A stretch of 64,000 nt of DNA. Source: Sedimenticola hydrogenitrophicus. GTDB lineage: Bacteria > Pseudomonadota > Gammaproteobacteria > Chromatiales > Chromatiaceae. Position 1 is the stretch's first letter. Each line of letters starts with the position of its first letter. The stretch lies in contig NZ_JAQGEI010000032.1 in the NCBI RefSeq assembly GCF_029017505.1, positions 1 to 64,000 of the forward strand, read 5' to 3'. Positions 1 through 64,000 of the stretch are shown here, piece after piece. The position numbers and the translations under genes are program-made. The notes beneath the pieces were generated by a model. That model made no database searches. It saw only the letters and a program-made list of their open reading frames with translations, and was not told the origin of the DNA.

Positions 1-170
1 GGTACATCCCTGTACCACACCCTGACGGGTGGCCTTCGGCTGTGAAAATTGTCTATCGTGAAAATTTTTCATAGGGTTCCCGGCGGAGCGCCATCCCTGG
101 CGCGGAGACGCCGCCCCCAGGGGCAGCGTCGGGTCACCACTCAATGATGTCGTTCCTATCCTGCGAGGGG

Positions 171-719
171 TTAGAAGTTTGGTTTTTCCGGTGCGTCGTT
201 AAACATCGCGATGCTATCTTGAATCTCTTTTTTGGCCTCGTCAACGCCGCCCCAGCCCTGCACCCGCACCCATTTGCCTTCTTCGAGATCCTTGTAATGC
301 TCGAAGAAGTGGGCAATCTGGTTCAGGGTGTCCTCGGTGATGTCGCGGAAGCTCTCCACCTTGCGATAGCGCTTGGAGAGCTTGTCGATGGGCACCGCCA
401 GGATCTTGGCGTCGTCGCCGGCCTCATCAGCCATCTTCAGCACGCCGATCGGGCGGCATTTGATCACCGAGCCCGGGATCAGCGGGTAGCGGGTCACCAC
501 CAGCACATCGACCGGATCGCCATCGGCGGAGAGGGTGTGGGGGACGTAGCCGTAGTTGCACGGATAGCGCATCGAGGTGGACATGAAACGGTCCACAAAC
601 ATGGCCCCGGTCTTCTTGTCCAGCTCATACTTGACCGGATCGGACTGGGCGGGGATTTCGATGATGACATTGATCTCGTTGGGTACATCACTACCCGAAC
701 TAACTCTATCCAGATTCAT
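171..719 (-). CDS. ppa: Inorganic pyrophosphatase (soluble, family I)
   Basis: This 182-residue protein hydrolyses PPi to two phosphates in the cytoplasm and pulls biosynthetic reactions forward. The length fits bacterial family I enzymes. The family signature DGDPVDV is at about residues 66-72, followed by the conserved RPIGVLKM stretch and the C-terminal KWVRVQGW segment that lines the active site. The start at 719 gives [11 protein letters not shown], as in other gammaproteobacteria. The next gene upstream on the same strand is a PPi-dependent phosphofructokinase about 0.7 kb away, so two PPi-handling enzymes lie side by side, separated by repeats. The assignment is firm; co-transcription with the neighbour is doubtful because of the intervening repeats. 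Confidence 0.97.
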
Positions 720-884
720 GGGTTCTCGCCGTACTAAAAGTTTGAAAATGAGCCGGCTATTAGACCTGACCTAAGGTTTTTTTTCAAAAGATCTTATAAT
801 TCTAGGTGATATTCCCATAAGTTGTTTGATGGATATGGCCCTGCTGGCGCTGTTTCTCGGGCCGTTCCGGCTCCGACCCCGGCG

Positions 885-1131
885 ATCACGGGGTGATTGA
901 CCTGCCTTGCCGGCCTTACGTGATGGCTTGTCTCCTCGAATCCGGCCCCATTTTCAGCGCCTGCCCAAGCCGCTCCCGGCCATCCCTGGCCTTCGCGGCA
1001 TAAGTCCTTCCCTGGACAAAACTCGCTGCGCTCAAACAAGGGCAGGCTTGAATCTGAAAAAGGGGCCGGATTCGAGGCGCCATCCAGATCAGCCAACAAG
1101 GCAGGCCAATCACTTACAGACCGGGTGAGTA
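885..1131. repeat. About 247-bp imperfect inverted-repeat element, family C, full copy
   Basis: The two halves are imperfect inverted repeats of about 65 bp. The left half has GTGATTGACCTGCCTTG and CTCGAATCCGGCCCC; the right half carries their reverse complements, GGATTCGAGG and CAAGGCAGGCCAATCAC. The right half recurs almost unchanged at 50531-50600, so this is a dispersed family rather than a local accident. No coding potential is apparent. Confidence 0.7.
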
Positions 1132-1146
1132 GTTAGACTCAGAGTT

Positions 1147-1433
1147 AAATGGCACTTACTTAAGCCAAGAACCACCGTCATCCCGGCGCAGGCCGGAGGA
1201 GTGGTGCAGGGATGCACCGTTTACGGACCTAAGGATGGCATCCAGACTGCTTAATGGTGGCGGTATTCCTGGATTATTCGCTTCGCTCACCCTTCGGGCC
1301 GACTTTCAGTCGTTCAACGCGCTTCGCGCTTTTGTCCGGCCTGCGCCGGAGAAGTGGTGCAGGGACGCACCGTTTACGGACCTAAGGATGGAATGACGAA
1401 AATCCTGCAATTCGCATTAAGTTAGTGCCATTC
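1147..1433. mobile_element. MITE family A, copy 1 (287 bp, 11-bp target duplication)
   Basis: The ends are inverted repeats related to GAATGGCACTTACTTAA. The element is flanked by an exact 11-bp direct repeat GACTCAGAGTT at 1136-1146 and 1434-1444, the mark of a transposition event. Inside are arms with the common CGGCGCAGGCCGG motif and a centre shared with copies at 54902-55106 and 58025-58227. There is no transposase, so it is non-autonomous. It is about 80 bp longer than the other copies because a segment of about 42 bp (containing CACCGTTTACGGACCTAAGG) sits in each arm. Insertion was at the stop codon of the phosphofructokinase gene. Confidence 0.85.
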
Positions 1434-1436
1434 GAC

Positions 1437-2693
1437 TCAGAGTTCGAATCCGGGCAGCTTCTTCTCCACAATACCGCTTTTCAGGGTCACATAGCGCGGC
1501 ATGCCGTTGTCGTCATACTCCGGATAGGATTCGCCCTTGATCAGCGGGTAGAGATACTCCTTGCACTGGTCGGTAATGCAGTAACCGTCTTCGGTAATGA
1601 ACTCCATCGGCATCATCTTCTCCACATTGGCTACCTCGCTCAGCGGGGCCTCGCCGATGTGCCATCTGTAGGGTGTGGAGGAGTCCCGCACCACGGTCGG
1701 CATGATCGAGTTCTTGCCCTCCAGTGCCTTCTCAACGGCGGCCACGCCCAGGGCATAGGCCTGTTCCACGTCGGAAGCGGAGGCCAGATGGCGGGCGGCC
1801 CGCTGCAGATAGTCGGCCACCGCCCAGTGATATTTGTAGCCCAGGGCGTCCTTGATGATATTGGCCACCACCGGCGCCGCACCGCCCAGTTGGGCATGGC
1901 CGAAGGAGTCCCGGGTGCCCTGTTCGGCGAGGAATTTACCGTCCGGCCAGTGGCAGCCCTCGGAGACCACGATGGAGCAGTAGCCATACTCCTTGACCTT
2001 GGCGTCCACCGCGGCCAGGAACTTCTCCTGATCGAACTCCACCTCGGGGAACAGGGTGATGACCGGGATGCCGTAGTCCTCCACCAGGGCGCCGGCGGCG
2101 GCAATCCAGCCGGCGTGCCGCCCCATCACCTCGATGACGAAGATCTTGGTGGAGGTGGCCGCCATGGAGCGCACATCAAAGCTCGCCTCCAGGGTGGAGA
2201 CGGCGATGTACTTGGCCACCGAGCCGAAGCCGGGGCAGTTGTCGGTGATCGGCAGGTCGTTGTCCACGGTCTTGGGGACGTGGATGGCCTGGACCGGGTA
2301 GCCCATCTTTTCCGACAACTGGGAGACCTTGTAGCAGGTATCGGCCGAGTCGCCGCCGCCGTTGTAGAAGAAATAGCCGATGTTGTGGGCCTTGAACACC
2401 TCGATCAGCCGCTCGTACTCGCGCCGGTTCTCTTCCAGGCTCTTGAGTTTGAAGCGGCAGGAGCCGAAGGCGCCGGAGGGGGTGCTGCGCAGCGCGGCGA
2501 TCGCCTCGTCGGACTCCAGGGCGGTGTCGATCAGCTCTTCGGTCAGGGCGCCGATGATGCCGTTGCGCCCGGCATAGACGGTGCCGATCCGGTCGGCGTG
2601 CTTGCGTGCGGTCTCGATCACTCCGCAGGCCGAGCTGTTGATAACGGCGGTCACGCCGCCCGATTGTGCATAGAAAGCGTTTTTCTTGGTCAT
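1437..2693 (-). CDS. pfp: Pyrophosphate-dependent 6-phosphofructokinase
   Basis: This 418-residue enzyme interconverts fructose 6-phosphate and fructose 1,6-bisphosphate using PPi. The phosphate-donor loop reads GGGDSADT (about 112-119) where ATP enzymes have GGDGS. The catalytic motif is PKTVDND (about 140-146), whose lysine is typical of PPi-dependent enzymes; ATP enzymes have PGTIDND. MGRHAGW follows at about 190. The reaction is reversible, so in autotrophs this type can serve the Calvin cycle as well as glycolysis. The soluble pyrophosphatase gene lies downstream on the same strand. A MITE is inserted three bases beyond the stop codon, and its target duplication repeats the final codons. 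PPi specificity is inferred from motifs. Confidence 0.93.
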   Translation of the reverse strand: MTKKNAFYAQSGGVTAVINSSACGVIETARKHADRIGTVYAGRNGIIGALTEELIDTALESDEAIAALRSTPSGAFGSCRFKLKSLEENRREYERLIEVFKAHNIGYFFYNGGGDSADTCYKVSQLSEKMGYPVQAIHVPKTVDNDLPITDNCPGFGSVAKYIAVSTLEASFDVRSMAATSTKIFVIEVMGRHAGWIAAAGALVEDYGIPVITLFPEVEFDQEKFLAAVDAKVKEYGYCSIVVSEGCHWPDGKFLAEQGTRDSFGHAQLGGAAPVVANIIKDALGYKYHWAVADYLQRAARHLASASDVEQAYALGVAAVEKALEGKNSIMPTVVRDSSTPYRWHIGEAPLSEVANVEKMMPMEFITEDGYCITDQCKEYLYPLIKGESYPEYDDNGMPRYVTLKSGIVEKKLPGFEL

Positions 2694-2916
2694 GCTTTCA
2701 TCTTCCTCTCAGTAGGTTTTAGTAATCATTTCTTTACGCTCAGCTGGCCGCAACAGGCTTCCAGCGCGATGTCTTGATCAAGCTCTCTCCAAGACGCCAA
2801 GAAACCATGGCACTGATACCCTCGGGTGACAGGACGGTCGCCGAACCGACAAGATAGTGGGCTGCTGTGCCGCCGAAACCATGCGTGTCTTGCGTCTTTG
2901 CGAGATGGACTCCTTG

Positions 2917-3261
2917 TTAGATGTCGCCGCGCTCCTTGGCCTCGAAATCGGCCTGGGCCTGCAGCAGCGAAACTGCGCACTCGGCAATATCGGTATACTC
3001 GTAGACCCCGGTGCCGTATTGGCGATAGGGTTTGTAGAAGAACTGGCAGCGGTAATGCTTGTCACCGGTCTTGAAAATGACGAAATGGCAACCGTCCCAC
3101 TGCCAGTACCATACCGGACAGGCGCTTAGTTCCCGGTCGGAGGGGCGCAGGCGGATCTCGGAATCGGCCAACTGCAACTCTACCTCCTGATTGTAGCGCT
3201 CGTGCAGGGTGGTGCGGATGATCCAGGTTTCGTTGTCCGTGATATCAGGAATGGTTTGCAT
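2917..3261 (-). CDS. Conserved hypothetical protein, 114 aa
   Basis: A small soluble protein without signal peptide or membrane segment. It is rich in aromatic residues in the middle (WYWQWDGCHFVIF, then HYRCQFFYKPYRQYG) and ends in an acidic helix. Codon use resembles neighbouring genes, which supports it being real. I do not recognise a domain. It is transcribed on the same strand as the phosphofructokinase gene, 223 bp upstream of it, and could be co-transcribed or independent. Function unknown. Confidence 0.7.
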   Translation of the reverse strand: MQTIPDITDNETWIIRTTLHERYNQEVELQLADSEIRLRPSDRELSACPVWYWQWDGCHFVIFKTGDKHYRCQFFYKPYRQYGTGVYEYTDIAECAVSLLQAQADFEAKERGDI

Positions 3262-3328
3262 AACTATACGATTGCCTTATGTCTAATTGGCGATACATAA
3301 GGATAACCTATCCAGAGTATCCTTGCCT

Positions 3329-3500
3329 AGGAGCCTGTCGGACTTGGCGCTGATCTACTGCGGAAAAGCCGGGCTTGGCCATATTTTCCGATCTTTCTCG
3401 TTTAATAGGTCCACTATTGGCCTCGAAAGATCGAAAGATCGAAAAATCTGGCTCAAGCCGGCTTTCCCTCGCTACGATCGGTCAAGCCCGACAGGCTCCT
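3329..3500. mobile_element. MITE-like element, family B, copy 1 (172 bp)
   Basis: The ends are inverted repeats, AGGAGCCTGTCGG on the left and its reverse complement on the right. The reverse complement of the whole element matches 48715-48877 along nearly its full length, including GATTTTTCGATCTTTCGAGG and AACGAGAAAGATCGG. No coding sequence is present, and no clear target duplication can be seen at the flanks. Confidence 0.8.
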
Positions 3501-3633
3501 GGATCTTAAAATTGTTATTGACTTGGTAGGAATGATCCGTTTACTGTAGCGGACACTTTGCACCCCGGCCAATGCAAATGTTGGATGCCGGCATGTAAAA
3601 AGCTAATTCATTTTAATATCAATGTATTAGCGG

Positions 3634-3662
3634 TTGAAAAAAGGTTGGGTGCGGGTTATGTT
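3634..3662 (+). promoter_or_regulatory. Candidate sigma-70 promoter for the small RNA candidate
   Basis: TTGAAA (3634-3639) and TATGTT (3657-3662) are separated by 17 bp, close to the sigma-70 consensus. It points into a gene-free interval that ends in a plus-strand intrinsic terminator. Prediction only. Confidence 0.35.
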
Positions 3663-3668
3663 TCGCCC

Positions 3669-3863
3669 AATTGAGATAGTGAGGAGGGGGATCGGCCCCG
3701 TGAGGCCAGTGCCGTAAGGCGCCGTACAGACTCAAGCCGCCGTTACACCAAATAGAGTGGCCGGTCTGATAAAAACAGGCACAGAAAAACTAGAACGTCC
3801 TGGACGTATCTGCATATAAGCCTGGAGGAGTGTTAATGGGACCTGACGGTCCCGTTTCTTTTT
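3669..3863 (+). ncRNA. Candidate small RNA, about 195 nt
   Basis: Between a plausible promoter and an intrinsic terminator lies an interval without an open reading frame. It contains short hairpins (for example GGGG-ATCGG-CCCC) and several GGA motifs, including GAGGAGGGGGA, CTGGAC and TGGAGGAG. The genes on both sides are on the minus strand, so a plus-strand terminator here needs a plus-strand transcript to serve. GGA motifs recall CsrA/RsmA-titrating RNAs, but they are not clearly placed in hairpin loops. I could not match it to 6S, tmRNA, RNase P or a known riboswitch. Confidence 0.3.
3838..3863 (+). terminator. Intrinsic terminator
   Basis: Stem GGGACC / GGTCCC with loop TGAC is followed by GTTTCTTTTT on the plus strand. 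In the minus direction the hairpin is not followed by a T-run, so it does not serve tldE. Confidence 0.7.
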
Positions 3864-3893
3864 CCAGCCCCGAAATTTCCCGCCCGCCCGATT

Positions 3894-5234
3894 TCACTCG
3901 CCGGCGATGGTCATCTGCTCGATCAGCAGCGAGCCGGTGCGGATGCTGCTGCGCCGCTCTTCGTCCCGGCCGACCGCCAGCAGTTGGGCGAACATCTGCT
4001 TCAGGTTACCGGCGATGGTGATCTCCTCCACCGGGAACTGGATTTCGCCCTGCTCCACCCAGAAGCCGGCTGCGCCCCGCGAGTAGTCCCCGGTCACCAT
4101 GTTGACGCCGTGGCCCATCATCTCCGTCACCAGCAGTCCGCTGCCCATCTCCCGCAGCAGGCCGTCCAGGTCGTGTTCGCCCGGGGTGATGCTGAGATTG
4201 TGCACGCCACCGGCATTGGCGGTGCTCTGCAACCCCAGTTTGCGTGCCGAATAGCTGCTCAGCAGGTAGGTCTGCAGGACGCCGTCCTGGATGATCCGCT
4301 TGTCATAGGTGGCGACCCCTTCGCTGTCGAAAGCGGCGCTGCCCAGGCCGCCTGGAATGCGTGGATGCTCCTGGATCTGGACGTGCGCGGGAAAGATCGG
4401 CTGGCCCAGTTGATCGAGCAGGAAACTGGCCTTGCGGTAGAGGCTGGAACCGCTGATGGCGCTGATCAGGCTGCGCAGCAGGCTGCCGGCGATGTCCGCG
4501 CGAAAGATGACCGGCGCCTGGCGGGTGCCGAGTTTGCGCGCGCCGAGGCGTGCCAGGGTGCGCTCGCCGGCCTTTCGGCCCACCTCGAACTCCGACTCCA
4601 ACTGACCGGCATCGCGGCTGACGGTATACCAGTAGTCCCGTTGCATGCTGCCGTTTTGCTGGCCGATCACCGAGCAGCTGAGGCTGTGGCGGCTGCTGGG
4701 GTAGCCGCCGACGAAGCCGTGACTGTTGCCGTAGACATGCAGGCCGCCGTGGCTGTTGACGCTGGCCCCTTCGGTGTTGCTGATGCGGGTATCCAGCTCC
4801 AGCGCGGCGCTTTCGCAGCGCCGCCCCAGCTCGATCGCCTCCTCCGGGGTGATATCCCAGGGGTGATAGAGGTCGAGATCGGGGGTTTCGGTGGCCATGC
4901 GATCGGCGTCGGCCAGCCCGCTGCAGGGGTCGTCATTGGTGAAGCGGGCGATATTGCAGGCGGCGCGGACCGTGTCCCGGATCGCCTCCGGCTTGAAGTC
5001 CGAGGTGCTGGCGGTGCCCTTGCGCTGGCCGAAGTAGACGGTGATCCCCAGTCCCTGGTCACGGGTGTGCTCGATGGTCTCCACTTCGCCCTTGCGCACG
5101 TTGATGGAGAGGCCGCTGTCGCTGGAGACGGCCGCCTCGGCGGCGCTGGCCCCCTGCTGTTGGGCCTCCTTCAGCAGGTCGTTGACCATCTGTTCAAGCC
5201 GTGCCTGGCGTGCTGATAACTGCTGTTCACTCAT
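3894..5234 (-). CDS. pmbA: Metalloprotease subunit TldE/PmbA
   Basis: TldE is the non-catalytic partner of TldD. The heterodimer degrades unfolded peptides and matures microcin B17 or pyrroloquinoline-type peptides in the cytoplasm. The 446-residue length from the chosen ATG (MSEQQLSARQ) matches the family at about 450. A GTG at 5288 would add 18 poorly conserved residues, so I prefer the internal start. The GEVETIEHTRDQGLGITVYFG region is typical of this family, and no HExxH motif is present, as expected. It lies 46 bp downstream of tldD; the yjgA gene often found between the pair in related bacteria is absent. Confidence 0.95.
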   Translation of the reverse strand: MSEQQLSARQARLEQMVNDLLKEAQQQGASAAEAAVSSDSGLSINVRKGEVETIEHTRDQGLGITVYFGQRKGTASTSDFKPEAIRDTVRAACNIARFTNDDPCSGLADADRMATETPDLDLYHPWDITPEEAIELGRRCESAALELDTRISNTEGASVNSHGGLHVYGNSHGFVGGYPSSRHSLSCSVIGQQNGSMQRDYWYTVSRDAGQLESEFEVGRKAGERTLARLGARKLGTRQAPVIFRADIAGSLLRSLISAISGSSLYRKASFLLDQLGQPIFPAHVQIQEHPRIPGGLGSAAFDSEGVATYDKRIIQDGVLQTYLLSSYSARKLGLQSTANAGGVHNLSITPGEHDLDGLLREMGSGLLVTEMMGHGVNMVTGDYSRGAAGFWVEQGEIQFPVEEITIAGNLKQMFAQLLAVGRDEERRSSIRTGSLLIEQMTIAGE

Positions 5235-5280
5235 GGATCTGTCTCGCTGCAAGGGTTCTGGCGTGGATTCTGGCGTGGCT

Positions 5281-6723
5281 TCAGGCACTGGTGCCGCCGA
5301 CGGTGAGGTTGTCGATCTTCAGGGTGGGCTGTCCGACCCCGACCGGGACGCTCTGGCCGTCCTTGCCGCAGGTACCGACCCCGGCATCCAGCTCCAGGTC
5401 GTTACCGATCATGCTGACCCGGGTGAGGACCTCCGGGCCGCTGCCGATCAGGGTGGCGCCACGCACCGGGCGGGTCACCTTGCCGTTCTCGATCAGGTAG
5501 GCCTCGCTGGCGGAGAAGACGAACTTGCCCGAGGTGATATCCACCTGGCCGCCGCCGAAATTGACCGCGTACAGGCCCCGTTTGACCGAGGCGATGATCT
5601 CTCCCGGATCATGCTGGCCGGGCAGCATGTAGGTGTTGGTCATGCGCGGCATGGGCAGGTGGGCGTAGGACTCGCGCCGGCCGTTGCCGGTGGAGTGGCC
5701 GCCCATCAGGTGGGCGTTGTGCTTGTCCTGCATGTAGCCCTTGAGCCGGCCGTCCTCGATCAGCACGGTGCACTGCGAGGGGGTGCCCTCGTCATCCATG
5801 TTGAGCGAGCCGCGTCGTCCCGGCAGGGTGCCGTTATCCACTACCGTGCAGCCGTCCGCGGCCACCTTCTCGCCGATCCGGCCGGAGAAGGCGGAGGTGC
5901 CCTTGCGGTTGAAGTCCCCCTCCAGGCCGTGGCCGATCGCCTCGTGCAGCAGGATACCCGGCCAGCCCGAACCGAGGACCACGGTCATGCTGCCGGCCGG
6001 CGCGTCTTCCGCCTCCAGGTTGACCAGGGCCTGGCGAACCGCCTCCCGGGCATAGCCCAGGGCGCGCTCCTCGTCGACAAAGAACTGGAAACTCTCGCGC
6101 GCGCCGCCACCGCTGGAGCCTTGCTCCCGCCGGCCGTCGGCCTCGACAATGACATGCACATTGCAGCGCACCAGCGGCCTGACATCGCCGCACAGGGTGC
6201 CGTCACTGGCGGCCACCAGGACCACGTCGTGGGCCGCTACCAGGCTGGCGATCACCTGCTGTACCCGCGGGTCCTGGCGGCGTGCCTCGGCGTCCAGCCG
6301 ACGCAGCAGGCCGATCTTCTCCTCCTCGGTCATGCTCTCCAGTGGATTGAGCGGGGCGTAGAGCTGCTGGGTGGGGGTGGTGCGGCTGAGACGGGTAGTG
6401 CCCTGGCTGCCGGCGCGGGCGATCGCCCGGGCGGTGCGGCCGGCCTCGAGCAGGCTCGGCAGGGCAATCTCGTCGGTGTAGGCAAAACCGGTCTTCTCGC
6501 CACTGATGGCGCGTACCCCGACCCCCTGCTCGATATTGTAATTGCCGTCCCGGATGATCCCGTCCTCCAGTACCCAGGACTCCAGCCGGCTCGCCTGAAA
6601 ATAGATATCGGCGGCGTCGATCTGCGAGGTGAGCAGCTGATTCATCACCCGATCGAGGTCACTGTCGCTCAGTGAGGCGGGTGCGAGGAGGGTGTTGTGT
6701 GCGATTTCAATGGCGTTTGGCAT
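5281..6723 (-). CDS. tldD: Metalloprotease TldD
   Basis: This is the catalytic half of the TldD/TldE zinc metalloprotease. The 480-residue length equals the family norm when translation starts at [10 protein letters not shown]; an upstream in-frame start would add an unconserved tail. The zinc-binding [11 protein letters not shown] motif (HExxxH type) lies near the middle, followed by [15 protein letters not shown]. The C-terminus contains the conserved [22 protein letters not shown] substrate-cleft strand. It is followed by tldE on the same strand and preceded by nitrilase, yhdP, rng and maf, the same order as in Pseudomonas, which argues for an ancestral cluster. Confidence 0.97.
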
Positions 6724-6859
6724 GCTGATTATTTGCTGAATCCTGCGGGTTGTTGAGGCCGTGGCCGCGTTTGGCCGCCGGCACAATGACTGGAGATGTT
6801 CCGATACGGGGCATGCCCCGTTTTGCAGGCCGCCTCTTAACGTAGACAGCGGCCATGGG

Positions 6860-7681
6860 CTAGAGTTTTCGGTGATTGATGGTCGGGAAGTTGCGCCGCA
6901 GCGAGGCCAGGTAGCCGAGATCGAGTCTGCAGCTGACCGAACCGGTGCCGCGGGGCACCTGCGCCAGGATGTTGCCCCAGGGGTCCACGATCATGCTGTG
7001 GCCGTGGGTTTCGCGTCCGTTGATGTGAAAGCCACCCTGGGCGGCCGCCACCACGTAGGAGAGATTCTCGATCGCCCGCGCCCGTACCAGCGTGTCCCAG
7101 TGGGCCTTGCCGGTGATGGCGGTAAAGGAGGAGGGCATGCAGGCGACCTCCATCCCCTTGTCCAGCAGCTTGCGGAACAGCTCGGGAAAGCGCAGGTCGT
7201 AGCAGACCGCGATACCCAGCCTGCCGAACGGGGAGTCGAGCACCACGATCTGGTCGCCAGCCTCGATGGTCTCGGACTCGACGTAGCGCTCGTTGGCCTC
7301 GATCAGGTTGACATCGAACAGGTGGATCTTGTCATAACGGCCGACCCGACGGCCCTGGTCGTCGTAGACGATACAGGCGGCGCGTACCTTGCTGTTGTCG
7401 TGGGCCTCCAGCGGAATGGTGCCGCCCACCACCCAGATCGCGTGGCGCTTGGCCAGCTGGCTGAGAAACTCCTGCAGCGGGCCGTCATGATCAATCTCCC
7501 GCAGGGCGCAGAGGTCCCGGTCGCGCTTGCCCATGAAGGCGAAGTTCTCCGGCAGCACCACCAGTCCGGCGCCATTCTCCACCGCCTCGATGACCAGCCG
7601 CTCCACCTCCAGCAGGTTGGCGCTGACATTGGGTCCGGTCGCCATCTGGATGGCGCAAACTCTGTTTTTCTCTCTGCTCAT
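6860..7681 (-). CDS. Carbon-nitrogen hydrolase (nitrilase superfamily, Nit1-like)
   Basis: A 273-residue amidase-fold enzyme with the Glu-Lys-Cys catalytic triad visible in LPENFAFMG (Glu), YDKIHLFD (Lys) and [11 protein letters not shown] (Cys). Proteins of this branch (NIT1/YafV relatives) often repair deaminated glutathione, and that role is likely here but not proven. The ATG at 7681 is chosen because the much longer upstream in-frame extension is Arg/Pro-rich low-complexity sequence that overlaps yhdP. Position between yhdP and tldD matches Pseudomonas gene order. Confidence 0.93.
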
Positions 7682-7859
7682 GTTGGACGGTGTTTCCCCG
7701 ATTTGTTCTATGACTGCGGCCGCCGCTGCGGTCTGCCCGGAGCATAGCATTAACCCTGACCGCGGACCAAGTAGGGGCCGGCCCCTGTGCCTGCCCGAAG
7801 GCCGGCCCCCGCGACCGCACGAACATAATGCCCGCGCACGGACGCGGTCGCGGTTTCGC

Positions 7860-10800
7860 TCAGCGCTGCTCCGGTGTGGCCGGTGGATAGGTGGGGCCGG
7901 TGGGTGTGATTTTTTCCAGCAGGCGTGAGAAGAGCCCGGCGGGTTGCTCCGGGCTGTCGTCCGGCGCGGTTGCCCCGGTCGTGGCCTGCTCCCCGGTTGC
8001 CGTGGTCGGCGGGGCCGCTGGGTCATCATCCGCACCGCCCGGCTCCTTGACCGGGTCAGGCTCGCCGGTCGACGTGTTCGGGTCATCCGCTACTAGACGC
8101 TGGTCGGTTTCCGGGTTGTCCCGGGTCTTCGGCATCAGCACCGGGTCATCCCAACTGCCGGTCGCCATGTATTCCAGCCGGGTGGCCCGGTCGATGGAGT
8201 CCCCCATCAGCTGCTGGGCGATGAACAGGGCTGCGCCGACCGCCGGTCCCCCGGCGATGGCGCCGGCCAGGGGGATGCTGGAGGAGATCTTCGGGGTGAT
8301 GGTCACCAGGGCATCGAAATCCTCGGCACCCAGGCCGATACGGCCGGAGAGTTCGATATTGGCCGATGGCCCTTGCATGCGGAAGTCGTTGGTATAGGCG
8401 TCGCCCTCGTCCAGCAGGAAAGTGCCCTCGATGCCGTCAAAGGTGAAGCCTTTCTTGAAGATGTCGCTGAAATCGAATGTCAGGCGACGTCGCAGCGCCC
8501 CCAGGTTGAACAGGCCGAACAGCCGTCCCACGCCGGGATCGACCTTGAGGAAGCGCCCCTTGCCGATCCGCATGCCCAGTTGGCCGTTGAGCCGCCGGGT
8601 GCTGAAGTCGAGGGGAGTCCCCCGCCAGTCGAGCCGGCTGTCGATCTCCACCGCTGCCCCGTCGACATTGGTTGAGAGCTGCAGGTCCTGGAGCACCGAG
8701 CCGAGATCGCGGCTGGAGATGGAGAGATCGAGCCGGGAGCTGGACACCAGCGACGGGTCCGCCTGCCAGCTGCCGGAGGCGGAAAGCTGCAGGCGCTCCG
8801 AGTTGAGCGACAGGGTCTGCAGCGCCAGGCCGTTATCGCGATGCTGGGTGATCAGCTGCAGCCCGCCGAACGGTTGGTCATTGATGGTGACCCGGGCGAT
8901 CTTTGCCTCGACGGCCGGAATCCGCTTGGGGTCGAGGCGCTCGCCCGGCTCCCGGGGGCTCAGCGCCTCACCCTCGAACAAGGTGTCGTCGATATGCAGA
9001 TTCAGATAGTCGAGGGTCAGTCTGATAGGAGCTTCCAACGGGCGCAGCGGCACCATGACTTCGCCGGCAAAGTGGCTGCTGCTGAAGTGGCCGTTCCACT
9101 CCCCTGGGCGCTGGGTCAGGTCGAGCGTGAAATCCGCCACCGTGGCCTGTTTGAACAGCAGTTGATCCGCCGTGAGCTGGAGGCGTTGTGGTACCGTCGT
9201 CCCGGTATCCGGCGCGCTGTCGCCCAGCAGGTCCAGCCAGGGGTCCAGTCGCAGCCGTTTCAGCCGGGCGCTGACGACGGCCGACGGGGAAGCTTCGAGC
9301 GGCAGCAGAATACCGCCCTCGGCCCAGTCGCTGATGATGTCTCCCTCCCAGTGAGTCTCCCCCCGGTTCAGCGAGACCCGCACTTGGTCGGTCTCCTGTC
9401 CGCCAATTTCCAACCGCCCTATCTCCAGTGCCAGGCGGTTCAGTGGCGGCAGCCGGGTGGCGGGCTGTGGCGTCCCGATGCGCTCGAGCCAGGGTTCCAG
9501 TTGCAGCCGTTCCAGTCGCCCCGTCAACTCCAGGCCCGGCGCCTGCGGCCGGGTGGCCCGGGCGCCGCCCAGCACAATGGCGCCGCGTAGCAGCCGCAGC
9601 TGTTCTGGGCGGCTGCGATCGATCGCCAGCGCCATGTCGACCTGATCGTCGTAGCGGATATGCAGTGGCTGTTCCAGTCCGCCGTTGAGCCGGGTCTCCA
9701 GCAGCAGGGGGCGTGCGGCCTCGGCCGTTTTGCCCAGGGGTGCCGGCTGATCGATACGGATACCGACCAGGTCCGAGCTGACGCGCACCGCTACCGGGGC
9801 GTCCGGTCCGGCGGCGAAGTGGGGGATATCCAGGTCCAGCTGCCACTGGCTGCTGCCCGCGGCAAACGCACCCAGATCGATCGTCGGGAGCTGCTGCTGC
9901 AGGGTGGCGACGGGCAGGTTGCCCGTGGCGGTGAAGCGGGTGGCGGCCGGGTTGGCCTCCGGGGCCGAGACATCGATCCTGACCGGCCGCTCAAATACCC
10001 GGCCGGTGATTCCCTTGGCAAAGAGATGTTTCTGATCGAACTGCAGGTCGCCGCGCAGATCGTCCAGGGAGATCCGCCACGGCTCCAGCCGCAGCCGGGA
10101 ATCGAGGAAACTGAGCCGGCCGCCCAGCGTGAAAGTGGCGTCGTCTTCGATCGGCAGGCGGAAGGTGATGCCGAGCCGGGTCTCGCCCTCGCCGCCGAGG
10201 TCCTTCACCAGGGGGGCGAATTCGACCCGCAGCGGCGATTCGCGCAGCAGCCGCAAGTGATCGGTCAACGGGCCCTCCACGCTTCCGGTCAGCTCCAGGG
10301 GCGAGGTGTGGGCGAGATGATCGATTCGGGCATGGGCGGCGGTGAGCCGGCTGTCCAGGATCTCGCCACTGCTGGCCCAGGCGTCAAAGCTGTTGTTGAG
10401 GAAGCGCACATCGGCATTCAGGTTGCCCAATGCCGGCCATTCCGGCCAGTAGTCGAGCTGCAGGTCCGCCACGTTGAAGAACACCTCAAAGCGTCCACTG
10501 TGGCTCGCCGCGAAGGGGAAGTCCGCCAGCGGCCCCCGCACCAGCGCGCTCCCCTGGGTGACATGACCGCTGCCGATGCTGCGGTCCACCCACTCGACCA
10601 CGCGCTTCGGCATGATGGCGGTGGGCAGGTAGCGGTGGGTGGTGCGGGCATCGCCATCCCAGAAATCGCTCTGCAGGTCCAGGAACAGCGGCCCCTGTCC
10701 CGGCTCGGGAATGGTCAGCTGCAGTCGGCTCAGGGTGTGGATGTCGTCATTCTCCGCCAGTAGCCGCGGGCTGGAGATGACCAGCTCGCCGTCCGGCCGG

Positions 10801-12218
10801 TGCTGCCATCTCAGGTCGCCCTGCAGGCGCCGCAACCGCAGCGGGTCCCGGAACAGCTCGGCAAAATCCACGGATATATCCGTCGCGTCCAGGGAGATTG
10901 TGCCCTGTCGGGCATCCATCCAGAAGCGCAGCGGCAGGTTGCGCACCCCCGGCAGGTCTTTCCAGGGGCTGGAGGTGAATTGCGTTATCTCGCCACTGGC
11001 CGACCAGCGGTCGTCTTGCGCCTGCTGCCGGTAATCCAGGCGCAGATTGTTCAGGCTGCCGGACGCCTCCACCCGCCGCAGCATCTGCTCGATACCACTG
11101 TCGGGCAGGGGGAACAGGGTGCTGATGGCGTGGATGTCTTCCAGCCGCAGCCGGCTGCTGCCGGCGCGGAAGCGCCAGTCGCCCTGCGGGTCCTGTTCGG
11201 CGATGACGCCGACCCGCGACTTGGGCCACTCGCGGCCATTGCGTATGATCTGCAGATCCACCAGGTCCAGCCGCCACCCCGTCGGCTGGCGCTGCAGCCG
11301 GATCGTCCCGGCGGCGTGGTCCAGCTGCAGCGTGCTGGCGGCCTGTAGCACTGACCCGGCCTGGCGGGTTATGGCGACCTGCTCCCACTGGGTGGTGCCC
11401 TCCAGGCTGATCAGCCCGTCTTGGTTCCACTCGCCCCACAGTTTGATCTCCGCCCGGCGGTTGTTGAAGCGGTAGTTGTCCGCCACGCGGCGGTTGAGCA
11501 GAAAGGCCAGATCGATGCCGCTGCTCTGCATGTAGCTGCGGGCGCTCCAGGTATCGAGCTTGTCCAGCTGGCCGTGCAGGTCGATGGCCAGTTCTATCCT
11601 GCCCTGGTGCTCGCCCGGCAGGCTGACGCTGCCGTTGAGCTGGTGCCGGGTGCCGCCGTTGCGCAGATTCAGGTTGACGTCCGTGAGGCGCAACGGCGGG
11701 GCCTGGACCGTCTGGTCGTCCCAGATTACCTCGCCTTTTTCCAGGCTGAGATGGGTCGGCAGGAGAAAGGCCGAGCTCCCGTCATCCGGGTTGAGTTCAT
11801 TCAGTTGATCCAGGTTGCCGATGGTGACAGCGCCGTCTTGCAGGCGCGTGACCCGCAGCCGGGGTGAGATGAAGGCCACCTTGCGGACCACCGGGCTCAA
11901 CTGCCGCAGCGAGTCGAGCAGACCGATGGTGATGCGTACCTCCTTCAGATAGAGGGAGGGCCTTTGGCTACGGGGATTGAACAATTGCAGGTCATGGAGA
12001 ACCAGCACCGGTCCCAGCCCCCGCCACGAACCCTGCAGTCGGCCCACCGCGACCGGCTGTCCCATCAGGTCGCTGGCCCACTCCTCCACCTCGGCCCGAT
12101 ACTGGGTCGCCAGCGGCGCCAGCAGCCGGCCGAAGATGATCAGCAGGGCGCTCAGGACGATCAGCAGGATCAGCAACCGTCGGGTGGTCCTGAGAGAAAA
12201 GTGATACAGACGCTTCAT
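7860..12218 (-). CDS. yhdP: YhdP-family AsmA-like envelope protein
   Basis: A very large (1452 aa) inner-membrane-anchored periplasmic protein. YhdP and relatives form long beta-groove bridges that move phospholipid from the inner to the outer membrane. An N-terminal membrane segment (about residues 12-35, LLILLIVLSALLIIFGRLL) is followed by a repetitive beta-rich region. The C-terminal AsmA-like domain has GKGRFLKVDPGVGRLFGLF and LSGRIGLGAEDFDALVTI-type segments. The last 100 residues are an acidic, Pro/Thr-rich tail probably disordered and variable. It starts 10 bp after rng ends, suggesting a maf-rng-yhdP operon. Confidence 0.95.
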   Translation of the reverse strand: MKRLYHFSLRTTRRLLILLIVLSALLIIFGRLLAPLATQYRAEVEEWASDLMGQPVAVGRLQGSWRGLGPVLVLHDLQLFNPRSQRPSLYLKEVRITIGLLDSLRQLSPVVRKVAFISPRLRVTRLQDGAVTIGNLDQLNELNPDDGSSAFLLPTHLSLEKGEVIWDDQTVQAPPLRLTDVNLNLRNGGTRHQLNGSVSLPGEHQGRIELAIDLHGQLDKLDTWSARSYMQSSGIDLAFLLNRRVADNYRFNNRRAEIKLWGEWNQDGLISLEGTTQWEQVAITRQAGSVLQAASTLQLDHAAGTIRLQRQPTGWRLDLVDLQIIRNGREWPKSRVGVIAEQDPQGDWRFRAGSSRLRLEDIHAISTLFPLPDSGIEQMLRRVEASGSLNNLRLDYRQQAQDDRWSASGEITQFTSSPWKDLPGVRNLPLRFWMDARQGTISLDATDISVDFAELFRDPLRLRRLQGDLRWQHRPDGELVISSPRLLAENDDIHTLSRLQLTIPEPGQGPLFLDLQSDFWDGDARTTHRYLPTAIMPKRVVEWVDRSIGSGHVTQGSALVRGPLADFPFAASHSGRFEVFFNVADLQLDYWPEWPALGNLNADVRFLNNSFDAWASSGEILDSRLTAAHARIDHLAHTSPLELTGSVEGPLTDHLRLLRESPLRVEFAPLVKDLGGEGETRLGITFRLPIEDDATFTLGGRLSFLDSRLRLEPWRISLDDLRGDLQFDQKHLFAKGITGRVFERPVRIDVSAPEANPAATRFTATGNLPVATLQQQLPTIDLGAFAAGSSQWQLDLDIPHFAAGPDAPVAVRVSSDLVGIRIDQPAPLGKTAEAARPLLLETRLNGGLEQPLHIRYDDQVDMALAIDRSRPEQLRLLRGAIVLGGARATRPQAPGLELTGRLERLQLEPWLERIGTPQPATRLPPLNRLALEIGRLEIGGQETDQVRVSLNRGETHWEGDIISDWAEGGILLPLEASPSAVVSARLKRLRLDPWLDLLGDSAPDTGTTVPQRLQLTADQLLFKQATVADFTLDLTQRPGEWNGHFSSSHFAGEVMVPLRPLEAPIRLTLDYLNLHIDDTLFEGEALSPREPGERLDPKRIPAVEAKIARVTINDQPFGGLQLITQHRDNGLALQTLSLNSERLQLSASGSWQADPSLVSSSRLDLSISSRDLGSVLQDLQLSTNVDGAAVEIDSRLDWRGTPLDFSTRRLNGQLGMRIGKGRFLKVDPGVGRLFGLFNLGALRRRLTFDFSDIFKKGFTFDGIEGTFLLDEGDAYTNDFRMQGPSANIELSGRIGLGAEDFDALVTITPKISSSIPLAGAIAGGPAVGAALFIAQQLMGDSIDRATRLEYMATGSWDDPVLMPKTRDNPETDQRLVADDPNTSTGEPDPVKEPGGADDDPAAPPTTATGEQATTGATAPDDSPEQPAGLFSRLLEKITPTGPTYPPATPEQR

Positions 12219-12228
12219 GGCGCGGAAC

Positions 12229-13683
12229 CTAGATCAACACCACATCGTAGTGTTCCTGGCTGTACAGCGACTCCGCCTGCAGCCGTATGTTTTTGCCGAT
12301 AAAACTGCTCAGTTCCGCCAGGGTGGCGGACTCCTCGTCCAGCAGCCGGTCGACCACCTCTTGCGAGGCCAGCACCAGCAGCGACTCGACGTCGAATTGC
12401 CGGGCTTCGCGCAGGATCTCGCGGAAGATCTCGTAACAGGTGGTCTCCGCCGTCTTCAGCGAGCCGCGGCCGCCGCAGCAGGGGCAGGGTTCACAGAGGA
12501 TGTGTTCCAGCGACTCGCGGGTGCGCTTGCGCGTCATCTCCACCAGTCCCAGGCTGGAGACCTCGGTGATGTGGGTTTTGGCATGGTCCCGCGCCAGGGA
12601 CTTCTCCAGCGCCCGCAGCACCTGGCGTTTGTGCTCCTCCTCGATCATGTCGATAAAATCGATAATGATGATGCCGCCGAGATTGCGCAGGCGCAGCTGG
12701 CGACAGATCGCCTGGGCCGCCTCCATGTTGGTCTTGAAGATGGTCTCTTCCTGGTTGCGGTGGCCGACGAAGGCGCCGGTGTTGACGTCGATGGTGGTCA
12801 TCGCCTCGGTCTGATCGATAATTAGGTAACCGCCGGACTTGAGCACTACCCGCTGCTCCAGCGCCTTCTGAATCTCGTCCTCGACCCCGTACAAGTCGAA
12901 AATGGGGCGCTCGCCCGGGTAGTACTCGATCTTGACCGGGCTGTCGGGGATCAGCTTTTCGGCGAACTGGGTCAGCCTTTGCCAGCTCTCCCGCGAATCG
13001 ATGCGCAGACGTTCCACATCCGCGGTGATCAGGTCCCGCAGGGAGCGCAGGTACAGGGGCAGGTCTTCGTGGATCATCTGCCGTGCGGGTGAGGTCTGCA
13101 GCCGGTCCTGGATGGCGTGCCAGAGCCGGGTAAGGAAGCGGATATCCGATTTCAGGGTCTCCTCGTCCACCCCGTCGGCGGCGGTACGGATGATGAAATT
13201 GCCGCTGAGCGAGGAGTCGCCGAAGAAGCCGGTGACGATCTCGCGCAGGCGGTTGCGTTCGTCCTCATCCTCGATCTTCTGGGATACCCCGAGGTTGCTC
13301 AGTGCCGGCATGAACACCAGATAGCGTGAGGGGATGGAGATGTGGGTGGTCAACCGGGCGCCCTTGGTGCCCAGGGGATCCTTGACCACCTGCACGATCA
13401 CCTCGGCGCCTTCCCGTACCAGCGCATTGATGCTGCTGTCGCTGTGGACGGCATCACCGTTGCTGATGTCCGATGCATGCAGAAAGGCGGCCCGTTCCAG
13501 GCCGATATCGACAAAGGCCGCCTGCATGCCGGGCAGCACCCGGCACACCTTCCCCTTGTAGATATTGCCGACCAACCCCTTGCGCTGGGTGCGCTCAATA
13601 ATGATCTCCTGCACCACGCCGTTTTCGATTACGGCGACCCGGGTTTCGGGCGGTGTGACATTGACCAGTATCTCTTCACTCAT
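12229..13683 (-). CDS. rng: Ribonuclease G
   Basis: This endoribonuclease of the RNase E/G family matures the 5' end of 16S rRNA and turns over some mRNAs. The 484-residue length is typical. An S1 RNA-binding domain occupies about residues 38-120 ([23 protein letters not shown]). The catalytic metal site residues lie in [12 protein letters not shown] (about 300) and IIDFIDM (about 345), and the zinc-link cysteines in [11 protein letters not shown] (about 404-414). The start codon overlaps the maf stop by 4 bp (ATGA), indicating translational coupling. Confidence 0.97.
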
Positions 13684-14279
13684 GGATGTTCTCTAATGGC
13701 GGCGAGAGGGGAAATTCCCGCGCGCTGAAGCAGTTCGCCGGTTTCGAACAGCGGCAATCCCATCACGCCGGAGAAGCTCCCTTCCAGGCGCGAGATGAAC
13801 AGCGCCCCGAGGCCCTGAATGGCATAGCCGCCCGCCTTGTCGGCGGGTTCGCCGCTCGCCCAGTAGGCGGCGGCCTCCGGCACGCGGATGGGGCGAAAAC
13901 GGACAGTGCTGACGCTCAGGCGGGTCTCTTCCCGTTGGCCGACAAGGGCTACTCCGGTAAGTACCTTGTGGGTGGTGTCGGAGAGCAGCGTCAGCATCGC
14001 GATGGCATCATCCCGATCCCGGGGCTTACCCAGAATCCGCTGCCCAGCCACGACCGCGGTATCGGCCCCGAGCACGGGCAGCGGGGGCTGCCGCGATAGG
14101 GCCTGGCGGCCGCTACGGGCCTTCTCCAGCGCCATGCGAATGACATATTCGGCTGGCACCTCGCCCGGCAGCGGGGTCTCATCGACGGCGACGCCGACTA
14201 CAGTGTGGTGGACCCCGATCTGTGTCAGGAGTTCACGCCGGCGTGGCGAATGGGAGGCAAGATAGATCAGCGGCTGCAT
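13680..14279 (-). CDS. maf: Maf-family nucleotide pyrophosphatase (septum-formation inhibitor)
   Basis: A 199-residue Maf protein that hydrolyses non-canonical or modified nucleoside triphosphates such as dTTP, UTP or methylated derivatives. The N-terminal [10 protein letters not shown] phosphate-binding motif, VDETPLPGE and LGADTAVV are all present. Related Maf proteins differ in substrate, and the exact one cannot be read here. It is the first gene of the maf-rng-yhdP-nit-tldD-tldE run, as in many gammaproteobacteria where mreBCD lies upstream; mre genes are not found here. Confidence 0.94.
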
Positions 14280-14575
14280 GGTTAGCCTGTGTTTCTGCTT
14301 CTGGACAAAACCGGTTGTTATGCCAACAGCGCGTGGTTAATTATTATCGAGTTCCGGATCGGCCCGGCTGTATTGCCAGGCACGCTCCGCAGCCTCTGTC
14401 GTTAACCCTACACCAGTGTGAAAATGAAAGACAGTAAAGAATATCCTTCGGATCTTCGGGTTGCCCCCATCCCCCCCGAGCGTAGTCGCGCCTGGCGCTG
14501 GGGGGCAATCCGCCTCCGGCCCCGAACCAATGCCCGGATAGGGTCCCTTTGGGGGGGCAGGCGCGGTGCTAGGGG

Positions 14576-15046
14576 TCAGGCGCGGTGATACGGGTGGTTG
14601 CGCAACAGGCTCCAGGCGCGATAGAGCTGTTCGGCCACCACCACCCGTACCAGGGGGTGGGGCAGGGTCAGCGGCGACAGGGACCAGCGCCCGTCCGCCT
14701 GCTGCAGGCAGGCCTCGGCCAAGCCTTCCGGACCGCCCACCAGCAGCGCGATGTCCGGCCCGGCACCCATCCACTCGCCGAGCTGATCGGAGAGTTGCTC
14801 GGTACTCCAGGCCTTGCCCCCGACATCCAGGGCGACGATACGGCAGCCCTTGGGGATCGCCTTGAGCATCCGCTCCCCCTCCTCGCGGACGGTGCGCTTC
14901 ACATCGGCGCTCTTGCCACGGTGGCCGGGCGCGATCTCGATCAGGTTCAGGGCGCACTCCGACGGCAGCCGCTTGGCGTACTCCTGGTATCCCTCCTGGA
15001 CCCAGTGGGGCATTTTGTTGCCGACGGAGATGAGGTGAATGATCAT
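14576..15046 (-). CDS. rlmH: 23S rRNA pseudouridine-1915 N3-methyltransferase RlmH
   Basis: A SPOUT-class methyltransferase that methylates pseudouridine 1915 in helix 69 of 23S rRNA on the 70S ribosome. The 156-residue length matches the family. The knotted SAM site is visible as [10 protein letters not shown], and the conserved C-terminus ends in [10 protein letters not shown]. rsfS lies upstream on the same strand, the conserved rsfS-rlmH pairing. The 296-bp gap between this gene and maf holds no feature I can support. Confidence 0.96.
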
Positions 15047-15182
15047 GCTGTTGGGGACGCGCTTCCGGTGGCGGCTACAGGTCTGGCGGGCGCATTGTAT
15101 CAGGGAATGTTGTCGAGTAGCCGTCCGCCTGGTTCATTCGGGACGACCGGCATGGTGCGGCCTGAATCCGATCCCTCGCGCT

Positions 15183-15410
15183 TCAATCCCCCAGCCCGTT
15201 GACACCGAACAGGATTGCCAGGAACCAGAGGATGCGGCGTGGCTGGATGGTGAACCAGCCGGCCACCGGGAGCAGGCCCAGCAGGAAAAAACCGGGCGTG
15301 TAGTAGGAGCGCGGCAGCAGCAGCAGCAGCAATAGCCAGGCGGCCAGCCAGAAGACGAACAGCAGGCTGAGTAAACGGATCGGTTTGGCGCGGTTTTCCG
15401 GGTTCGACAT
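15183..15410 (-). CDS. Small hypothetical membrane protein, 75 aa
   Basis: Two strongly hydrophobic segments are visible: LLSLLFVFWLAAWLLLLLLL (about 13-32) and a second around FFLLGLLPVAGWF. A third weak segment, ILWFLAILFGVNGL, ends the protein. The N-terminus is short and basic (MSNPENRAKPIR), predicting a cytoplasmic N-terminus. I recognise no family. Codon use agrees with a real gene, and it sits between rlmH and rsfS on the same strand. Confidence 0.6.
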   Translation of the reverse strand: MSNPENRAKPIRLLSLLFVFWLAAWLLLLLLLPRSYYTPGFFLLGLLPVAGWFTIQPRRILWFLAILFGVNGLGD

Positions 15411-15774
15411 GTCGGCATTCCATGCAAATTGTGTCGGGTCCGGGGGCTGGGGACCAGTTGAAGTCTTTGAGTCTTGCTGAGACGGTTGGTTCCTAATTGG
15501 GCTCCGTCCATCAAGGAATACAGTTCATTATAAAGGGCATAAATCGGTTTGGGTAGTCTATTTTTCCCGGTACTGCTCCAGGGCGTCGTTACGTCGGGCC
15601 GCCCTTTCGCGGATTCCGCCGCCGTGGACGCGTGCGGTCTTTCCTGTTGGGGGAATGGCGGCTTCATCCAGGCCGACCTACCGGCGACGCAGGATGCCGG
15701 TGAGCTTGCGAATCGCCACATTCCCGGTAAGGCTTGATGCGGGTTCGCGGGCGGTGACCGGGGCCGGGCCGGCG
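15411..15774. other. Intergenic gap with a short dispersed repeat
   Basis: No gene was found. The rsfS-proximal part (15685-15742) contains GCAGGATGCCGGTGAGCTTG, which recurs with similar flanks at 30017-30076 after algC. The rest is unremarkable. Confidence 0.5.
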
Positions 15775-16134
15775 TCAGTGGGGGGCCGCTTGTTGCGCGC
15801 TGTCGGCCGGTATGTCCAGATCCCACAGCCGCTCCAGCTGGTAAAAGTCCCTGACCTTGGTCTGCATGACGTGGACCACGATGCCATTGAGGTCCACCAG
15901 TACCCATTCGCCCTCCTTCAGCCCCTCCACGCCCAGTGGTGTTTCGCCCGCTTCCTTGGCCTGGAAGGCGACGGTTTCTGCGAGGGAGGTGACGTGTCGG
16001 TTGGAGGTGCCGCTGGCGATGATCATGAGATCGGTGATGGTGGTCTTGCCCCTGACATCGAGCACTTTGACATCGAGTGCCTTCATGTCGTCGAGAATTT
16101 TCATTATGAGGTCGCGAAGTTCGTCTGTCTGCAT
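15775..16134 (-). CDS. rsfS: Ribosomal silencing factor RsfS
   Basis: Binds ribosomal protein uL14 and blocks joining of the 30S and 50S subunits, lowering translation in stationary phase or starvation. The 119-residue protein carries the family core KVLDVRGKTTITDLMIIASGTSNRHVTSLA and GEWVLVDLNGIVVHVM, ending in FYQLERLWDLDIPA. It lies in the conserved nadD-rsfS-rlmH order. The last residues after the core (SAQQAAPH) are not conserved. Confidence 0.96.
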   Translation of the reverse strand: MQTDELRDLIMKILDDMKALDVKVLDVRGKTTITDLMIIASGTSNRHVTSLAETVAFQAKEAGETPLGVEGLKEGEWVLVDLNGIVVHVMQTKVRDFYQLERLWDLDIPADSAQQAAPH

Positions 16135-16174
16135 ATCTCTCTACGCTGTGATTGAATTTGAATACTACAAAAGC

Positions 16175-16356
16175 AATTTTATACCTGATTAGCAATGAAC
16201 GTCAGCTACGCGTACCGGACCGGAGCATCAGCACTCGTCATTCCCGCGAAGGCGGGAATCCAGGGTTTGCTGGCACCTCGAGTTGCGGCTGGATTCCGGC
16301 CTGCGCCGGAATGACGAAACTTGGCTGACCTTTCTTTCTAATCAGGATTTTATATT
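16175..16356. repeat. Inverted-repeat-bounded element between rsfS and nadD
   Basis: Outer arms ATACCTGATTAG and CTAATCAGGATTTTAT are imperfect inverted repeats. Inside are two facing arms, TCGTCATTCCCGCGAAGGCG (from 16236) and TTCCGGCCTGCGCCGGAATG, the REP-like motif also present in MITE family A. It is probably a non-autonomous or REP-type element. No target duplication was identified. Confidence 0.5.
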
Positions 16357-16395
16357 AAAACGGCCGGGGCCACCGAAATTTACCCGAACCAGGAG

Positions 16396-17010
16396 TCAGT
16401 CGGGCGAGTAGAGCCGACGCCGCCGGATCAGCTCGAGTACCGCATCCGGTAGCAGGTAGCGGGGCGATTGGCCACGCCGCAGCAGCTCCCGGATCCGGGT
16501 CGCCGAGATCTCCAGTTGGGTGACCTGCAGCGCCAGGATCAGTCCGGCCGCCTGCCGCTTCAGCTCCTCCGGGTCGTGAGTGAGGTGTTCGTGGTAGTGC
16601 ACCGGTTCAGGTTCCCCGGGGCGCTGCATCACCACCAGATGGGCCAGCCCGAGGATTGCCTCCGGTCGGTGCCAGGTGTGGAAACCGTTGAAGGCATCGC
16701 TGCCCAGCAGCAGGCAGAAGGTCTCCTCCGGCAGCTCCGTCCGGAGCGATTGCAGGGTATCCAGGGTGTAGGTCTTGCCGCTGCGCTCCAGCTCACGGGG
16801 GTCGATGCGGAACAGCGGGTTGTCATCCGCGGCGGCATGCAGCAGCGCCAGCCGCTGCGCTGCCGAGAGGGTCGGCTGGGCGCGGTGCGGCGGGTCACGC
16901 AGCGGAATCAGGCGGATCTGCTCCAGCCCCAGGTGCTGCTGCACGTCCAGCGCGGTACGCAGGTGGCCGTAATGGATGGGGTCGAAGGTACCGCCGAGTA
17001 TCCCGATCAC
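16396..17010 (-). CDS. nadD: Nicotinate-nucleotide adenylyltransferase
   Basis: Converts nicotinate mononucleotide and ATP to deamido-NAD, the central step of NAD synthesis. The 204-residue protein shows the nucleotidyltransferase signature GGTFDPIHYGHL at the N-terminus and the SATRIRELL motif (SxTxxR) near the C-terminus. It starts 14 bp after proA ends on the same strand, consistent with a proA-nadD-rsfS-rlmH transcript. Confidence 0.97.
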   Translation of the reverse strand: MIGILGGTFDPIHYGHLRTALDVQQHLGLEQIRLIPLRDPPHRAQPTLSAAQRLALLHAAADDNPLFRIDPRELERSGKTYTLDTLQSLRTELPEETFCLLLGSDAFNGFHTWHRPEAILGLAHLVVMQRPGEPEPVHYHEHLTHDPEELKRQAAGLILALQVTQLEISATRIRELLRRGQSPRYLLPDAVLELIRRRRLYSPD

Positions 17011-17024
17011 CGAGGGTCAGTCCG

Positions 17025-18296
17025 TCAGCCGCGGATGTGGCCATCGCCGAGGACGATGAATTTGACCGAGGTGAGCCCTTCCAGGCCCACCGGGCCGCGG
17101 GCATGGAACTTGTCGGTGGAGATGCCGATCTCCGCCCCCAGACCATATTCGAAGCCGTCGGCAAAGCGGGTGGAGGCGTTGACCATGACCGAGCTGGAGT
17201 CCACCTCGGTGAGGAAGCGGCGCGCCCGGGTGTAGTTCTCGGTGACGATGGACTCGGTGTGCCCGGAGCTGTGGCGGTTGATATGCTCGATCGCCTCGTC
17301 CAGCCCCCGGACCACCCGGATCGACAGGATCGGTCCCAGGTACTCGGTGTCCCAGTCGGCCTCGCTGGCCTCCTGGCACTCCTCCAGGATCTCCCGGCAG
17401 CGGGCGCAGCCGCGCAGCTCCACCCCGTGTTCGGCATAGGCGGCCGCCAGCATCGGCAGGATATCCTCGGCGATGGCCTCGGCCACCAGCAGGGTCTCCA
17501 TGGTGTTGCAGGTGCCGTAGCGCTGGGTCTTGGCGTTGACGGCGATGTCGAAGGCCTTGCCGTTGTCGGCCTGATCGTCGATATAGACGTGGCAGATGCC
17601 GTCCAGGTGCTTGATCACCGGCACCCGGGCGTCGTTGGCGATGCGCTCGATCAGCCCCTTGCCGCCGCGCGGGATGATCACGTCGATCGCCTCGGGCATG
17701 GTGATCATGGCGCCGACCGCCGCCCGGTCGGTGGTGGCGACCACCTGCACGGCGTCGCCCGGCAGACCGGCCCGCTCCAGCCCGCGCTGGATGCTGGCGG
17801 CGAGCGCCTGGTTGGAGTGGAACGCCTCGGAACCACCGCGCAGCACCGTGGCGTTGCCCGATTTCAGGCACAGGGCGGCGGCGTCGGCGGTGACGTTGGG
17901 CCGCGACTCGTAGATGATGCCGACCACGCCGAGGGGCACCCGCATGCGCCCCACCTGGATACCGCTGGGGCGGTAGCTCATATCGAAAATCTCACCGATA
18001 GGGTCGGACAGGGCGATGATCTGTGCAATCCCCTCCAGCATGCTGTCGATGCGCGCCGGGGTCAGCTCCAGACGGTCCAGCAGGGCGCTGTCCAGCCCCT
18101 TGGCCGCGCCCGTCTCCAGGTCCTTGCGGTTCTCCTGCATCAGGGCGTCACGGTTGGCCTGAATGTCCTCCGCGATCGCCTGCAGGGCGGCGTTCTTACT
18201 GGCGGTGGAGGCGGCGGCGAGGCGCCGCGAGGCGGCCCGGGCACGGCGGCCGAGGTCGGCCATGTAGGCGGTAACGTCGAGGATTTCGCTGGACAT
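17025..18296 (-). CDS. proA: Gamma-glutamyl phosphate reductase
   Basis: Second step of proline synthesis: reduces gamma-glutamyl phosphate to glutamate semialdehyde with NADPH. The 423-residue length from [12 protein letters not shown] fits the family (about 417). An in-frame ATG 48 bp upstream would add 16 unconserved residues. The catalytic cysteine is in [13 protein letters not shown], and [25 protein letters not shown] is the typical C-terminal stretch. proB is not in this window. Confidence 0.97.
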
Positions 18297-18448
18297 GCTG
18301 GTCACGCTGGTCGCTGTTTGCCGGAGATGGGTGCAGTCTAGCAAATTGTGCGGTGGTTGGGCATGGGGATTGACTGGCTGCGCATTTTCGGGAACCGCAT
18401 CGGCGTGGTTCGCACCTCACCGGCACTCTGCAATCCGCCGCGGAAGAG

Positions 18449-18824
18449 CCACGGATGGACACGGATACACACGGATTTTGGATAGGGGAGCGGCCCAACA
18501 GGCGGTTCGCCATGCGGGGGGCATATAGGTGCTCGGCGGGGTTAACCCATCTGTGTCCATTCGTGTGGATCCGTGGTTTGGATAGGGGCGGTCACGCTGT
18601 GGCCGCATTGCCTCGGCACCAGCCATAGCGCGGGCCGTGCCCGCCGATGGCGCCCATGGGGCACTCCATTGCTGAGGAAGAACCACGGATGGACACGGAT
18701 ACACACGGATTTTGGATAGGGGGAGCTGCCCAACAGGTGGTTGGCCGTGCGGGGGCATATAGGTGGGCGACTGGGGGGAAACCCATCTGTGTCCATCCGT
18801 GTGGATCCGTGGTTCGGATAGGGG
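18449..18824. repeat. Two tandem copies of a palindromic CACGGATGGACACGGAT repeat
   Basis: Copy A (18449-18588) and copy B (18683-18824) each begin with CCACGGATGGACACGGATAC and close with a near-complement ending in GTGTGGATCCGTGG. Between the arms lies a similar spacer containing TTTTGGATAGGGG and GGGGGCATATAGGTG. Short CATAGSGC palindromes at 18624-18670 and 18840-18882 sit beside them. This fills the gap between proA and holA; no gene is seen. Confidence 0.75.
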
Positions 18825-18877
18825 TGGTCGCGCTCCACCCATAGCGCTGTGCCCGCCGATGGCGCCCGTGGAGTGCG

Positions 18878-19930
18878 CTATGACCGGTCTTCGGGGTGGG
18901 CCGCGGGCCGGTCCGGCAGCGGGGCGCCGGCCATGCCGCTGCAGATACGTTGCAGCAGCAGCCAGGGATCCTGCCGCTCCTGGCCCTTGATGGCGCGGTC
19001 GGTGAGACTGCAGAGCTGCAACAGTTGCCGCCACTGGTGGAGGTTGAGACGCTGCAGTCCCTGGCTGACCAGCGGTTTGCGCTTGTCCCAGACCTCCCGG
19101 GCGCCGGCCACCGCCTGTTGCGCCGAGCGGCCCTGGGCCACCAGCCGGGCCAGGGAGCAGAGGGTGCGAATCTCCCGGGCCAGCGCCCAGAGCACCACCG
19201 GGGCGGCGGTCCCTTCGGCCTTCAGGCCGTTGAGCATGCGCAGGGTGCGGCCCACCCGGCCCTCCAGCGCGGCGTCCACCAGGCCGTAGACATCGTAGCG
19301 GGCGCTGTCCGCCACCGACTCCTGCAGGTGCTCCAGGGTGATCACCCCGCTGCCGTGCAACAGTTTCAGCTTGTCGATCTCCTGGGCGGCCGCCAGCAGG
19401 TTGCCCTCAATACGCTCTGCCAGCATGGCTACAACCTGGGGGCCGGGGGTGAGGCCCGCCTGGCGCATGCGCTGTTCAATCCAGGGCTGCAGGCGGTTCA
19501 CCTCTATCGGCCAGATCTGCACGAATACGCCCCGGGCTTCCAGTGCCTTGAGCCACTTGCTGCCGATCTGGCCCTTGTCCAGCTTGGGCAGGGTGATCAG
19601 CAGCAGGGTATCCTCGGGCGGGCGTTCGGCGTATTCGCTGAGTGCCTTGCCGCCGTCGCGGCCCGGCTTGCCGGAGGGGATGCGCAGGTCGATGATCCGC
19701 TTTTCCGCGAACAGCGACAGGCTGTTGGCCTCGGCGATCAGCTCGTTCCAGTCAAACCGGGCGCCGGCCTCCAGTACATCCCGGCCGCTGTACCCCTGGG
19801 CGCGGGCGAGGGCACGGATAGTGTCGGCGGCCTCATTCATCTGCAGCGGTTCATCCCCGCTGATCAGATAGATGGGGGCAATCCCCTGTCGTTGGACATG
19901 GCTTGCCAGTTCGTGGGGGCGGACGCGCAT
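18878..19930 (-). CDS. holA: DNA polymerase III delta subunit
   Basis: Delta opens the beta sliding clamp within the clamp loader. The 350-residue protein has the expected N-terminal PIYLISGDEPLQMNEAADTIR region, the FAEKRIIDLRIPSGKPG segment and helical collar domain at the C-terminus. It sits directly downstream of lptE (19 bp), the widely conserved leuS-lptE-holA order. Confidence 0.95.
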   Translation of the reverse strand: MRVRPHELASHVQRQGIAPIYLISGDEPLQMNEAADTIRALARAQGYSGRDVLEAGARFDWNELIAEANSLSLFAEKRIIDLRIPSGKPGRDGGKALSEYAERPPEDTLLLITLPKLDKGQIGSKWLKALEARGVFVQIWPIEVNRLQPWIEQRMRQAGLTPGPQVVAMLAERIEGNLLAAAQEIDKLKLLHGSGVITLEHLQESVADSARYDVYGLVDAALEGRVGRTLRMLNGLKAEGTAAPVVLWALAREIRTLCSLARLVAQGRSAQQAVAGAREVWDKRKPLVSQGLQRLNLHQWRQLLQLCSLTDRAIKGQERQDPWLLLQRICSGMAGAPLPDRPAAHPEDRS

Positions 19931-19949
19931 GTCGGGCCGGCCGGGTCGC

Positions 19950-20450
19950 TTACAGCTGGGCCTGCAGCCGGCGCATGATCTGCGAGGCCAGGTCGCGCTG
20001 CAGGTCCTTGCGCAGGGTGCCCTCTTCCTGCTGCTTGCCGAGTACCTGGGTCTCGCTGTTCAGGTAGGTGGTGATGGCGCTCACCGTCTGTCTCTCGACC
20101 AGGGCCGTGCCGTCGGCCGCCACCAGCGCGAAGCGTGCCCCCTCATGCAGTTCGTATTCCGCCACGTTGCCGTTGCCGTCCACCGACAGGACGCGCCGGT
20201 CGCTGGCGCGGCTGTCAATCCGCAGGGTGCTGCCGGCGCCTTGCGGCTTCGCCGCCACCGGGATATCACTGAAGGTAAACATCTGGGCCAGCTCGCGGCG
20301 CAGTTCGTCATACTCTCCCAGGCCCTGGATATAGACCGGGCCGATGGTGCTCGGCAGCGTGACGCTGCCCCGCAGCTGGAATCCGCAACCCTGCAACAGG
20401 GAAGCCGTCAGTAGCAGCAGCGCCAGGTTGAAAATCTTCTTGCCGATCAT
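19950..20450 (-). CDS. lptE: LPS-assembly lipoprotein LptE
   Basis: Outer-membrane lipoprotein that plugs the LptD barrel and helps insert lipopolysaccharide. A 166-residue precursor with a signal peptide and lipobox LLQGC (acylated Cys at about 22), followed by GFQLRGSVTLP, the hallmark start of mature LptE. It lies 42 bp downstream of leuS on the same strand. Confidence 0.95.
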   Translation of the reverse strand: MIGKKIFNLALLLLTASLLQGCGFQLRGSVTLPSTIGPVYIQGLGEYDELRRELAQMFTFSDIPVAAKPQGAGSTLRIDSRASDRRVLSVDGNGNVAEYELHEGARFALVAADGTALVERQTVSAITTYLNSETQVLGKQQEEGTLRKDLQRDLASQIMRRLQAQL

Positions 20451-20492
20451 GTAGTTCTCCCGGTTCCGCGGACGCCGTCCGCTTCTCCATGC

Positions 20493-23126
<2,634 letters not shown>

Positions 23127-23290
23127 TTAAACGAGCAAGGATACCCTACGGCAGGGTAGACATGAAGGCATATTGTCGATTCGGGTGACCGGAAGTGGCG
23201 CTTTCTCCAGGCTTGATCCGGAAAATGAGCGATAGCGAGGGAAAACCGCCCGGGCATCTTGTGTTCTGGTGAACTTGGTGTACAAAGTAA

Positions 23291-23484
23291 TTAATTCTAC
23301 TTTGTCAGGTTCTAGTGCTGTGCGGATAGCTTCCGGATGAAAGGATTCCAAGACACGCCGTAAACCCATCCCTGGGGGCTCGGTGGCGGCATGGCATCCT
23401 CGGCTCCGTAAACGGTACATCCCTGTACCAATCCTCCTCCCACCCGAAAGCCGTGAGGAAGTCGATCCGATAAAGTAGAATTAA
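23291..23484. repeat. Inverted-repeat-bounded element upstream of leuS
   Basis: TTAATTCTACTTTGTCAG (23291-23308) faces its near complement at 23467-23484, two mismatches in 18. The interior includes the palindrome GGTACATCCCTGTACC (23414-23429), which also starts the window at 1-16. The element fills most of the leuS/ybeL divergent gap. No coding sequence and no obvious target duplication. Confidence 0.5.
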
Positions 23485-23531
23485 GGGTGTGTATTTGATC
23501 CAATTTGGCAAACAGAGGTTAGGGATCGGTT

Positions 23532-24062
23532 ATGACCAATAATAAAGACCAGAAAGATCCGGTTGAGCGCATGGTGGATGCCTACGAGCGCATGCTGGAG
23601 TATGTGGACGATGTGATCGGCAAGGCGGAGAAGAGCACCTTGCCCACCCTGAAGAAGAGTCTCGATGCCGCCCGCGAGAAGGCGGTGGAGCTGAATGAGC
23701 TGACCCGGGAGGAGGCGGAGAAGATCGCCGCCTATGTCGAGCGTGACATGAAGGATGCAGCCCATTACCTGGTGGAGACCGGGGATGAGTTCCGGCAGTG
23801 GTTCCGTTTCGACGTGAAACTGATCGAGGGACGCCTGATGGAGATGTTTGCCTCGGTTGCCGACCGCACCCGACTGGAGCTGGAGCGCTTCGCCAACCAG
23901 GCGCGTGAGGAGGCCGTCTATCGGACCGGCGAGATCACTGGGCCGGGCACCCTGGTGTGTGACCAGTGTGGCAAGGAGCTGCACTTCCACAAGGCGGGGC
24001 ATATCCCGCCCTGCTCCCAGTGTCGCGGCACCACCTATCGGCGCGGCACGGAGAGTAGCTGA
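23532..24062 (+). CDS. ybeL: Zinc-ribbon protein of the YbeL/DUF1451 family
   Basis: A 176-residue cytoplasmic protein. Residues 5-130 form a long, charged helical region (RMVDAYERMLEYVDDVIGKAEK onward), probably coiled coil. The C-terminus has two CxxC pairs (CDQCGKE and CSQCRG), a zinc ribbon. The E. coli homologue YbeL is also next to leuS, which supports the family call. Its biochemical role is unknown. Confidence 0.9.
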   Translation: MTNNKDQKDPVERMVDAYERMLEYVDDVIGKAEKSTLPTLKKSLDAAREKAVELNELTREEAEKIAAYVERDMKDAAHYLVETGDEFRQWFRFDVKLIEGRLMEMFASVADRTRLELERFANQAREEAVYRTGEITGPGTLVCDQCGKELHFHKAGHIPPCSQCRGTTYRRGTESS

Positions 24063-24114
24063 GGGCGTACAGGCCGGTGGCTGTAGCCTGGATGAAGCCG
24101 CTACACTATATCGA

Positions 24115-24185
24115 GGGGTCGGAGTCAAACCGCCCCAGGCTCTTTGCAAAAGTTACCCCGCTACCAGCGGTTTGACACCGACCCC
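24115..24185. repeat. 71-bp palindromic GGGGTCGGAGTCAAA element, copy 1
   Basis: GGGGTCGGAGTCAAACCGC at the left faces GCGGTTTGACACCGACCCC at the right. A second element of nearly the same length with the same ends lies at 50737-50808. Elements of this kind are often associated with REP-associated tyrosine transposases, but no such gene is in this window. Confidence 0.65.
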
Positions 24186-24246
24186 GGGTGAGAACACCGA
24201 CCCCGGGTGAGAGCATGGTCGCCGTGGCACGGCTCCATCCGGGGAT

Positions 24247-24277
24247 AAAAAAACCCGCCGGCAGGGGCGGGTTTTTT
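24247..24277 (-). terminator. Intrinsic terminator after rpmG
   Basis: On the minus strand AAACCCGCC pairs with GGCGGGTTT and is followed by a T-run. A T-run on the other side makes it potentially bidirectional. Confidence 0.85.
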
Positions 24278-24295
24278 GATGCGGGCGGAGGCCGA

Positions 24296-24451
24296 TTATT
24301 TAATCTTGGCTTCCTTGTACATCACATGCTTGCGGATTTTCGGATCGAACTTCTTGATCTCCATCTTGCCAGGCATGTTGCGCTTGTTCTTGGTGGTGGT
24401 GTAGAAGTGGCCGGTACCGGCGCTGGATACGAGTCTGATTTTATCACGCAT
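24296..24451 (-). CDS. rpmG: Ribosomal protein bL33
   Basis: A 51-residue large-subunit protein. It begins [20 protein letters not shown] and ends in [17 protein letters not shown], the canonical bL33 sequence. It lacks the CxxC pair seen in zinc-binding paralogues, so this is the zinc-free form. It lies 11 bp downstream of rpmB and is followed by an intrinsic terminator, giving a tight rpmB-rpmG operon. Confidence 0.97.
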
Positions 24452-24462
24452 GACTGTTCTCC

Positions 24463-24699
24463 TTAGACCTTTTCGCCGCGGGCGCGCAGGTCGGTCAGAA
24501 CCGCGTCGATACCCTTCTTGTCAATGATGCGCATGCCGCTTGCGGAGACGCGCAGGCGAACCCAGCGGTTCTCGCTCTCCACCCAGAAGCGGTGCTGGTG
24601 AAGATTGGGCAAGAAGCGACGACGGGTCTTGTTGTGGGCGTGGGAAACATTGTTCCCTGTCACAGGACGCTTGCCCGTAACCTGACACACTCTGGACAT
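24463..24699 (-). CDS. rpmB: Ribosomal protein bL28
   Basis: A 78-residue large-subunit protein starting [20 protein letters not shown], the universal bL28 N-terminus, and containing [14 protein letters not shown]. An in-frame upstream extension exists but has no family support, so the start at 24699 is chosen. Operon with rpmG. Confidence 0.97.
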
Positions 24700-24912
24700 G
24701 GTTAAATCCTCGAAAAACCTGGTTTTTGCGACCCCGATTTTCAGGGTGCTGTGAAATCTGTTACACCCCCGATGGGGTGAAGAGGCGGATTTATAGCAAA
24801 AAGATTTTTTGCTGACAAGTTTTTCTTTACAGGCGTTTTTGCCTGCCGTCCGGGGCAATCTTTCCCTCGGCACTAATATCCATATAAAAATCAACGCGTT
24901 GTAATGCGATCG

Positions 24913-25587
24913 TCAGATTTCACCCTGCTCGGCCAGGGAGGTGATTTCACCGCTGCCGATGATGAAGTGATCCAGCAGGCGGATATCCACCAGCTCCAGC
25001 GCCGCCTTCAGCCGGCGGGTGATCGCCCGGTCGGCCTGACTCGGCTCCGCTACCCCGGAGGGGTGGTTATGCGCCAGGATCAGGGCCGCCGCATTGTGGC
25101 TCAGGGAGCGGCGGACCACTTCGCGGGGATGCACGCTGGCGCCGTCGATGGTGCCCCGGAACAGCTCCTCGTATTCGATCACCCGGTGCCGGTTGTCCAG
25201 AAACAGGCAGGCAAACACCTCGTAGGGATAGCCGGCGAGGCGGGCGCGCAGATAATCGCGGGTCTGTTGCGGGCTGGTCAGCACGTCCACGCGCTGGATC
25301 CGCTCCCGCAGGTGACGCCGACCCATCTCCAGTACCGCCTGTAGCTGGGCGTATTTGGCACTGCCCAGGCCGTGGTTGCCGCAGAAGCTGGCGCGGTCGG
25401 CGGTGAGCAGATTGCCCAGTCCCTTGTGCCGGTCGAGCAGTTCACGCGCCAGATCCACCGCGCTCTTGCCGCGCACCCCGGTGCGCAGGAAGATCGCCAG
25501 CAGCTCGGCGTCGGAGAGGGCGTCCGGCCCCCGTTGCAGCAATTTCTCCCGGGGTCGTTCATCCGCCGGCCAGTCGGTTATCGCCAT
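24913..25587 (-). CDS. radC: RadC-family JAB-domain protein
   Basis: A 224-residue protein with a helix-hairpin-helix-like N-terminus and a JAB/MPN metalloprotease-like domain. The metal motif reads [15 protein letters not shown] (HxH...SxxD). The name comes from an old radiation-sensitivity assignment; the true role remains uncertain. The ATG at 25587 is preceded by AAGGAGG at ideal spacing, so it is preferred to the GTG six bases upstream. Divergent from coaBC, as in Pseudomonas. Confidence 0.95.
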
Positions 25588-25705
25588 GCACACCTCCTTG
25601 TCGTGTCAGGCGATAAAATCATATCAGCAATACGATGCGGGTTCCAGATGGTCGTCCATTCGGTTAATCTTGGCGCTTCGACCTGGTTGAGACAGATGAC
25701 CCCTT

Positions 25706-26920
25706 ATGAATGAGCTGGCAGGAAAACGACTGTTACTGGGGATTACCGGTGGCATAGCGGCCTACAAGTCGATTGAGCTGGTGCGCCTGTTGCGCAAATC
25801 CGCCGCCGAGGTGCAGGTGGTGCTGACCGGGGCCGCCAGTCAGTTCGTCACTCCCATGACCCTGCAGGCGGTCTCCGGCCGGCCGGTCCGTCAGGACCTG
25901 TTCGACCCGGCACACGAGGCGGCCATGGGGCATATCGAGCTGGCGCGCTGGGCCGATCTGGTGCTGGTGGCACCGGCCAGCGCCGGTTTCATGGCCAGGC
26001 TGGCCAACGGCTTTGCCGATAACCTGCTCGCCACGCTCTGCCTGGCCACCACCGCGCCGATCATCCTGGCGCCGGCAATGAATCAGCAGATGTGGGCCAA
26101 CCCCGCCACCCGGCACAATGTCGCGCTGCTGGAACAGCGGGGCGTCGAGTTGTGGGGGCCGGCCTCGGGCGATCAGGCGTGCGGCGAGATCGGCCCCGGG
26201 CGGATGCTGGAACCGGAGGCGCTGCTGGGACAGCTGCAGGGCCGTTTTGCTCCGGGCCCCCTGTCGGGAGTGCGGGTGCTGTTGACCGCCGGCCCGACCC
26301 GCGAGCCGCTGGATCCGGTCCGATTTATCGGCAACCGCAGCTCGGGTAAGATGGGCTTCGCCCTGGCGACGGCCTTCGCCGGGGCCGGCGCCGCGGTTGA
26401 GCTGGTTGCCGGTCCCGTATCGCTCGACACGCCGCCCGGGGTGGAGCGCATCGACGTGGAGACCGCCTGTGAAATGGAGCAGGCGGTGATGTCCCGGGTG
26501 ACCGGTTGTGACATCTTCGTCGGTTGCGCCGCCGTGGCGGACTACCGTCCCGATGCGGTGGCCGCACAGAAGATCAAGAAGCACAATGACCGGATGGAGC
26601 TCCGGCTGGTGCGCAATCCCGACATTCTGGCCGGCGTGGCGGCCCGGACCGATGCACCCTTCACGGTCGGCTTTGCCGCCGAGACCCAGGCCGCCGAGGA
26701 TCACGCCGAGAAGAAACGGATCGCCAAGCGCATCGACATGATCGCGGCCAATCTGGTGGGTGCCCGGGAGGGGGGGTTCGAGCGGGATGAAAATGCCCTC
26801 ACCCTGCTCTGGGAGGGCGGTCGGGAAGCGTTGCCCATGATGGACAAGCGGCGGCTGGCGGAACAGCTGGTCTCCGTGGTGACCGAACACTACCTGGCTG
26901 CCCGCCATCCGGCGTCGTGA
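25706..26920 (+). CDS. coaBC: Bifunctional phosphopantothenoylcysteine decarboxylase/synthetase
   Basis: Two consecutive steps of coenzyme A synthesis: ligation of cysteine to 4'-phosphopantothenate (CoaB) and decarboxylation to 4'-phosphopantetheine (CoaC). The N-terminal flavoprotein domain shows [35 protein letters not shown] and PAMNQQMW. The C-terminal CoaB domain, from about residue 190, shows [21 protein letters not shown] and AVADYRP. 404 residues, normal length. First gene of a coaBC-dut-algC-argB-slmA series. Confidence 0.97.
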
Positions 26921-26972
26921 CCGGAGCGGGCTAATTGCAGTCAACTGACAAAGCCAACTCGTAATAGAGACT

Positions 26973-27431
26973 ATGAAAACAGACATTCAGCTAAAAATCC
27001 TCGATCATCGCCTGGGTGACGCCTTTCCGCTGCCGGCCTATGCCACCGAGGGGTCGGCCGGTATGGATCTGCGCGCCATGCTGGAGCAGCCGCTGCGCAT
27101 CGCGCCGGGCGAGACCCACCTGATCCCCACGGGCATGGCCATCCATGTCGAGGATCCCCGGCTGGCGGCGGTGATCCTGCCGCGTTCGGGTCTGGGTCAT
27201 AAACACGGCATTGTGCTGGGCAATCTGGTGGGGCTGATCGACTCCGACTATCAGGGGCAGCTTTTTGTCTCCTGCTGGAACCGCGGCAACGAAAGTTTTC
27301 TGATCGAGGTGGGCGAGCGTATCGCCCAGCTGGTGATTATTCCGGTGGTCAGGGCCGCCTTCGAGATCGTCGAGGAGTTCCGGGAGTCGGACCGGGGCAG
27401 TGGCGGATTCGGTCACTCCGGGAGGCATTGA
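26973..27431 (+). CDS. dut: dUTP diphosphatase
   Basis: Hydrolyses dUTP to dUMP and PPi, keeping uracil out of DNA. A 152-residue trimeric dUTPase with motif 1 GSAGMDLRA, motif 2 PRSGLG, motif 3 GLIDSDYQG and the flexible C-terminal motif 5 [10 protein letters not shown]. It lies 52 bp after coaBC. Confidence 0.97.
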
Positions 27432-27503
27432 GATCAAGCGGGGTGCTGCCAGCGGGTGGTGCGGTCGTGTGGGCCTGCGCCGGGGAGCTTCAGGGATGTG
27501 GGT

Positions 27504-30017
27504 ATGCTAAAACGAAAAAAAGCTGATCCGGATGGGGATGACGCGAGCGATAGGACCACCGTGGTGGCGGGTGTCGGCAGCGCCAGTCGTTATTTCTATG
27601 TCACCCTGTTGCTGTCGCTGGCGATAATTTGCGCCGCGGCGCTGGCCATTGTCTTTCTGCAGGGGCAGCAGGAGCAGCAGCATGGCCTGGCCCAGCTGCA
27701 ACGGATCGGCGCCGGCATTACCGGGCGGATCGCGGAACGGGTGGAGGGGCGGCGCACCCTGTTGCTCGCGCTGGCCGGCGATGCCGATCTCAGGGCGCCG
27801 TTGCTGAGCGAGGATCTGCCCGGTCTGCGCCGGCAGGAGCGCCGGCTGTTGCCGCTGCTGCCGGGTGCCCTGCGGGTGCGCCTGCTGCCGAAAGGTTGGG
27901 AAGCGCTGGATCCGGTCGCCAATCCGCCCTTCAGTTACGCCTCGCTGGACATACTGCGCAGCGCGGAACGCAGCGGCAAGCCCTCGCCGGCCGAGGTGCA
28001 TCTGTTTGGTACGGCGCAACAGCACGTGGCGATGGCCGTTCCGGTCTTTTCGGCGGATGGGGCGGAGGTCCTTGGTGTGCTGCACGTGGCTTATCCCTCC
28101 GCGGTGTTGACCCGGACCCTCACGGGCCTGACCGGTGTGAGTGGCCGGGTTGAACTGCAACAGATGGTCAAGGGTACCCCCGTGGTGATCGCCGCCCTGG
28201 GTCCGCCGGCGGAGCAGATGGCGGGCACAGTGGAGATCCCTGGAACCATCTGGCGTGTCGGTTATGCCGCCCCGGCCGTGGCGTTCGGGGGGGACACCCA
28301 GCTCTTCCAGTTGGGCATACTGCTGGTCGCCACGGTGCTGATCGCCATCGTGCTCTGGCTCCAGTCGCGCCACTTCAGGCAGGCGCTGCGCCATGACCTG
28401 GAATCGATGTTTGCCCTGGTAGAGACCCTCAAGAGCGGCTCGGCGGGGCAGGTCAGTCCGCCCCGGCTGGAGGAGTTCGGGCATGTGTTCGGCCTGATCC
28501 GGCAGATCTGGCATCAGGCGGCAAGAAAACCGCTGCCGGCCGAAGCGGGGTCGGCCGAGACGCCGGACGCACCCCCCATGCCCGAAGTGGATCTGTTGGA
28601 CGCGGCGCCGGATGGGCCGGTTTCCGCCTATGCCGGGCTGGAGTCGCTGCCGCAGGAGATTTTCCGTGCCTATGATATCCGCGGCGTGGTGGGGGATACC
28701 CTGACCGACCAGATCGTCTATGAGTTGGGCCGCGCCATCGGCAGCGAGGCCTATGAACAGGGGGAACAGACGGTCATCGTGGCCCGCGACGGGCGGCACT
28801 CCGGGCCTGCATTCAGCCGGGCGCTGTGTGACGGACTGATGGCCAGTGGACGGGATGTGCTGGATATCGGCATGGTGCCGACACCGGTGCTCTATTTCGC
28901 CACCCACTTTCTCGGCAGCAAGTCCGGGGTGATGATTACCGGCAGCCACAACCCCGCGGACTATAACGGTCTGAAGATCGTCATCAACGGCGCGGCGCTG
29001 TCCGGTGAGGCGATCACCGGGCTGGAGCGGCGCATCCAGCAGCAGGATTATCTGGAGGGACAAGGTTCACTGCATACCCAGGACCTGCTGCCCGACTATA
29101 TGGAGCGGATACTGGGCGATGTGCAGTTGAGTCGTCCGCTCAGGCTGGTGGTGGATTGCGGCAACGGGGTTGCCGGTGTGGTGGCGCCGGCCCTGTTCCA
29201 GGCGCTCGGCTGTGATGTGGCGGCGCTCTACTGTAATGTGGATGGCGACTTCCCCAATCACCACCCGGATCCCGGCAAACCGGAGAATCTGGTCGATCTG
29301 ATCCGCGCCGTGCGCGAGCACAAGGCCGATCTGGGCGTGGCCTTCGATGGTGACGGCGACCGCCTGGGGGTGGTTGACGGCAACGGCAAGATCATCTGGC
29401 CGGATCGCCTGCTGATGCTGCTGGCGCGGGATGTGCTGAGCCGCCAGCCCGGGGCCGACGTGATTTATGATGTGAAGTCGAGCCGCCACCTGGCGGATGA
29501 GATCCTCTCCTGCGGCGGCAGGCCCATCATGTGGAAGACGGGGCATTCGCTGATCAAGGCGAAGATGCGCGAGACCGGCGCCCTGCTGGCGGGGGAGATG
29601 AGCGGGCATATCTTTATCCAGGATCGCTGGTACGGATTTGACGATGGGTTATACTCCTGCGCCAGATTGCTGGAACTGCTCTCCGTCGAGCCGATGTCGG
29701 CGACCGAGGTGTTCGACAGCCTGCCCGAGAGCGTCTCGACTCCGGAGCTGAGCCTGGCGTTTGCGCGGGAAGGGGAGAATTTTGCGCTGATGGAGAAACT
29801 GTCCGGCCAGGCCGATTTCGCGGATGCCAAGGTGGTGTATATCGATGGCTTGCGGGTCGAGTTCGAGGATGGCTGGGGATTGGTCCGGCCCTCCAATACC
29901 ACGCCGTCGCTGGTGTTTCGTTTCGAGGCGGATAGCGAGGCGGCGCTGCTACGGATTCAGCAGCAGTTCCAGCACTGGCTGTTGCGCGTCGAACCCGGAT
30001 TGAAACTCCCTTTTTAG
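27504..30017 (+). CDS. algC: Phosphomannomutase/phosphoglucomutase with N-terminal membrane region
   Basis: Interconverts hexose 1- and 6-phosphates for exopolysaccharide and LPS precursors. The C-terminal half (from about residue 388, IFRAYDIRGVVGD) is a complete AlgC enzyme: catalytic phosphoserine in TGSHNP, metal loop DGDGDRLG, sugar loop GEMSGH and phosphate loop RPSNTTPSLVF. The first roughly 385 residues hold two membrane segments (about 35-60 and 270-290) around an extracytoplasmic region, then a linker, as in long Pseudomonas AlgC forms. Start chosen at MLKRKKADPDGDD. Confidence 0.93.
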   Translation: MLKRKKADPDGDDASDRTTVVAGVGSASRYFYVTLLLSLAIICAAALAIVFLQGQQEQQHGLAQLQRIGAGITGRIAERVEGRRTLLLALAGDADLRAPLLSEDLPGLRRQERRLLPLLPGALRVRLLPKGWEALDPVANPPFSYASLDILRSAERSGKPSPAEVHLFGTAQQHVAMAVPVFSADGAEVLGVLHVAYPSAVLTRTLTGLTGVSGRVELQQMVKGTPVVIAALGPPAEQMAGTVEIPGTIWRVGYAAPAVAFGGDTQLFQLGILLVATVLIAIVLWLQSRHFRQALRHDLESMFALVETLKSGSAGQVSPPRLEEFGHVFGLIRQIWHQAARKPLPAEAGSAETPDAPPMPEVDLLDAAPDGPVSAYAGLESLPQEIFRAYDIRGVVGDTLTDQIVYELGRAIGSEAYEQGEQTVIVARDGRHSGPAFSRALCDGLMASGRDVLDIGMVPTPVLYFATHFLGSKSGVMITGSHNPADYNGLKIVINGAALSGEAITGLERRIQQQDYLEGQGSLHTQDLLPDYMERILGDVQLSRPLRLVVDCGNGVAGVVAPALFQALGCDVAALYCNVDGDFPNHHPDPGKPENLVDLIRAVREHKADLGVAFDGDGDRLGVVDGNGKIIWPDRLLMLLARDVLSRQPGADVIYDVKSSRHLADEILSCGGRPIMWKTGHSLIKAKMRETGALLAGEMSGHIFIQDRWYGFDDGLYSCARLLELLSVEPMSATEVFDSLPESVSTPELSLAFAREGENFALMEKLSGQADFADAKVVYIDGLRVEFEDGWGLVRPSNTTPSLVFRFEADSEAALLRIQQQFQHWLLRVEPGLKLPF

Positions 30018-30076
30018 CGGCAGGATGCCGGTGAGCTTGCGAACCGCGACGTTCGCGGGTCATTGGGTTGATGCGC
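30017..30076. repeat. Dispersed repeat GCAGGATGCCGGTGAGCTTG, second copy
   Basis: It begins within the algC stop region and shares GGCAGGATGCCGGTGAGC and the following TTGCGAA with 15685-15742. Both copies continue through a similar GTTCGCGG and TTGATGCG arrangement. Confidence 0.45.
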
Positions 30077-30117
30077 CGGTTGTTGATGGTCGGTGCGGTT
30101 GATCGACCTATTTGTGA

Positions 30118-31038
<921 letters not shown>

Positions 31039-31048
31039 GTCGGGCCGG

Positions 31049-31639
31049 ATGAATCAGAAACCATCCCGCAAGCAGCAGATCCTGGAATCCCTGGCGAGCG
31101 AACTGGAGCGCAATCCGGGAGAGCGCATCACCACGGCGGTGCTGGCGCGCTCGGTCGGTGTCTCCGAGGCGGCCCTGTATCGGCATTTCGCCAGCAAGGC
31201 GAAGATGTTCGAGGGGCTGATCGGCTTTGCCGAGGAGTCGGTGTTCGCACGTATCAACCAGATCCTCGAGGGCGAGAAGGAGACGCGTGCCCGCTGTGCC
31301 CGGCTGCTCTACCTGCTGTTGGTCTTTTCCGAGCGCAATCCGGGCATCACCCGGGTACTGCTGGGGGATGCGCTGATCGGTGAGACCGGGCGGCTGCATC
31401 TGCGGGTGGAGCAGTTCTTTGCCCGCCTGGAGACCCAGTTGCGCCAGGTGCTGCGCGAGTCGCGGATGCGCGACGGGCATGTCTGCGTGGACGCCGAGAG
31501 CGGCGCGGCGCTGATGTTGTCGCTGATCGAGGGGCGCATGCACCAGTTCCTGCGCACCCGCTTCAAGGTCTCGCCGGCGGCCGGCTGGGAAGCCCAGTGG
31601 GCGATCCTGGAGCGCGCGCTGTTTCAGCCGGCAGGTTGA
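31049..31639 (+). CDS. slmA: Nucleoid occlusion factor SlmA
   Basis: TetR-type DNA-binding protein that binds chromosome-distributed sites and blocks FtsZ ring assembly over the nucleoid. 196 residues, with helix-turn-helix TTAVLARSVGVSEAALYRHFASKAKMFEGLI at about 28-58 and the FtsZ-interacting helical domain after it. Family length and the ERITTAVLA start of the HTH match E. coli SlmA. Adjacent to argB on the same strand. Confidence 0.95.
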   Translation: MNQKPSRKQQILESLASELERNPGERITTAVLARSVGVSEAALYRHFASKAKMFEGLIGFAEESVFARINQILEGEKETRARCARLLYLLLVFSERNPGITRVLLGDALIGETGRLHLRVEQFFARLETQLRQVLRESRMRDGHVCVDAESGAALMLSLIEGRMHQFLRTRFKVSPAAGWEAQWAILERALFQPAG

Positions 31640-32024
31640 ATCCGCCAGTTTCGTAGGGCGAGGTTGGCGGCGAGCAGTTCCGTAGGGTGGATAAGCCGGT
31701 AGGCGCATCCACCATTTTCAAGGCCGCTCCCGGTTGTCCGGCTTATCGTCGCAGGGGCAGGCTCCTGCGCCTGCCTATTCCCCGGGCAACCACGGGGGGT
31801 TGCCCCCGCCAATCCCTGGTCTCCGCGTAACCCATCATGCATCCGCTTCAAAGTTGGTAGAGTGGGCGCGTTTTCTGTGCCCACGCTGTCATCCCGTGTG
31901 CAGCATCCGCGTGGGCACAAAAAGCGTGCCCACCCTACGCGCTAACCCTACCCTTTTGCATCCTACATGCTGAACTGGTTTTGCAGGGTCGGGAAGCGAC
32001 AGCGCATCCACCTGGATAACCGCT
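31640..32024. repeat. Intergenic block of REP-like palindromes
   Basis: Contains CGTAGGGTGGATAAGCCGG with GGCGCATCCACC (31681-31713), a family repeated at 39645-39714, 43295-43327 and 54759-54788. It also holds a large palindrome at 31857-31938 whose arms include GTGCCCACGC and GCGTGGGCAC. No gene is seen between slmA and the convergent DUF4124 gene. Such palindromes may end transcription from both sides. Confidence 0.65.
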
Positions 32025-33023
32025 TCAGTTCGCGGATTGAGCGCGGTTGGAACCAGCCAGGTAGTCACGAAAGCCGGTACGGATCTTCTCCACCGGTTCG
32101 GATCTGCAGTACTCGTCGCCGCGCGGCGAGGATTTGCACTGCAGGTCCATGAACAGCTCCGCACCCGGCCGGTCCTTGTAGCGGATGCGCGATGCGGTGA
32201 GGCTGATATCCTCGTCCTTCAGCGGCGCGGCGGACATGATGATGCTGTCGCTGAGCATCTGCAGGCGGGTGGTGGTATGTTGGCGCACGTACTCCTCCAC
32301 CTTGATCCAGGCCAGGTCGCAGTCCCGCGCATCCCGGCACACCACCACCGTATCCAGTAGCGAGACGGTCCTCTCCTGGTCGAATCGCGGGTCGGTATTC
32401 TCTTCTTGCAGATTCCTCAGGCTGCGGAAGCGGGCCAGATCCTTGGCCGCCTTGTTGCGTATGGCCTCTTTCTCCTGCTCCTTCTGGATGATTGCGGTGT
32501 AGCTGTCGCGCAGCTGAGTGCGGGTGTTTTCGATATCCTGGATCAGATTCTCCGAGAGCCGTTGCCCCTGCCGTTCCATCGAGGCCGCGCTCTCCTGCAT
32601 CTCCGCCAAGTGGTCTTTCATGCGCCGGATGTTGCCGCGGATCACCTGGATATTGGAGTCGATGGCCGTCAGTTTGCCGTTGCGCGCCATGAGCAGGTCA
32701 TCTTCCGTACGGAAGGTCCGCAACAGCACCTGATCCTTGGCCTGCTGCAGCTCGATCAGCCGCTGCTGTTCCGCGCGCAGCTTTTCCAGCTCCCGCTCCC
32801 GGGCGATCTCCTCCGCGGTCTTGGCCGCCTGGGTGCGTTCCAGTTCGCGGCCGCTCTCGCTCAGCTCGGAGCGGGCGCTACGCGCGTGCTCGGTGGGTAC
32901 CCGGTCGGAGAGGTGGACGTTGCCCTCCTCGTCCACCCAGCGATAGATCTTGCCCGCCGTGACCTGGGTGGCGAGGAGGCAGGCGGCGAGTATTCCGAAG
33001 GACAGTCTGTATGCTCTACTCAT
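32025..33023 (-). CDS. DUF4124-domain exported coiled-coil protein
   Basis: A 332-residue protein with a cleavable signal peptide (LSFGILAACLLATQVTAG). A DUF4124 motif follows, KIYRWVDEEGNVHLSDRVP, typical of periplasmic proteins of unknown role. Residues about 65-205 form a long coiled coil rich in Glu, Arg and Lys. The C-terminal third has four cysteines (VVCRDARDC and LQCKSSPRGDEYC) that could form disulfides. Upstream of pyrE's 3' end, same strand. Function unknown. Confidence 0.85.
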   Translation of the reverse strand: MSRAYRLSFGILAACLLATQVTAGKIYRWVDEEGNVHLSDRVPTEHARSARSELSESGRELERTQAAKTAEEIARERELEKLRAEQQRLIELQQAKDQVLLRTFRTEDDLLMARNGKLTAIDSNIQVIRGNIRRMKDHLAEMQESAASMERQGQRLSENLIQDIENTRTQLRDSYTAIIQKEQEKEAIRNKAAKDLARFRSLRNLQEENTDPRFDQERTVSLLDTVVVCRDARDCDLAWIKVEEYVRQHTTTRLQMLSDSIIMSAAPLKDEDISLTASRIRYKDRPGAELFMDLQCKSSPRGDEYCRSEPVEKIRTGFRDYLAGSNRAQSAN

Positions 33024-33110
33024 AGGGCTCGGGGATCAGGTGCTCGGTCTGCGGTGTTTTCGGTATTGCTCACTATCGGGCAGAAAGCGGGTGATGTAAA
33101 GCCACCCCCG

Positions 33111-33752
33111 TCACACCCCGTACTGCTCGCGATAAGCGCGGATCTGCTGCAGAGACTCACCGGCATCCGCTTTCTCCGCCAGGTACTCCACCAGGTGCTC
33201 CAGCCGGACGATGGCGGCCACCGGCATCCGGTAGTCAGCTTCGACCTCCTGGATGGCCGAGCGTTCCCCGGTTCCCCGCTCCTGGCGGTCGAGTGCGATC
33301 ACCACGCCGGCCGGGGTGGCGCCCTGGGCGCTGATGACCTCCATCGACTCGCGGATGGCGGTGCCGGCGGTGATCACGTCATCGATAATCAGGATGCGCC
33401 CCTCCAGGGGGTGGCCGACGATGCTGCCGCCCTCGCCGTGGTCCTTGGCCTCCTTCCGGTTGAAGGCGTAGGGGATGTCGATCCCGTGCTGGTCATAGAG
33501 CGCGGCGGCGGTCACGGCCGCCAGGGGGATGCCCTTGTAGGCCGGGCCGTAGAGCACGTCGAAGCGGATGCCGGAGTCGACGATCGCCTGGGCGTAGAAC
33601 TTGCCCAGCCGGGCCAGGCTGGAGCCGCTGTTGAACAGGCCGGCGTTGAAGAAGTAGGGGCTGACGCGGCCTGACTTGAGGGTGAAGCGGCCGAAACGCA
33701 ACACTCCCACGTCGAGGGCGAAATCGAGGAAATCTTTTTGATAACTTTGCAT
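33111..33752 (-). CDS. pyrE: Orotate phosphoribosyltransferase
   Basis: Adds phosphoribose from PRPP to orotate, making OMP in pyrimidine synthesis. 213 residues from [14 protein letters not shown], the standard gammaproteobacterial start; the upstream in-frame extension runs through a repeat element and is discarded. The PRPP-binding motif [13 protein letters not shown] and [16 protein letters not shown] are visible. It is divergent from ampG, with a 263-bp structured element between them. Confidence 0.96.
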
Positions 33753-33813
33753 GTCTGACTCCAGATACGGGATGCCAGATTGTCCGTTCCCGGCGGCCGC
33801 GATGCAAGGGTAG

Positions 33814-34076
33814 GTACTCTGCCAGGGTGATATTGACGTATTCAGTTGGCCTGTCCGCGTTCCTGGCAAGGCGCGGCTCGCGGCGAATGGCCCGGTCCTT
33901 TGCAAGAGCCGCAACACGGCCAGGGGCGCGGACAGGCCAACCCGAAGGGCGCCCCTGTGGTGTCCCGCCGCCGCGTTGCGTCGTTTGACAAGGACCGGGC
34001 CATTGCCTGCACGACGCGCCTTGCGGCGAAATACCACAGGGGCGCTGAACTAGTCAATATCACCCTGGCAGAGTAC
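33814..34076. repeat. 263-bp inverted-repeat element holding two paralogous structured hairpins
   Basis: The outer arms (33814-33837 and 34053-34076) are a perfect 24-bp inverted repeat that begins GTACTCTGCCAGGG. Inside are hairpin H1 (33848-33938, plus strand) and hairpin H2 (33949-34045, minus strand). Each has an outer stem (GGCCTGTCCGCG and GCGCCCCTGTGGT respectively), a lower helix, an internal loop AAGGC opposite AACRCG, an upper helix and a 26-nt apical loop. The helices differ in sequence but stay paired. The two apical loops are nearly perfect complements of each other over 26 nt (AATGGCCCGGTCCTT is exact). The element lies in the pyrE/ampG divergent promoter interval. Confidence 0.8.
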
Positions 34077-34148
34077 TGGGGGAAAGGGCAGCGTTATCGG
34101 GTACAATCGCGCCCTGATATCTATTCCAGGGGCGGGGTGTTCCAAGCT

Positions 34149-35687
34149 ATGGCGACAGGGGAGAGCAGGGACTGGGCGGCTACATTGCGGGCATGTCGGC
34201 ACCCGCGGGTGCTGGTCATGCTGTTTTTCGGCTTTTCCGCCGGTCTCCCGTTGCTGCTGATCTTCTCCACCCTGTCGCTGTGGTTGCGCGAGGCGGCGGT
34301 CGACCGCTCCACCGTCACCTATTTCAGCTGGGCCGCGCTGGCTTACTCGTTCAAGTTCGTCTGGGCGCCGCTGGTGGATCGGCTACCGCTGCCGTTGCTG
34401 ACCGCCTGGCTGGGACGGCGGCGTGGCTGGCTGTTGTTGTCACAGCTCTCGGTCATTGGCGCCATTCTCTGGATGGCGTTCACCGATCCGGCGGAGAGTC
34501 TGTACCTGATGGCGTTCGCCGCCGTGCTGCTCGGCTTCTCCGGGGCCACCCAGGATATCGTCATCGACGCCTATCGCATCGAATCGGCGGAACAGGAGCT
34601 GCAGGCGCTGATGGCCTCCATGTACATCGCCGGTTACCGGGTGGGTATGCTGGTGGCCGGTGCCGGCTCGCTCAAGCTGGCGGCCTGGTTTGGCGCCGAG
34701 GGGGGCTATTACTACAGCGCCTGGCAGTGGACCTACCTCTGCATGGCGGCGGTCATGTGCGTCGGGGTGCTCACCACCCTGCTGGTGGCGGAACCGAAGG
34801 TCGATCCGGCGCGCCCCGGTGTGTTCCATGGCGCCTCCGACTATGTCCGCTTTCTGCTGCTGTTCCTGCTGGCGGTGGCGGTCTTTGCCGCCAGCTTCTT
34901 CCTCAGCAGGGATCTGGTCGGCGCGACCAAGGCCGACTGGCTGGCCGCCCTGCCGGGGGATGCGCTGCTGGCCGGTTTCGTGCTGGAGGGGGCGCGCCTG
35001 CTGCTGGCGCTGCTGCTGGCCTGGCTGGCCGCCCGGCTGGGGGTGGCCCTGGGGCTGGTGCGCGGCGAGGTGCTGCGCGAGGCCTACCTGGAGCCGCTGG
35101 CCGACTTTTTCCGCCGCTACCGCCGGGCCGCGCTGCTGGTGTTGTTGCTGGTCGGCCTCTACCGGGTGTCGGATATCGTGCTCGGGGTCATCGCCAATGT
35201 GTTTTTTCAGGATATGGGCTTCAGCAAAGACCAGATAGCCGACATTAGCAAGACCTTCGGCCTGGTGATGACCCTACTGGGCGGCTTCCTGGGCGGAGTG
35301 CTGACCCTGCGCTACGGCGTGATGCGCATCCTGTTTCTCGGCGCATTGCTCTCCGCCGCCACCAACCTGCTGTTTCTGCTGCTGGCCCGCGGGGGCGCGG
35401 ATGTGTCGCTGCTGATGCTGGTCATCACCGCCGACAATCTGAGTGCCGGGCTGGCCGGCGCCGCTTTCGTGGCCTACCTGTCCGGGTTGACCCATGTCGC
35501 CTTCACCGCCTTCCAGTACGCGATGTTCAGCTCCCTGATGACCCTGGCGCCGAAACTGCTCGGTGGCTACTCGGGTACCCTGGTGGATGCCTTCGGTTAC
35601 GAACGCTTCTTCCTGTTCACTGCGGTGCTGGGTCTGCCGGTACTGCTGTTGATCTATCTGGCCAGCCGTTTTAGCGACGCCGAATGA
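34149..35687 (+). CDS. ampG: AmpG-family muropeptide permease (MFS)
   Basis: Imports anhydro-muropeptides from the periplasm for cell-wall recycling. 512 residues from MATGESRDWAATLRACRHP, with about 14 membrane segments predicted. The signature LFFGFSAGLPLLLIFSTLSLWLREA, the YSFKFVWAPLVDRLPLP loop and the GFSGATQDIVIDAYRIE motif identify the AmpG branch. An in-frame extension upstream passes through the repeat element and is rejected. Its stop overlaps the ribosome-binding region of the next gene. Confidence 0.92.
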   Translation: MATGESRDWAATLRACRHPRVLVMLFFGFSAGLPLLLIFSTLSLWLREAAVDRSTVTYFSWAALAYSFKFVWAPLVDRLPLPLLTAWLGRRRGWLLLSQLSVIGAILWMAFTDPAESLYLMAFAAVLLGFSGATQDIVIDAYRIESAEQELQALMASMYIAGYRVGMLVAGAGSLKLAAWFGAEGGYYYSAWQWTYLCMAAVMCVGVLTTLLVAEPKVDPARPGVFHGASDYVRFLLLFLLAVAVFAASFFLSRDLVGATKADWLAALPGDALLAGFVLEGARLLLALLLAWLAARLGVALGLVRGEVLREAYLEPLADFFRRYRRAALLVLLLVGLYRVSDIVLGVIANVFFQDMGFSKDQIADISKTFGLVMTLLGGFLGGVLTLRYGVMRILFLGALLSAATNLLFLLLARGGADVSLLMLVITADNLSAGLAGAAFVAYLSGLTHVAFTAFQYAMFSSLMTLAPKLLGGYSGTLVDAFGYERFFLFTAVLGLPVLLLIYLASRFSDAE

Positions 35688-35698
35688 GGAGATCGGTT

Positions 35699-36328
35699 AT
35701 GCATCCTGAATTGATAATCGGCGCGGAGGGGTGGGAGCACGCCGCCTGGAACGAGTCGTTCTATCCCGATGACCTGCCTCCCGAGTGGCGGCTGAGCTAC
35801 TACGCCAATGAGTTTTCGCTGCTGCTGGTGCCGTTTGAAGTCTGGCGGACGGGTGATGACGAGCGGTTTCGCGGCTGGCGCGAGGATGTGGCGGGAGGCT
35901 TCCGCTTCGTCCTGGATGTCACCGGCATGGCGCTGGAGGACGGGCGGTCCCTGCAGCAGCTGCAGCGCTGCCAGTCGGCCCTGGGGGATCGGCTGGCCGG
36001 TGGCGTCTCCTGGTCGGCGGCGTCGCCGTCCGACTGCGCGCGGCTGCGCGGCTGGCTGGGGGATGGACGTTTTCTGGCGTCGGCGGCGCGGCGGCCGGAC
36101 CTGCCGTTGACGGTACGGGTGGCGGCTGACGGAACGACCCTGTGCGCCCTTATTCCCAGCGAGGCGGCGGCGGATCTCAAGTGGCTGCGTTCGGTGCTGG
36201 AGTCGCTCTCCGCCGGGCGTGCGGAGACCAAGCGCCTGCTGCTGTTCTTTACCGGGACGCCGCCGCGTACCCAGACGATGCAGGAGGCAGGGCTGCTCTG
36301 GCAGCTGCTGGCGGGGATGCGACGTTAA
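35699..36328 (+). CDS. DUF72-like protein, degenerate or short form
   Basis: A 209-residue protein whose first 45 residues (IIGAEGWEHAAWNESFYPDD, then LPPEWRLSYYANEF) resemble the DUF72 start IGTSGWSY...W...FYP..LP...YYA..F. The remainder is shorter than the usual 240-300 residues and does not obviously keep the family's later motifs. It overlaps the end of ampG through ATGAGGAG, which supplies a ribosome-binding site for the ATG at 35699. Its stop codon TAA forms the left edge of a palindromic element. The molecular role is unknown. Confidence 0.75.
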   Translation: MHPELIIGAEGWEHAAWNESFYPDDLPPEWRLSYYANEFSLLLVPFEVWRTGDDERFRGWREDVAGGFRFVLDVTGMALEDGRSLQQLQRCQSALGDRLAGGVSWSAASPSDCARLRGWLGDGRFLASAARRPDLPLTVRVAADGTTLCALIPSEAAADLKWLRSVLESLSAGRAETKRLLLFFTGTPPRTQTMQEAGLLWQLLAGMRR

Positions 36329-36488
36329 GGGCCCGCGCAAGAATAAGTTCCTGTATTCGGTCGCCCCTGGACCCCGCTGGCGGCGTTACGCTTTTTGGCA
36401 AGGGAGCGGCCATTGCCTGCAAAGCGTGCCTTGCCAGCGTGGCCCAGGAACGCCCTCGATACTACGGAATTATTCTTGCGCGGGCCCT
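36328..36488. repeat. 161-bp palindromic element carrying structured hairpin H3
   Basis: Outer arms AGGGCCCGCGCAAGAATAA (36328-36346) and its exact reverse complement (36470-36488) enclose a hairpin read on the minus strand. Lower helix CGCTGGC/GCCAGCG, internal loop AAGGC opposite AACGCC, upper helix ACGCTTT/AAAGCGT, then an apical loop close to those of H1 and H2 (GCAGGCAATGGCC). The left arm begins on the last base of the preceding gene's stop codon. The remaining gap to mlaF (36489-36620) shows no other feature. Confidence 0.8.
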
Positions 36489-36620
36489 AAGGATTGTTGA
36501 TCGGGCTTGACGCTGTCGAACCCAAAAGGTGAGAATGCGCCCTTTGTCCACATGTGGGGCCGGTGTCCGCAGCCGGGGCAGAAAGCATCACGGAACGAAC
36601 GGTTGGAGCGTGGATCGGAT

Positions 36621-37442
36621 ATGGTGGAATCGGTAGACAGTCAGGTGCCCCTGGTCAGTATTCGGGGGTTGCGCTTCTCCCGTGGCAGCCGGGTCATCTT
36701 CGACGGCGTGGATATCGATATCCCGCGCGGCAAGATCACCGCCATCATGGGGCCGAGCGGTACCGGCAAGACCACCCTGCTGAAGCTGATCGGCGGCCAG
36801 CTGCGGCCCTCGGCCGGGACCATCCTGGTGGATGGGCAGGATATCCATCGCCTGGGCAACCGGGATCTCTATCGCCTGCGCATGCGCATGGGGATGTTGT
36901 TCCAGAGCGGCGCGCTGCTCACCGATATCGATGTGTTCGAGAATGTCGCCTACCCGTTACGCGAGCACACCGATCTCTCGCCCTCGATGATCCGCAAACT
37001 GGTGTTGCTGAAGCTGGAGGCGGTCGGCCTGCGCGGGGCGCGGGAGCTGATGCCGAGCGAGCTCTCCGGCGGCATGGCCCGCCGGGTCGCGCTGGCCCGC
37101 GCCATGGTGCTGGACCCGATGATGATCATGTACGACGAACCCTTCACCGGGCAGGATCCGATCTCCATGGGGGTGCTGGTGGAGCTGATCCGCGCCCTCA
37201 ACGACGCCAGCCGGTTGAGCAGCATCATCGTCTCCCATGACGTGCAGGAGACGGCGGCCATTGCCGACCTCATCTATGTCATCTCCAACGGCAAGGTGAT
37301 CGAATCGGGCGGACCCGAGGCGATGATCAATTCCGAGTTGGCTTGGACCCGGCAGTTCATGCAGGGGCTGGCCGATGGCCCGGTGCCGTTCCACTACCCG
37401 GCCGCTGAACTGGCCGACGATCTGCTGGGGGGCACATGCTGA
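36621..37442 (+). CDS. mlaF: ABC transporter ATP-binding protein MlaF
   Basis: ATPase of the Mla system, which keeps outer-membrane lipid asymmetry by moving phospholipids between membranes. 273 residues from [19 protein letters not shown]. Walker [13 protein letters not shown], signature [15 protein letters not shown], Walker [14 protein letters not shown] and the switch His in VSHDVQET are intact. It begins the mlaFEDCB operon and overlaps mlaE by 7 bp. Confidence 0.96.
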
Positions 37443-38215
37443 ACGCACTGGCACAGTTGGGGCGGGTCGGCATCGGCATGCTGGAGCGGCTCGGGCGTGG
37501 TCATCTGCTGCTGCTGGGGATCCTGCGTGGACTGCCGGACCTGTTGCCGCGCCCGGGTCTGCTCATAAAACAGATCTATTCCGTCGGCGTGTTGTCTATA
37601 TTGATCATCAGCGTGTCCGGGCTGTTTGTCGGCATGGTGCTGGGGTTGCAGGGCTACTATATTCTTTCCCAGTTCGGCGCCGAGCAGACCCTCGGAGTGA
37701 TGGTGGCGGCCTCGCTGGTGCGGGAGTTGGGGCCGGTGGTGGCGGCGCTGCTGTTTGCCGGCCGCGCCGGGTCGGCGCTGACCGCCGAGATCGGCCTGAT
37801 GAAGGCCACCGAGCAGCTCTCGGGACTGGAGATGATGGCGGTGGATCCGATCCGGCGCGTGCTGACGCCGCGTTTCTTTGCCGGCTTCATCTCCATGCCG
37901 TTGCTGGCGGCGCTGTTCAGTGCGCTGGGCGTGCTGGGCGGCTACTTTGTCGGCGTCGGCCTGCTGGGGGTGGATGACGGCGCCTTCTGGGCGCAAATGC
38001 AGGCCAAGATCGATCTGTACGAGGACGTGTTCAACGGCGTGATCAAGAGCGTGGTTTTCGGTCTGGTCTGTTCCTGGATCGCCCTGTTTCAGGGCTTTGA
38101 CGCGCTGCCCACCTCGGAAGGGGTGAGCCGGGCGACCACCCGCACGGTGGTCCACTCGTCGCTGGCGGTCCTGGGACTGGACTTCATATTAACGGCACTG
38201 ATGTTCGGGGATTGA
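37436..38215 (+). CDS. mlaE: Phospholipid ABC transporter permease MlaE
   Basis: Inner-membrane permease of the Mla complex. 259 residues with about five or six membrane segments. The MlaE/YrbE core is visible: [22 protein letters not shown], the [21 protein letters not shown] coupling stretch and the C-terminal [29 protein letters not shown]. It overlaps mlaF at its start and is followed at once by mlaD. Confidence 0.96.
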
Positions 38216-38707
38216 TTGATGATACAAAACAGGACGATTGAGATTCTTGTCGGTGCCTTCATGGCGGCGGGTCTGGTCGCTTTTTTCTTCCTGGCAATGC
38301 AGGTGAGCAACCTGAGCGCGTCCAACAACGGCGAAGGCTACGAGGTGACGGCCCGGTTCGACAACATCGGCAGTCTGAAGGTGCGTTCGCCGGTCACCAT
38401 GGCCGGAGTGCGCATCGGCCGGGTCAGCGAGATCGGCTTTGACCGCGCCACCTACGAGGCGCTGGTCAAGATGCGCATCGAGGGTCAGTACAATGTCATT
38501 CCCGAGGACAGTTTTGCCAAGATCTTCACCGCCGGGCTGCTGGGCGAGCAGTACATCGGCCTGGATCCGGGCGGTAGCGAAAAATATCTGCAGGCGGGCT
38601 CCGAGATCTCCCTGACCCAGTCGGCCCTGGTGCTGGAGGAGATTATCGGCCAATTCCTGTTCAGCAAGGCAGAGGAGGGTGGAACTCTTGAAAAAGCGAA
38701 TGATTAG
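38216..38707 (+). CDS. mlaD: MCE-domain substrate-binding protein MlaD
   Basis: Periplasmic MCE protein anchored by one N-terminal membrane helix (VGAFMAAGLVAFFFLAM). It forms the hexameric ring through which lipids pass. 163 residues. The MCE domain begins at about residue 40 (YEVTARFDNIGSLKVRSPVTMAGVRIGRV) and ends in LLGEQYIGLDPGG. The C-terminal helix is normal for the family. Start at 38216 or 38219 (adjacent ATGs). The 3' end overlaps mlaC. Confidence 0.95.
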   Translation: MMIQNRTIEILVGAFMAAGLVAFFFLAMQVSNLSASNNGEGYEVTARFDNIGSLKVRSPVTMAGVRIGRVSEIGFDRATYEALVKMRIEGQYNVIPEDSFAKIFTAGLLGEQYIGLDPGGSEKYLQAGSEISLTQSALVLEEIIGQFLFSKAEEGGTLEKAND

Positions 38708-39296
38708 CGGGATCTGGCTGGTGCTGGCGCTGCTGCTGGCGGCACCGGCGGTGGCGTCGGCGGATGCCGAAGAGATCGTGCGCCAGACGTCCGATCAGAT
38801 GCTCACCGAGCTGAAGGAGCGCAAGCAGGAGCTGCAGGCGTCACCGGGCAAGATCTACGCCCTGGTGGAGCATATCGTGCTGCCCCGGTTCGATTTCGAG
38901 CGCATGTCGCAGCTGGTGCTGGGCAAGCACTGGCCGCGCGCCAGCGAGGGCGAGAAAGAGGCCTTCGTGAAGGTGTTCCGGGAGTTGCTGGTGCGCACCT
39001 ACGCCACGGCGCTGTTGAACTACTCCGGCCAGGAGATCGTCTACCTGCCCTCGCACAAGGCGGCGGACGGCAAGGAGGTGACGGTGAATACCAAGGTGCA
39101 GGCGACCGGCGCGCCCGCTATCCCGATCAACTACCGGCTCTATCTCAATGGTGAGGAGTGGCAGGTGTACGATCTCTCCATCGACGGGGTCAGCCTGGTC
39201 TCCAATTACCGCTCCACCTTCTCCTCGCAGATCAAGCGCCACAAGCTGTCGGGGCTGATCGAGCGGCTCGAAAAGCGCAATCAGCCGGGCAGCTGA
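38688..39296 (+). CDS. mlaC: Phospholipid-binding periplasmic protein MlaC
   Basis: Soluble shuttle that carries phospholipid between MlaA-porin and MlaFEDB. About 202 residues: a signal peptide (MISGIWLVLALLLAAPAVAS), then the family core with VLPRFDFERMSQLVLGKHW and the YRLYLNGEEWQVYDLSIDGVS strand pair. I prefer a TTG at 38688 (MKKRMISGIW), 9 bp after GAGGAGG. The GTG at 38679 is almost on top of that ribosome-binding site. It overlaps mlaD by 20 bp, indicating coupling. Confidence 0.93.
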   Translation: MKKRMISGIWLVLALLLAAPAVASADAEEIVRQTSDQMLTELKERKQELQASPGKIYALVEHIVLPRFDFERMSQLVLGKHWPRASEGEKEAFVKVFRELLVRTYATALLNYSGQEIVYLPSHKAADGKEVTVNTKVQATGAPAIPINYRLYLNGEEWQVYDLSIDGVSLVSNYRSTFSSQIKRHKLSGLIERLEKRNQPGS

Positions 39297-39605
39297 ATGT
39301 CCTCTCCTCAGGCTGTCATTGATGACCAGGGGGTCATGCAGTTGTCAGGTGACCTGGTGTTCGCCCAGGTTACGCCACTGCTGGCGCAGATCGAGCGTCT
39401 GCTCGGCGACACCAAGGCGGAGCACCTGGTGCTCGACCTCTCCCGGGTGGACGATGTGGACAGCTCCGCGCTGGCGCTGCTGCTGGAGGTGATGGAGCGT
39501 GCCCGGGAGCATGGCGTGACGCTGCGGATCCGCTCGCTTTCCGAGGCGCTGCTGGGTATCGCCCGGCTGAGTAATGTCGAGGCGTTATTGCCGCTGGAGG
39601 CCTGA
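39297..39605 (+). CDS. mlaB: STAS-domain protein MlaB
   Basis: Cytoplasmic STAS protein that binds MlaF and is needed for complex assembly and activity. 102 residues with the LVLDLSRVDDVDSSALALLLEVMERA motif; the Asp-Ser-Ser-Ala centre is the typical STAS site. It begins immediately after the mlaC stop. Last gene of the mla operon; murA follows after a repeat-containing gap. Confidence 0.93.
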   Translation: MSSPQAVIDDQGVMQLSGDLVFAQVTPLLAQIERLLGDTKAEHLVLDLSRVDDVDSSALALLLEVMERAREHGVTLRIRSLSEALLGIARLSNVEALLPLEA

Positions 39606-39644
39606 GTGCCAGTCTGTCGGGTTTTTCCACGGTAGATTAGTTTT

Positions 39645-39714
39645 GTAGGGTGGATAAGCCGGTAGGCGCATCCACCGCGGTATTGGTGGATGCGCTGTGG
39701 CTTATCCACCCTAC
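39645..39714. repeat. Full palindromic GTAGGGTGGATAAGC repeat
   Basis: GTAGGGTGGATAAGCCGG and GGCGCATCCACC face GGTGGATGCGC and GCTTATCCACCCTAC, making a complete 70-bp palindrome. Single or shorter forms occur at 31681-31713, 43295-43327 and 54759-54788. It fills the mlaB-murA gap, where nothing else is seen. Confidence 0.75.
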
Positions 39715-39933
39715 GTTGCTGAGCAGTGTTGGGAACCTGCGGCCGCTGGCGGGTAGGGCGGGATACCGTTTCGATTGCCCGCCAGCGGCGCATTGCGTGG
39801 GACAATTTGGACTGGGTCGATAGTTTGAGCTTCACGCCTTCCGGTTTGCCGCCTTTTCTCATAGAATTGCCGGTTCCTTTGGGTTTTCTTCTTCCTTGGT
39901 GGTGCTTCTGGTGCCCGAAAAAATGGTTCTTAG

Positions 39934-41193
<1,260 letters not shown>

Positions 41194-41223
41194 GCCTTGC
41201 CGGCGACAGAGCGGGATGAGCAG

Positions 41224-41868
41224 ATGAACTTTGATACACCGATTACCATCGCCCTCTCCAAGGGGCGGATCTTCGAACAGACCCTGCCGCTGCTGGCCCA
41301 TGCCGGAATCGTGCCGAGCGACGACCCGGAGACCAGCCGCAAGCTGATCCTGGGTACCAATCACCCGCAGGTGAAGCTGGTGATCATCCGCGCCACCGAC
41401 GTCCCTACCTACGTACAGTGGGGGGCCGCCGACCTGGGGGTCGCCGGCAAGGACGTGCTGCTGGAACACGGCGGCGAGGGGCTGTACGAGCCACTGGACC
41501 TGGGGATTGCCCGCTGCCGCCTGATGGTGGCGGGGGTGCCCGCCGCCAGCCTGGAGGGCAATCGCCTGCGCATCGCCACCAAGTACGTGGAGTCGGCGCG
41601 GCGCTACTTCGCCGCCCGCGGCCAGCAGGTGGAGATCATCAAGCTGTACGGCTCCATGGAGCTGGCGCCGCTGGTCGGCCTGTCGGACCTGATCGTGGAC
41701 CTGGTGGAGAGCGGCAACACCCTGAAGGCCAACGGCCTGGTGCCGCTGCAGCACATCGCCGACATCAGCTCCCGCCTGGTGGTCAACAAGGCCGCCTGGA
41801 AGATGAAGCACGCCACCGTCATGCAACTGCTCGATGCCCTGCGGGAGGCGACCGCCAGGGCGGCGTGA
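41224..41868 (+). CDS. hisG: ATP phosphoribosyltransferase, short form
   Basis: First step of histidine synthesis: condenses ATP with PRPP. 214 residues, the short form lacking the C-terminal regulatory domain, which needs HisZ as partner; hisZ is not in this window. [24 protein letters not shown] is the typical start and is preferred over an ATG-like site 27 bp upstream. [14 protein letters not shown] and the PRPP motif [17 protein letters not shown] are present. Confidence 0.96.
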
Positions 41869-41919
41869 GTCGGCCACGCCTGGTACCACCCTCGTTTTAC
41901 TCTGCCATTGGAAAAGATC

Positions 41920-43218
41920 ATGTCTGAAATACGCCAGCTCTCCACCACCGACAGCGACTTTCAACAGCAGCTGGACCAGTTGTTGGCCTGGGAGTCGGTG
42001 TCGGACGGTGCGGTCAACAGCACCGTCAACGGAATCATCGACGACATCCGCAAACGCGGGGACCAGGCGCTGTTGGAGTACACTAACCGCTTTGACGGCT
42101 GGGAGGCCGCCACGGCCGCCGATCTGGAGGTGCCGCTGGCGCGCCTGGAACAGGCCTGGAACACCATTCCCGAGGCGCAGCAGGCGGCGCTGCGCCACGC
42201 CGTGGAGCGGGTCCGGGTCTACCATGAAAAGCAGAAGGGGGAGTCCTGGAGCTACCGGGAGGCCGACGGCACCCTGCTGGGCCAGAAGGTGACGCCGCTG
42301 GAGCGGGTCGGGCTCTACGTGCCGGGAGGCAAGGCGGCCTACCCCTCGTCGGTGCTGATGAACGCCCTGCCGGCCAAGGTCGCCGGCGTGCGCGAGCTGA
42401 TCATGGTGGTGCCGACGCCGGGCGGCGAACTCAATGAACTGGTACTGGCGGCGGCCCACCTGTGTGGTGTCGACCGGGTGTTCGCCGTGGGCGGCGCCCA
42501 GGCGGTGGCGGCGCTGGCCTACGGTACCGGACTGGTGCCGCCGGTGGACAAGGTGGTGGGGCCGGGCAATATCTACGTGGCCACCGCCAAGCGGGCGGTG
42601 TTCGGCCAGGTCGGTATCGACATGGTGGCCGGCCCGTCGGAGATCCTGGTGGTGTGTGACGGCCTCACCGATCCCGACTGGGTGGCGATGGACCTGTTTT
42701 CCCAGGCGGAACACGACGAGGATGCCCAGTCGATCCTGATCTCGCCGGACGCCGATTTCGTCGCCCGGGTGAAGCAGAGCATCGACCGGCTGTTGCCCAC
42801 CATGGAGCGCGAGCCGATCATCGCCGCCGCCCTGAAGGAACGCGGCGCGCTGATCGTCTGCCGCGACATGGACGAGGCGTGCCGGGTGGCGAATCACATC
42901 GCCCCGGAGCACTTGGAGCTGTCGGTGGAGGACCCGTTGACCCTGGTGGAACAGATCCAGCACGCTGGCGCGATCTTCATGGGGCGCTACACCTCTGAGC
43001 CGCTGGGGGACTACTGCGCCGGGCCGAACCATGTCCTGCCCACCTCGCGCACCGCGCGCTTCTCCTCACCCCTGGGGGTCTACGACTTCCAGAAGCGCTC
43101 CAGCCTGATCATGGTTTCGGATGCCGGGGCCGATACCCTGGGTCGGACCGCCTCCATTCTGGCCCGGGGCGAGGGGCTGACGGCCCACGCCCGCTCCGCC
43201 GAGTACCGACTCAAATAG
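41920..43218 (+). CDS. hisD: Histidinol dehydrogenase
   Basis: Final two oxidations of histidine synthesis, histidinol to histidine with NAD. 432 residues from [14 protein letters not shown]. The signature region [12 protein letters not shown] and [12 protein letters not shown], zinc-site residues in [10 protein letters not shown] and the IAPEHLEL motif are present. It lies 51 bp after hisG; hisC, the usual next gene, does not follow here, the downstream space being a repeat block. Confidence 0.97.
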
Positions 43219-43734
43219 CGTAGGGGCAACCCCCCGTGGTTGCCCGTGTTCCTCGTTCCCACGTTTCGCGTGGGAATGCATACCCGGCGGCAATGGTGGA
43301 TGCGCCCTTCGGGCTTATCCACCCTACGTACTCCGACCCCCCCTCGTTCCCATGCTCTGAGACTGTGAAAGTATTCAGGCTGATCAACGCGGCAAAAAAA
43401 TTGACCGCCTGAGAAGTCCGTAGAGAGGCGATCGCCATCTCGGGAAGGGTTTGGGTACCCCCCTTTTCGCGTCATTTGGCAATTCTTTCACAGTCTCTCT
43501 GCGTGGGAATGCATACCCAGCCGGTAGCGTAGGGGTAACCCCCTGTGATTGCCCACGCGACGCGACCCATATCCTGTCCGGGCAGGCACGGGGGCCTGCC
43601 CCTACGAGTTACCGGGTTCGGTGGGATGGGCGTGCCTCTTTTGCCCACGCGGAAGGCGGTTAGCTTGTCTGGCATAGGGCGGGCCGTGCCCGCCAAACGG
43701 CGCCCAAGGGGCGCCCTATGGTTTGTGGCCCGGA
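43219..43734. repeat. Dense intergenic repeat block
   Basis: No gene in 516 bp. In order: GTAGGGGCAACC palindrome, CCTCGTTCCCACG/CGTGGGAATGC repeat (43251-43284), GGTGGATGCGC...GCTTATCCACCCTAC (43295-43327), an interrupted second CCTCGTTCCC repeat (43341-43358 and 43501-43519) with an insertion, a second GTAGGGGTAACC unit, and a CATAGGGCG...CGCCCTATG palindrome (43673-43720). All are non-coding. Confidence 0.75.
43359..43497. mobile_element. 139-bp MITE-like insertion with 3-bp target duplication
   Basis: Terminal inverted repeats GAGACTGTGAAAG and CTTTCACAGTCTC flank 139 bp. It interrupts a CCTCGTTCCCATGC|TCT|GCGTGGGAATGC repeat whose intact form is beside it at 43251-43284. TCT is present on both sides (43356-43358 and 43498-43500), the expected 3-bp duplication. 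No transposase inside. Confidence 0.75.
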
Positions 43735-44889
43735 CTACTGCTGCTGCGGATCGAGGCGCGGCCGCTCGCTTACCTCGACCTGGATATCGATCGGCTCGCC
43801 GTTGCGCCACCCCTTGACCCGCACCTTCTCCCCGGGCGGCACGGCCGCGATCAGGTTGAGAATGTCGTGGGCACTGGTCAGCGGCTGCTCGTTGATGGTG
43901 GAGATCACATCCCCCGGTGTTAGCCCCGCCTGGTCGGCCGGGCCGCCCTCCAGTACCCCCGAGACCAGCACCCCGCGGCCCGCCTTCAGGCCGAATGACT
44001 CGGCCAGTTCCTGGGTGATGTCCTGGCCGGCAATGCCGAGCCAGCCGCGTACCACGCGGCCCTGTTTCAGGATCTGCTCCATCACCCCCTTGGCCAGCGT
44101 GACCGGGATGGCGAAACCGATCCCCTGGGAGCCGCCGCTCTTGGAGAAGATGGCGGTGTTGATCCCCACCAACTGACCGTGGGCATTGATCAGTGCGCCG
44201 CCGGAGTTGCCCGGGTTGATGGCGGCATCGGTCTGGATGAAGTTCTCGAAGGTGTTGATGCCGAGCTGATTGCGTCCGGTGGCGCTGACGATGCCCATGG
44301 TAACCGTCTGGCCGACGCCGAACGGGTTGCCGATGGCCAGGACCACATCGCCCACCTGCAGCCCCTGGGAATCACCCACCGTGATGGTGGGGAGGTCGTC
44401 CGCGTCGGTCTTCAGCACCGCCAAGTCGGTGTCCGGATCACCCCCCGCCACCTGGGCATCCAGGGTGCGGCCGTTGGAGAGTACGACACGGATCTGGTCG
44501 GCATCCTCGATCACGTGGTTATTGGTGAGGATATAGCCGTTGCGGCTGATGATGACCCCGGAACCGAGACTGGTCTGGAGTTGTTTGCGCGGCTGGGACC
44601 GAAACCGGTCGCCGAAAAAGCGCTGGAAAAACGGGTCGTCGAACAGCGGGTTACCGCGCTGTACCGTGACTTTGGCGGTAAAGATATTGACCACCGCCGG
44701 CGCCGCCAGCTGCACCGCGCTGGCATAGGAGACCGGTCCCTGATTCTGCCCGGCGGGCAGGACCGGCAACGGGTCCGGCGTGAGCAGTTCCGTGGGCGCC
44801 GGCGCGGTGAACAGGGTCACGGCAATATAGGCGGCCGCCATGCCGGCGAGGGCGGAGGTGGCGATATAGGTGAAGGCTCTTTTCATCAT
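43735..44889 (-). CDS. degS: DegS/AlgW-type membrane-anchored serine protease
   Basis: Periplasmic trypsin-like protease that cleaves the anti-sigma factor RseA/MucA in the envelope-stress response. 384 residues: one N-terminal membrane anchor (about 5-27), then catalytic His in TNNHVIEDADQI, Asp in DTDLAVLKTD and Ser in GNSGGALINAHG. A single PDZ domain at about 285-370 distinguishes it from two-PDZ DegP/DegQ. The position near hisD and before petABC matches algW in Pseudomonas. Confidence 0.9.
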   Translation of the reverse strand: MMKRAFTYIATSALAGMAAAYIAVTLFTAPAPTELLTPDPLPVLPAGQNQGPVSYASAVQLAAPAVVNIFTAKVTVQRGNPLFDDPFFQRFFGDRFRSQPRKQLQTSLGSGVIISRNGYILTNNHVIEDADQIRVVLSNGRTLDAQVAGGDPDTDLAVLKTDADDLPTITVGDSQGLQVGDVVLAIGNPFGVGQTVTMGIVSATGRNQLGINTFENFIQTDAAINPGNSGGALINAHGQLVGINTAIFSKSGGSQGIGFAIPVTLAKGVMEQILKQGRVVRGWLGIAGQDITQELAESFGLKAGRGVLVSGVLEGGPADQAGLTPGDVISTINEQPLTSAHDILNLIAAVPPGEKVRVKGWRNGEPIDIQVEVSERPRLDPQQQ

Positions 44890-44953
44890 GCGGTCAGGTT
44901 ACACTGCAGCGGTCAAATATGGGATAGCTTATTATGTCCCATTACCGAGGGTA

Positions 44954-45112
44954 AGGGCCTGGAAAGAAATAACTGCTACGTATTGCGCCGGATTTTCGTT
45001 TGCCTTCAAGGCACGGCAAGGCGCGCATAGTCGTTCTATGTAAGTCTTGCCGTAACGCCGAAGGCGGGCGAAAAGACCAGCAAGATGTAGTAGTTATTTA
45101 TTGACAGGTCCT
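44954..45112. repeat. 159-bp palindromic element carrying structured hairpin H4
   Basis: Ends AGGGCCTGGAAAGAAATAAC and GTTATTTATTGACAGGTCCT are imperfect inverted repeats. Inside on the plus strand: lower helix GCCTTC/GAAGGC, internal loop AAGGC opposite AACGCC, upper helix ACGGCAAG/CTTGCCGT, then CATAG/CTATG with loop TCGTT. It shares the internal loop of H1-H3 but has a short tip. It lies between the divergent degS and nif3-like genes. Confidence 0.75.
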
Positions 45113-45129
45113 CAGGGCGAGGCGGAGCG

Positions 45130-45876
45130 ATGATCGATATTTTTGAACTGGAACGGTACTGCAATGACCTGTTGGCGGCCGATGGCTTTGAGGACTACTG
45201 TCCCAACGGGTTGCAGCTGGATGCGGGCCGACGGGAGGTCCGCCGCCTGGTGACCGGGGTCACCGCCAGTCAGGCTCTGATTGAGGCGGCCGGGCAGGCC
45301 GGGGCCGATCTGCTGCTGGTTCACCACGGCTATTTCTGGCGCGGCGAACCCGCTCCGCTGACCGGTGTTAAAGGTCGGCGGGTGCGTGCCCTGATGACCG
45401 CCGGCATCAGCCTGCTGGCCTACCATCTGCCGCTGGATGCCCATCCGCAGCTGGGCAACAACCGCAGCCTGGGCGATGTGCTGGGGATCCGGCAGGCGCG
45501 GGCCCTGGATCAGGGGCTGGTCTGGCAGGGTGAGCTGGCTGAGGAGCCGCCAGCCGCCCTGGCCGGCCGGATGGCCGGACTGCTGGGGCGGGCGCCGCTG
45601 CTGATCGCGGCGGGTGACCGGCCGATCCGGCGTATCGGTTGGTGCACGGGGGCGGCACAGGGGGCCATCGTGGAGGCGGCCGCGGCCGGGCTCGATGCCT
45701 TCATCAGCGGCGAGGTGTCGGAATCCACCACCCACCTGGCCCGGGAGTTGGGCATTCACTATTTCTCCGCTGGCCATCACGCCACCGAACGCTTCGGGGT
45801 ACAGGCCCTGGGCCGCCACCTGGCGGAAAAGTTCGACCTGGATCATCAGTTTATCGATATCGACAATCCGGTCTGA
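45130..45876 (+). CDS. Nif3-like dinuclear metal-centre protein
   Basis: A 248-residue YbgI/NIF3 family protein with a di-metal site. Conserved histidines and acids are seen in LLVHHGYFW, SLLAYHLPLDAHP and FSAGHHATERFGVQAL. Often annotated as GTP cyclohydrolase I type 2 homologue, but its real reaction is not settled. Divergent from degS and upstream of petABC. Confidence 0.92.
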   Translation: MIDIFELERYCNDLLAADGFEDYCPNGLQLDAGRREVRRLVTGVTASQALIEAAGQAGADLLLVHHGYFWRGEPAPLTGVKGRRVRALMTAGISLLAYHLPLDAHPQLGNNRSLGDVLGIRQARALDQGLVWQGELAEEPPAALAGRMAGLLGRAPLLIAAGDRPIRRIGWCTGAAQGAIVEAAAAGLDAFISGEVSESTTHLARELGIHYFSAGHHATERFGVQALGRHLAEKFDLDHQFIDIDNPV

Positions 45877-46074
45877 GCGGCAGGCGGGCGATTGCCCGAC
45901 TACACGAATGGCCCCGATACGGGTCAGGTCATTCTTGACCTCGGGCGTCGCATGTAAGAGAATGCGCCGTCTATTTTGGGGTAAATATCAGCATATACTG
46001 ATTTTCCTGAGCCAATCCTGCATAAGATTCGGCCGGGATTTTCAGCGTCCGGCCTACTCCGGGAGTCTTAACTA

Positions 46075-46659
46075 ATGAGTGTGGATCTAAAAAAGCGGCG
46101 GTTTCTTACTGCCGCAACCAGTGTGGTCGGTGCCGTGGGCGCCGGCTTTGTCGCAGTACCTTTTCTGAAGTCTTGGAATCCAAGTGAAAAGGCCAAGGCA
46201 GCGGGTGCACCGGTTGAAGCCGACATCGGCAAGCTTGAGCCGGGCCAGATGATGCGCGTCAAATGGCGCGGCAAACCGGTCTGGGTGGTCCATCGCACGG
46301 AGAAGAATCTCAAGGATATGGAGGGCCTGGTTGAGGTCCTGCTCGACCCTGATTCAGAGCAGCCGCAACAGCCGGCTTACTGCCAGAACCCCTATCGCTC
46401 GCGCAAGGAAAAGTATCTGGTGGCCGTGGGTATCTGCACCCACCTGGGTTGTTCGCCGACCTACCGTCCCGAGGTGGCGCCGCACGATCTGGGCGCGGAT
46501 TGGGTGGGTGGCTTCTTCTGCCCCTGCCACGGTTCCCGTTTCGATCTGGCTGGCCGCGTCTACAGCGGCGTGCCGGCCCCGACAAACCTGGTGATACCCC
46601 CCTATTACTATCTGACGGATACCCGGTTACTGGTGGGTGAAGACGGAGGAGCCGCCTGA
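46075..46659 (+). CDS. petA: Ubiquinol-cytochrome c reductase Rieske iron-sulfur subunit
   Basis: Rieske [2Fe-2S] protein of the bc1 complex, accepting an electron from ubiquinol at the periplasmic Qo site. 194 residues. N-terminal [24 protein letters not shown] is a Tat-type signal anchor. Cluster ligands are in CTHLGC and CPCHGSRF. The stop codon overlaps the petB start (TGATG), and the gene starts the petABC operon. Confidence 0.97.
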
Positions 46660-47876
46660 TGAGTTTAATGAGCTGGATCGACGAGCGCTTCCCGGCCACC
46701 AAGGTGTGGAATGAGCACCTGGCGGAATACTATGCGCCGAAAAACTTCAACTTCTGGTATTTCTTCGGCTCGCTGGCGATGCTGGTGCTGGTAAACCAGA
46801 TCCTCACCGGTGTCTGGCTGGCCATGAGCTACAAGCCGGATGCCATGCAGGCATTCGGCTCGGTCGAATACATCATGCGCGATGTGGAGTGGGGCTGGCT
46901 GATCCGCTACCTGCACTCCACCGGAGCCTCGGCCTTCTTCATCGTTATCTATCTGCACATGTTCCGCGGCCTGATCTACGGCTCCTACCGGGCGCCGCGC
47001 GAACTGCTGTGGATCATCGGCGTGGTGCTCTATGTGCTGATGATGGCCACCGCCTTCATGGGTTACCTGTTGCCCTGGGGCCAGATGTCCTACTGGGGCG
47101 CGCAGGTGATCATCAACCTGTTCTCGGCGGTGCCGGTGATCGGCCCGGAACTGGGGGTCTGGATCCGTGGTGACTATGTCATCTCCGATGCCACCCTGAA
47201 CCGCTTCTTCGCCCTGCACTTCCTGTTGCCGTTCCTGCTCGCCGCCGTGGTGTTCATCCATATCGTGGCGCTGCACAAGGTGGGTTCCAACAACCCGGAC
47301 GGTATCGAGATCAAGAAGAACAAGGGCGAGAACGGCATCCCGAAGGACGGCATTCCGTTCCACCCCTACTACTCGGTCAAGGATACCGTCGGCGTGGCCG
47401 GGTTCCTGTTCCTGTTCGCGGCGGCGGTCTTCTTCGCCCCGGAGATGGGCGGCTACTTCCTGGAGCCCCCCAACTTCGACCCGGCGGACCCGCTGAAAAC
47501 CCCGGTGCACATCGCCCCGGTCTGGTACTTCACCCCGTTCTACGCCATACTGCGCGCGGTGCCATCCATCGCCGGCTCGGCCTTCCCGGGCGTGGTGGCC
47601 ATGGGCGCGGCCATCGTGGTGCTCTTCTTCCTGCCCTGGCTGGATCGCAGCCCGGTCAAGTCGATCCGCTACAAGGGCGCGATCGTAAAGGGTGCCATCG
47701 CCATCTTCGTGGTGGTGTTCATCCTGCTGGGCTGGCTGGGTACGCAGCCGGCCACCCCTATCCTGACCCTGCTGGCGCAGATCTCTACTGTGCTCTACTT
47801 CGCCTTCTTCCTGTTGATGCCGTTCTACAGCAAGATGGATAAGACCAAGCCTGTTCCTGAGAGGGTGACCAAATGA
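46659..47876 (+). CDS. petB: Ubiquinol-cytochrome c reductase cytochrome b
   Basis: Membrane core of bc1 with two b hemes; couples quinol oxidation to proton translocation. 405 residues, eight membrane segments. Heme ligands lie in RYLHSTGAS, YLHMFRGLIYGSY and the NRFFALHFLLPFLL/HIVALHKVGSNNP helices. The Qo motif, usually PEWY, reads PVWY here (HIAPVWYFTPFYAILR), so the conserved glutamate is replaced by valine. Overlaps petC by 4 bp. Confidence 0.97.
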   Translation: MSLMSWIDERFPATKVWNEHLAEYYAPKNFNFWYFFGSLAMLVLVNQILTGVWLAMSYKPDAMQAFGSVEYIMRDVEWGWLIRYLHSTGASAFFIVIYLHMFRGLIYGSYRAPRELLWIIGVVLYVLMMATAFMGYLLPWGQMSYWGAQVIINLFSAVPVIGPELGVWIRGDYVISDATLNRFFALHFLLPFLLAAVVFIHIVALHKVGSNNPDGIEIKKNKGENGIPKDGIPFHPYYSVKDTVGVAGFLFLFAAAVFFAPEMGGYFLEPPNFDPADPLKTPVHIAPVWYFTPFYAILRAVPSIAGSAFPGVVAMGAAIVVLFFLPWLDRSPVKSIRYKGAIVKGAIAIFVVVFILLGWLGTQPATPILTLLAQISTVLYFAFFLLMPFYSKMDKTKPVPERVTK

Positions 47877-48625
47877 AAAAGCTGCCAATGAACAAGCTGA
47901 TAGCCGCATTTTTATTAGCCTTGGCACCCCTGCTCGGTCTGGCTGCCGGTGGCGGTGCGCATCTGGATGACGCCGATATCGATGTCTCCGACCAGGCATC
48001 GCTGCAGCGCGGCGCCAAGTACTTCGTCAACTACTGCCTGAGCTGCCACTCGGCCAAGTTCCAGCGCTACAACCGCCTGGCGCGTGACCTGGGCCTGACC
48101 GAGGACGAGGTGAAGGAGAACCTGATGTTTACCACCGACAAGATCGGTGAGACCATGAACATCGCCATGAGCCCGGCCAATGCCGAGGCCTGGTTCGGCG
48201 TCGCGCCGCCGGATCTGAGCCTGATCGCCCGCGCCCGGGGTGTCGACTACATCTACACCTACCTGCGCGGCTTCTACGTTGATGAGGCCAGGCCCTTCGG
48301 CGTCAACAACGTGGTCTTCCCGGATGTCGGCATGCCGCATGTGCTGTGGGAACTGCAGGGCATGCAGAAGGCCGTGTTTGAAGAGGTGGATGGCCAACAG
48401 GTGGTCAAGGAGCTGGTACCGGTCGAGGGTGCCGCCGGCCAGGGCAAGATGAGTCCGGAGGAGTTCGACGGTGCCATGCGTGACCTGACCGCCTTCCTCA
48501 GCTACGTGGCCGAGCCGGTTCAGCTGGAGCGCAAACGCATCGGCGTCTGGGTGCTGCTGTTCCTGGCGGTGTTCTTCGTGCTCTCCTACCTGCTGAAGAA
48601 AGAGTACTGGAAAGACGTCCACTGA
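47873..48625 (+). CDS. petC: Ubiquinol-cytochrome c reductase cytochrome c1
   Basis: Periplasmic c-type heme subunit passing electrons to cytochrome c. 250 residues. Signal peptide LIAAFLLALAPLLGLAAG, heme motif CLSCHSAK at about 55, a likely Met ligand in GMPHVLWELQGM, and a C-terminal membrane anchor IGVWVLLFLAVFFVLSYLL. Ends the petABC operon; a 12-bp-stem hairpin follows. Confidence 0.96.
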   Translation: MKKLPMNKLIAAFLLALAPLLGLAAGGGAHLDDADIDVSDQASLQRGAKYFVNYCLSCHSAKFQRYNRLARDLGLTEDEVKENLMFTTDKIGETMNIAMSPANAEAWFGVAPPDLSLIARARGVDYIYTYLRGFYVDEARPFGVNNVVFPDVGMPHVLWELQGMQKAVFEEVDGQQVVKELVPVEGAAGQGKMSPEEFDGAMRDLTAFLSYVAEPVQLERKRIGVWVLLFLAVFFVLSYLLKKEYWKDVH

Positions 48626-48647
48626 TCGTCTACATATCCGGTCACCC

Positions 48648-48690
48648 GGGGGCGTACAGTTTAATGTATACTGTACGCCCCCGTTGCTTT
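48648..48690 (+). terminator. Terminator-like hairpin after petC
   Basis: GGGGGCGTACAG (48648-48659) pairs perfectly with CTGTACGCCCCC (48671-48682) around an 11-nt loop and is followed by GTTGCTTT. The weak T-run makes termination likely but not certain. Confidence 0.65.
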
Positions 48691-48714
48691 AGGGCAGCGG
48701 AATTTTTTATTGCC

Positions 48715-48877
48715 AGGAGTCTGCCGGGCTTGACCGATCATAGCGAGGGAGAGCTGGATTGAGACAGATTTTTCGATCTTTCGAGGCGGATAGTGGGCCT
48801 ATTTAACGAGAAAGATCGGGAAATGTGGCCAATCCAGCTTTTCCGCAGTAGATCAGTGTTAAGTCCGGCAGACTCCT
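48715..48877. mobile_element. MITE-like element, family B, copy 2 (163 bp)
   Basis: Begins AGGAGTCTGCCGGGCTTGAC and ends with GTCCGGCAGACTCCT. It matches the reverse complement of 3329-3500 through most of its length, with one short internal deletion. It separates petC from sspA, so sspA has its own promoter region or reads through it. Confidence 0.8.
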
Positions 48878-48907
48878 CGTCCCTGATACTATCCTGGAGT
48901 GGTTTGT

Positions 48908-49531
48908 ATGGCCGTTGTTGCGAACAAGAGATCTGTGATGACCATGTACTCGGATCCGAGCAGCCCCTACAGTCATCGCGTGCGTCTGGTGTTGGCTGAG
49001 AAGAATATCACCGTTGAGATCAAGGACGTCGATCCGCTGAAAATATCCGAAGACATCATGGACCTGAATCCTTACGGCACCCTCCCCACGCTGGTGGACC
49101 GGGATCTGACCCTGTTCGAGTCGCGCATCATCATGGAGTATCTGGATGAGCGCTTCCCCCATCCACCGCTGTTGCCGGTGGACCCGGTCTCACGCGCCAG
49201 TTCGCGGCTCTATATGCACCGCGTGAGCAAGGACTGGTACACCCAGATGGAGGAGATCCTGGCCGGCGGCAAGGGCGCCGCCAAGGCCCGCAAGGAGCTG
49301 CGCGAGAGCCTGATCGCCGCCGCCCCCATCTTTACCCACAAACCCTATTTCATGAGCGATGACTTCTCCCTGGTGGACTGCTCGATCGCGCCGCTGCTGT
49401 GGCGTCTGCCGTTGCTCGGCATCGAACTGCCGCCCCAGGGCAAGCCGGTGCTGGATTACGCCGCGCGCCTGTTCGAGCGCGAATCGTTCCGGGAGAGTCT
49501 CTCCGAGGCCGAGCGGGAGATGCGGGACTGA
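48908..49531 (+). CDS. sspA: Stringent starvation protein A
   Basis: Glutathione-S-transferase-fold protein that binds RNA polymerase and activates stationary-phase and stress genes. 207 residues. The thioredoxin-like N-domain shows TMYSDPSSPYSHRVRLVL and LNPYGTLPTLVDRDLTLFES; the helical C-domain follows. The GST catalytic residue is not conserved in SspA proteins generally. ATG at 48908 is preceded by GGAGTGG. Followed by sspB, 15 bp away. Confidence 0.95.
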   Translation: MAVVANKRSVMTMYSDPSSPYSHRVRLVLAEKNITVEIKDVDPLKISEDIMDLNPYGTLPTLVDRDLTLFESRIIMEYLDERFPHPPLLPVDPVSRASSRLYMHRVSKDWYTQMEEILAGGKGAAKARKELRESLIAAAPIFTHKPYFMSDDFSLVDCSIAPLLWRLPLLGIELPPQGKPVLDYAARLFERESFRESLSEAEREMRD

Positions 49532-49546
49532 TCACCGCCTGTTGCC

Positions 49547-49939
49547 ATGCTGACTTCCAACCGTCCCTATCTGATCCGTGCGCTCTATGAGTGGCTGGTG
49601 GATAACGATCTCACGCCTCACCTGCTGGTGGATGCGGAAAAACGCGATGTGATCGTACCCCGGCAGTTTGTCGAGGAGGGGCGGATCGTGCTCAACGTAA
49701 CCCCCAGTGCGGTGCGCGGCCTGGTGCTTGGTAATGACTACATCACCTTCAACGCCCGCTTCGGCGGTACGCCGATGGACGTGGTGGTGCCACCGGATGC
49801 GGTGCTGGGGGTCTATGCCCGTGAGAACGGGCGCGGTATGCTGTTTCCGGATGATACCCCGGGCGATGACGACGGCACCCCGCCGGATGACGATCCCAAG
49901 CCACCGCGTGACCGGCCGAGCCTGAAGGTGGTCAAGTAG
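49547..49939 (+). CDS. sspB: ClpXP protease specificity-enhancing factor SspB
   Basis: Adaptor that delivers ssrA-tagged proteins from stalled ribosomes to ClpXP. 130 residues: N-terminal dimer domain (RPYLIRALYEWLVDNDLTPHLLV, FNARFGGTPMDVVVP), an acidic proline-rich linker and a short C-terminal ClpX-binding tail RPSLKVVK. Operon with sspA. Confidence 0.96.
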   Translation: MLTSNRPYLIRALYEWLVDNDLTPHLLVDAEKRDVIVPRQFVEEGRIVLNVTPSAVRGLVLGNDYITFNARFGGTPMDVVVPPDAVLGVYARENGRGMLFPDDTPGDDDGTPPDDDPKPPRDRPSLKVVK

Positions 49940-49947
49940 GAGTAGGG

Positions 49948-50292
49948 TCAGAGATCGGGTGGCTTGTGGCGAAACGGCACCACATTGTCCCCCTGGCCGG
50001 GCAGTCCCAGACTGAACTCCTCCAACTGGATGCCGAGCAGTATCAGATGGCCGTCGCGGCGGCCGACCCCCTCCTCGCTATAATCGAACTGATACAGCCG
50101 CCTGATGCGGATGCCCCGATCGGTCCAGCGCAGCCCGATGCGCCTCAGGGCCACCGTCTGGTCGAGAAACTGCAGATTCCGCTGTTCACAGGCCGCCTGG
50201 CAGATGCCGGTGGCGATCTCGCGGGCGCGGGCGCTGTCCAGCCAGAACCAGATCAGCAGGCCAAGCAGCAGCAGTGGGACAAGAGTGGTCAT
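49948..50292 (-). CDS. DUF3301-domain membrane-anchored protein
   Basis: A 114-residue protein with one N-terminal membrane segment (LVPLLLLGLLIWFWLDSARA) and a small C-terminal domain starting CEQRNLQFLDQTVALRRIGLRW, the DUF3301 pattern. Function unknown. Convergent with sspB, only 8 bp between the stop codons. The start at MTTLVPLL is chosen because the upstream 24 residues lack family support. Confidence 0.85.
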   Translation of the reverse strand: MTTLVPLLLLGLLIWFWLDSARAREIATGICQAACEQRNLQFLDQTVALRRIGLRWTDRGIRIRRLYQFDYSEEGVGRRDGHLILLGIQLEEFSLGLPGQGDNVVPFRHKPPDL

Positions 50293-50833
50293 GGGGGCTA
50301 TGGTACAGAATAAACGGGGTAGTGACCCCATGGATTGCAGCACATCCCATGAACTCTTTGGCATAGGGTGCAGGATGGGTGGAGGCGCGGCACCCTTGTT
50401 GACGGCTGTTCGTGGCGGTTGGGCGCGCCGTAACCCATCTTCGGATACGGATGCAGGTGCACGATGGGTTGCGTGCCGGAGTAGGAGCCGGCGGAGAGTT
50501 CATGGGGGCGCTTCACCCATCGCCCTGAAAAAGGGATCGGATTCGAGACGCCACCAAGATCGGCCAACAAGGCAGGCCAATCACTTACAGACCGGGTGAG
50601 TTGTTACAAGGTTTTTTCGTTTATCTCTCGCGAAGACACCAAGCACGCAAAGAAAACCACGGGTCATTCCTGGCGTGCTTTGCGAGAGATCGGTCATGTC
50701 CCGTAAGGCGGGCAAGGTGTCGCCTGAGGCGGGCAAGGGGTCGGAGTCAAACCGAGCGGATGCGCGGAATTTGACTGTTCGGCTACCAATCGCTTTGACT
50801 CCGACCCCTCGGAACAGGCGGAGAACGATTGAG
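50293..50833. repeat. Intergenic repeat region upstream of the macrodomain gene
   Basis: Three elements in 541 bp. An element bounded by CCCATGAACTCT (50346-50357) and AGAGTTCATGGG (50495-50506). A half-copy of family C (50531-50600, with CAAGGCAGGCCAATCACTTA). A 72-bp GGGGTCGGAGTCAAA palindrome (50737-50808), like 24115-24185. No gene recognised. Confidence 0.65.
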
Positions 50834-51331
50834 ATGAACCACATCAGTATCATACAGGACGATATCACCCGGCTGGCCGTGGATGCCATCGTCAACGCGG
50901 CCAATTCCAGTTTGCTCGGCGGCGGCGGGGTGGACGGGGCCATCCACCGGGCGGCGGGGCCGGAGCTGCTGGCCCATTGCCGCAACCTGGGCGGTTGTCC
51001 GACCGGCGAGGCGCGCATCACCCCGGGCTTCAGGTTGCCGGCCGACTGGATTATCCACACCGTCGGGCCGGTCTGGCGCGGCGGCGACCGGGGCGAGCCG
51101 GAGCTACTGCGCGCCTGTTATCGCAACAGCCTGGCGCTGGCCCGGGAGAAGGGGTTGCGGCGGGTGGCCTTTCCCGCAATCAGCACCGGTGTCTATGGCT
51201 ATCCGAAACGGCAGGCGGCGGCGATCGCCCTGCAGGAGATGGCGGCGGCCGAGGGATTCGATGAGTTGATCGCCTGCTGCTACAGCGAGGCGGATGCGCT
51301 ACTCTATCGCTCGCTGGTCGATGGGACATAG
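50834..51331 (+). CDS. Macrodomain protein, O-acetyl-ADP-ribose deacetylase (YmdB-like)
   Basis: A 165-residue single macrodomain. The ADP-ribose site is plain: [27 protein letters not shown], then [22 protein letters not shown] and [15 protein letters not shown]. Family members remove O-acetyl or mono-ADP-ribose groups and can modulate RNase III; the substrate here is unknown. Start at [11 protein letters not shown], 25 bp after a palindromic repeat; an upstream in-frame extension runs through that repeat and is rejected. Confidence 0.92.
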
Positions 51332-51450
51332 GGCGCCCCGTGGGTGCCGTATCCATGGTGCGAAACGTTACCGGAACAGTCGGGGGTATCCGCCCCAATA
51401 ACAGATCAAAAGGGCAATCAGCATGTATTTGGCAACCGGGGGAGTTGAAA

Positions 51451-51669
51451 ATGGCCTGGCTGGATGAGTTTCCCCTGCCGCTGATCGTGCTCGCCTGCCT
51501 GCTGCTTGGGCTGGCCCCGTTTACCCCGGAGCCGCATCTCTGGGAGAAGCTGAAGATGCTGGCCGATGGCCGCCTGGTGCGTCCCCTGGATATGTTCGAT
51601 CTGCTGCTGCACGGCGCGCCCTTCGTGGTGCTGCTGTTGAAGCTGCGGCGCATGCGCCGGGTCGCCTGA
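51451..51669 (+). CDS. Small membrane protein, 72 aa
   Basis: MAWLDEFPLPLIVLACLLLGLAPF, then FTPEPHLWEKLKML and a second hydrophobic stretch LLLHGAPFVVLLLKLRR. Similar short proteins occur in gammaproteobacteria, sometimes labelled RND transporter without good grounds. It has a strong ribosome-binding site GGGGGAG ahead of the ATG. Function unknown. Confidence 0.65.
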   Translation: MAWLDEFPLPLIVLACLLLGLAPFTPEPHLWEKLKMLADGRLVRPLDMFDLLLHGAPFVVLLLKLRRMRRVA

Positions 51670-51861
51670 CCGCGACAGCCGATATAACTCGCCAACTGAT
51701 GGGCTCGGCGGCTTGTCGCAAATTCGGCCCGGGACGGACCTCCTACAGGAGGACCACCGGCCGGGGAGAACCGCACCTGTAGGAGCGGCGCCCCGCCGCG
51801 ATTTTGGCCGAGTTCCTATCCGCATGGCCCAATCGTCGGGCCGATCCCGCGCACCCCACGC

Positions 51862-52659
51862 CTATGCGCCGGTGAGCCGTTCCAGGCGCAGCCGCTGGCG
51901 CTGGTCGAACAGTCGTCTTGAACCGATCCACACCGCCACGATGGCGCCGAGACCGGTGCCCACCGCGATCAGCAGCAGGATCATGATCTGATACTTGGCC
52001 GCCTCCAGCGGCGGGCTGCCGGAGAGGATCTGGCCGGTCATCATGCCGGGCAGGCTGACCACCCCGGCCGCCGCCATGGCGTTGATGATCGGGATCAGGC
52101 CGGAACGCAGGGCGTTGCGGCGAATCTCGCCGATCGCCCGGTCCCAGTTCTCCCCGAGCATCAGCTGCGCCTCGATCATGCCGCGCTGCTGCCAGGCGTC
52201 CCGGGTCAGGTTGTCCAGGGCGATGGCCATGCCCGACATGGTATTGCCCAGCAGCATGCCGAGTAGCGGGATCAGGTACTGGGGGGTGTACCAGGGATCG
52301 ACCCGCACCACCAGATGCACCGCCAGCAGGGTGATGCTGAAGGAGGAGATGAACATGGAGAGGGTGCCGATGCCGATGCCCCAGAGCCCGCGGAAGCGGC
52401 GTTTCTGGCGCGCCATTACCTCGTAACCGGCCACCGTCAGCATGAACAGGGCCAGGGCCAGGATCGGCAGCGGCGCGCGCTGACTGAACAGGGTGTTGAG
52501 CACCAGGCCGAGCAGCAGCAGTTGCAGGATGCTGCGCAGGGCGGCGATCAGCAGCTGCCGCTCCACCCCCAGGCGCAGCCGCCAGGAGAGGGCCGACAGC
52601 GCCAGCACCAGCAGGGCCGGGATCGACAGGTCATAGGCGCTGAGTTGGATCAGTTCCAT
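51862..52659 (-). CDS. fetB: FetB-type ABC transporter permease
   Basis: Membrane component of the FetAB (YbbLM) exporter, linked to iron homeostasis and oxidative-stress resistance in E. coli. 265 residues with about seven membrane segments. Typical FetB stretches: LIPLLGMLLGNTMSGMAIALDNL and SGLIPIINAMAAAGVVSLPGMMTGQILSG. It overlaps the fetA stop by one base (TGATG). Start at MELIQLSAYDL; the long Pro/Arg-rich upstream reading is fetA sequence in another frame. Confidence 0.92.
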   Translation of the reverse strand: MELIQLSAYDLSIPALLVLALSALSWRLRLGVERQLLIAALRSILQLLLLGLVLNTLFSQRAPLPILALALFMLTVAGYEVMARQKRRFRGLWGIGIGTLSMFISSFSITLLAVHLVVRVDPWYTPQYLIPLLGMLLGNTMSGMAIALDNLTRDAWQQRGMIEAQLMLGENWDRAIGEIRRNALRSGLIPIINAMAAAGVVSLPGMMTGQILSGSPPLEAAKYQIMILLLIAVGTGLGAIVAVWIGSRRLFDQRQRLRLERLTGA

Positions 52660-53258
52660 CAGGCGCTCGCCGTCTCGATCCGCCGCTCGCGGATCACCAG
52701 GTGGCGTTGCCCCACCCGGCGGCGCTGGCGCGGGTCGTGACTGACCCAGAGCACGGCGGCGCCGTGCTGTTGCGCATAATCCTGCACCAGCGCCTCCACC
52801 CGGGCGCTGTTTTCCGGGTCCAGATTGGCGGTCGGCTCGTCCAGCAGCAACACTGCCGGCTGGCGATCCAGCAGCCGCGCCAGGGCGAGGCGCTGGCGCT
52901 CGCCGCTGGAGAGACGCGCCACCTGCCACTCCAGGCAGGCCGCGTTCAGCCCCAGTTCGGTCAGGAGTTCGTTGGCCGAACCGTTGAAGTGGTCACCCAC
53001 CCGGTCCTGCCACCAGTGGCTCTCCGCCGGCAGCAGGCCGACCCGCCGGCGCCACTCGGGCGGCGGCGTCTGGTCGACCGCCTGGCGGTCGACCAGGGCC
53101 GCGCCGCCGTGGGGATCGAGATCGGCAATGGCGCGCAGCAGACGGGTCTTGCCGCTACCGGAGCTGCCGGTGAGGGTGACACACTCGCCCGCCTCGATGG
53201 TGAGATCGACCGGCTCCAGATCGGCGCCCTGAAACTGCCGCAGAATCAACCGGCCCAT
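52659..53258 (-). CDS. fetA: FetA-type ABC transporter ATP-binding protein
   Basis: ATPase partner of FetB. 199 residues. Walker A GSSGSGKTRLLRAI, signature LSSGERQRLALARLL, Walker B VLLLDEPTANLD and the switch region VLWVSHDPRQ are all intact. It begins 5 bp after the trmB stop on the same strand, so trmB-fetA-fetB may be one transcript. Confidence 0.92.
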   Translation of the reverse strand: MGRLILRQFQGADLEPVDLTIEAGECVTLTGSSGSGKTRLLRAIADLDPHGGAALVDRQAVDQTPPPEWRRRVGLLPAESHWWQDRVGDHFNGSANELLTELGLNAACLEWQVARLSSGERQRLALARLLDRQPAVLLLDEPTANLDPENSARVEALVQDYAQQHGAAVLWVSHDPRQRRRVGQRHLVIRERRIETASA

Positions 53259-53263
53259 CCCTG

Positions 53264-53962
53264 CTACACCTGCCGCCGGATAAAGATCAGATCCCAGACA
53301 CCGTGGCCCAGCCGCTGGCCGCGCTGTTCGAACTTGGTCAGTGGGCGGTAATCGGGGCGGGGGGTGTAGTGGCCCGGTCCGGCACTGTTCTCAAACAGGG
53401 TGTCGGCCGCGGAGAGCACCTCCAGCATCTGCCGCGCATAATCCTCCCAGTCGGTGGCGGCATGGAAAAAGCCGCCCGGGCGGATCACCCGGCCCAGTTC
53501 GGCGACGAAGGCCGGGTTGAGGATGCGCCGCTTGTGGTGCCGCTTCTTGTGCCAGGGATCCGGAAAGAACAGAAACAGCCCCTGCAGCGTGGCGCTCGGG
53601 ATGCACTGCTTCAGCACCTCGATGGCGTCATGGCGGAGGATGCGCACATTCCGCAGACCCCGCGCCTCGATCTGGATCAGCAGATGGCCCACCCCGGGTC
53701 CATGCACCTCGATGCCGAGATAGTTTTGCTCCGGGTGCGCCTCGGCCATGGCGGCCAGGGATGCGCCATTGCCGAAACCGATCTCCAGGAACACCGGGTG
53801 GTCATTGCCGAACAGCTGGTGAAAATCGATTGGCCGGCCGTCGTAGTCGATGCCGAAACGGGGCCAGAGGGTATCGAAGGCCCGTTGCTGGCCGCCGGTG
53901 AGGCGGCCCTGGCGCAACACGAAGCTGCGGATCGGACGGAGCGGTTTTTCCTGTTCAGGCAT
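53264..53962 (-). CDS. trmB: tRNA (guanine-N7-)-methyltransferase
   Basis: Methylates G46 in the tRNA variable loop using SAM. 232 residues. SAM motif VFLEIGFGNGASLAAMA, catalytic-region Asp in FLFFPDPWHKKRHHKRRI and the C-terminal LTKFEQRGQRLGHGVWDL motif identify TrmB. Upstream lies tRNA-Gly on the opposite strand. Confidence 0.97.
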   Translation of the reverse strand: MPEQEKPLRPIRSFVLRQGRLTGGQQRAFDTLWPRFGIDYDGRPIDFHQLFGNDHPVFLEIGFGNGASLAAMAEAHPEQNYLGIEVHGPGVGHLLIQIEARGLRNVRILRHDAIEVLKQCIPSATLQGLFLFFPDPWHKKRHHKRRILNPAFVAELGRVIRPGGFFHAATDWEDYARQMLEVLSAADTLFENSAGPGHYTPRPDYRPLTKFEQRGQRLGHGVWDLIFIRRQV

Positions 53963-54212
53963 GATGAGGGTGTGGTCAATAAGCAGTGGGCCGGGGTCGG
54001 CTTGGTTCCGCTCTCGTGGCCGTGGATTTCGACGTCACGCCGATCCGCTACGACAACAAGCCGGTTTTCAGGCGGATTCTACACCAAACCGGCCGCACGG
54101 GTGATGGGATTCGCCGGGGCGGGGCGGGGCGGGGCGAGCGGTGAAAACCGTGGCGGGTCTGTCGCGGTGCTTGCACCCAACCCCCGACAGCGCATAGAAT
54201 CTGCTGCGCACA

Positions 54213-54286
54213 GCGGGTGTAGTTCAATGGTAGAACGGCAGCTTCCCAAGCTGCATACGAGGGTTCGATTCCCTTCACCCGCTCCA
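54213..54286 (+). tRNA. tRNA-Gly (anticodon CCC)
   Basis: Acceptor GCGGGTG pairs with CACCCGC, discriminator T, and CCA is encoded. D arm GTTC...GAAC, anticodon stem GCAGC/GCTGC around loop TTCCCAA (anticodon CCC) and T arm GAGGG-TTCGATT-CCCTT are all formed. Confidence 0.97.
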
Positions 54287-54336
54287 ATTTCCTCCCCCCG
54301 TTTCCGACATAATCCTATTGCCTGCATAATCAAGTC

Positions 54337-54648
54337 ATGAAGCAACTCTACGAGTGCCGGGATCGTCTGCAAGCCCAGATGTTGCACGACGCCCTGGCGA
54401 CCCATCACATCAATACCGTCATTCTGGGCGACTACCTGAGCGGTGCGGCGGGTGAGCTGTCGGCGCTGCAGTTTCCGGTGCTCTGGGTGGTTGAGGAGGA
54501 GGATTACGTGCTGGCCCGGCAATTGATCGATCGCTATCTCAGCGAACCGGAAGCGGAGCGTTTACCCTGGCGCTGCAGTCGCTGCGGCGAACTGGTGGAG
54601 GCCGCCTTCGATCTCTGCTGGAACTGCTCCACGCCGCGTGACCCATAA
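54337..54648 (+). CDS. DUF2007-domain protein with C-terminal zinc ribbon
   Basis: A 103-residue protein. The N-terminal DUF2007 fold (PII-like) reads MKQLYECRDRLQAQMLHDAL and ITLGDYL-type core, here VILGDYLSGAAGELSALQFPVLWV. The C-terminus carries a zinc ribbon CSRCGELVEAAFDLCWNC. Proposed to sense or bind ligands; function unproven. Plus strand, 50 bp after tRNA-Gly. Confidence 0.88.
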   Translation: MKQLYECRDRLQAQMLHDALATHHINTVILGDYLSGAAGELSALQFPVLWVVEEEDYVLARQLIDRYLSEPEAERLPWRCSRCGELVEAAFDLCWNCSTPRDP

Positions 54649-54758
54649 CCGCGCTGAATCGGTCCCCCCTATCCGTTAACCCCAATCTACATACTGTAGG
54701 AGGTGCGGCACGGGGCAAAAAGGTGGGCACAGACTACGTGCCCACCCTACGCGACTAC

Positions 54759-54788
54759 GGTGGATGCGCTGTCGCTTATCCACCCTAC
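54759..54788. repeat. Half-palindrome GGTGGATGCGC...GCTTATCCACCCTAC
   Basis: Same family as 39645-39714, adjacent to GTGGGCACAGACTACGTGCCCAC. Together with MITE A copy 2 it fills the gap 54649-55181, where no gene is seen. Confidence 0.6.
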
Positions 54789-54901
54789 AAAACTGAATCG
54801 GCGCGGCGTGCTCCTATATGCCGATCCGAGACGGCATTTCCCCGCCGTTCCGCGGGTGGCACCGGGGCCAATTATGGTTCATGATTAGTGGTGCTCTGAC
54901 C

Positions 54902-55106
54902 CGAATGGCACTTAACTTAAGGCGAATTGCAAGATTTTCGTCATTCCGGCGCAGGCCGGACAGAAGCGCGAAGCGCGTTGAACGACTGAAAGTCGACCCG
55001 AAGGGTGAGCGAAGCGAATAATCCAGGAATACCGGTACCATTTAGCAGTCTGGATCCCGGCCTGCGCCGGGATGACGGTGGTTCTTGGCTTAAGTAAGTG
55101 CCATTC
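54902..55106. mobile_element. MITE family A, copy 2 (205 bp, 10-bp target duplication)
   Basis: Ends GAATGGCACTTAACTTAA and TTAAGTAAGTGCCATTC. Flanked by TGCTCTGACC at 54892-54901 and 55107-55116, an exact 10-bp direct repeat. The orientation is reversed relative to copies 1 and 3. It lies just upstream of the asmA-like gene. Confidence 0.85.
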
Positions 55107-55181
55107 TGCTCTGACCTCCGCGATCCAATCCGGCGAGCGGCAGGGTGGAAATAAGAAAACGACAATAACACGGAGTTTGTG

Positions 55182-57350
55182 ATGGGTAAGTTATTCAAAA
55201 TACTGGGTGGTCTGGTGTTGGTGCTTCTGCTGCTGATCGTGGCGGCAGTCATCATCCTGCCGATGGTCATTGATCCCAATGACTACAAGGATGAGATCGT
55301 CACCCAGGTCAAGGGGCAGACCGGACGGGATCTGACCATAGCCGGCGACCTCAAGCTCTCGGTCTTCCCCTGGCTGGGGATCGAGATCGGCGGGCTTGAG
55401 TTGAGCAACGCCCCGGGCTTTGGCGAACAGCCGTTTGCGGTGGTCAAGAGCGCGGCGATCCGGGTGAAACTGATGCCGCTGCTGAGTCGCCGGCTGGAGG
55501 TGGATACGGTGGGGCTGGACGGTTTGGCGTTGAATCTCGCCAAGTCGAAAGAGGGCGTCAGCAACTGGGATGACCTGATCAAGGAGGGCGCCCCGGCTGA
55601 GGGTGCTCCGGCTGAGGGCAAGCCCGCGGCGGGTGCGGGGCGAGGGCTGGAAGGCTTTATGATCGGCGGCGTGGATATCAGTGATGCCCGCATCCGCTGG
55701 GACGACCAGAGTGCCGGCCAGCAGTATACGGTGGACCGGTTCTTCCTCAAGAGCGGCGCCATCCGCCCGGGCAGCCCGGTGAGCCTGGAACTTGGGGCGC
55801 AGTTGCAGAGCCGGGAGCCGGAGCTGAACGCCGAAATCAAGCTGGAGGGTGAGGTCACCCTGGACGAGGCGGCCAGGATGTTGCACATCAAGGGGCTCGA
55901 GCTGCAGGTGGATGCCACCAGCCCGCTGTTCCAGAAAGAGACCATGAGTGCCAGCCTGGTGGCGGATGTCGGCGTGGCGCTGGATGGCCAGTCGCTCGCG
56001 GTGGATGGCCTCTCCATCACCGCCGATGAGCTGAAACTGACCGGCAATCTGCAGGGTAGCAACCTGGCGGCCCAGCCGGCCTTCAGCGGCACCCTGAATC
56101 TGGCGGAGCTGAATCTGCGCGAATGGCTCGGCGGGCAGGGCATGGTCGTGCCCGAGACCGCCGATCCCCAGGTGTTGACCCGCTTTGGCGCCGCTATTGA
56201 ACTGGCGTCCCAGGATGATGTGACCCGATTGAACAAACTCGCCATCGTGCTGGACGATAGCAAGATCAACGGCAATGCCAGCCTGCAGGGCGGCGCGATC
56301 GGATTTGATCTGGATGTGGACAGCATCGACCTGGACCGCTATCTGCCGCCGGTGCGGGAGGAGACCGCCGCGCCTGCGCCCGCGGCACCCGCCACCCCCA
56401 CCGCTGGTTCCACTGGCACCGCACCGGCGGCGACGCAGGCGGGTGGTGACGAGCCGTTGCTGCCCGTTGAGCTGTTGCGCGGGCTCAATCTCAACGGCAC
56501 GCTCAAGATCGGCCAGATGATCATCCGCAAACTGACCGCCCGGGAGATACAGGTCACCGTCAAGGCCAGTCAGGGCAAGATCGATGTGCAACAGAAGATC
56601 GGCGCATTCTATCAGGGCAGCCTGGACGGGCTGGTCAACCTGAACGTGGCCGGCAAGACCCCGGTCGTGCAGATAGCGGAACAGGCCACGAATATCCAGG
56701 CCGGCCCCCTGCTGCAGGACCTGATCGCCAAGGACAAGTTTGACGGCAGAGGCAGCTTCCAGACCAAACTGCGCACCAGCGGCAACAGCATCAATGCCTT
56801 CAAGCGCGCACTCAACGGGGATCTCAGCTTTCGCTTCGAGGACGGCGCGGTCAAGGGGGTCAATCTGGCGCAGCTGCTGCGCGAGGGTCAGGCCAAGTTG
56901 AAGGGAGAAAAACTGCCGGCCGATAGCGCGCCGCCGCAGACCGATTTTTCCGAGCTGGGGGGCACGGCGGTGATCAAGCAGGGGGTGCTGGACAACCAGG
57001 ATCTGCTGGCCAAGTCGCCATTTCTCCGCGTGACCGGCGCCGGCCAGGTCAACCTGGTCACGGAAACCCTCGATTACCTGATCAAGCCGGTGATCGTCAG
57101 CACCGCCGCGGGACAGGGGGGCGCCGGGCTTGAACAGCTGAAAGGGGTACCGATCCCGGTCAAGCTGACCGGTCCCTACGCCTCGCCCGATTACACCATC
57201 GACTGGGCCCAAGTGGTGACCGCCTCGCAGAAGGCCAAGCTCGAAGAGAAGGAGGCCGAGCTGAAACAGCGCCTTGAGGAGAAGAAGCAGGAGACCAGAG
57301 AAAAACTGGAGGACAAGCTGAAAGACCGCCTAAAGGGGCTTTTTAACTGA
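55182..57350 (+). CDS. AsmA-family protein
   Basis: A 722-residue inner-membrane-anchored periplasmic protein related to AsmA, TamB and YhdP, probably acting in lipid transport or outer-membrane biogenesis. One N-terminal membrane segment (GGLVLVLLLLIVAAVIILPMV), then AsmA N-domain VIDPNDYKDEIVTQVKGQTGRDL. Ala/Pro linkers lie near 147 and 395-420; the C-terminal AsmA domain includes NLVTETLDYLIKPVIVS. The last 50 residues form a charged coiled coil. Second bridge-type protein in this window besides YhdP. Confidence 0.9.
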   Translation: MGKLFKILGGLVLVLLLLIVAAVIILPMVIDPNDYKDEIVTQVKGQTGRDLTIAGDLKLSVFPWLGIEIGGLELSNAPGFGEQPFAVVKSAAIRVKLMPLLSRRLEVDTVGLDGLALNLAKSKEGVSNWDDLIKEGAPAEGAPAEGKPAAGAGRGLEGFMIGGVDISDARIRWDDQSAGQQYTVDRFFLKSGAIRPGSPVSLELGAQLQSREPELNAEIKLEGEVTLDEAARMLHIKGLELQVDATSPLFQKETMSASLVADVGVALDGQSLAVDGLSITADELKLTGNLQGSNLAAQPAFSGTLNLAELNLREWLGGQGMVVPETADPQVLTRFGAAIELASQDDVTRLNKLAIVLDDSKINGNASLQGGAIGFDLDVDSIDLDRYLPPVREETAAPAPAAPATPTAGSTGTAPAATQAGGDEPLLPVELLRGLNLNGTLKIGQMIIRKLTAREIQVTVKASQGKIDVQQKIGAFYQGSLDGLVNLNVAGKTPVVQIAEQATNIQAGPLLQDLIAKDKFDGRGSFQTKLRTSGNSINAFKRALNGDLSFRFEDGAVKGVNLAQLLREGQAKLKGEKLPADSAPPQTDFSELGGTAVIKQGVLDNQDLLAKSPFLRVTGAGQVNLVTETLDYLIKPVIVSTAAGQGGAGLEQLKGVPIPVKLTGPYASPDYTIDWAQVVTASQKAKLEEKEAELKQRLEEKKQETREKLEDKLKDRLKGLFN

Positions 57351-57493
57351 TTTTTAGTGCCGTAGTGTGACGTTTGCCGCTGAATTCATTTGAGAACGGG
57401 GCAGCGATCCCCTATCATGTCGCCAGGGATACTGCTGGGTCAGCGCCTGGCGGGAACTGCGTGGTAAAAACAAGATAATTCTAGGAGATGACG

Positions 57494-57778
57494 ATGACCA
57501 AGAGCACCCTTAAGAAGCTGGCCGCGATGGCGCTTACTCTGGGTTTGGTGACAGGCTGTGCCAGTACCGAACAGATGAATCAGATGCAGGCGGATATCAC
57601 CAAGGCTCAGGATGATGCCGCCGCAGCACTTTCTGCCGCCCAAAGCGCCAGCCAGACTGCAGGTGATGCTGACCGTAAGGCGGATGCCGCGATGAATGCC
57701 GCCAATGCCGCACAGGCCGCCGCCGATGAGTGTGCGGAGAAATGTGACCGCATCATGCAGAAATCGATGGCAAAATAA
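57494..57778 (+). CDS. Lpp/OprI-like outer-membrane lipoprotein
   Basis: A 94-residue precursor with signal peptide and lipobox LVTGCAS. The mature part is an alanine-zipper coiled coil (AQDDAAAALSAAQSASQTAGDADRKADAAMNAANAAQAAADE). Similar proteins coat the envelope and some tether it to peptidoglycan; the C-terminus ends MAK rather than the YRK-type of Braun's lipoprotein, so covalent linkage is uncertain. ATG at 57494 is 6 bp after AGGAG. Two extra cysteines (DECAEKC) lie near the end. A strong terminator follows. Confidence 0.88.
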   Translation: MTKSTLKKLAAMALTLGLVTGCASTEQMNQMQADITKAQDDAAAALSAAQSASQTAGDADRKADAAMNAANAAQAAADECAEKCDRIMQKSMAK

Positions 57779-57796
57779 ATCTTGCCCGCACTACTG

Positions 57797-57832
57797 AAAG
57801 GCCCGTTGGCGAAAGCCACCGGGCCTTTTTTT
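57797..57832 (+). terminator. Intrinsic terminator after the Lpp-like gene
   Basis: AAAGGCCCG pairs with CGGGCCTTT around a GC-containing loop and is followed by a long T-run. Confidence 0.92.
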
Positions 57833-58024
57833 GGCTATGTACCAGTTAGGCGTTGCATGAGAGACCGTGCTTTTGTCGGAGTGGCCGCTTCCGGCATCCT
57901 GCCTCCCGCGGCATTAGCACTTCCTTGTGCGTCGCTTTGCCGCGAAAACCTTCGCGCCAGGGGCGCCCCTATCGGGGTGATTCACCAAGCTTGATCAACA
58001 CCAACAACTAACTCGGATAGAGCC

Positions 58025-58227
58025 GAATGGCACTTACTTAATTCAAGAATCACCGTCATTCCGGCGCAGGCCGGGATCCAGACTGCTTAATGGTGGCGGT
58101 ATTCCTGGATTATTCGCCTCGCTCACCCTTCGGGCCGACTTTCAGTCGTTCAACGCGCTTCGCGCTTTTGTCCGGCCTGCGCCGGGATGACGAAAATCCT
58201 GCGATTCGCCTTAAGTAAGTGCCATTC
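58025..58227. mobile_element. MITE family A, copy 3 (203 bp, imperfect 10-bp target duplication)
   Basis: Ends GAATGGCACTTACTTAA and TTAAGTAAGTGCCATTC are exact inverted repeats. The flanking 10-mers GGATAGAGCC and GGACATAGCC match at 8 of 10 positions. Internal sequence follows copy 1 without its extra segments. It lies in the 536-bp gene-free gap between the lipoprotein and L,D-transpeptidase genes, where nothing else is recognised. Confidence 0.8.
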
Positions 58228-58314
58228 GGACATAGCCCTTTTTTTGGCCCGCATCCCAAGCGGACACAGGCCGCCCCGTGGGCGCCGAGAATCCCTGCAG
58301 TGAACCCGGAAAAG

Positions 58315-59304
58315 CTACTCGGCAGTGGAGAGCGACAACGCGTTCGCCTGCGGTGCCGTCGATTGATACGCCGGTGCCGATGCAGGCATCGGCGCCGCAG
58401 TGACCGGTACCGGGATGCCGCGCTGCCCCAGGGCGGCCTGTTTCAGCGCCTCCCAGTCCGGTTTCGGCCCACGCGGGCCCAGGGCAGCGACAACGGCCCT
58501 CACCAGCGGCGTGAAATTGATCCCTTCCCGGGCCCGCTGCTCGCTCAGGGGCGGATGCGCCTCCACGTAGAGGCGGCCGTTTTCCCAGCCGGCCTTGTAA
58601 GGCTCGTCGATGATGCGTACCGGGGTATTGGCTTCGACCTGCTCAAACAGGGCGGTGATATCCTCGGGGTAGAGGCGGATGCAGCCGTGGCTGACCCGCA
58701 TCCCCACACCGTAGGGCTTGTTGGTTCCATGCAGCAGATAACCGGCCATGCTCAGGTAGATGGCGTGGCTGCCGAGGGGGTTGTCCGGTCCCGGTTTCAC
58801 CACGGCCGGCAGTGGATCGCCATTCTCGGCATGCTCCCGGCGGATCGACTCCGGCGGGTACCAGCTCGGCCGGTACTGTTTGCGCGTGACCCGGGCCTGG
58901 CCCGTCGGTGTGCTCCAGCCCTCGCGTCCGATCCCCAGTGGATAGGTGACCACCCGGTTCTCCCCCTTGGGAAAATAATAGAGCCGCAACTCGGCCAGGT
59001 TGATCACGATCCCTTCACGCGGGCCGGGCGGCAGGATGAAGCGGCCGGGCAGGGTCACGGTCGTGCCCTCGCCGGGGAGCCAGGGGTCCACCTGTGGATT
59101 GCTCTCGGCCATCTCCATATAGCCGAGGCCGTTGGCCCGGGCAATGTCGGAAAAGGTGTCCTCGTAGCGGGTCTGGACCTGGCGGACTTCGCCGACGATA
59201 TCGTTGCCCGCTTCAGGCAGGGGAAAGCTCAGGGCGTTGCCGATGCCGGGCAGAAGGGCGAACAGGGTGCAGACAAATCCGGACAGAAGTGATTTCACGG
59301 TCAT
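58315..59304 (-). CDS. L,D-transpeptidase (YkuD family)
   Basis: Periplasmic enzyme that forms 3-3 peptidoglycan cross-links or attaches lipoproteins. 329 residues: signal peptide (LLSGFVCTLFALLPGIGNALS), a LysM-like segment at about 35-85 (YEDTFSDIARANGLGYMEMAESN), then the catalytic domain with HGTNKPYGVGMRVSHGCIRLYPEDI, whose SHGC motif holds the nucleophile. The tail is Pro/Ala-rich. An Lpp-like gene nearby is a possible substrate, which is inference only. Confidence 0.93.
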   Translation of the reverse strand: MTVKSLLSGFVCTLFALLPGIGNALSFPLPEAGNDIVGEVRQVQTRYEDTFSDIARANGLGYMEMAESNPQVDPWLPGEGTTVTLPGRFILPPGPREGIVINLAELRLYYFPKGENRVVTYPLGIGREGWSTPTGQARVTRKQYRPSWYPPESIRREHAENGDPLPAVVKPGPDNPLGSHAIYLSMAGYLLHGTNKPYGVGMRVSHGCIRLYPEDITALFEQVEANTPVRIIDEPYKAGWENGRLYVEAHPPLSEQRAREGINFTPLVRAVVAALGPRGPKPDWEALKQAALGQRGIPVPVTAAPMPASAPAYQSTAPQANALSLSTAE

Positions 59305-59393
59305 TTATTGGGTTGTTAAACATGATCTTATTGTGACATAAAGCGTCCGGGCCGTCTGCGAAACGGTCGGCAGGTTATATTCAAGGGAAGTTC

Positions 59394-60465
<1,072 letters not shown>

Positions 60466-60491
<26 letters not shown>

Positions 60492-60726
60492 GTTGAACAA
60501 GATGGCCGAAGGCCTGGAACGACCGCCCTACCCGGGCGAGCTGGGGCAGCGGGTGTTCGACAACATCTCCAAAGAGGCGTGGCAGTTGTGGCAGCAGCAG
60601 CAGACCATCCTGATCAACGAGAACCGGCTCTCCCTGGCCGACCCCAAGTCCCGTGTGTTCCTCGAAGAGCAGATGGTCAAGTTCCTGTTCGAAGATGGCG
60701 GCACCCAGGTCAAATTCACCCCCTGA
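60466..60726 (+). CDS. yggX: Probable Fe(2+)-trafficking protein YggX
   Basis: An 86-residue protein that protects iron-sulfur clusters from oxidative damage and helps supply iron. [27 protein letters not shown] and [19 protein letters not shown] match the family closely. Cys7 is retained. Overlap with mutY suggests shared transcription and translation, fitting MutY's need for a cluster. Confidence 0.96.
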
Positions 60727-60856
60727 GCCGGAGGTCGCCTGGCAGACCCCGTCGTCCTCCAAAGCAACAAGGGGGCGAAAAAGTCTGCCGGCGGCGGCTT
60801 AATACAATTCCCACTTGACTCAGACGGCGGGTATCGGTTTAATACGCCCTCGCCAA

Positions 60857-60932
<76 letters not shown>

Positions 60933-60938
60933 TCCAAT

Positions 60939-60975
60939 AAAACGGCCCGCATTCATGCGGGCCGTTTTGCGTTTT
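60939..60975 (+). terminator. Intrinsic terminator after tRNA-Phe
   Basis: ACGGCCCGCAT pairs with ATGCGGGCCGT, bounded by A and T runs. Confidence 0.92.
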
Positions 60976-61037
60976 AGCTTTCGGTAACGTCCCGATGGAT
61001 CGATGACAAAAGGCACACGTTGTGCTAGCTTTTGGGT

Positions 61038-61319
61038 ATGAAAACCTTCGCATGGAATTCAGAGAAAAATGATCTTCTCAAAGCGGAACGAGGTATCTCT
61101 TTCGAAGAAATAGTTCTTAATATCCAGCTGGGAAATGAAGTCGATATCTTCGAACACCCGAATCAAGGGCGATATCCCGGGCAAAAAGTCTCGGTTGTGC
61201 TGGTCGAGTGTTACGCCTATCTCGTCCCATTCGTTGAAAGCGAGGAGGAGATTTTTCTGAAGACCATCATCCCTAGCCGAAAGGCCACGAAGCAATATGT
61301 GGGTGGTTTAAATGAGTAA
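61038..61319 (+). CDS. brnT: BrnT-family toxin
   Basis: A 93-residue RelE-like ribonuclease toxin. FAWNSEKNDLLKAERGISFEE is the family start, and the end FLKTIIPSRKATKQYV holds the conserved S-R-K residues. BrnT cleaves RNA and slows translation; BrnA neutralises it and represses the operon. The 3' end overlaps brnA by 8 bp. Composition is less GC-rich than the housekeeping genes, which suggests acquisition. Confidence 0.88.
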   Translation: MKTFAWNSEKNDLLKAERGISFEEIVLNIQLGNEVDIFEHPNQGRYPGQKVSVVLVECYAYLVPFVESEEEIFLKTIIPSRKATKQYVGGLNE

Positions 61320-61593
61320 ACTGAAATTGGAAGAGAAAGAGATCCTGGAAGCATTCGAGGCGGGTAGGCTCAAGCGCGTCAAAAACGCCGAGAAGGAGAT
61401 TGAGGAGCACCGGATCGTTGCGGAAGAGACTTTCAAAAAGGATGCGCGGATAAATATCCGGCTGTCGTCGCGGGACCTCCGGGCGCTTCAGGTGCGGGCG
61501 CTGAAAGAGGGAATCCCCTATCAAACTCTGGTCTCAAGCGTGCTGCACAAGTTTGTCGATGGGCAACTCATCGATAAATTGGCTAATAAATAG
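61312..61593 (+). CDS. brnA: BrnA-like antitoxin
   Basis: A 93-residue partner. The N-terminal half is helical and highly charged; the C-terminal part has KKDARINIRLSSRDLRALQVRALKEGIPYQTLVSSVLHKFV, a ribbon-helix-helix DNA-binding motif. It overlaps brnT, the standard toxin-first order of brnTA. Its stop lies just before the integron-integrase remnant. Confidence 0.82.
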   Translation: MSKLKLEEKEILEAFEAGRLKRVKNAEKEIEEHRIVAEETFKKDARINIRLSSRDLRALQVRALKEGIPYQTLVSSVLHKFVDGQLIDKLANK

Positions 61594-61604
61594 CTCCTCC
61601 GGGA

Positions 61605-61763
61605 TTACTCCAGCCGGTCCAGCGGACTTGTTACACCACCCCCACCTTTCCCCAGCACATGGGTATAGATCATCGTCGTGGTCACATCGGTATGCCCCAG
61701 CAGCTCCTGAACCGTCCGAATATCCGAGCCTGATTCCAGCAAATGGGTTGCAAAGGAGTGTCT
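61605..61763 (-). pseudogene. intI: Integron integrase, C-terminal remnant
   Basis: Read on the minus strand this encodes [12 protein letters not shown]...[11 protein letters not shown]..., then TTMIYTHVL and [10 protein letters not shown] before a TAA stop. That is the C-terminus of an integron integrase, with the catalytic Arg, two His and the tyrosine nucleophile of the tyrosine-recombinase fold. Everything before RH is missing: the fragment is cut at a 22-bp palindrome. No start codon, so it is not expressed as a working enzyme. Confidence 0.88.
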
Positions 61764-61785
61764 CTTATGCCGAATTCGGCATAAG
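61764..61785. repeat. 22-bp perfect palindrome at the recombinase junction
   Basis: A perfect palindrome with centre TGCCGAATTCGGCA. It separates two tyrosine-recombinase fragments that face each other. On both strands the codons directly after it encode Arg-His, the start of the recombinase RHxxATH motif. Confidence 0.8.
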
Positions 61786-61962
61786 CGTCACGCCTACGCC
61801 ACCCATCTGCTGGAGGCGGGGCTGGCGGTCAACCGGCTCCAGCACCTAATGGGCCATCGGGATATCCACAGCACCCTGGGTTATCTGCACTGGCTGCCGC
61901 GCTACAATAGCCGCGAGCGGGTGCAGTGTGATCTGATCGCCCGCCTGGGAGCGCCGACGTGA
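61786..61962 (+). pseudogene. IS91-associated tyrosine recombinase, C-terminal remnant
   Basis: 58 codons encode [15 protein letters not shown], then LQHLMGHRDIHSTLGYLHW and a TGA stop, with catalytic Arg, His and Tyr present. Only the C-terminus survives. Several IS91-family elements carry such a recombinase gene just upstream of the transposase. Its stop overlaps the transposase start (GTGA), showing the original coupling. Confidence 0.85.
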
Positions 61963-63083
61963 GCCTGGGGCTGCAGCAGGTGTTGGCGGCGCACCTGCCG
62001 CACTACTGTGCCACCCATCGACTGGACGCCCGCCGGACCCGGGTCTGCGAGCATATCCAGCAGTGCCGGACCGAAGCGCTGGGCGGCTACCAGTTGACCT
62101 GTGACCGCTGCGGTCATGACCAGTCCCAGTACTTCGCCTGCCGTGACCGGCATTGTCCCCTGTGCCAGCAGCGGGCCAGCCAACAATGGGCTGAGCGGCA
62201 ACAGCGGGCGGTGCTGCCCGCCGCCTACCACCACCTGGTGTTCACCCTGCCGGATACGCTCAACGGCTGGGTACAACTGCACCCGGACGTGTTCTATCGG
62301 GCGCTGTTCGCTGCCGTCTGGCAGACGCTCAAGGCCTTTGCGGCAGACCCGAAGCGGTTGGGCGGTCAGCTGGGGATGACCGCGGTGCTGCACACCTGGG
62401 GCCAGACCTTGACCCAACATGTCCACCTGCACTGCCTGGTGCCGGGTGGCGTACTCACCGATCAGGGCAGCTGGAAGGCAGCGAGAAGCACTTACCTGTT
62501 CCCGGTCAGGGCCCTGTCGCGCCACTTCCGGGGTCACCTGGTCGGTCGCCTGCGCAAGCTGTTTGAGGCTGGCGCACTGTGCCGGGTGACAGCCGCCGAC
62601 GTGAGCGCGCGACTGGATGCGTTGATGGCCAAGGAGTGGGTGGTGTTCAGCCGGCCCTGTGAGCACGCCACCCGGTCGGTGGTGAACTACCTGGCCCGTT
62701 ACAGCCACCGCACCGCCATCAGCAACCAACGGATCCTGGCGATGGATGAAGAGACGGTCAGCTTCCGTTACAAGGACTATGGCGACAGTGACCGGCAGAA
62801 GGTGATGCACCTGAGCCATACGGAGTTCATCCGCCGCTTCCTGCTGCATGTATTGCCAAAGGGGCTGATGCGGATCCGCCACTTTGGTTACCTGGCCAAC
62901 TGCTGTCGGGAAAAGCGATTAGCGCAGATCCGGGCGGCGATGGCCGAGGCGACACCGAGCGAACCGGAAACGGTACTCCACCCCTCCGGCCCGGAGGTGG
63001 AAACCTGGCCCTGTCCGGCTTGCCGAACCGGTCGGCTGCGGGTCGTGGCGGAACTGCCACCCCGACGCCCCGGCGGTGGGTGA
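61959..63083 (+). CDS. IS91-family transposase
   Basis: 374 residues. N-terminal zinc-binding domain (CEHIQQCRTEALGGYQLTC, CDRCG, CRDRHCPLCQ), the HUH endonuclease motif in HVHLHCLVPGG and the paired tyrosines in NYLARYSHRT (YxxxY) identify a Y2 rolling-circle transposase. The C-terminus has another CPAC/zinc-like pair. The gene looks intact, though the element has lost its 5' part. GTG start overlaps the recombinase remnant. Confidence 0.93.
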   Translation: MSLGLQQVLAAHLPHYCATHRLDARRTRVCEHIQQCRTEALGGYQLTCDRCGHDQSQYFACRDRHCPLCQQRASQQWAERQQRAVLPAAYHHLVFTLPDTLNGWVQLHPDVFYRALFAAVWQTLKAFAADPKRLGGQLGMTAVLHTWGQTLTQHVHLHCLVPGGVLTDQGSWKAARSTYLFPVRALSRHFRGHLVGRLRKLFEAGALCRVTAADVSARLDALMAKEWVVFSRPCEHATRSVVNYLARYSHRTAISNQRILAMDEETVSFRYKDYGDSDRQKVMHLSHTEFIRRFLLHVLPKGLMRIRHFGYLANCCREKRLAQIRAAMAEATPSEPETVLHPSGPEVETWPCPACRTGRLRVVAELPPRRPGGG

Positions 63084-63348
63084 CGCCGACACCGATGCAA
63101 GGGGAGAATGGGGGAGAGACAACAGGCCCCAGGGTCTGACGGGCAGGTAGTGGCCAAGGGCTGGAAAATGAGGCATTATGAAGAAAAATCGTTGTACGAG
63201 ACGATCGATAGCCTTCAGGAAGCGGGGCCGACACCAGTGATACGGAAGACCTTCCTGCGCTATCACCCCAAATAGCGAACCACCGGGCAGCCGGTAGAAA
63301 AACAAATGCTTATTAATAGAGTTGGGCAACCCTATCGAGTGCGGCTCA

Positions 63349-63407
63349 GTTCAACAGGCATTTATGCCGCATGCTGGGCACGCGGCATAAATGCTTAAAT
63401 GTTATAT
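63349..63407 (-). other. attC: attC-like recombination site (59 bp)
   Basis: On the minus strand the site opens with ATATAAC (one mismatch to RYYYAAC) and closes with GTTGAAC (exact GTTRRRY). Between them are nearly perfect arms AGCATTTATGCCGC and GCGGCATAAATGCC around an 11-nt loop. It lies about 50 bp after the stop of the minus-strand SDR gene, as expected for a gene cassette. The 59-bp length is classic. One imperfect core box keeps this below certainty. Confidence 0.65.
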
Positions 63408-63418
63408 TGCAAGAGCAA

Positions 63419-63444
63419 GGCCGGGTAGTAGATATTACCCGGCC
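63419..63444 (-). terminator. Hairpin between the SDR gene and attC-like site
   Basis: GGCCGGGTA pairs with TACCCGGCC around an 8-nt loop just after the SDR stop. No T-run follows on the minus strand, so its terminator role is uncertain. Confidence 0.4.
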
Positions 63445-63457
63445 ACCCGGAAAGGTT

Positions 63458-64000
63458 TTAGTTTCGGCCAGCAATTACGCCACCATCCACGTCCCAAATG
63501 GCACCTGTCACCCAGCTTGCATCACTGCTGAGCAGGAAGCTGATCGCATTGGCAACATCTTCGGAGGTGCCGATCCTTCCAATTGGATGAAATTCATCAA
63601 ACGTGGCAAGCGTTTTATCGATTTCACTCGGTTCAATGAAGGATTCGTAAATGGGGGTCTTCACCACAGCAGGAGAAACGGCGTTTACACGGATATTCTT
63701 ATCAGCCAATTCCATCGCCATATGCTGCGTTAGCGCATGTAAGCCGGCTTTAGCCATTGAATACGCCGATGAGGGCGTGGCTTTGATGGCTTGCTTTGCC
63801 CACATTGAGCCAACATGCACAATGGAACCGCCACCATTTTCTGACATATTCTTGGCCACAGCCTGTGAGATGAAGAATGCAGCACGGTTTAGCTCCAGGT
63901 AGGTATCGTAGTCCTTGCCTTCATGCTCAAGAAATGGTGTTGGTTTGAACTTGCCTGCCGCATTTACAAAATATTTTATATGGCGGTCGTGATTTGCGAC
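63458..64000 (-). CDS. Short-chain dehydrogenase/reductase, partial (5' end outside the window)
   Basis: 180 codons are open to the window edge, so the N-terminal glycine motif lies outside. Visible SDR features are [13 protein letters not shown] (NAG type), HVGSM (catalytic Ser region), [10 protein letters not shown] (catalytic YxxxK), [12 protein letters not shown] and the C-terminal [10 protein letters not shown]. Substrate unknown. It is less GC-rich than the core genes and is followed by an attC-like site, suggesting a gene-cassette origin. Confidence 0.88.

Follow-up and report, generated by a model that had tools for sequence, protein, structure and literature searches.

The stretch of DNA analysed here (the window, 64 kb) carries three short insertions, all of them intergenic, as a sequence-only reading of the same DNA had placed them. 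The first lies between pyrE and an AmpG-family gene, the second between a gene with a DUF72 match below the cut-off and a gene for an ABC-transporter ATPase, and the third between genes for a Do-family DegS-like protease and NIF3, in line with the degS/nif3 context proposed earlier; of the gene names suggested, mlaF for the ATPase was not confirmed. The four hairpins (H1 to H4) called in that reading, with both helices of each, are all present in the sequence where it had located them. All four are real, but they are not four separate units: H1 and H2 form the two arms of a single, two-core twin element, whereas H3 and H4 each belong to a single-core palindrome. The features are as follows, with bit scores from model R2, a covariance model built from 59 cores.

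33814..34076, strand unassigned: twin-core MITE of family C, 263 bp, between pyrE and the AmpG-family gene
33814..33837, plus strand: left terminal inverted repeat of the twin, from sequence
33862..33924, plus strand: core hairpin H1 (R2 73.6 bits, strict scan, fold)
33966..34028, minus strand: core hairpin H2 (R2 77.9 bits, strict scan, fold)
34053..34076, minus strand: right terminal inverted repeat of the twin, from sequence
36326..36328, plus strand: target duplication TAA, left of the family-A element (flanks, empty site)
36329..36487, minus strand: single-core MITE of family A, 159 bp (genome copies, empty site in the close genome G003)
36376..36438, minus strand: core hairpin H3 (R2 79.0 bits, strict scan, fold)
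36488..36490, plus strand: target duplication TAA, right of the family-A element (flanks, empty site)
44952..44954, plus strand: left flank TAA of the family-D element, imperfect target duplication
44955..45111, plus strand: single-core MITE of family D, 157 bp (genome matches, empty sites in the close genomes G001 and G003)
45002..45065, plus strand: core hairpin H4 (R2 59.1 bits, strict scan, fold)
45112..45114, plus strand: right flank TCA of the family-D element, imperfect target duplication

The strict scan (motif plus helices, on the plus and minus strands) picked out exactly these four units in the window, and nothing in 50 copies generated from it by a first-order Markov model. The same four were recovered by model R2 at E ≤ 1, together with two low-scoring matches no better than chance (13.8 and 12.5 bits). 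Folded in isolation, H1 and H2 lie only 2 standard deviations below the energies of their shuffles, H3 3.7 and H4 7.2, and the whole twin (265 nt, with H1 and H2 inside) has a z-score of −14.1. Its predicted fold consists of an outer stem formed by the terminal repeats and two long arms with a tiny hairpin in between; the two cores have opposite orientations, so that one of the two is correctly oriented on either strand. H3 and H4 are located near the tips of their palindromes (159 and 157 bp). Elements of this group, 157–290 bp in size, have terminal inverted repeats and no gene inside. Two details of the earlier description required correction. Of the supposedly fixed 5x6 internal loop, the 5' side (AAGGC) is indeed fixed, but the 3' side reads AACRCN, and in the predicted folds of H3 and H4 GGC pairs with GCC, leaving AA and AAC as bulges. 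The 26-nt apical loop said to be common to H1–H3 is similar among them, but not identical.

The flanks and the corresponding sites in close genomes show that the elements are mobile. In the family-A search, which also took in family-D copies and a few chance matches, the 3-base flanks were identical in 59 of 78 matches (shuffled mean 27.6, maximum 39), and in family D this was so for 14 of 19 (mean 7.2, maximum 11); single-core elements have a 3-bp TNA target duplication. At the boundary first used, 15 twins had no flank repeat above shuffles (0–3 of 15), and one twin copy (L043) has a dinucleotide once at the empty site and twice at the filled one, a 2-bp duplication read at this one site. 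Empty sites were found for the H4 element in both G001 and G003, and for the H3 element in G003. The site of the window's twin, at most a possible empty site, holds no element in G003 and an 18-nt remnant in G001. When eight twin copies were compared with G001, three sites were empty, four had 246–263 bases between the flank matches (three of them also found as 95–98% twin matches) and one retained only the outer stem. As a separate observation, the TAA that holds the H3 element in the window is occupied in the G001 ortholog of this site (L213, ~3009-3430) by another, unlike insertion of ~420 bp, which makes it an insertion hot spot.

The source genome (5.13 Mb) is rich in such elements. The pattern AAGGCRCGN{20,50}AACRC has 137 matches in it versus 13 for the reversed control, some family-D copies being counted twice and some matches arising by chance. 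The covariance-model search that the sequence-only reading had proposed did recover many copies: of 6016 candidates, 150 were scored with model R1, built from 15 cores, and 136 of these matched at E ≤ 0.01. Family A accounts for at least 40 full-length matches (40 of 120 candidates scored) and family D for 35, fragments included; the twins comprise seven full copies of C type and seven of B type, and further groups are a long-loop variant of family A (eight loci) and families E and F. The eight elements of the variant (L157-L164) have a longer apical loop with an extra hairpin, giving a core of ~110 nt, and two family-D copies (L085 and L086, 174 bp) share the same extra 17-nt piece in the same arm.

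Beyond this genome, R1 detected the core in 24 of 55 relatives (the source genome counted in). Within the class, where at most 14 matches were scored per genome, R2 found it in 116 of 369 genomes and 89 of 272 genera. In a phylum sample it was present in 82 of 398 genomes, of which 36 belong to the class and 46 to others, with 37 of these 46 from one family. An exact pattern scan over 84,980 species yielded at least 113 stretches. The 80 listed all have Pseudomonadota titles, nearly all of them Gammaproteobacteria, with one Rhodocyclales; from these names we take the class to be Gammaproteobacteria. Genera among the matches listed include Pseudomonas, Stutzerimonas, Azotobacter, Marinobacter, Alcanivorax and Thioalkalivibrio. 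The motif, which the sequence-only reading could not match to a named RNA family, has no match in Rfam: a search at gathering score returned only two tRNAs in the window and only tRNAs in 16 loci from other genomes, and at E ≤ 1 a single match within 33000-46000, outside the elements and far below threshold (23.8 bits).

Covariation in both helices, as had been claimed, is strong and exceeds the controls. Double-changed cells, which in all these counts come from related sequences and are not independent events, number 343 in alignment A2 (83 distinct sequences of 87 matches, a few of them weak; 95.5% of cells paired) against a shuffled mean of 104, with 0 of 500 shuffles as high, and 258 in A3 (58 distinct sequences; 96.2% paired) against a mean of 77. 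The number of pairs with a double change in A2 (12 versus 11.2 in shuffles) is not distinctive. Both alignments were fitted to the structure, and slid versions of them are at most 46% paired. In three further sets, the structure was predicted from the very alignment being counted. Among 46 family-A copies of the source genome (97.3% paired), 26 pairs had double changes, with 114 such cells in all (shuffled mean 24.9, maximum 41). For 16 family-D copies the number of cells was 17 (mean 5.2, maximum 14). For 36 non-redundant twins, in which 86.9% of cells were paired, it was 1214, spread over 95 of 113 pairs (mean 391, maximum 429). The outer stem of these twins is partly there by construction because they were trimmed by their terminal repeats; the presence of exactly two arms over 60 nt in 36 of 36 is not. 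The further claim that the pattern does not reflect simple descent has to be given up in that form, since the units are homologous and the pattern is one of descent with maintained structure. The two outcomes named in advance as refuting a selected structure, copies that are all identical or an Rfam or IS-end family explaining it, are not what was found; one family elsewhere has ends in common with an IS5-family insertion sequence, so the outer frame, and not the core, is of IS-end type.

Between the helices, the unpaired motif hardly changes. All 59 rows of A3 are identical in columns 8–11 (AGGC) and 59, while the remaining AAC/GC positions agree in 54–58 of 59. In family A, AAGGC is unchanged in all 46 copies and AACGCC changed in 0–7%, with mean changes of 7.5% at paired and 9.8% at unpaired positions. 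AAGGC is likewise unchanged in family D, the last base of AACGCC differs in 19% of copies, and mean change is 4.9% at paired and 4.4% at unpaired positions, so that no clear excess of conservation marks the loop in this family.

Mismatches within the helices differ between the strands. Read on the AAGGC strand, A3 contains 33 G.T versus 5 A.C cells. Among 80 of the at least 113 pattern loci, chosen by a pattern that left upper-helix and outer-arm positions free, there are 23 G.T versus 0 A.C in the free upper-helix pairs and 57 versus 13 among isolated mismatches of the outer arms; in the lower helix, the counts are 11 and 3, with 41 other mismatches. In the source genome, the same stricter count, which keeps only mismatches flanked by Watson-Crick pairs, gave 22 versus 0 in family A and 4 versus 0 in family D, and the opposite direction in twins (5 versus 8). 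A cruder count with no register check gave 136 versus 127 in 71 outer arms and, in the source genome, 48 versus 18 (A), 47 versus 34 (twins) and 20 versus 11 (D). Because G.T exceeds A.C in most counts, the AAGGC strand, as RNA or as single-stranded DNA, is probably the selected fold; among single elements, this strand folds better in 62 of 62 (46 of 46 and 16 of 16), with RNA and DNA parameters.

A candidate partner comes from Azotobacter chroococcum NCIMB 8003, in which pAcX50e carries an insertion sequence of ~860 bp annotated as IS5 and pAcX50f a 269-bp twin. Their left ends agree in 18 of the first 19 bases, and the twin and the IS5-family element have the ends CTAGGG.CTGTTGACGTTT in common, a shared terminal repeat which marks these elements as MITEs; ends in common with an autonomous element were found for the Azotobacter twin only. 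The IS5 coding sequence of pAcX50d, which is an NF033580 protein (260 bits), is 95.3% identical to its pAcX50e counterpart, and an IS4-family coding sequence also lies between the ends there. No core matches above chance were found in the Azotobacter IS stretches, and the core model matches only one arm of the pAcX50f twin. For the window's own families, no partner transposase was found in the loci and genomes examined. The only PF01609 match of the source genome is of IS1380 type (L184; G000:C38:14859-15593), with no terminal repeats found around it, and was rejected as the partner. NF033580 had matches in 6 of 16 other genomes, above cut-off in 2; terminal repeats were sought at six such loci and MITE ends compared at three (L374-L376), none of which fit. 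A plasmid search with the H4 element and a phage search with the twin gave no match. Lone terminal repeats, or pairs without a core, occur at L177, L178, L179, L182, L183 and a G001 site in L367, and were probably left by internal deletion. They were rejected as the ends of autonomous elements at L177, L178 and L179, in whose ORF lists no transposase was recognised on inspection; L180-L183 were scanned for terminal repeats only.

The terminal repeats, target duplications, empty sites and covarying core bear out the earlier suggestion of a structured non-autonomous element. We read the elements as MITEs moved in trans by DDE transposases and carrying a homologous core whose folded AAGGC strand serves the element, and give this reading as a whole a probability of roughly 0.55. 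Such movement is well supported for this kind of element in general, and in one lineage the shared ends point to it, the likely partner in Azotobacter being the IS5-family insertion sequence. The core is homologous across families with different terminal repeats. Its stems vary but stay paired, and the unpaired motif is fixed; this pattern suggests that the element makes some use of its folded single strand, our best guess being an RNA or single-stranded DNA domain. The same unpaired bases recur in families that differ in their ends and in the type of target duplication, of which there are two, and twins show the core on both strands, which points to a role of the fold itself: it would be bound by a host or transposition factor, helping the element to persist or spread, and this may be why families with different ends keep it. 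Only tentatively, and with less expectation that it will hold, we suggest that the core may be an ancient portable folding domain needed for MITE spread, selected on one strand while the ends were exchanged or evolved for different DDE transposases, with a factor that recognises the fold, and not the sequence, protecting the element or mediating its copying.

Neutral processes could account for part of this. If these were ordinary MITEs, with template switching or hairpin-templated repair keeping the palindromes perfect, the fold would be functionless and the loop simply inherited; double changes do occur even within one genome (the 26 family-A pairs above), as do internal deletions that leave the outer stem. 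Such copying should, however, perfect the internal loop as well, yet AAGGC/AACGC stays unpaired and nearly fixed between families, and it explains the stems while giving no reason for the excess of G.T on one strand. We therefore regard it as unlikely. An RNA useful to the host, whether terminator, mRNA stabiliser or processing site, selected locus by locus, would suit the intergenic position at all three places in the window and the strand-specific folding, but we consider it improbable: no promoter-like or terminator-like site was found inside the three window elements, presence varies between close genomes (as at the three empty twin sites of eight in G001), and gene orientation showed no bias among 21 callable insertions (17 of 37 in family A and 4 of 17 in family D, by naive ORF calls), a comparison of little power. 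Improbable too, in our judgement, is mobility of attC or REP/IS200 type, with a transposase or recombinase reading the folded strand rather than its sequence; structure is kept with stem sequence free, the terminal stem included, but the target duplications and the ends in common with a DDE (IS5) element point to double-strand DDE transposition.

MITEs are usually regarded as decayed transposons without a selected interior. In the present elements the interior has changed, in many genera, in the way of a functional structured RNA, and as it can be modelled, searched for and mutated, a functional structure in a MITE becomes directly testable. IS5-family insertion sequences of the NF033580 type resemble these elements in the ends shared with the Azotobacter twin, but have no core hairpin, and their ends carry a short repeat only. 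In integron attC sites, the fold is conserved, the stem sequence is free and the strand is marked by unpaired bases. The elements appear analogous in their conserved fold and free stem sequence; identity with attC was rejected, as they are dispersed insertions with target duplications at the sites read and not cassette arrays. Bacterial MITEs as described in the accessible parts of PMC10969869 are likewise short, gene-less, strongly folding and present in many intergenic copies, with terminal inverted repeats and target duplication, but those parts do not mention a homologous covarying core common to families with different ends, as found here. REPs (20–40 bp, with a GTAG or CGTC tag) and BIMEs share the high copy number of hairpins and their inverted pairs, according to the portions consulted of PMC3733652 and PMC2817692; elements of 157–280 bp with terminal repeats and target duplication are not units of 20–40 bp without duplication, and this identity was also rejected. 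Among the Pseudomonas fluorescens repeat families R0-R200, which are intergenic and in part MITE-like, R200 (320 bp, 47 copies in SBW25) may, going by its description in the accessible text of PMC2718517, be a Pseudomonas member of these twins. Coxiella QMITEs have other duplications, and AAGGC is absent from the text available (PMC5896051). In the open literature searched, we recognised no description of a shared covarying MITE core. Thus, MITEs themselves are known and single families may already be present in repeat collections; what is new is that MITE families differing in their terminal repeats carry a single folded core, homologous among them. A covariance model now exists for a repeat class which has no Rfam entry and is present in about one third of the genomes sampled from the class.

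The window holds two other repeats. The one at 43342-43524 (~175 bp), whose ends resemble an inverted repeat around GACTGTGAAAG, has no core-model match and has copies of 94–98% identity on other contigs of the source genome and in G001. The second, at 39640-39716, is palindromic and short (GTAGGGTGGATAAGC...GCTTATCCACCCTAC); G001 and G003 also have copies of it.
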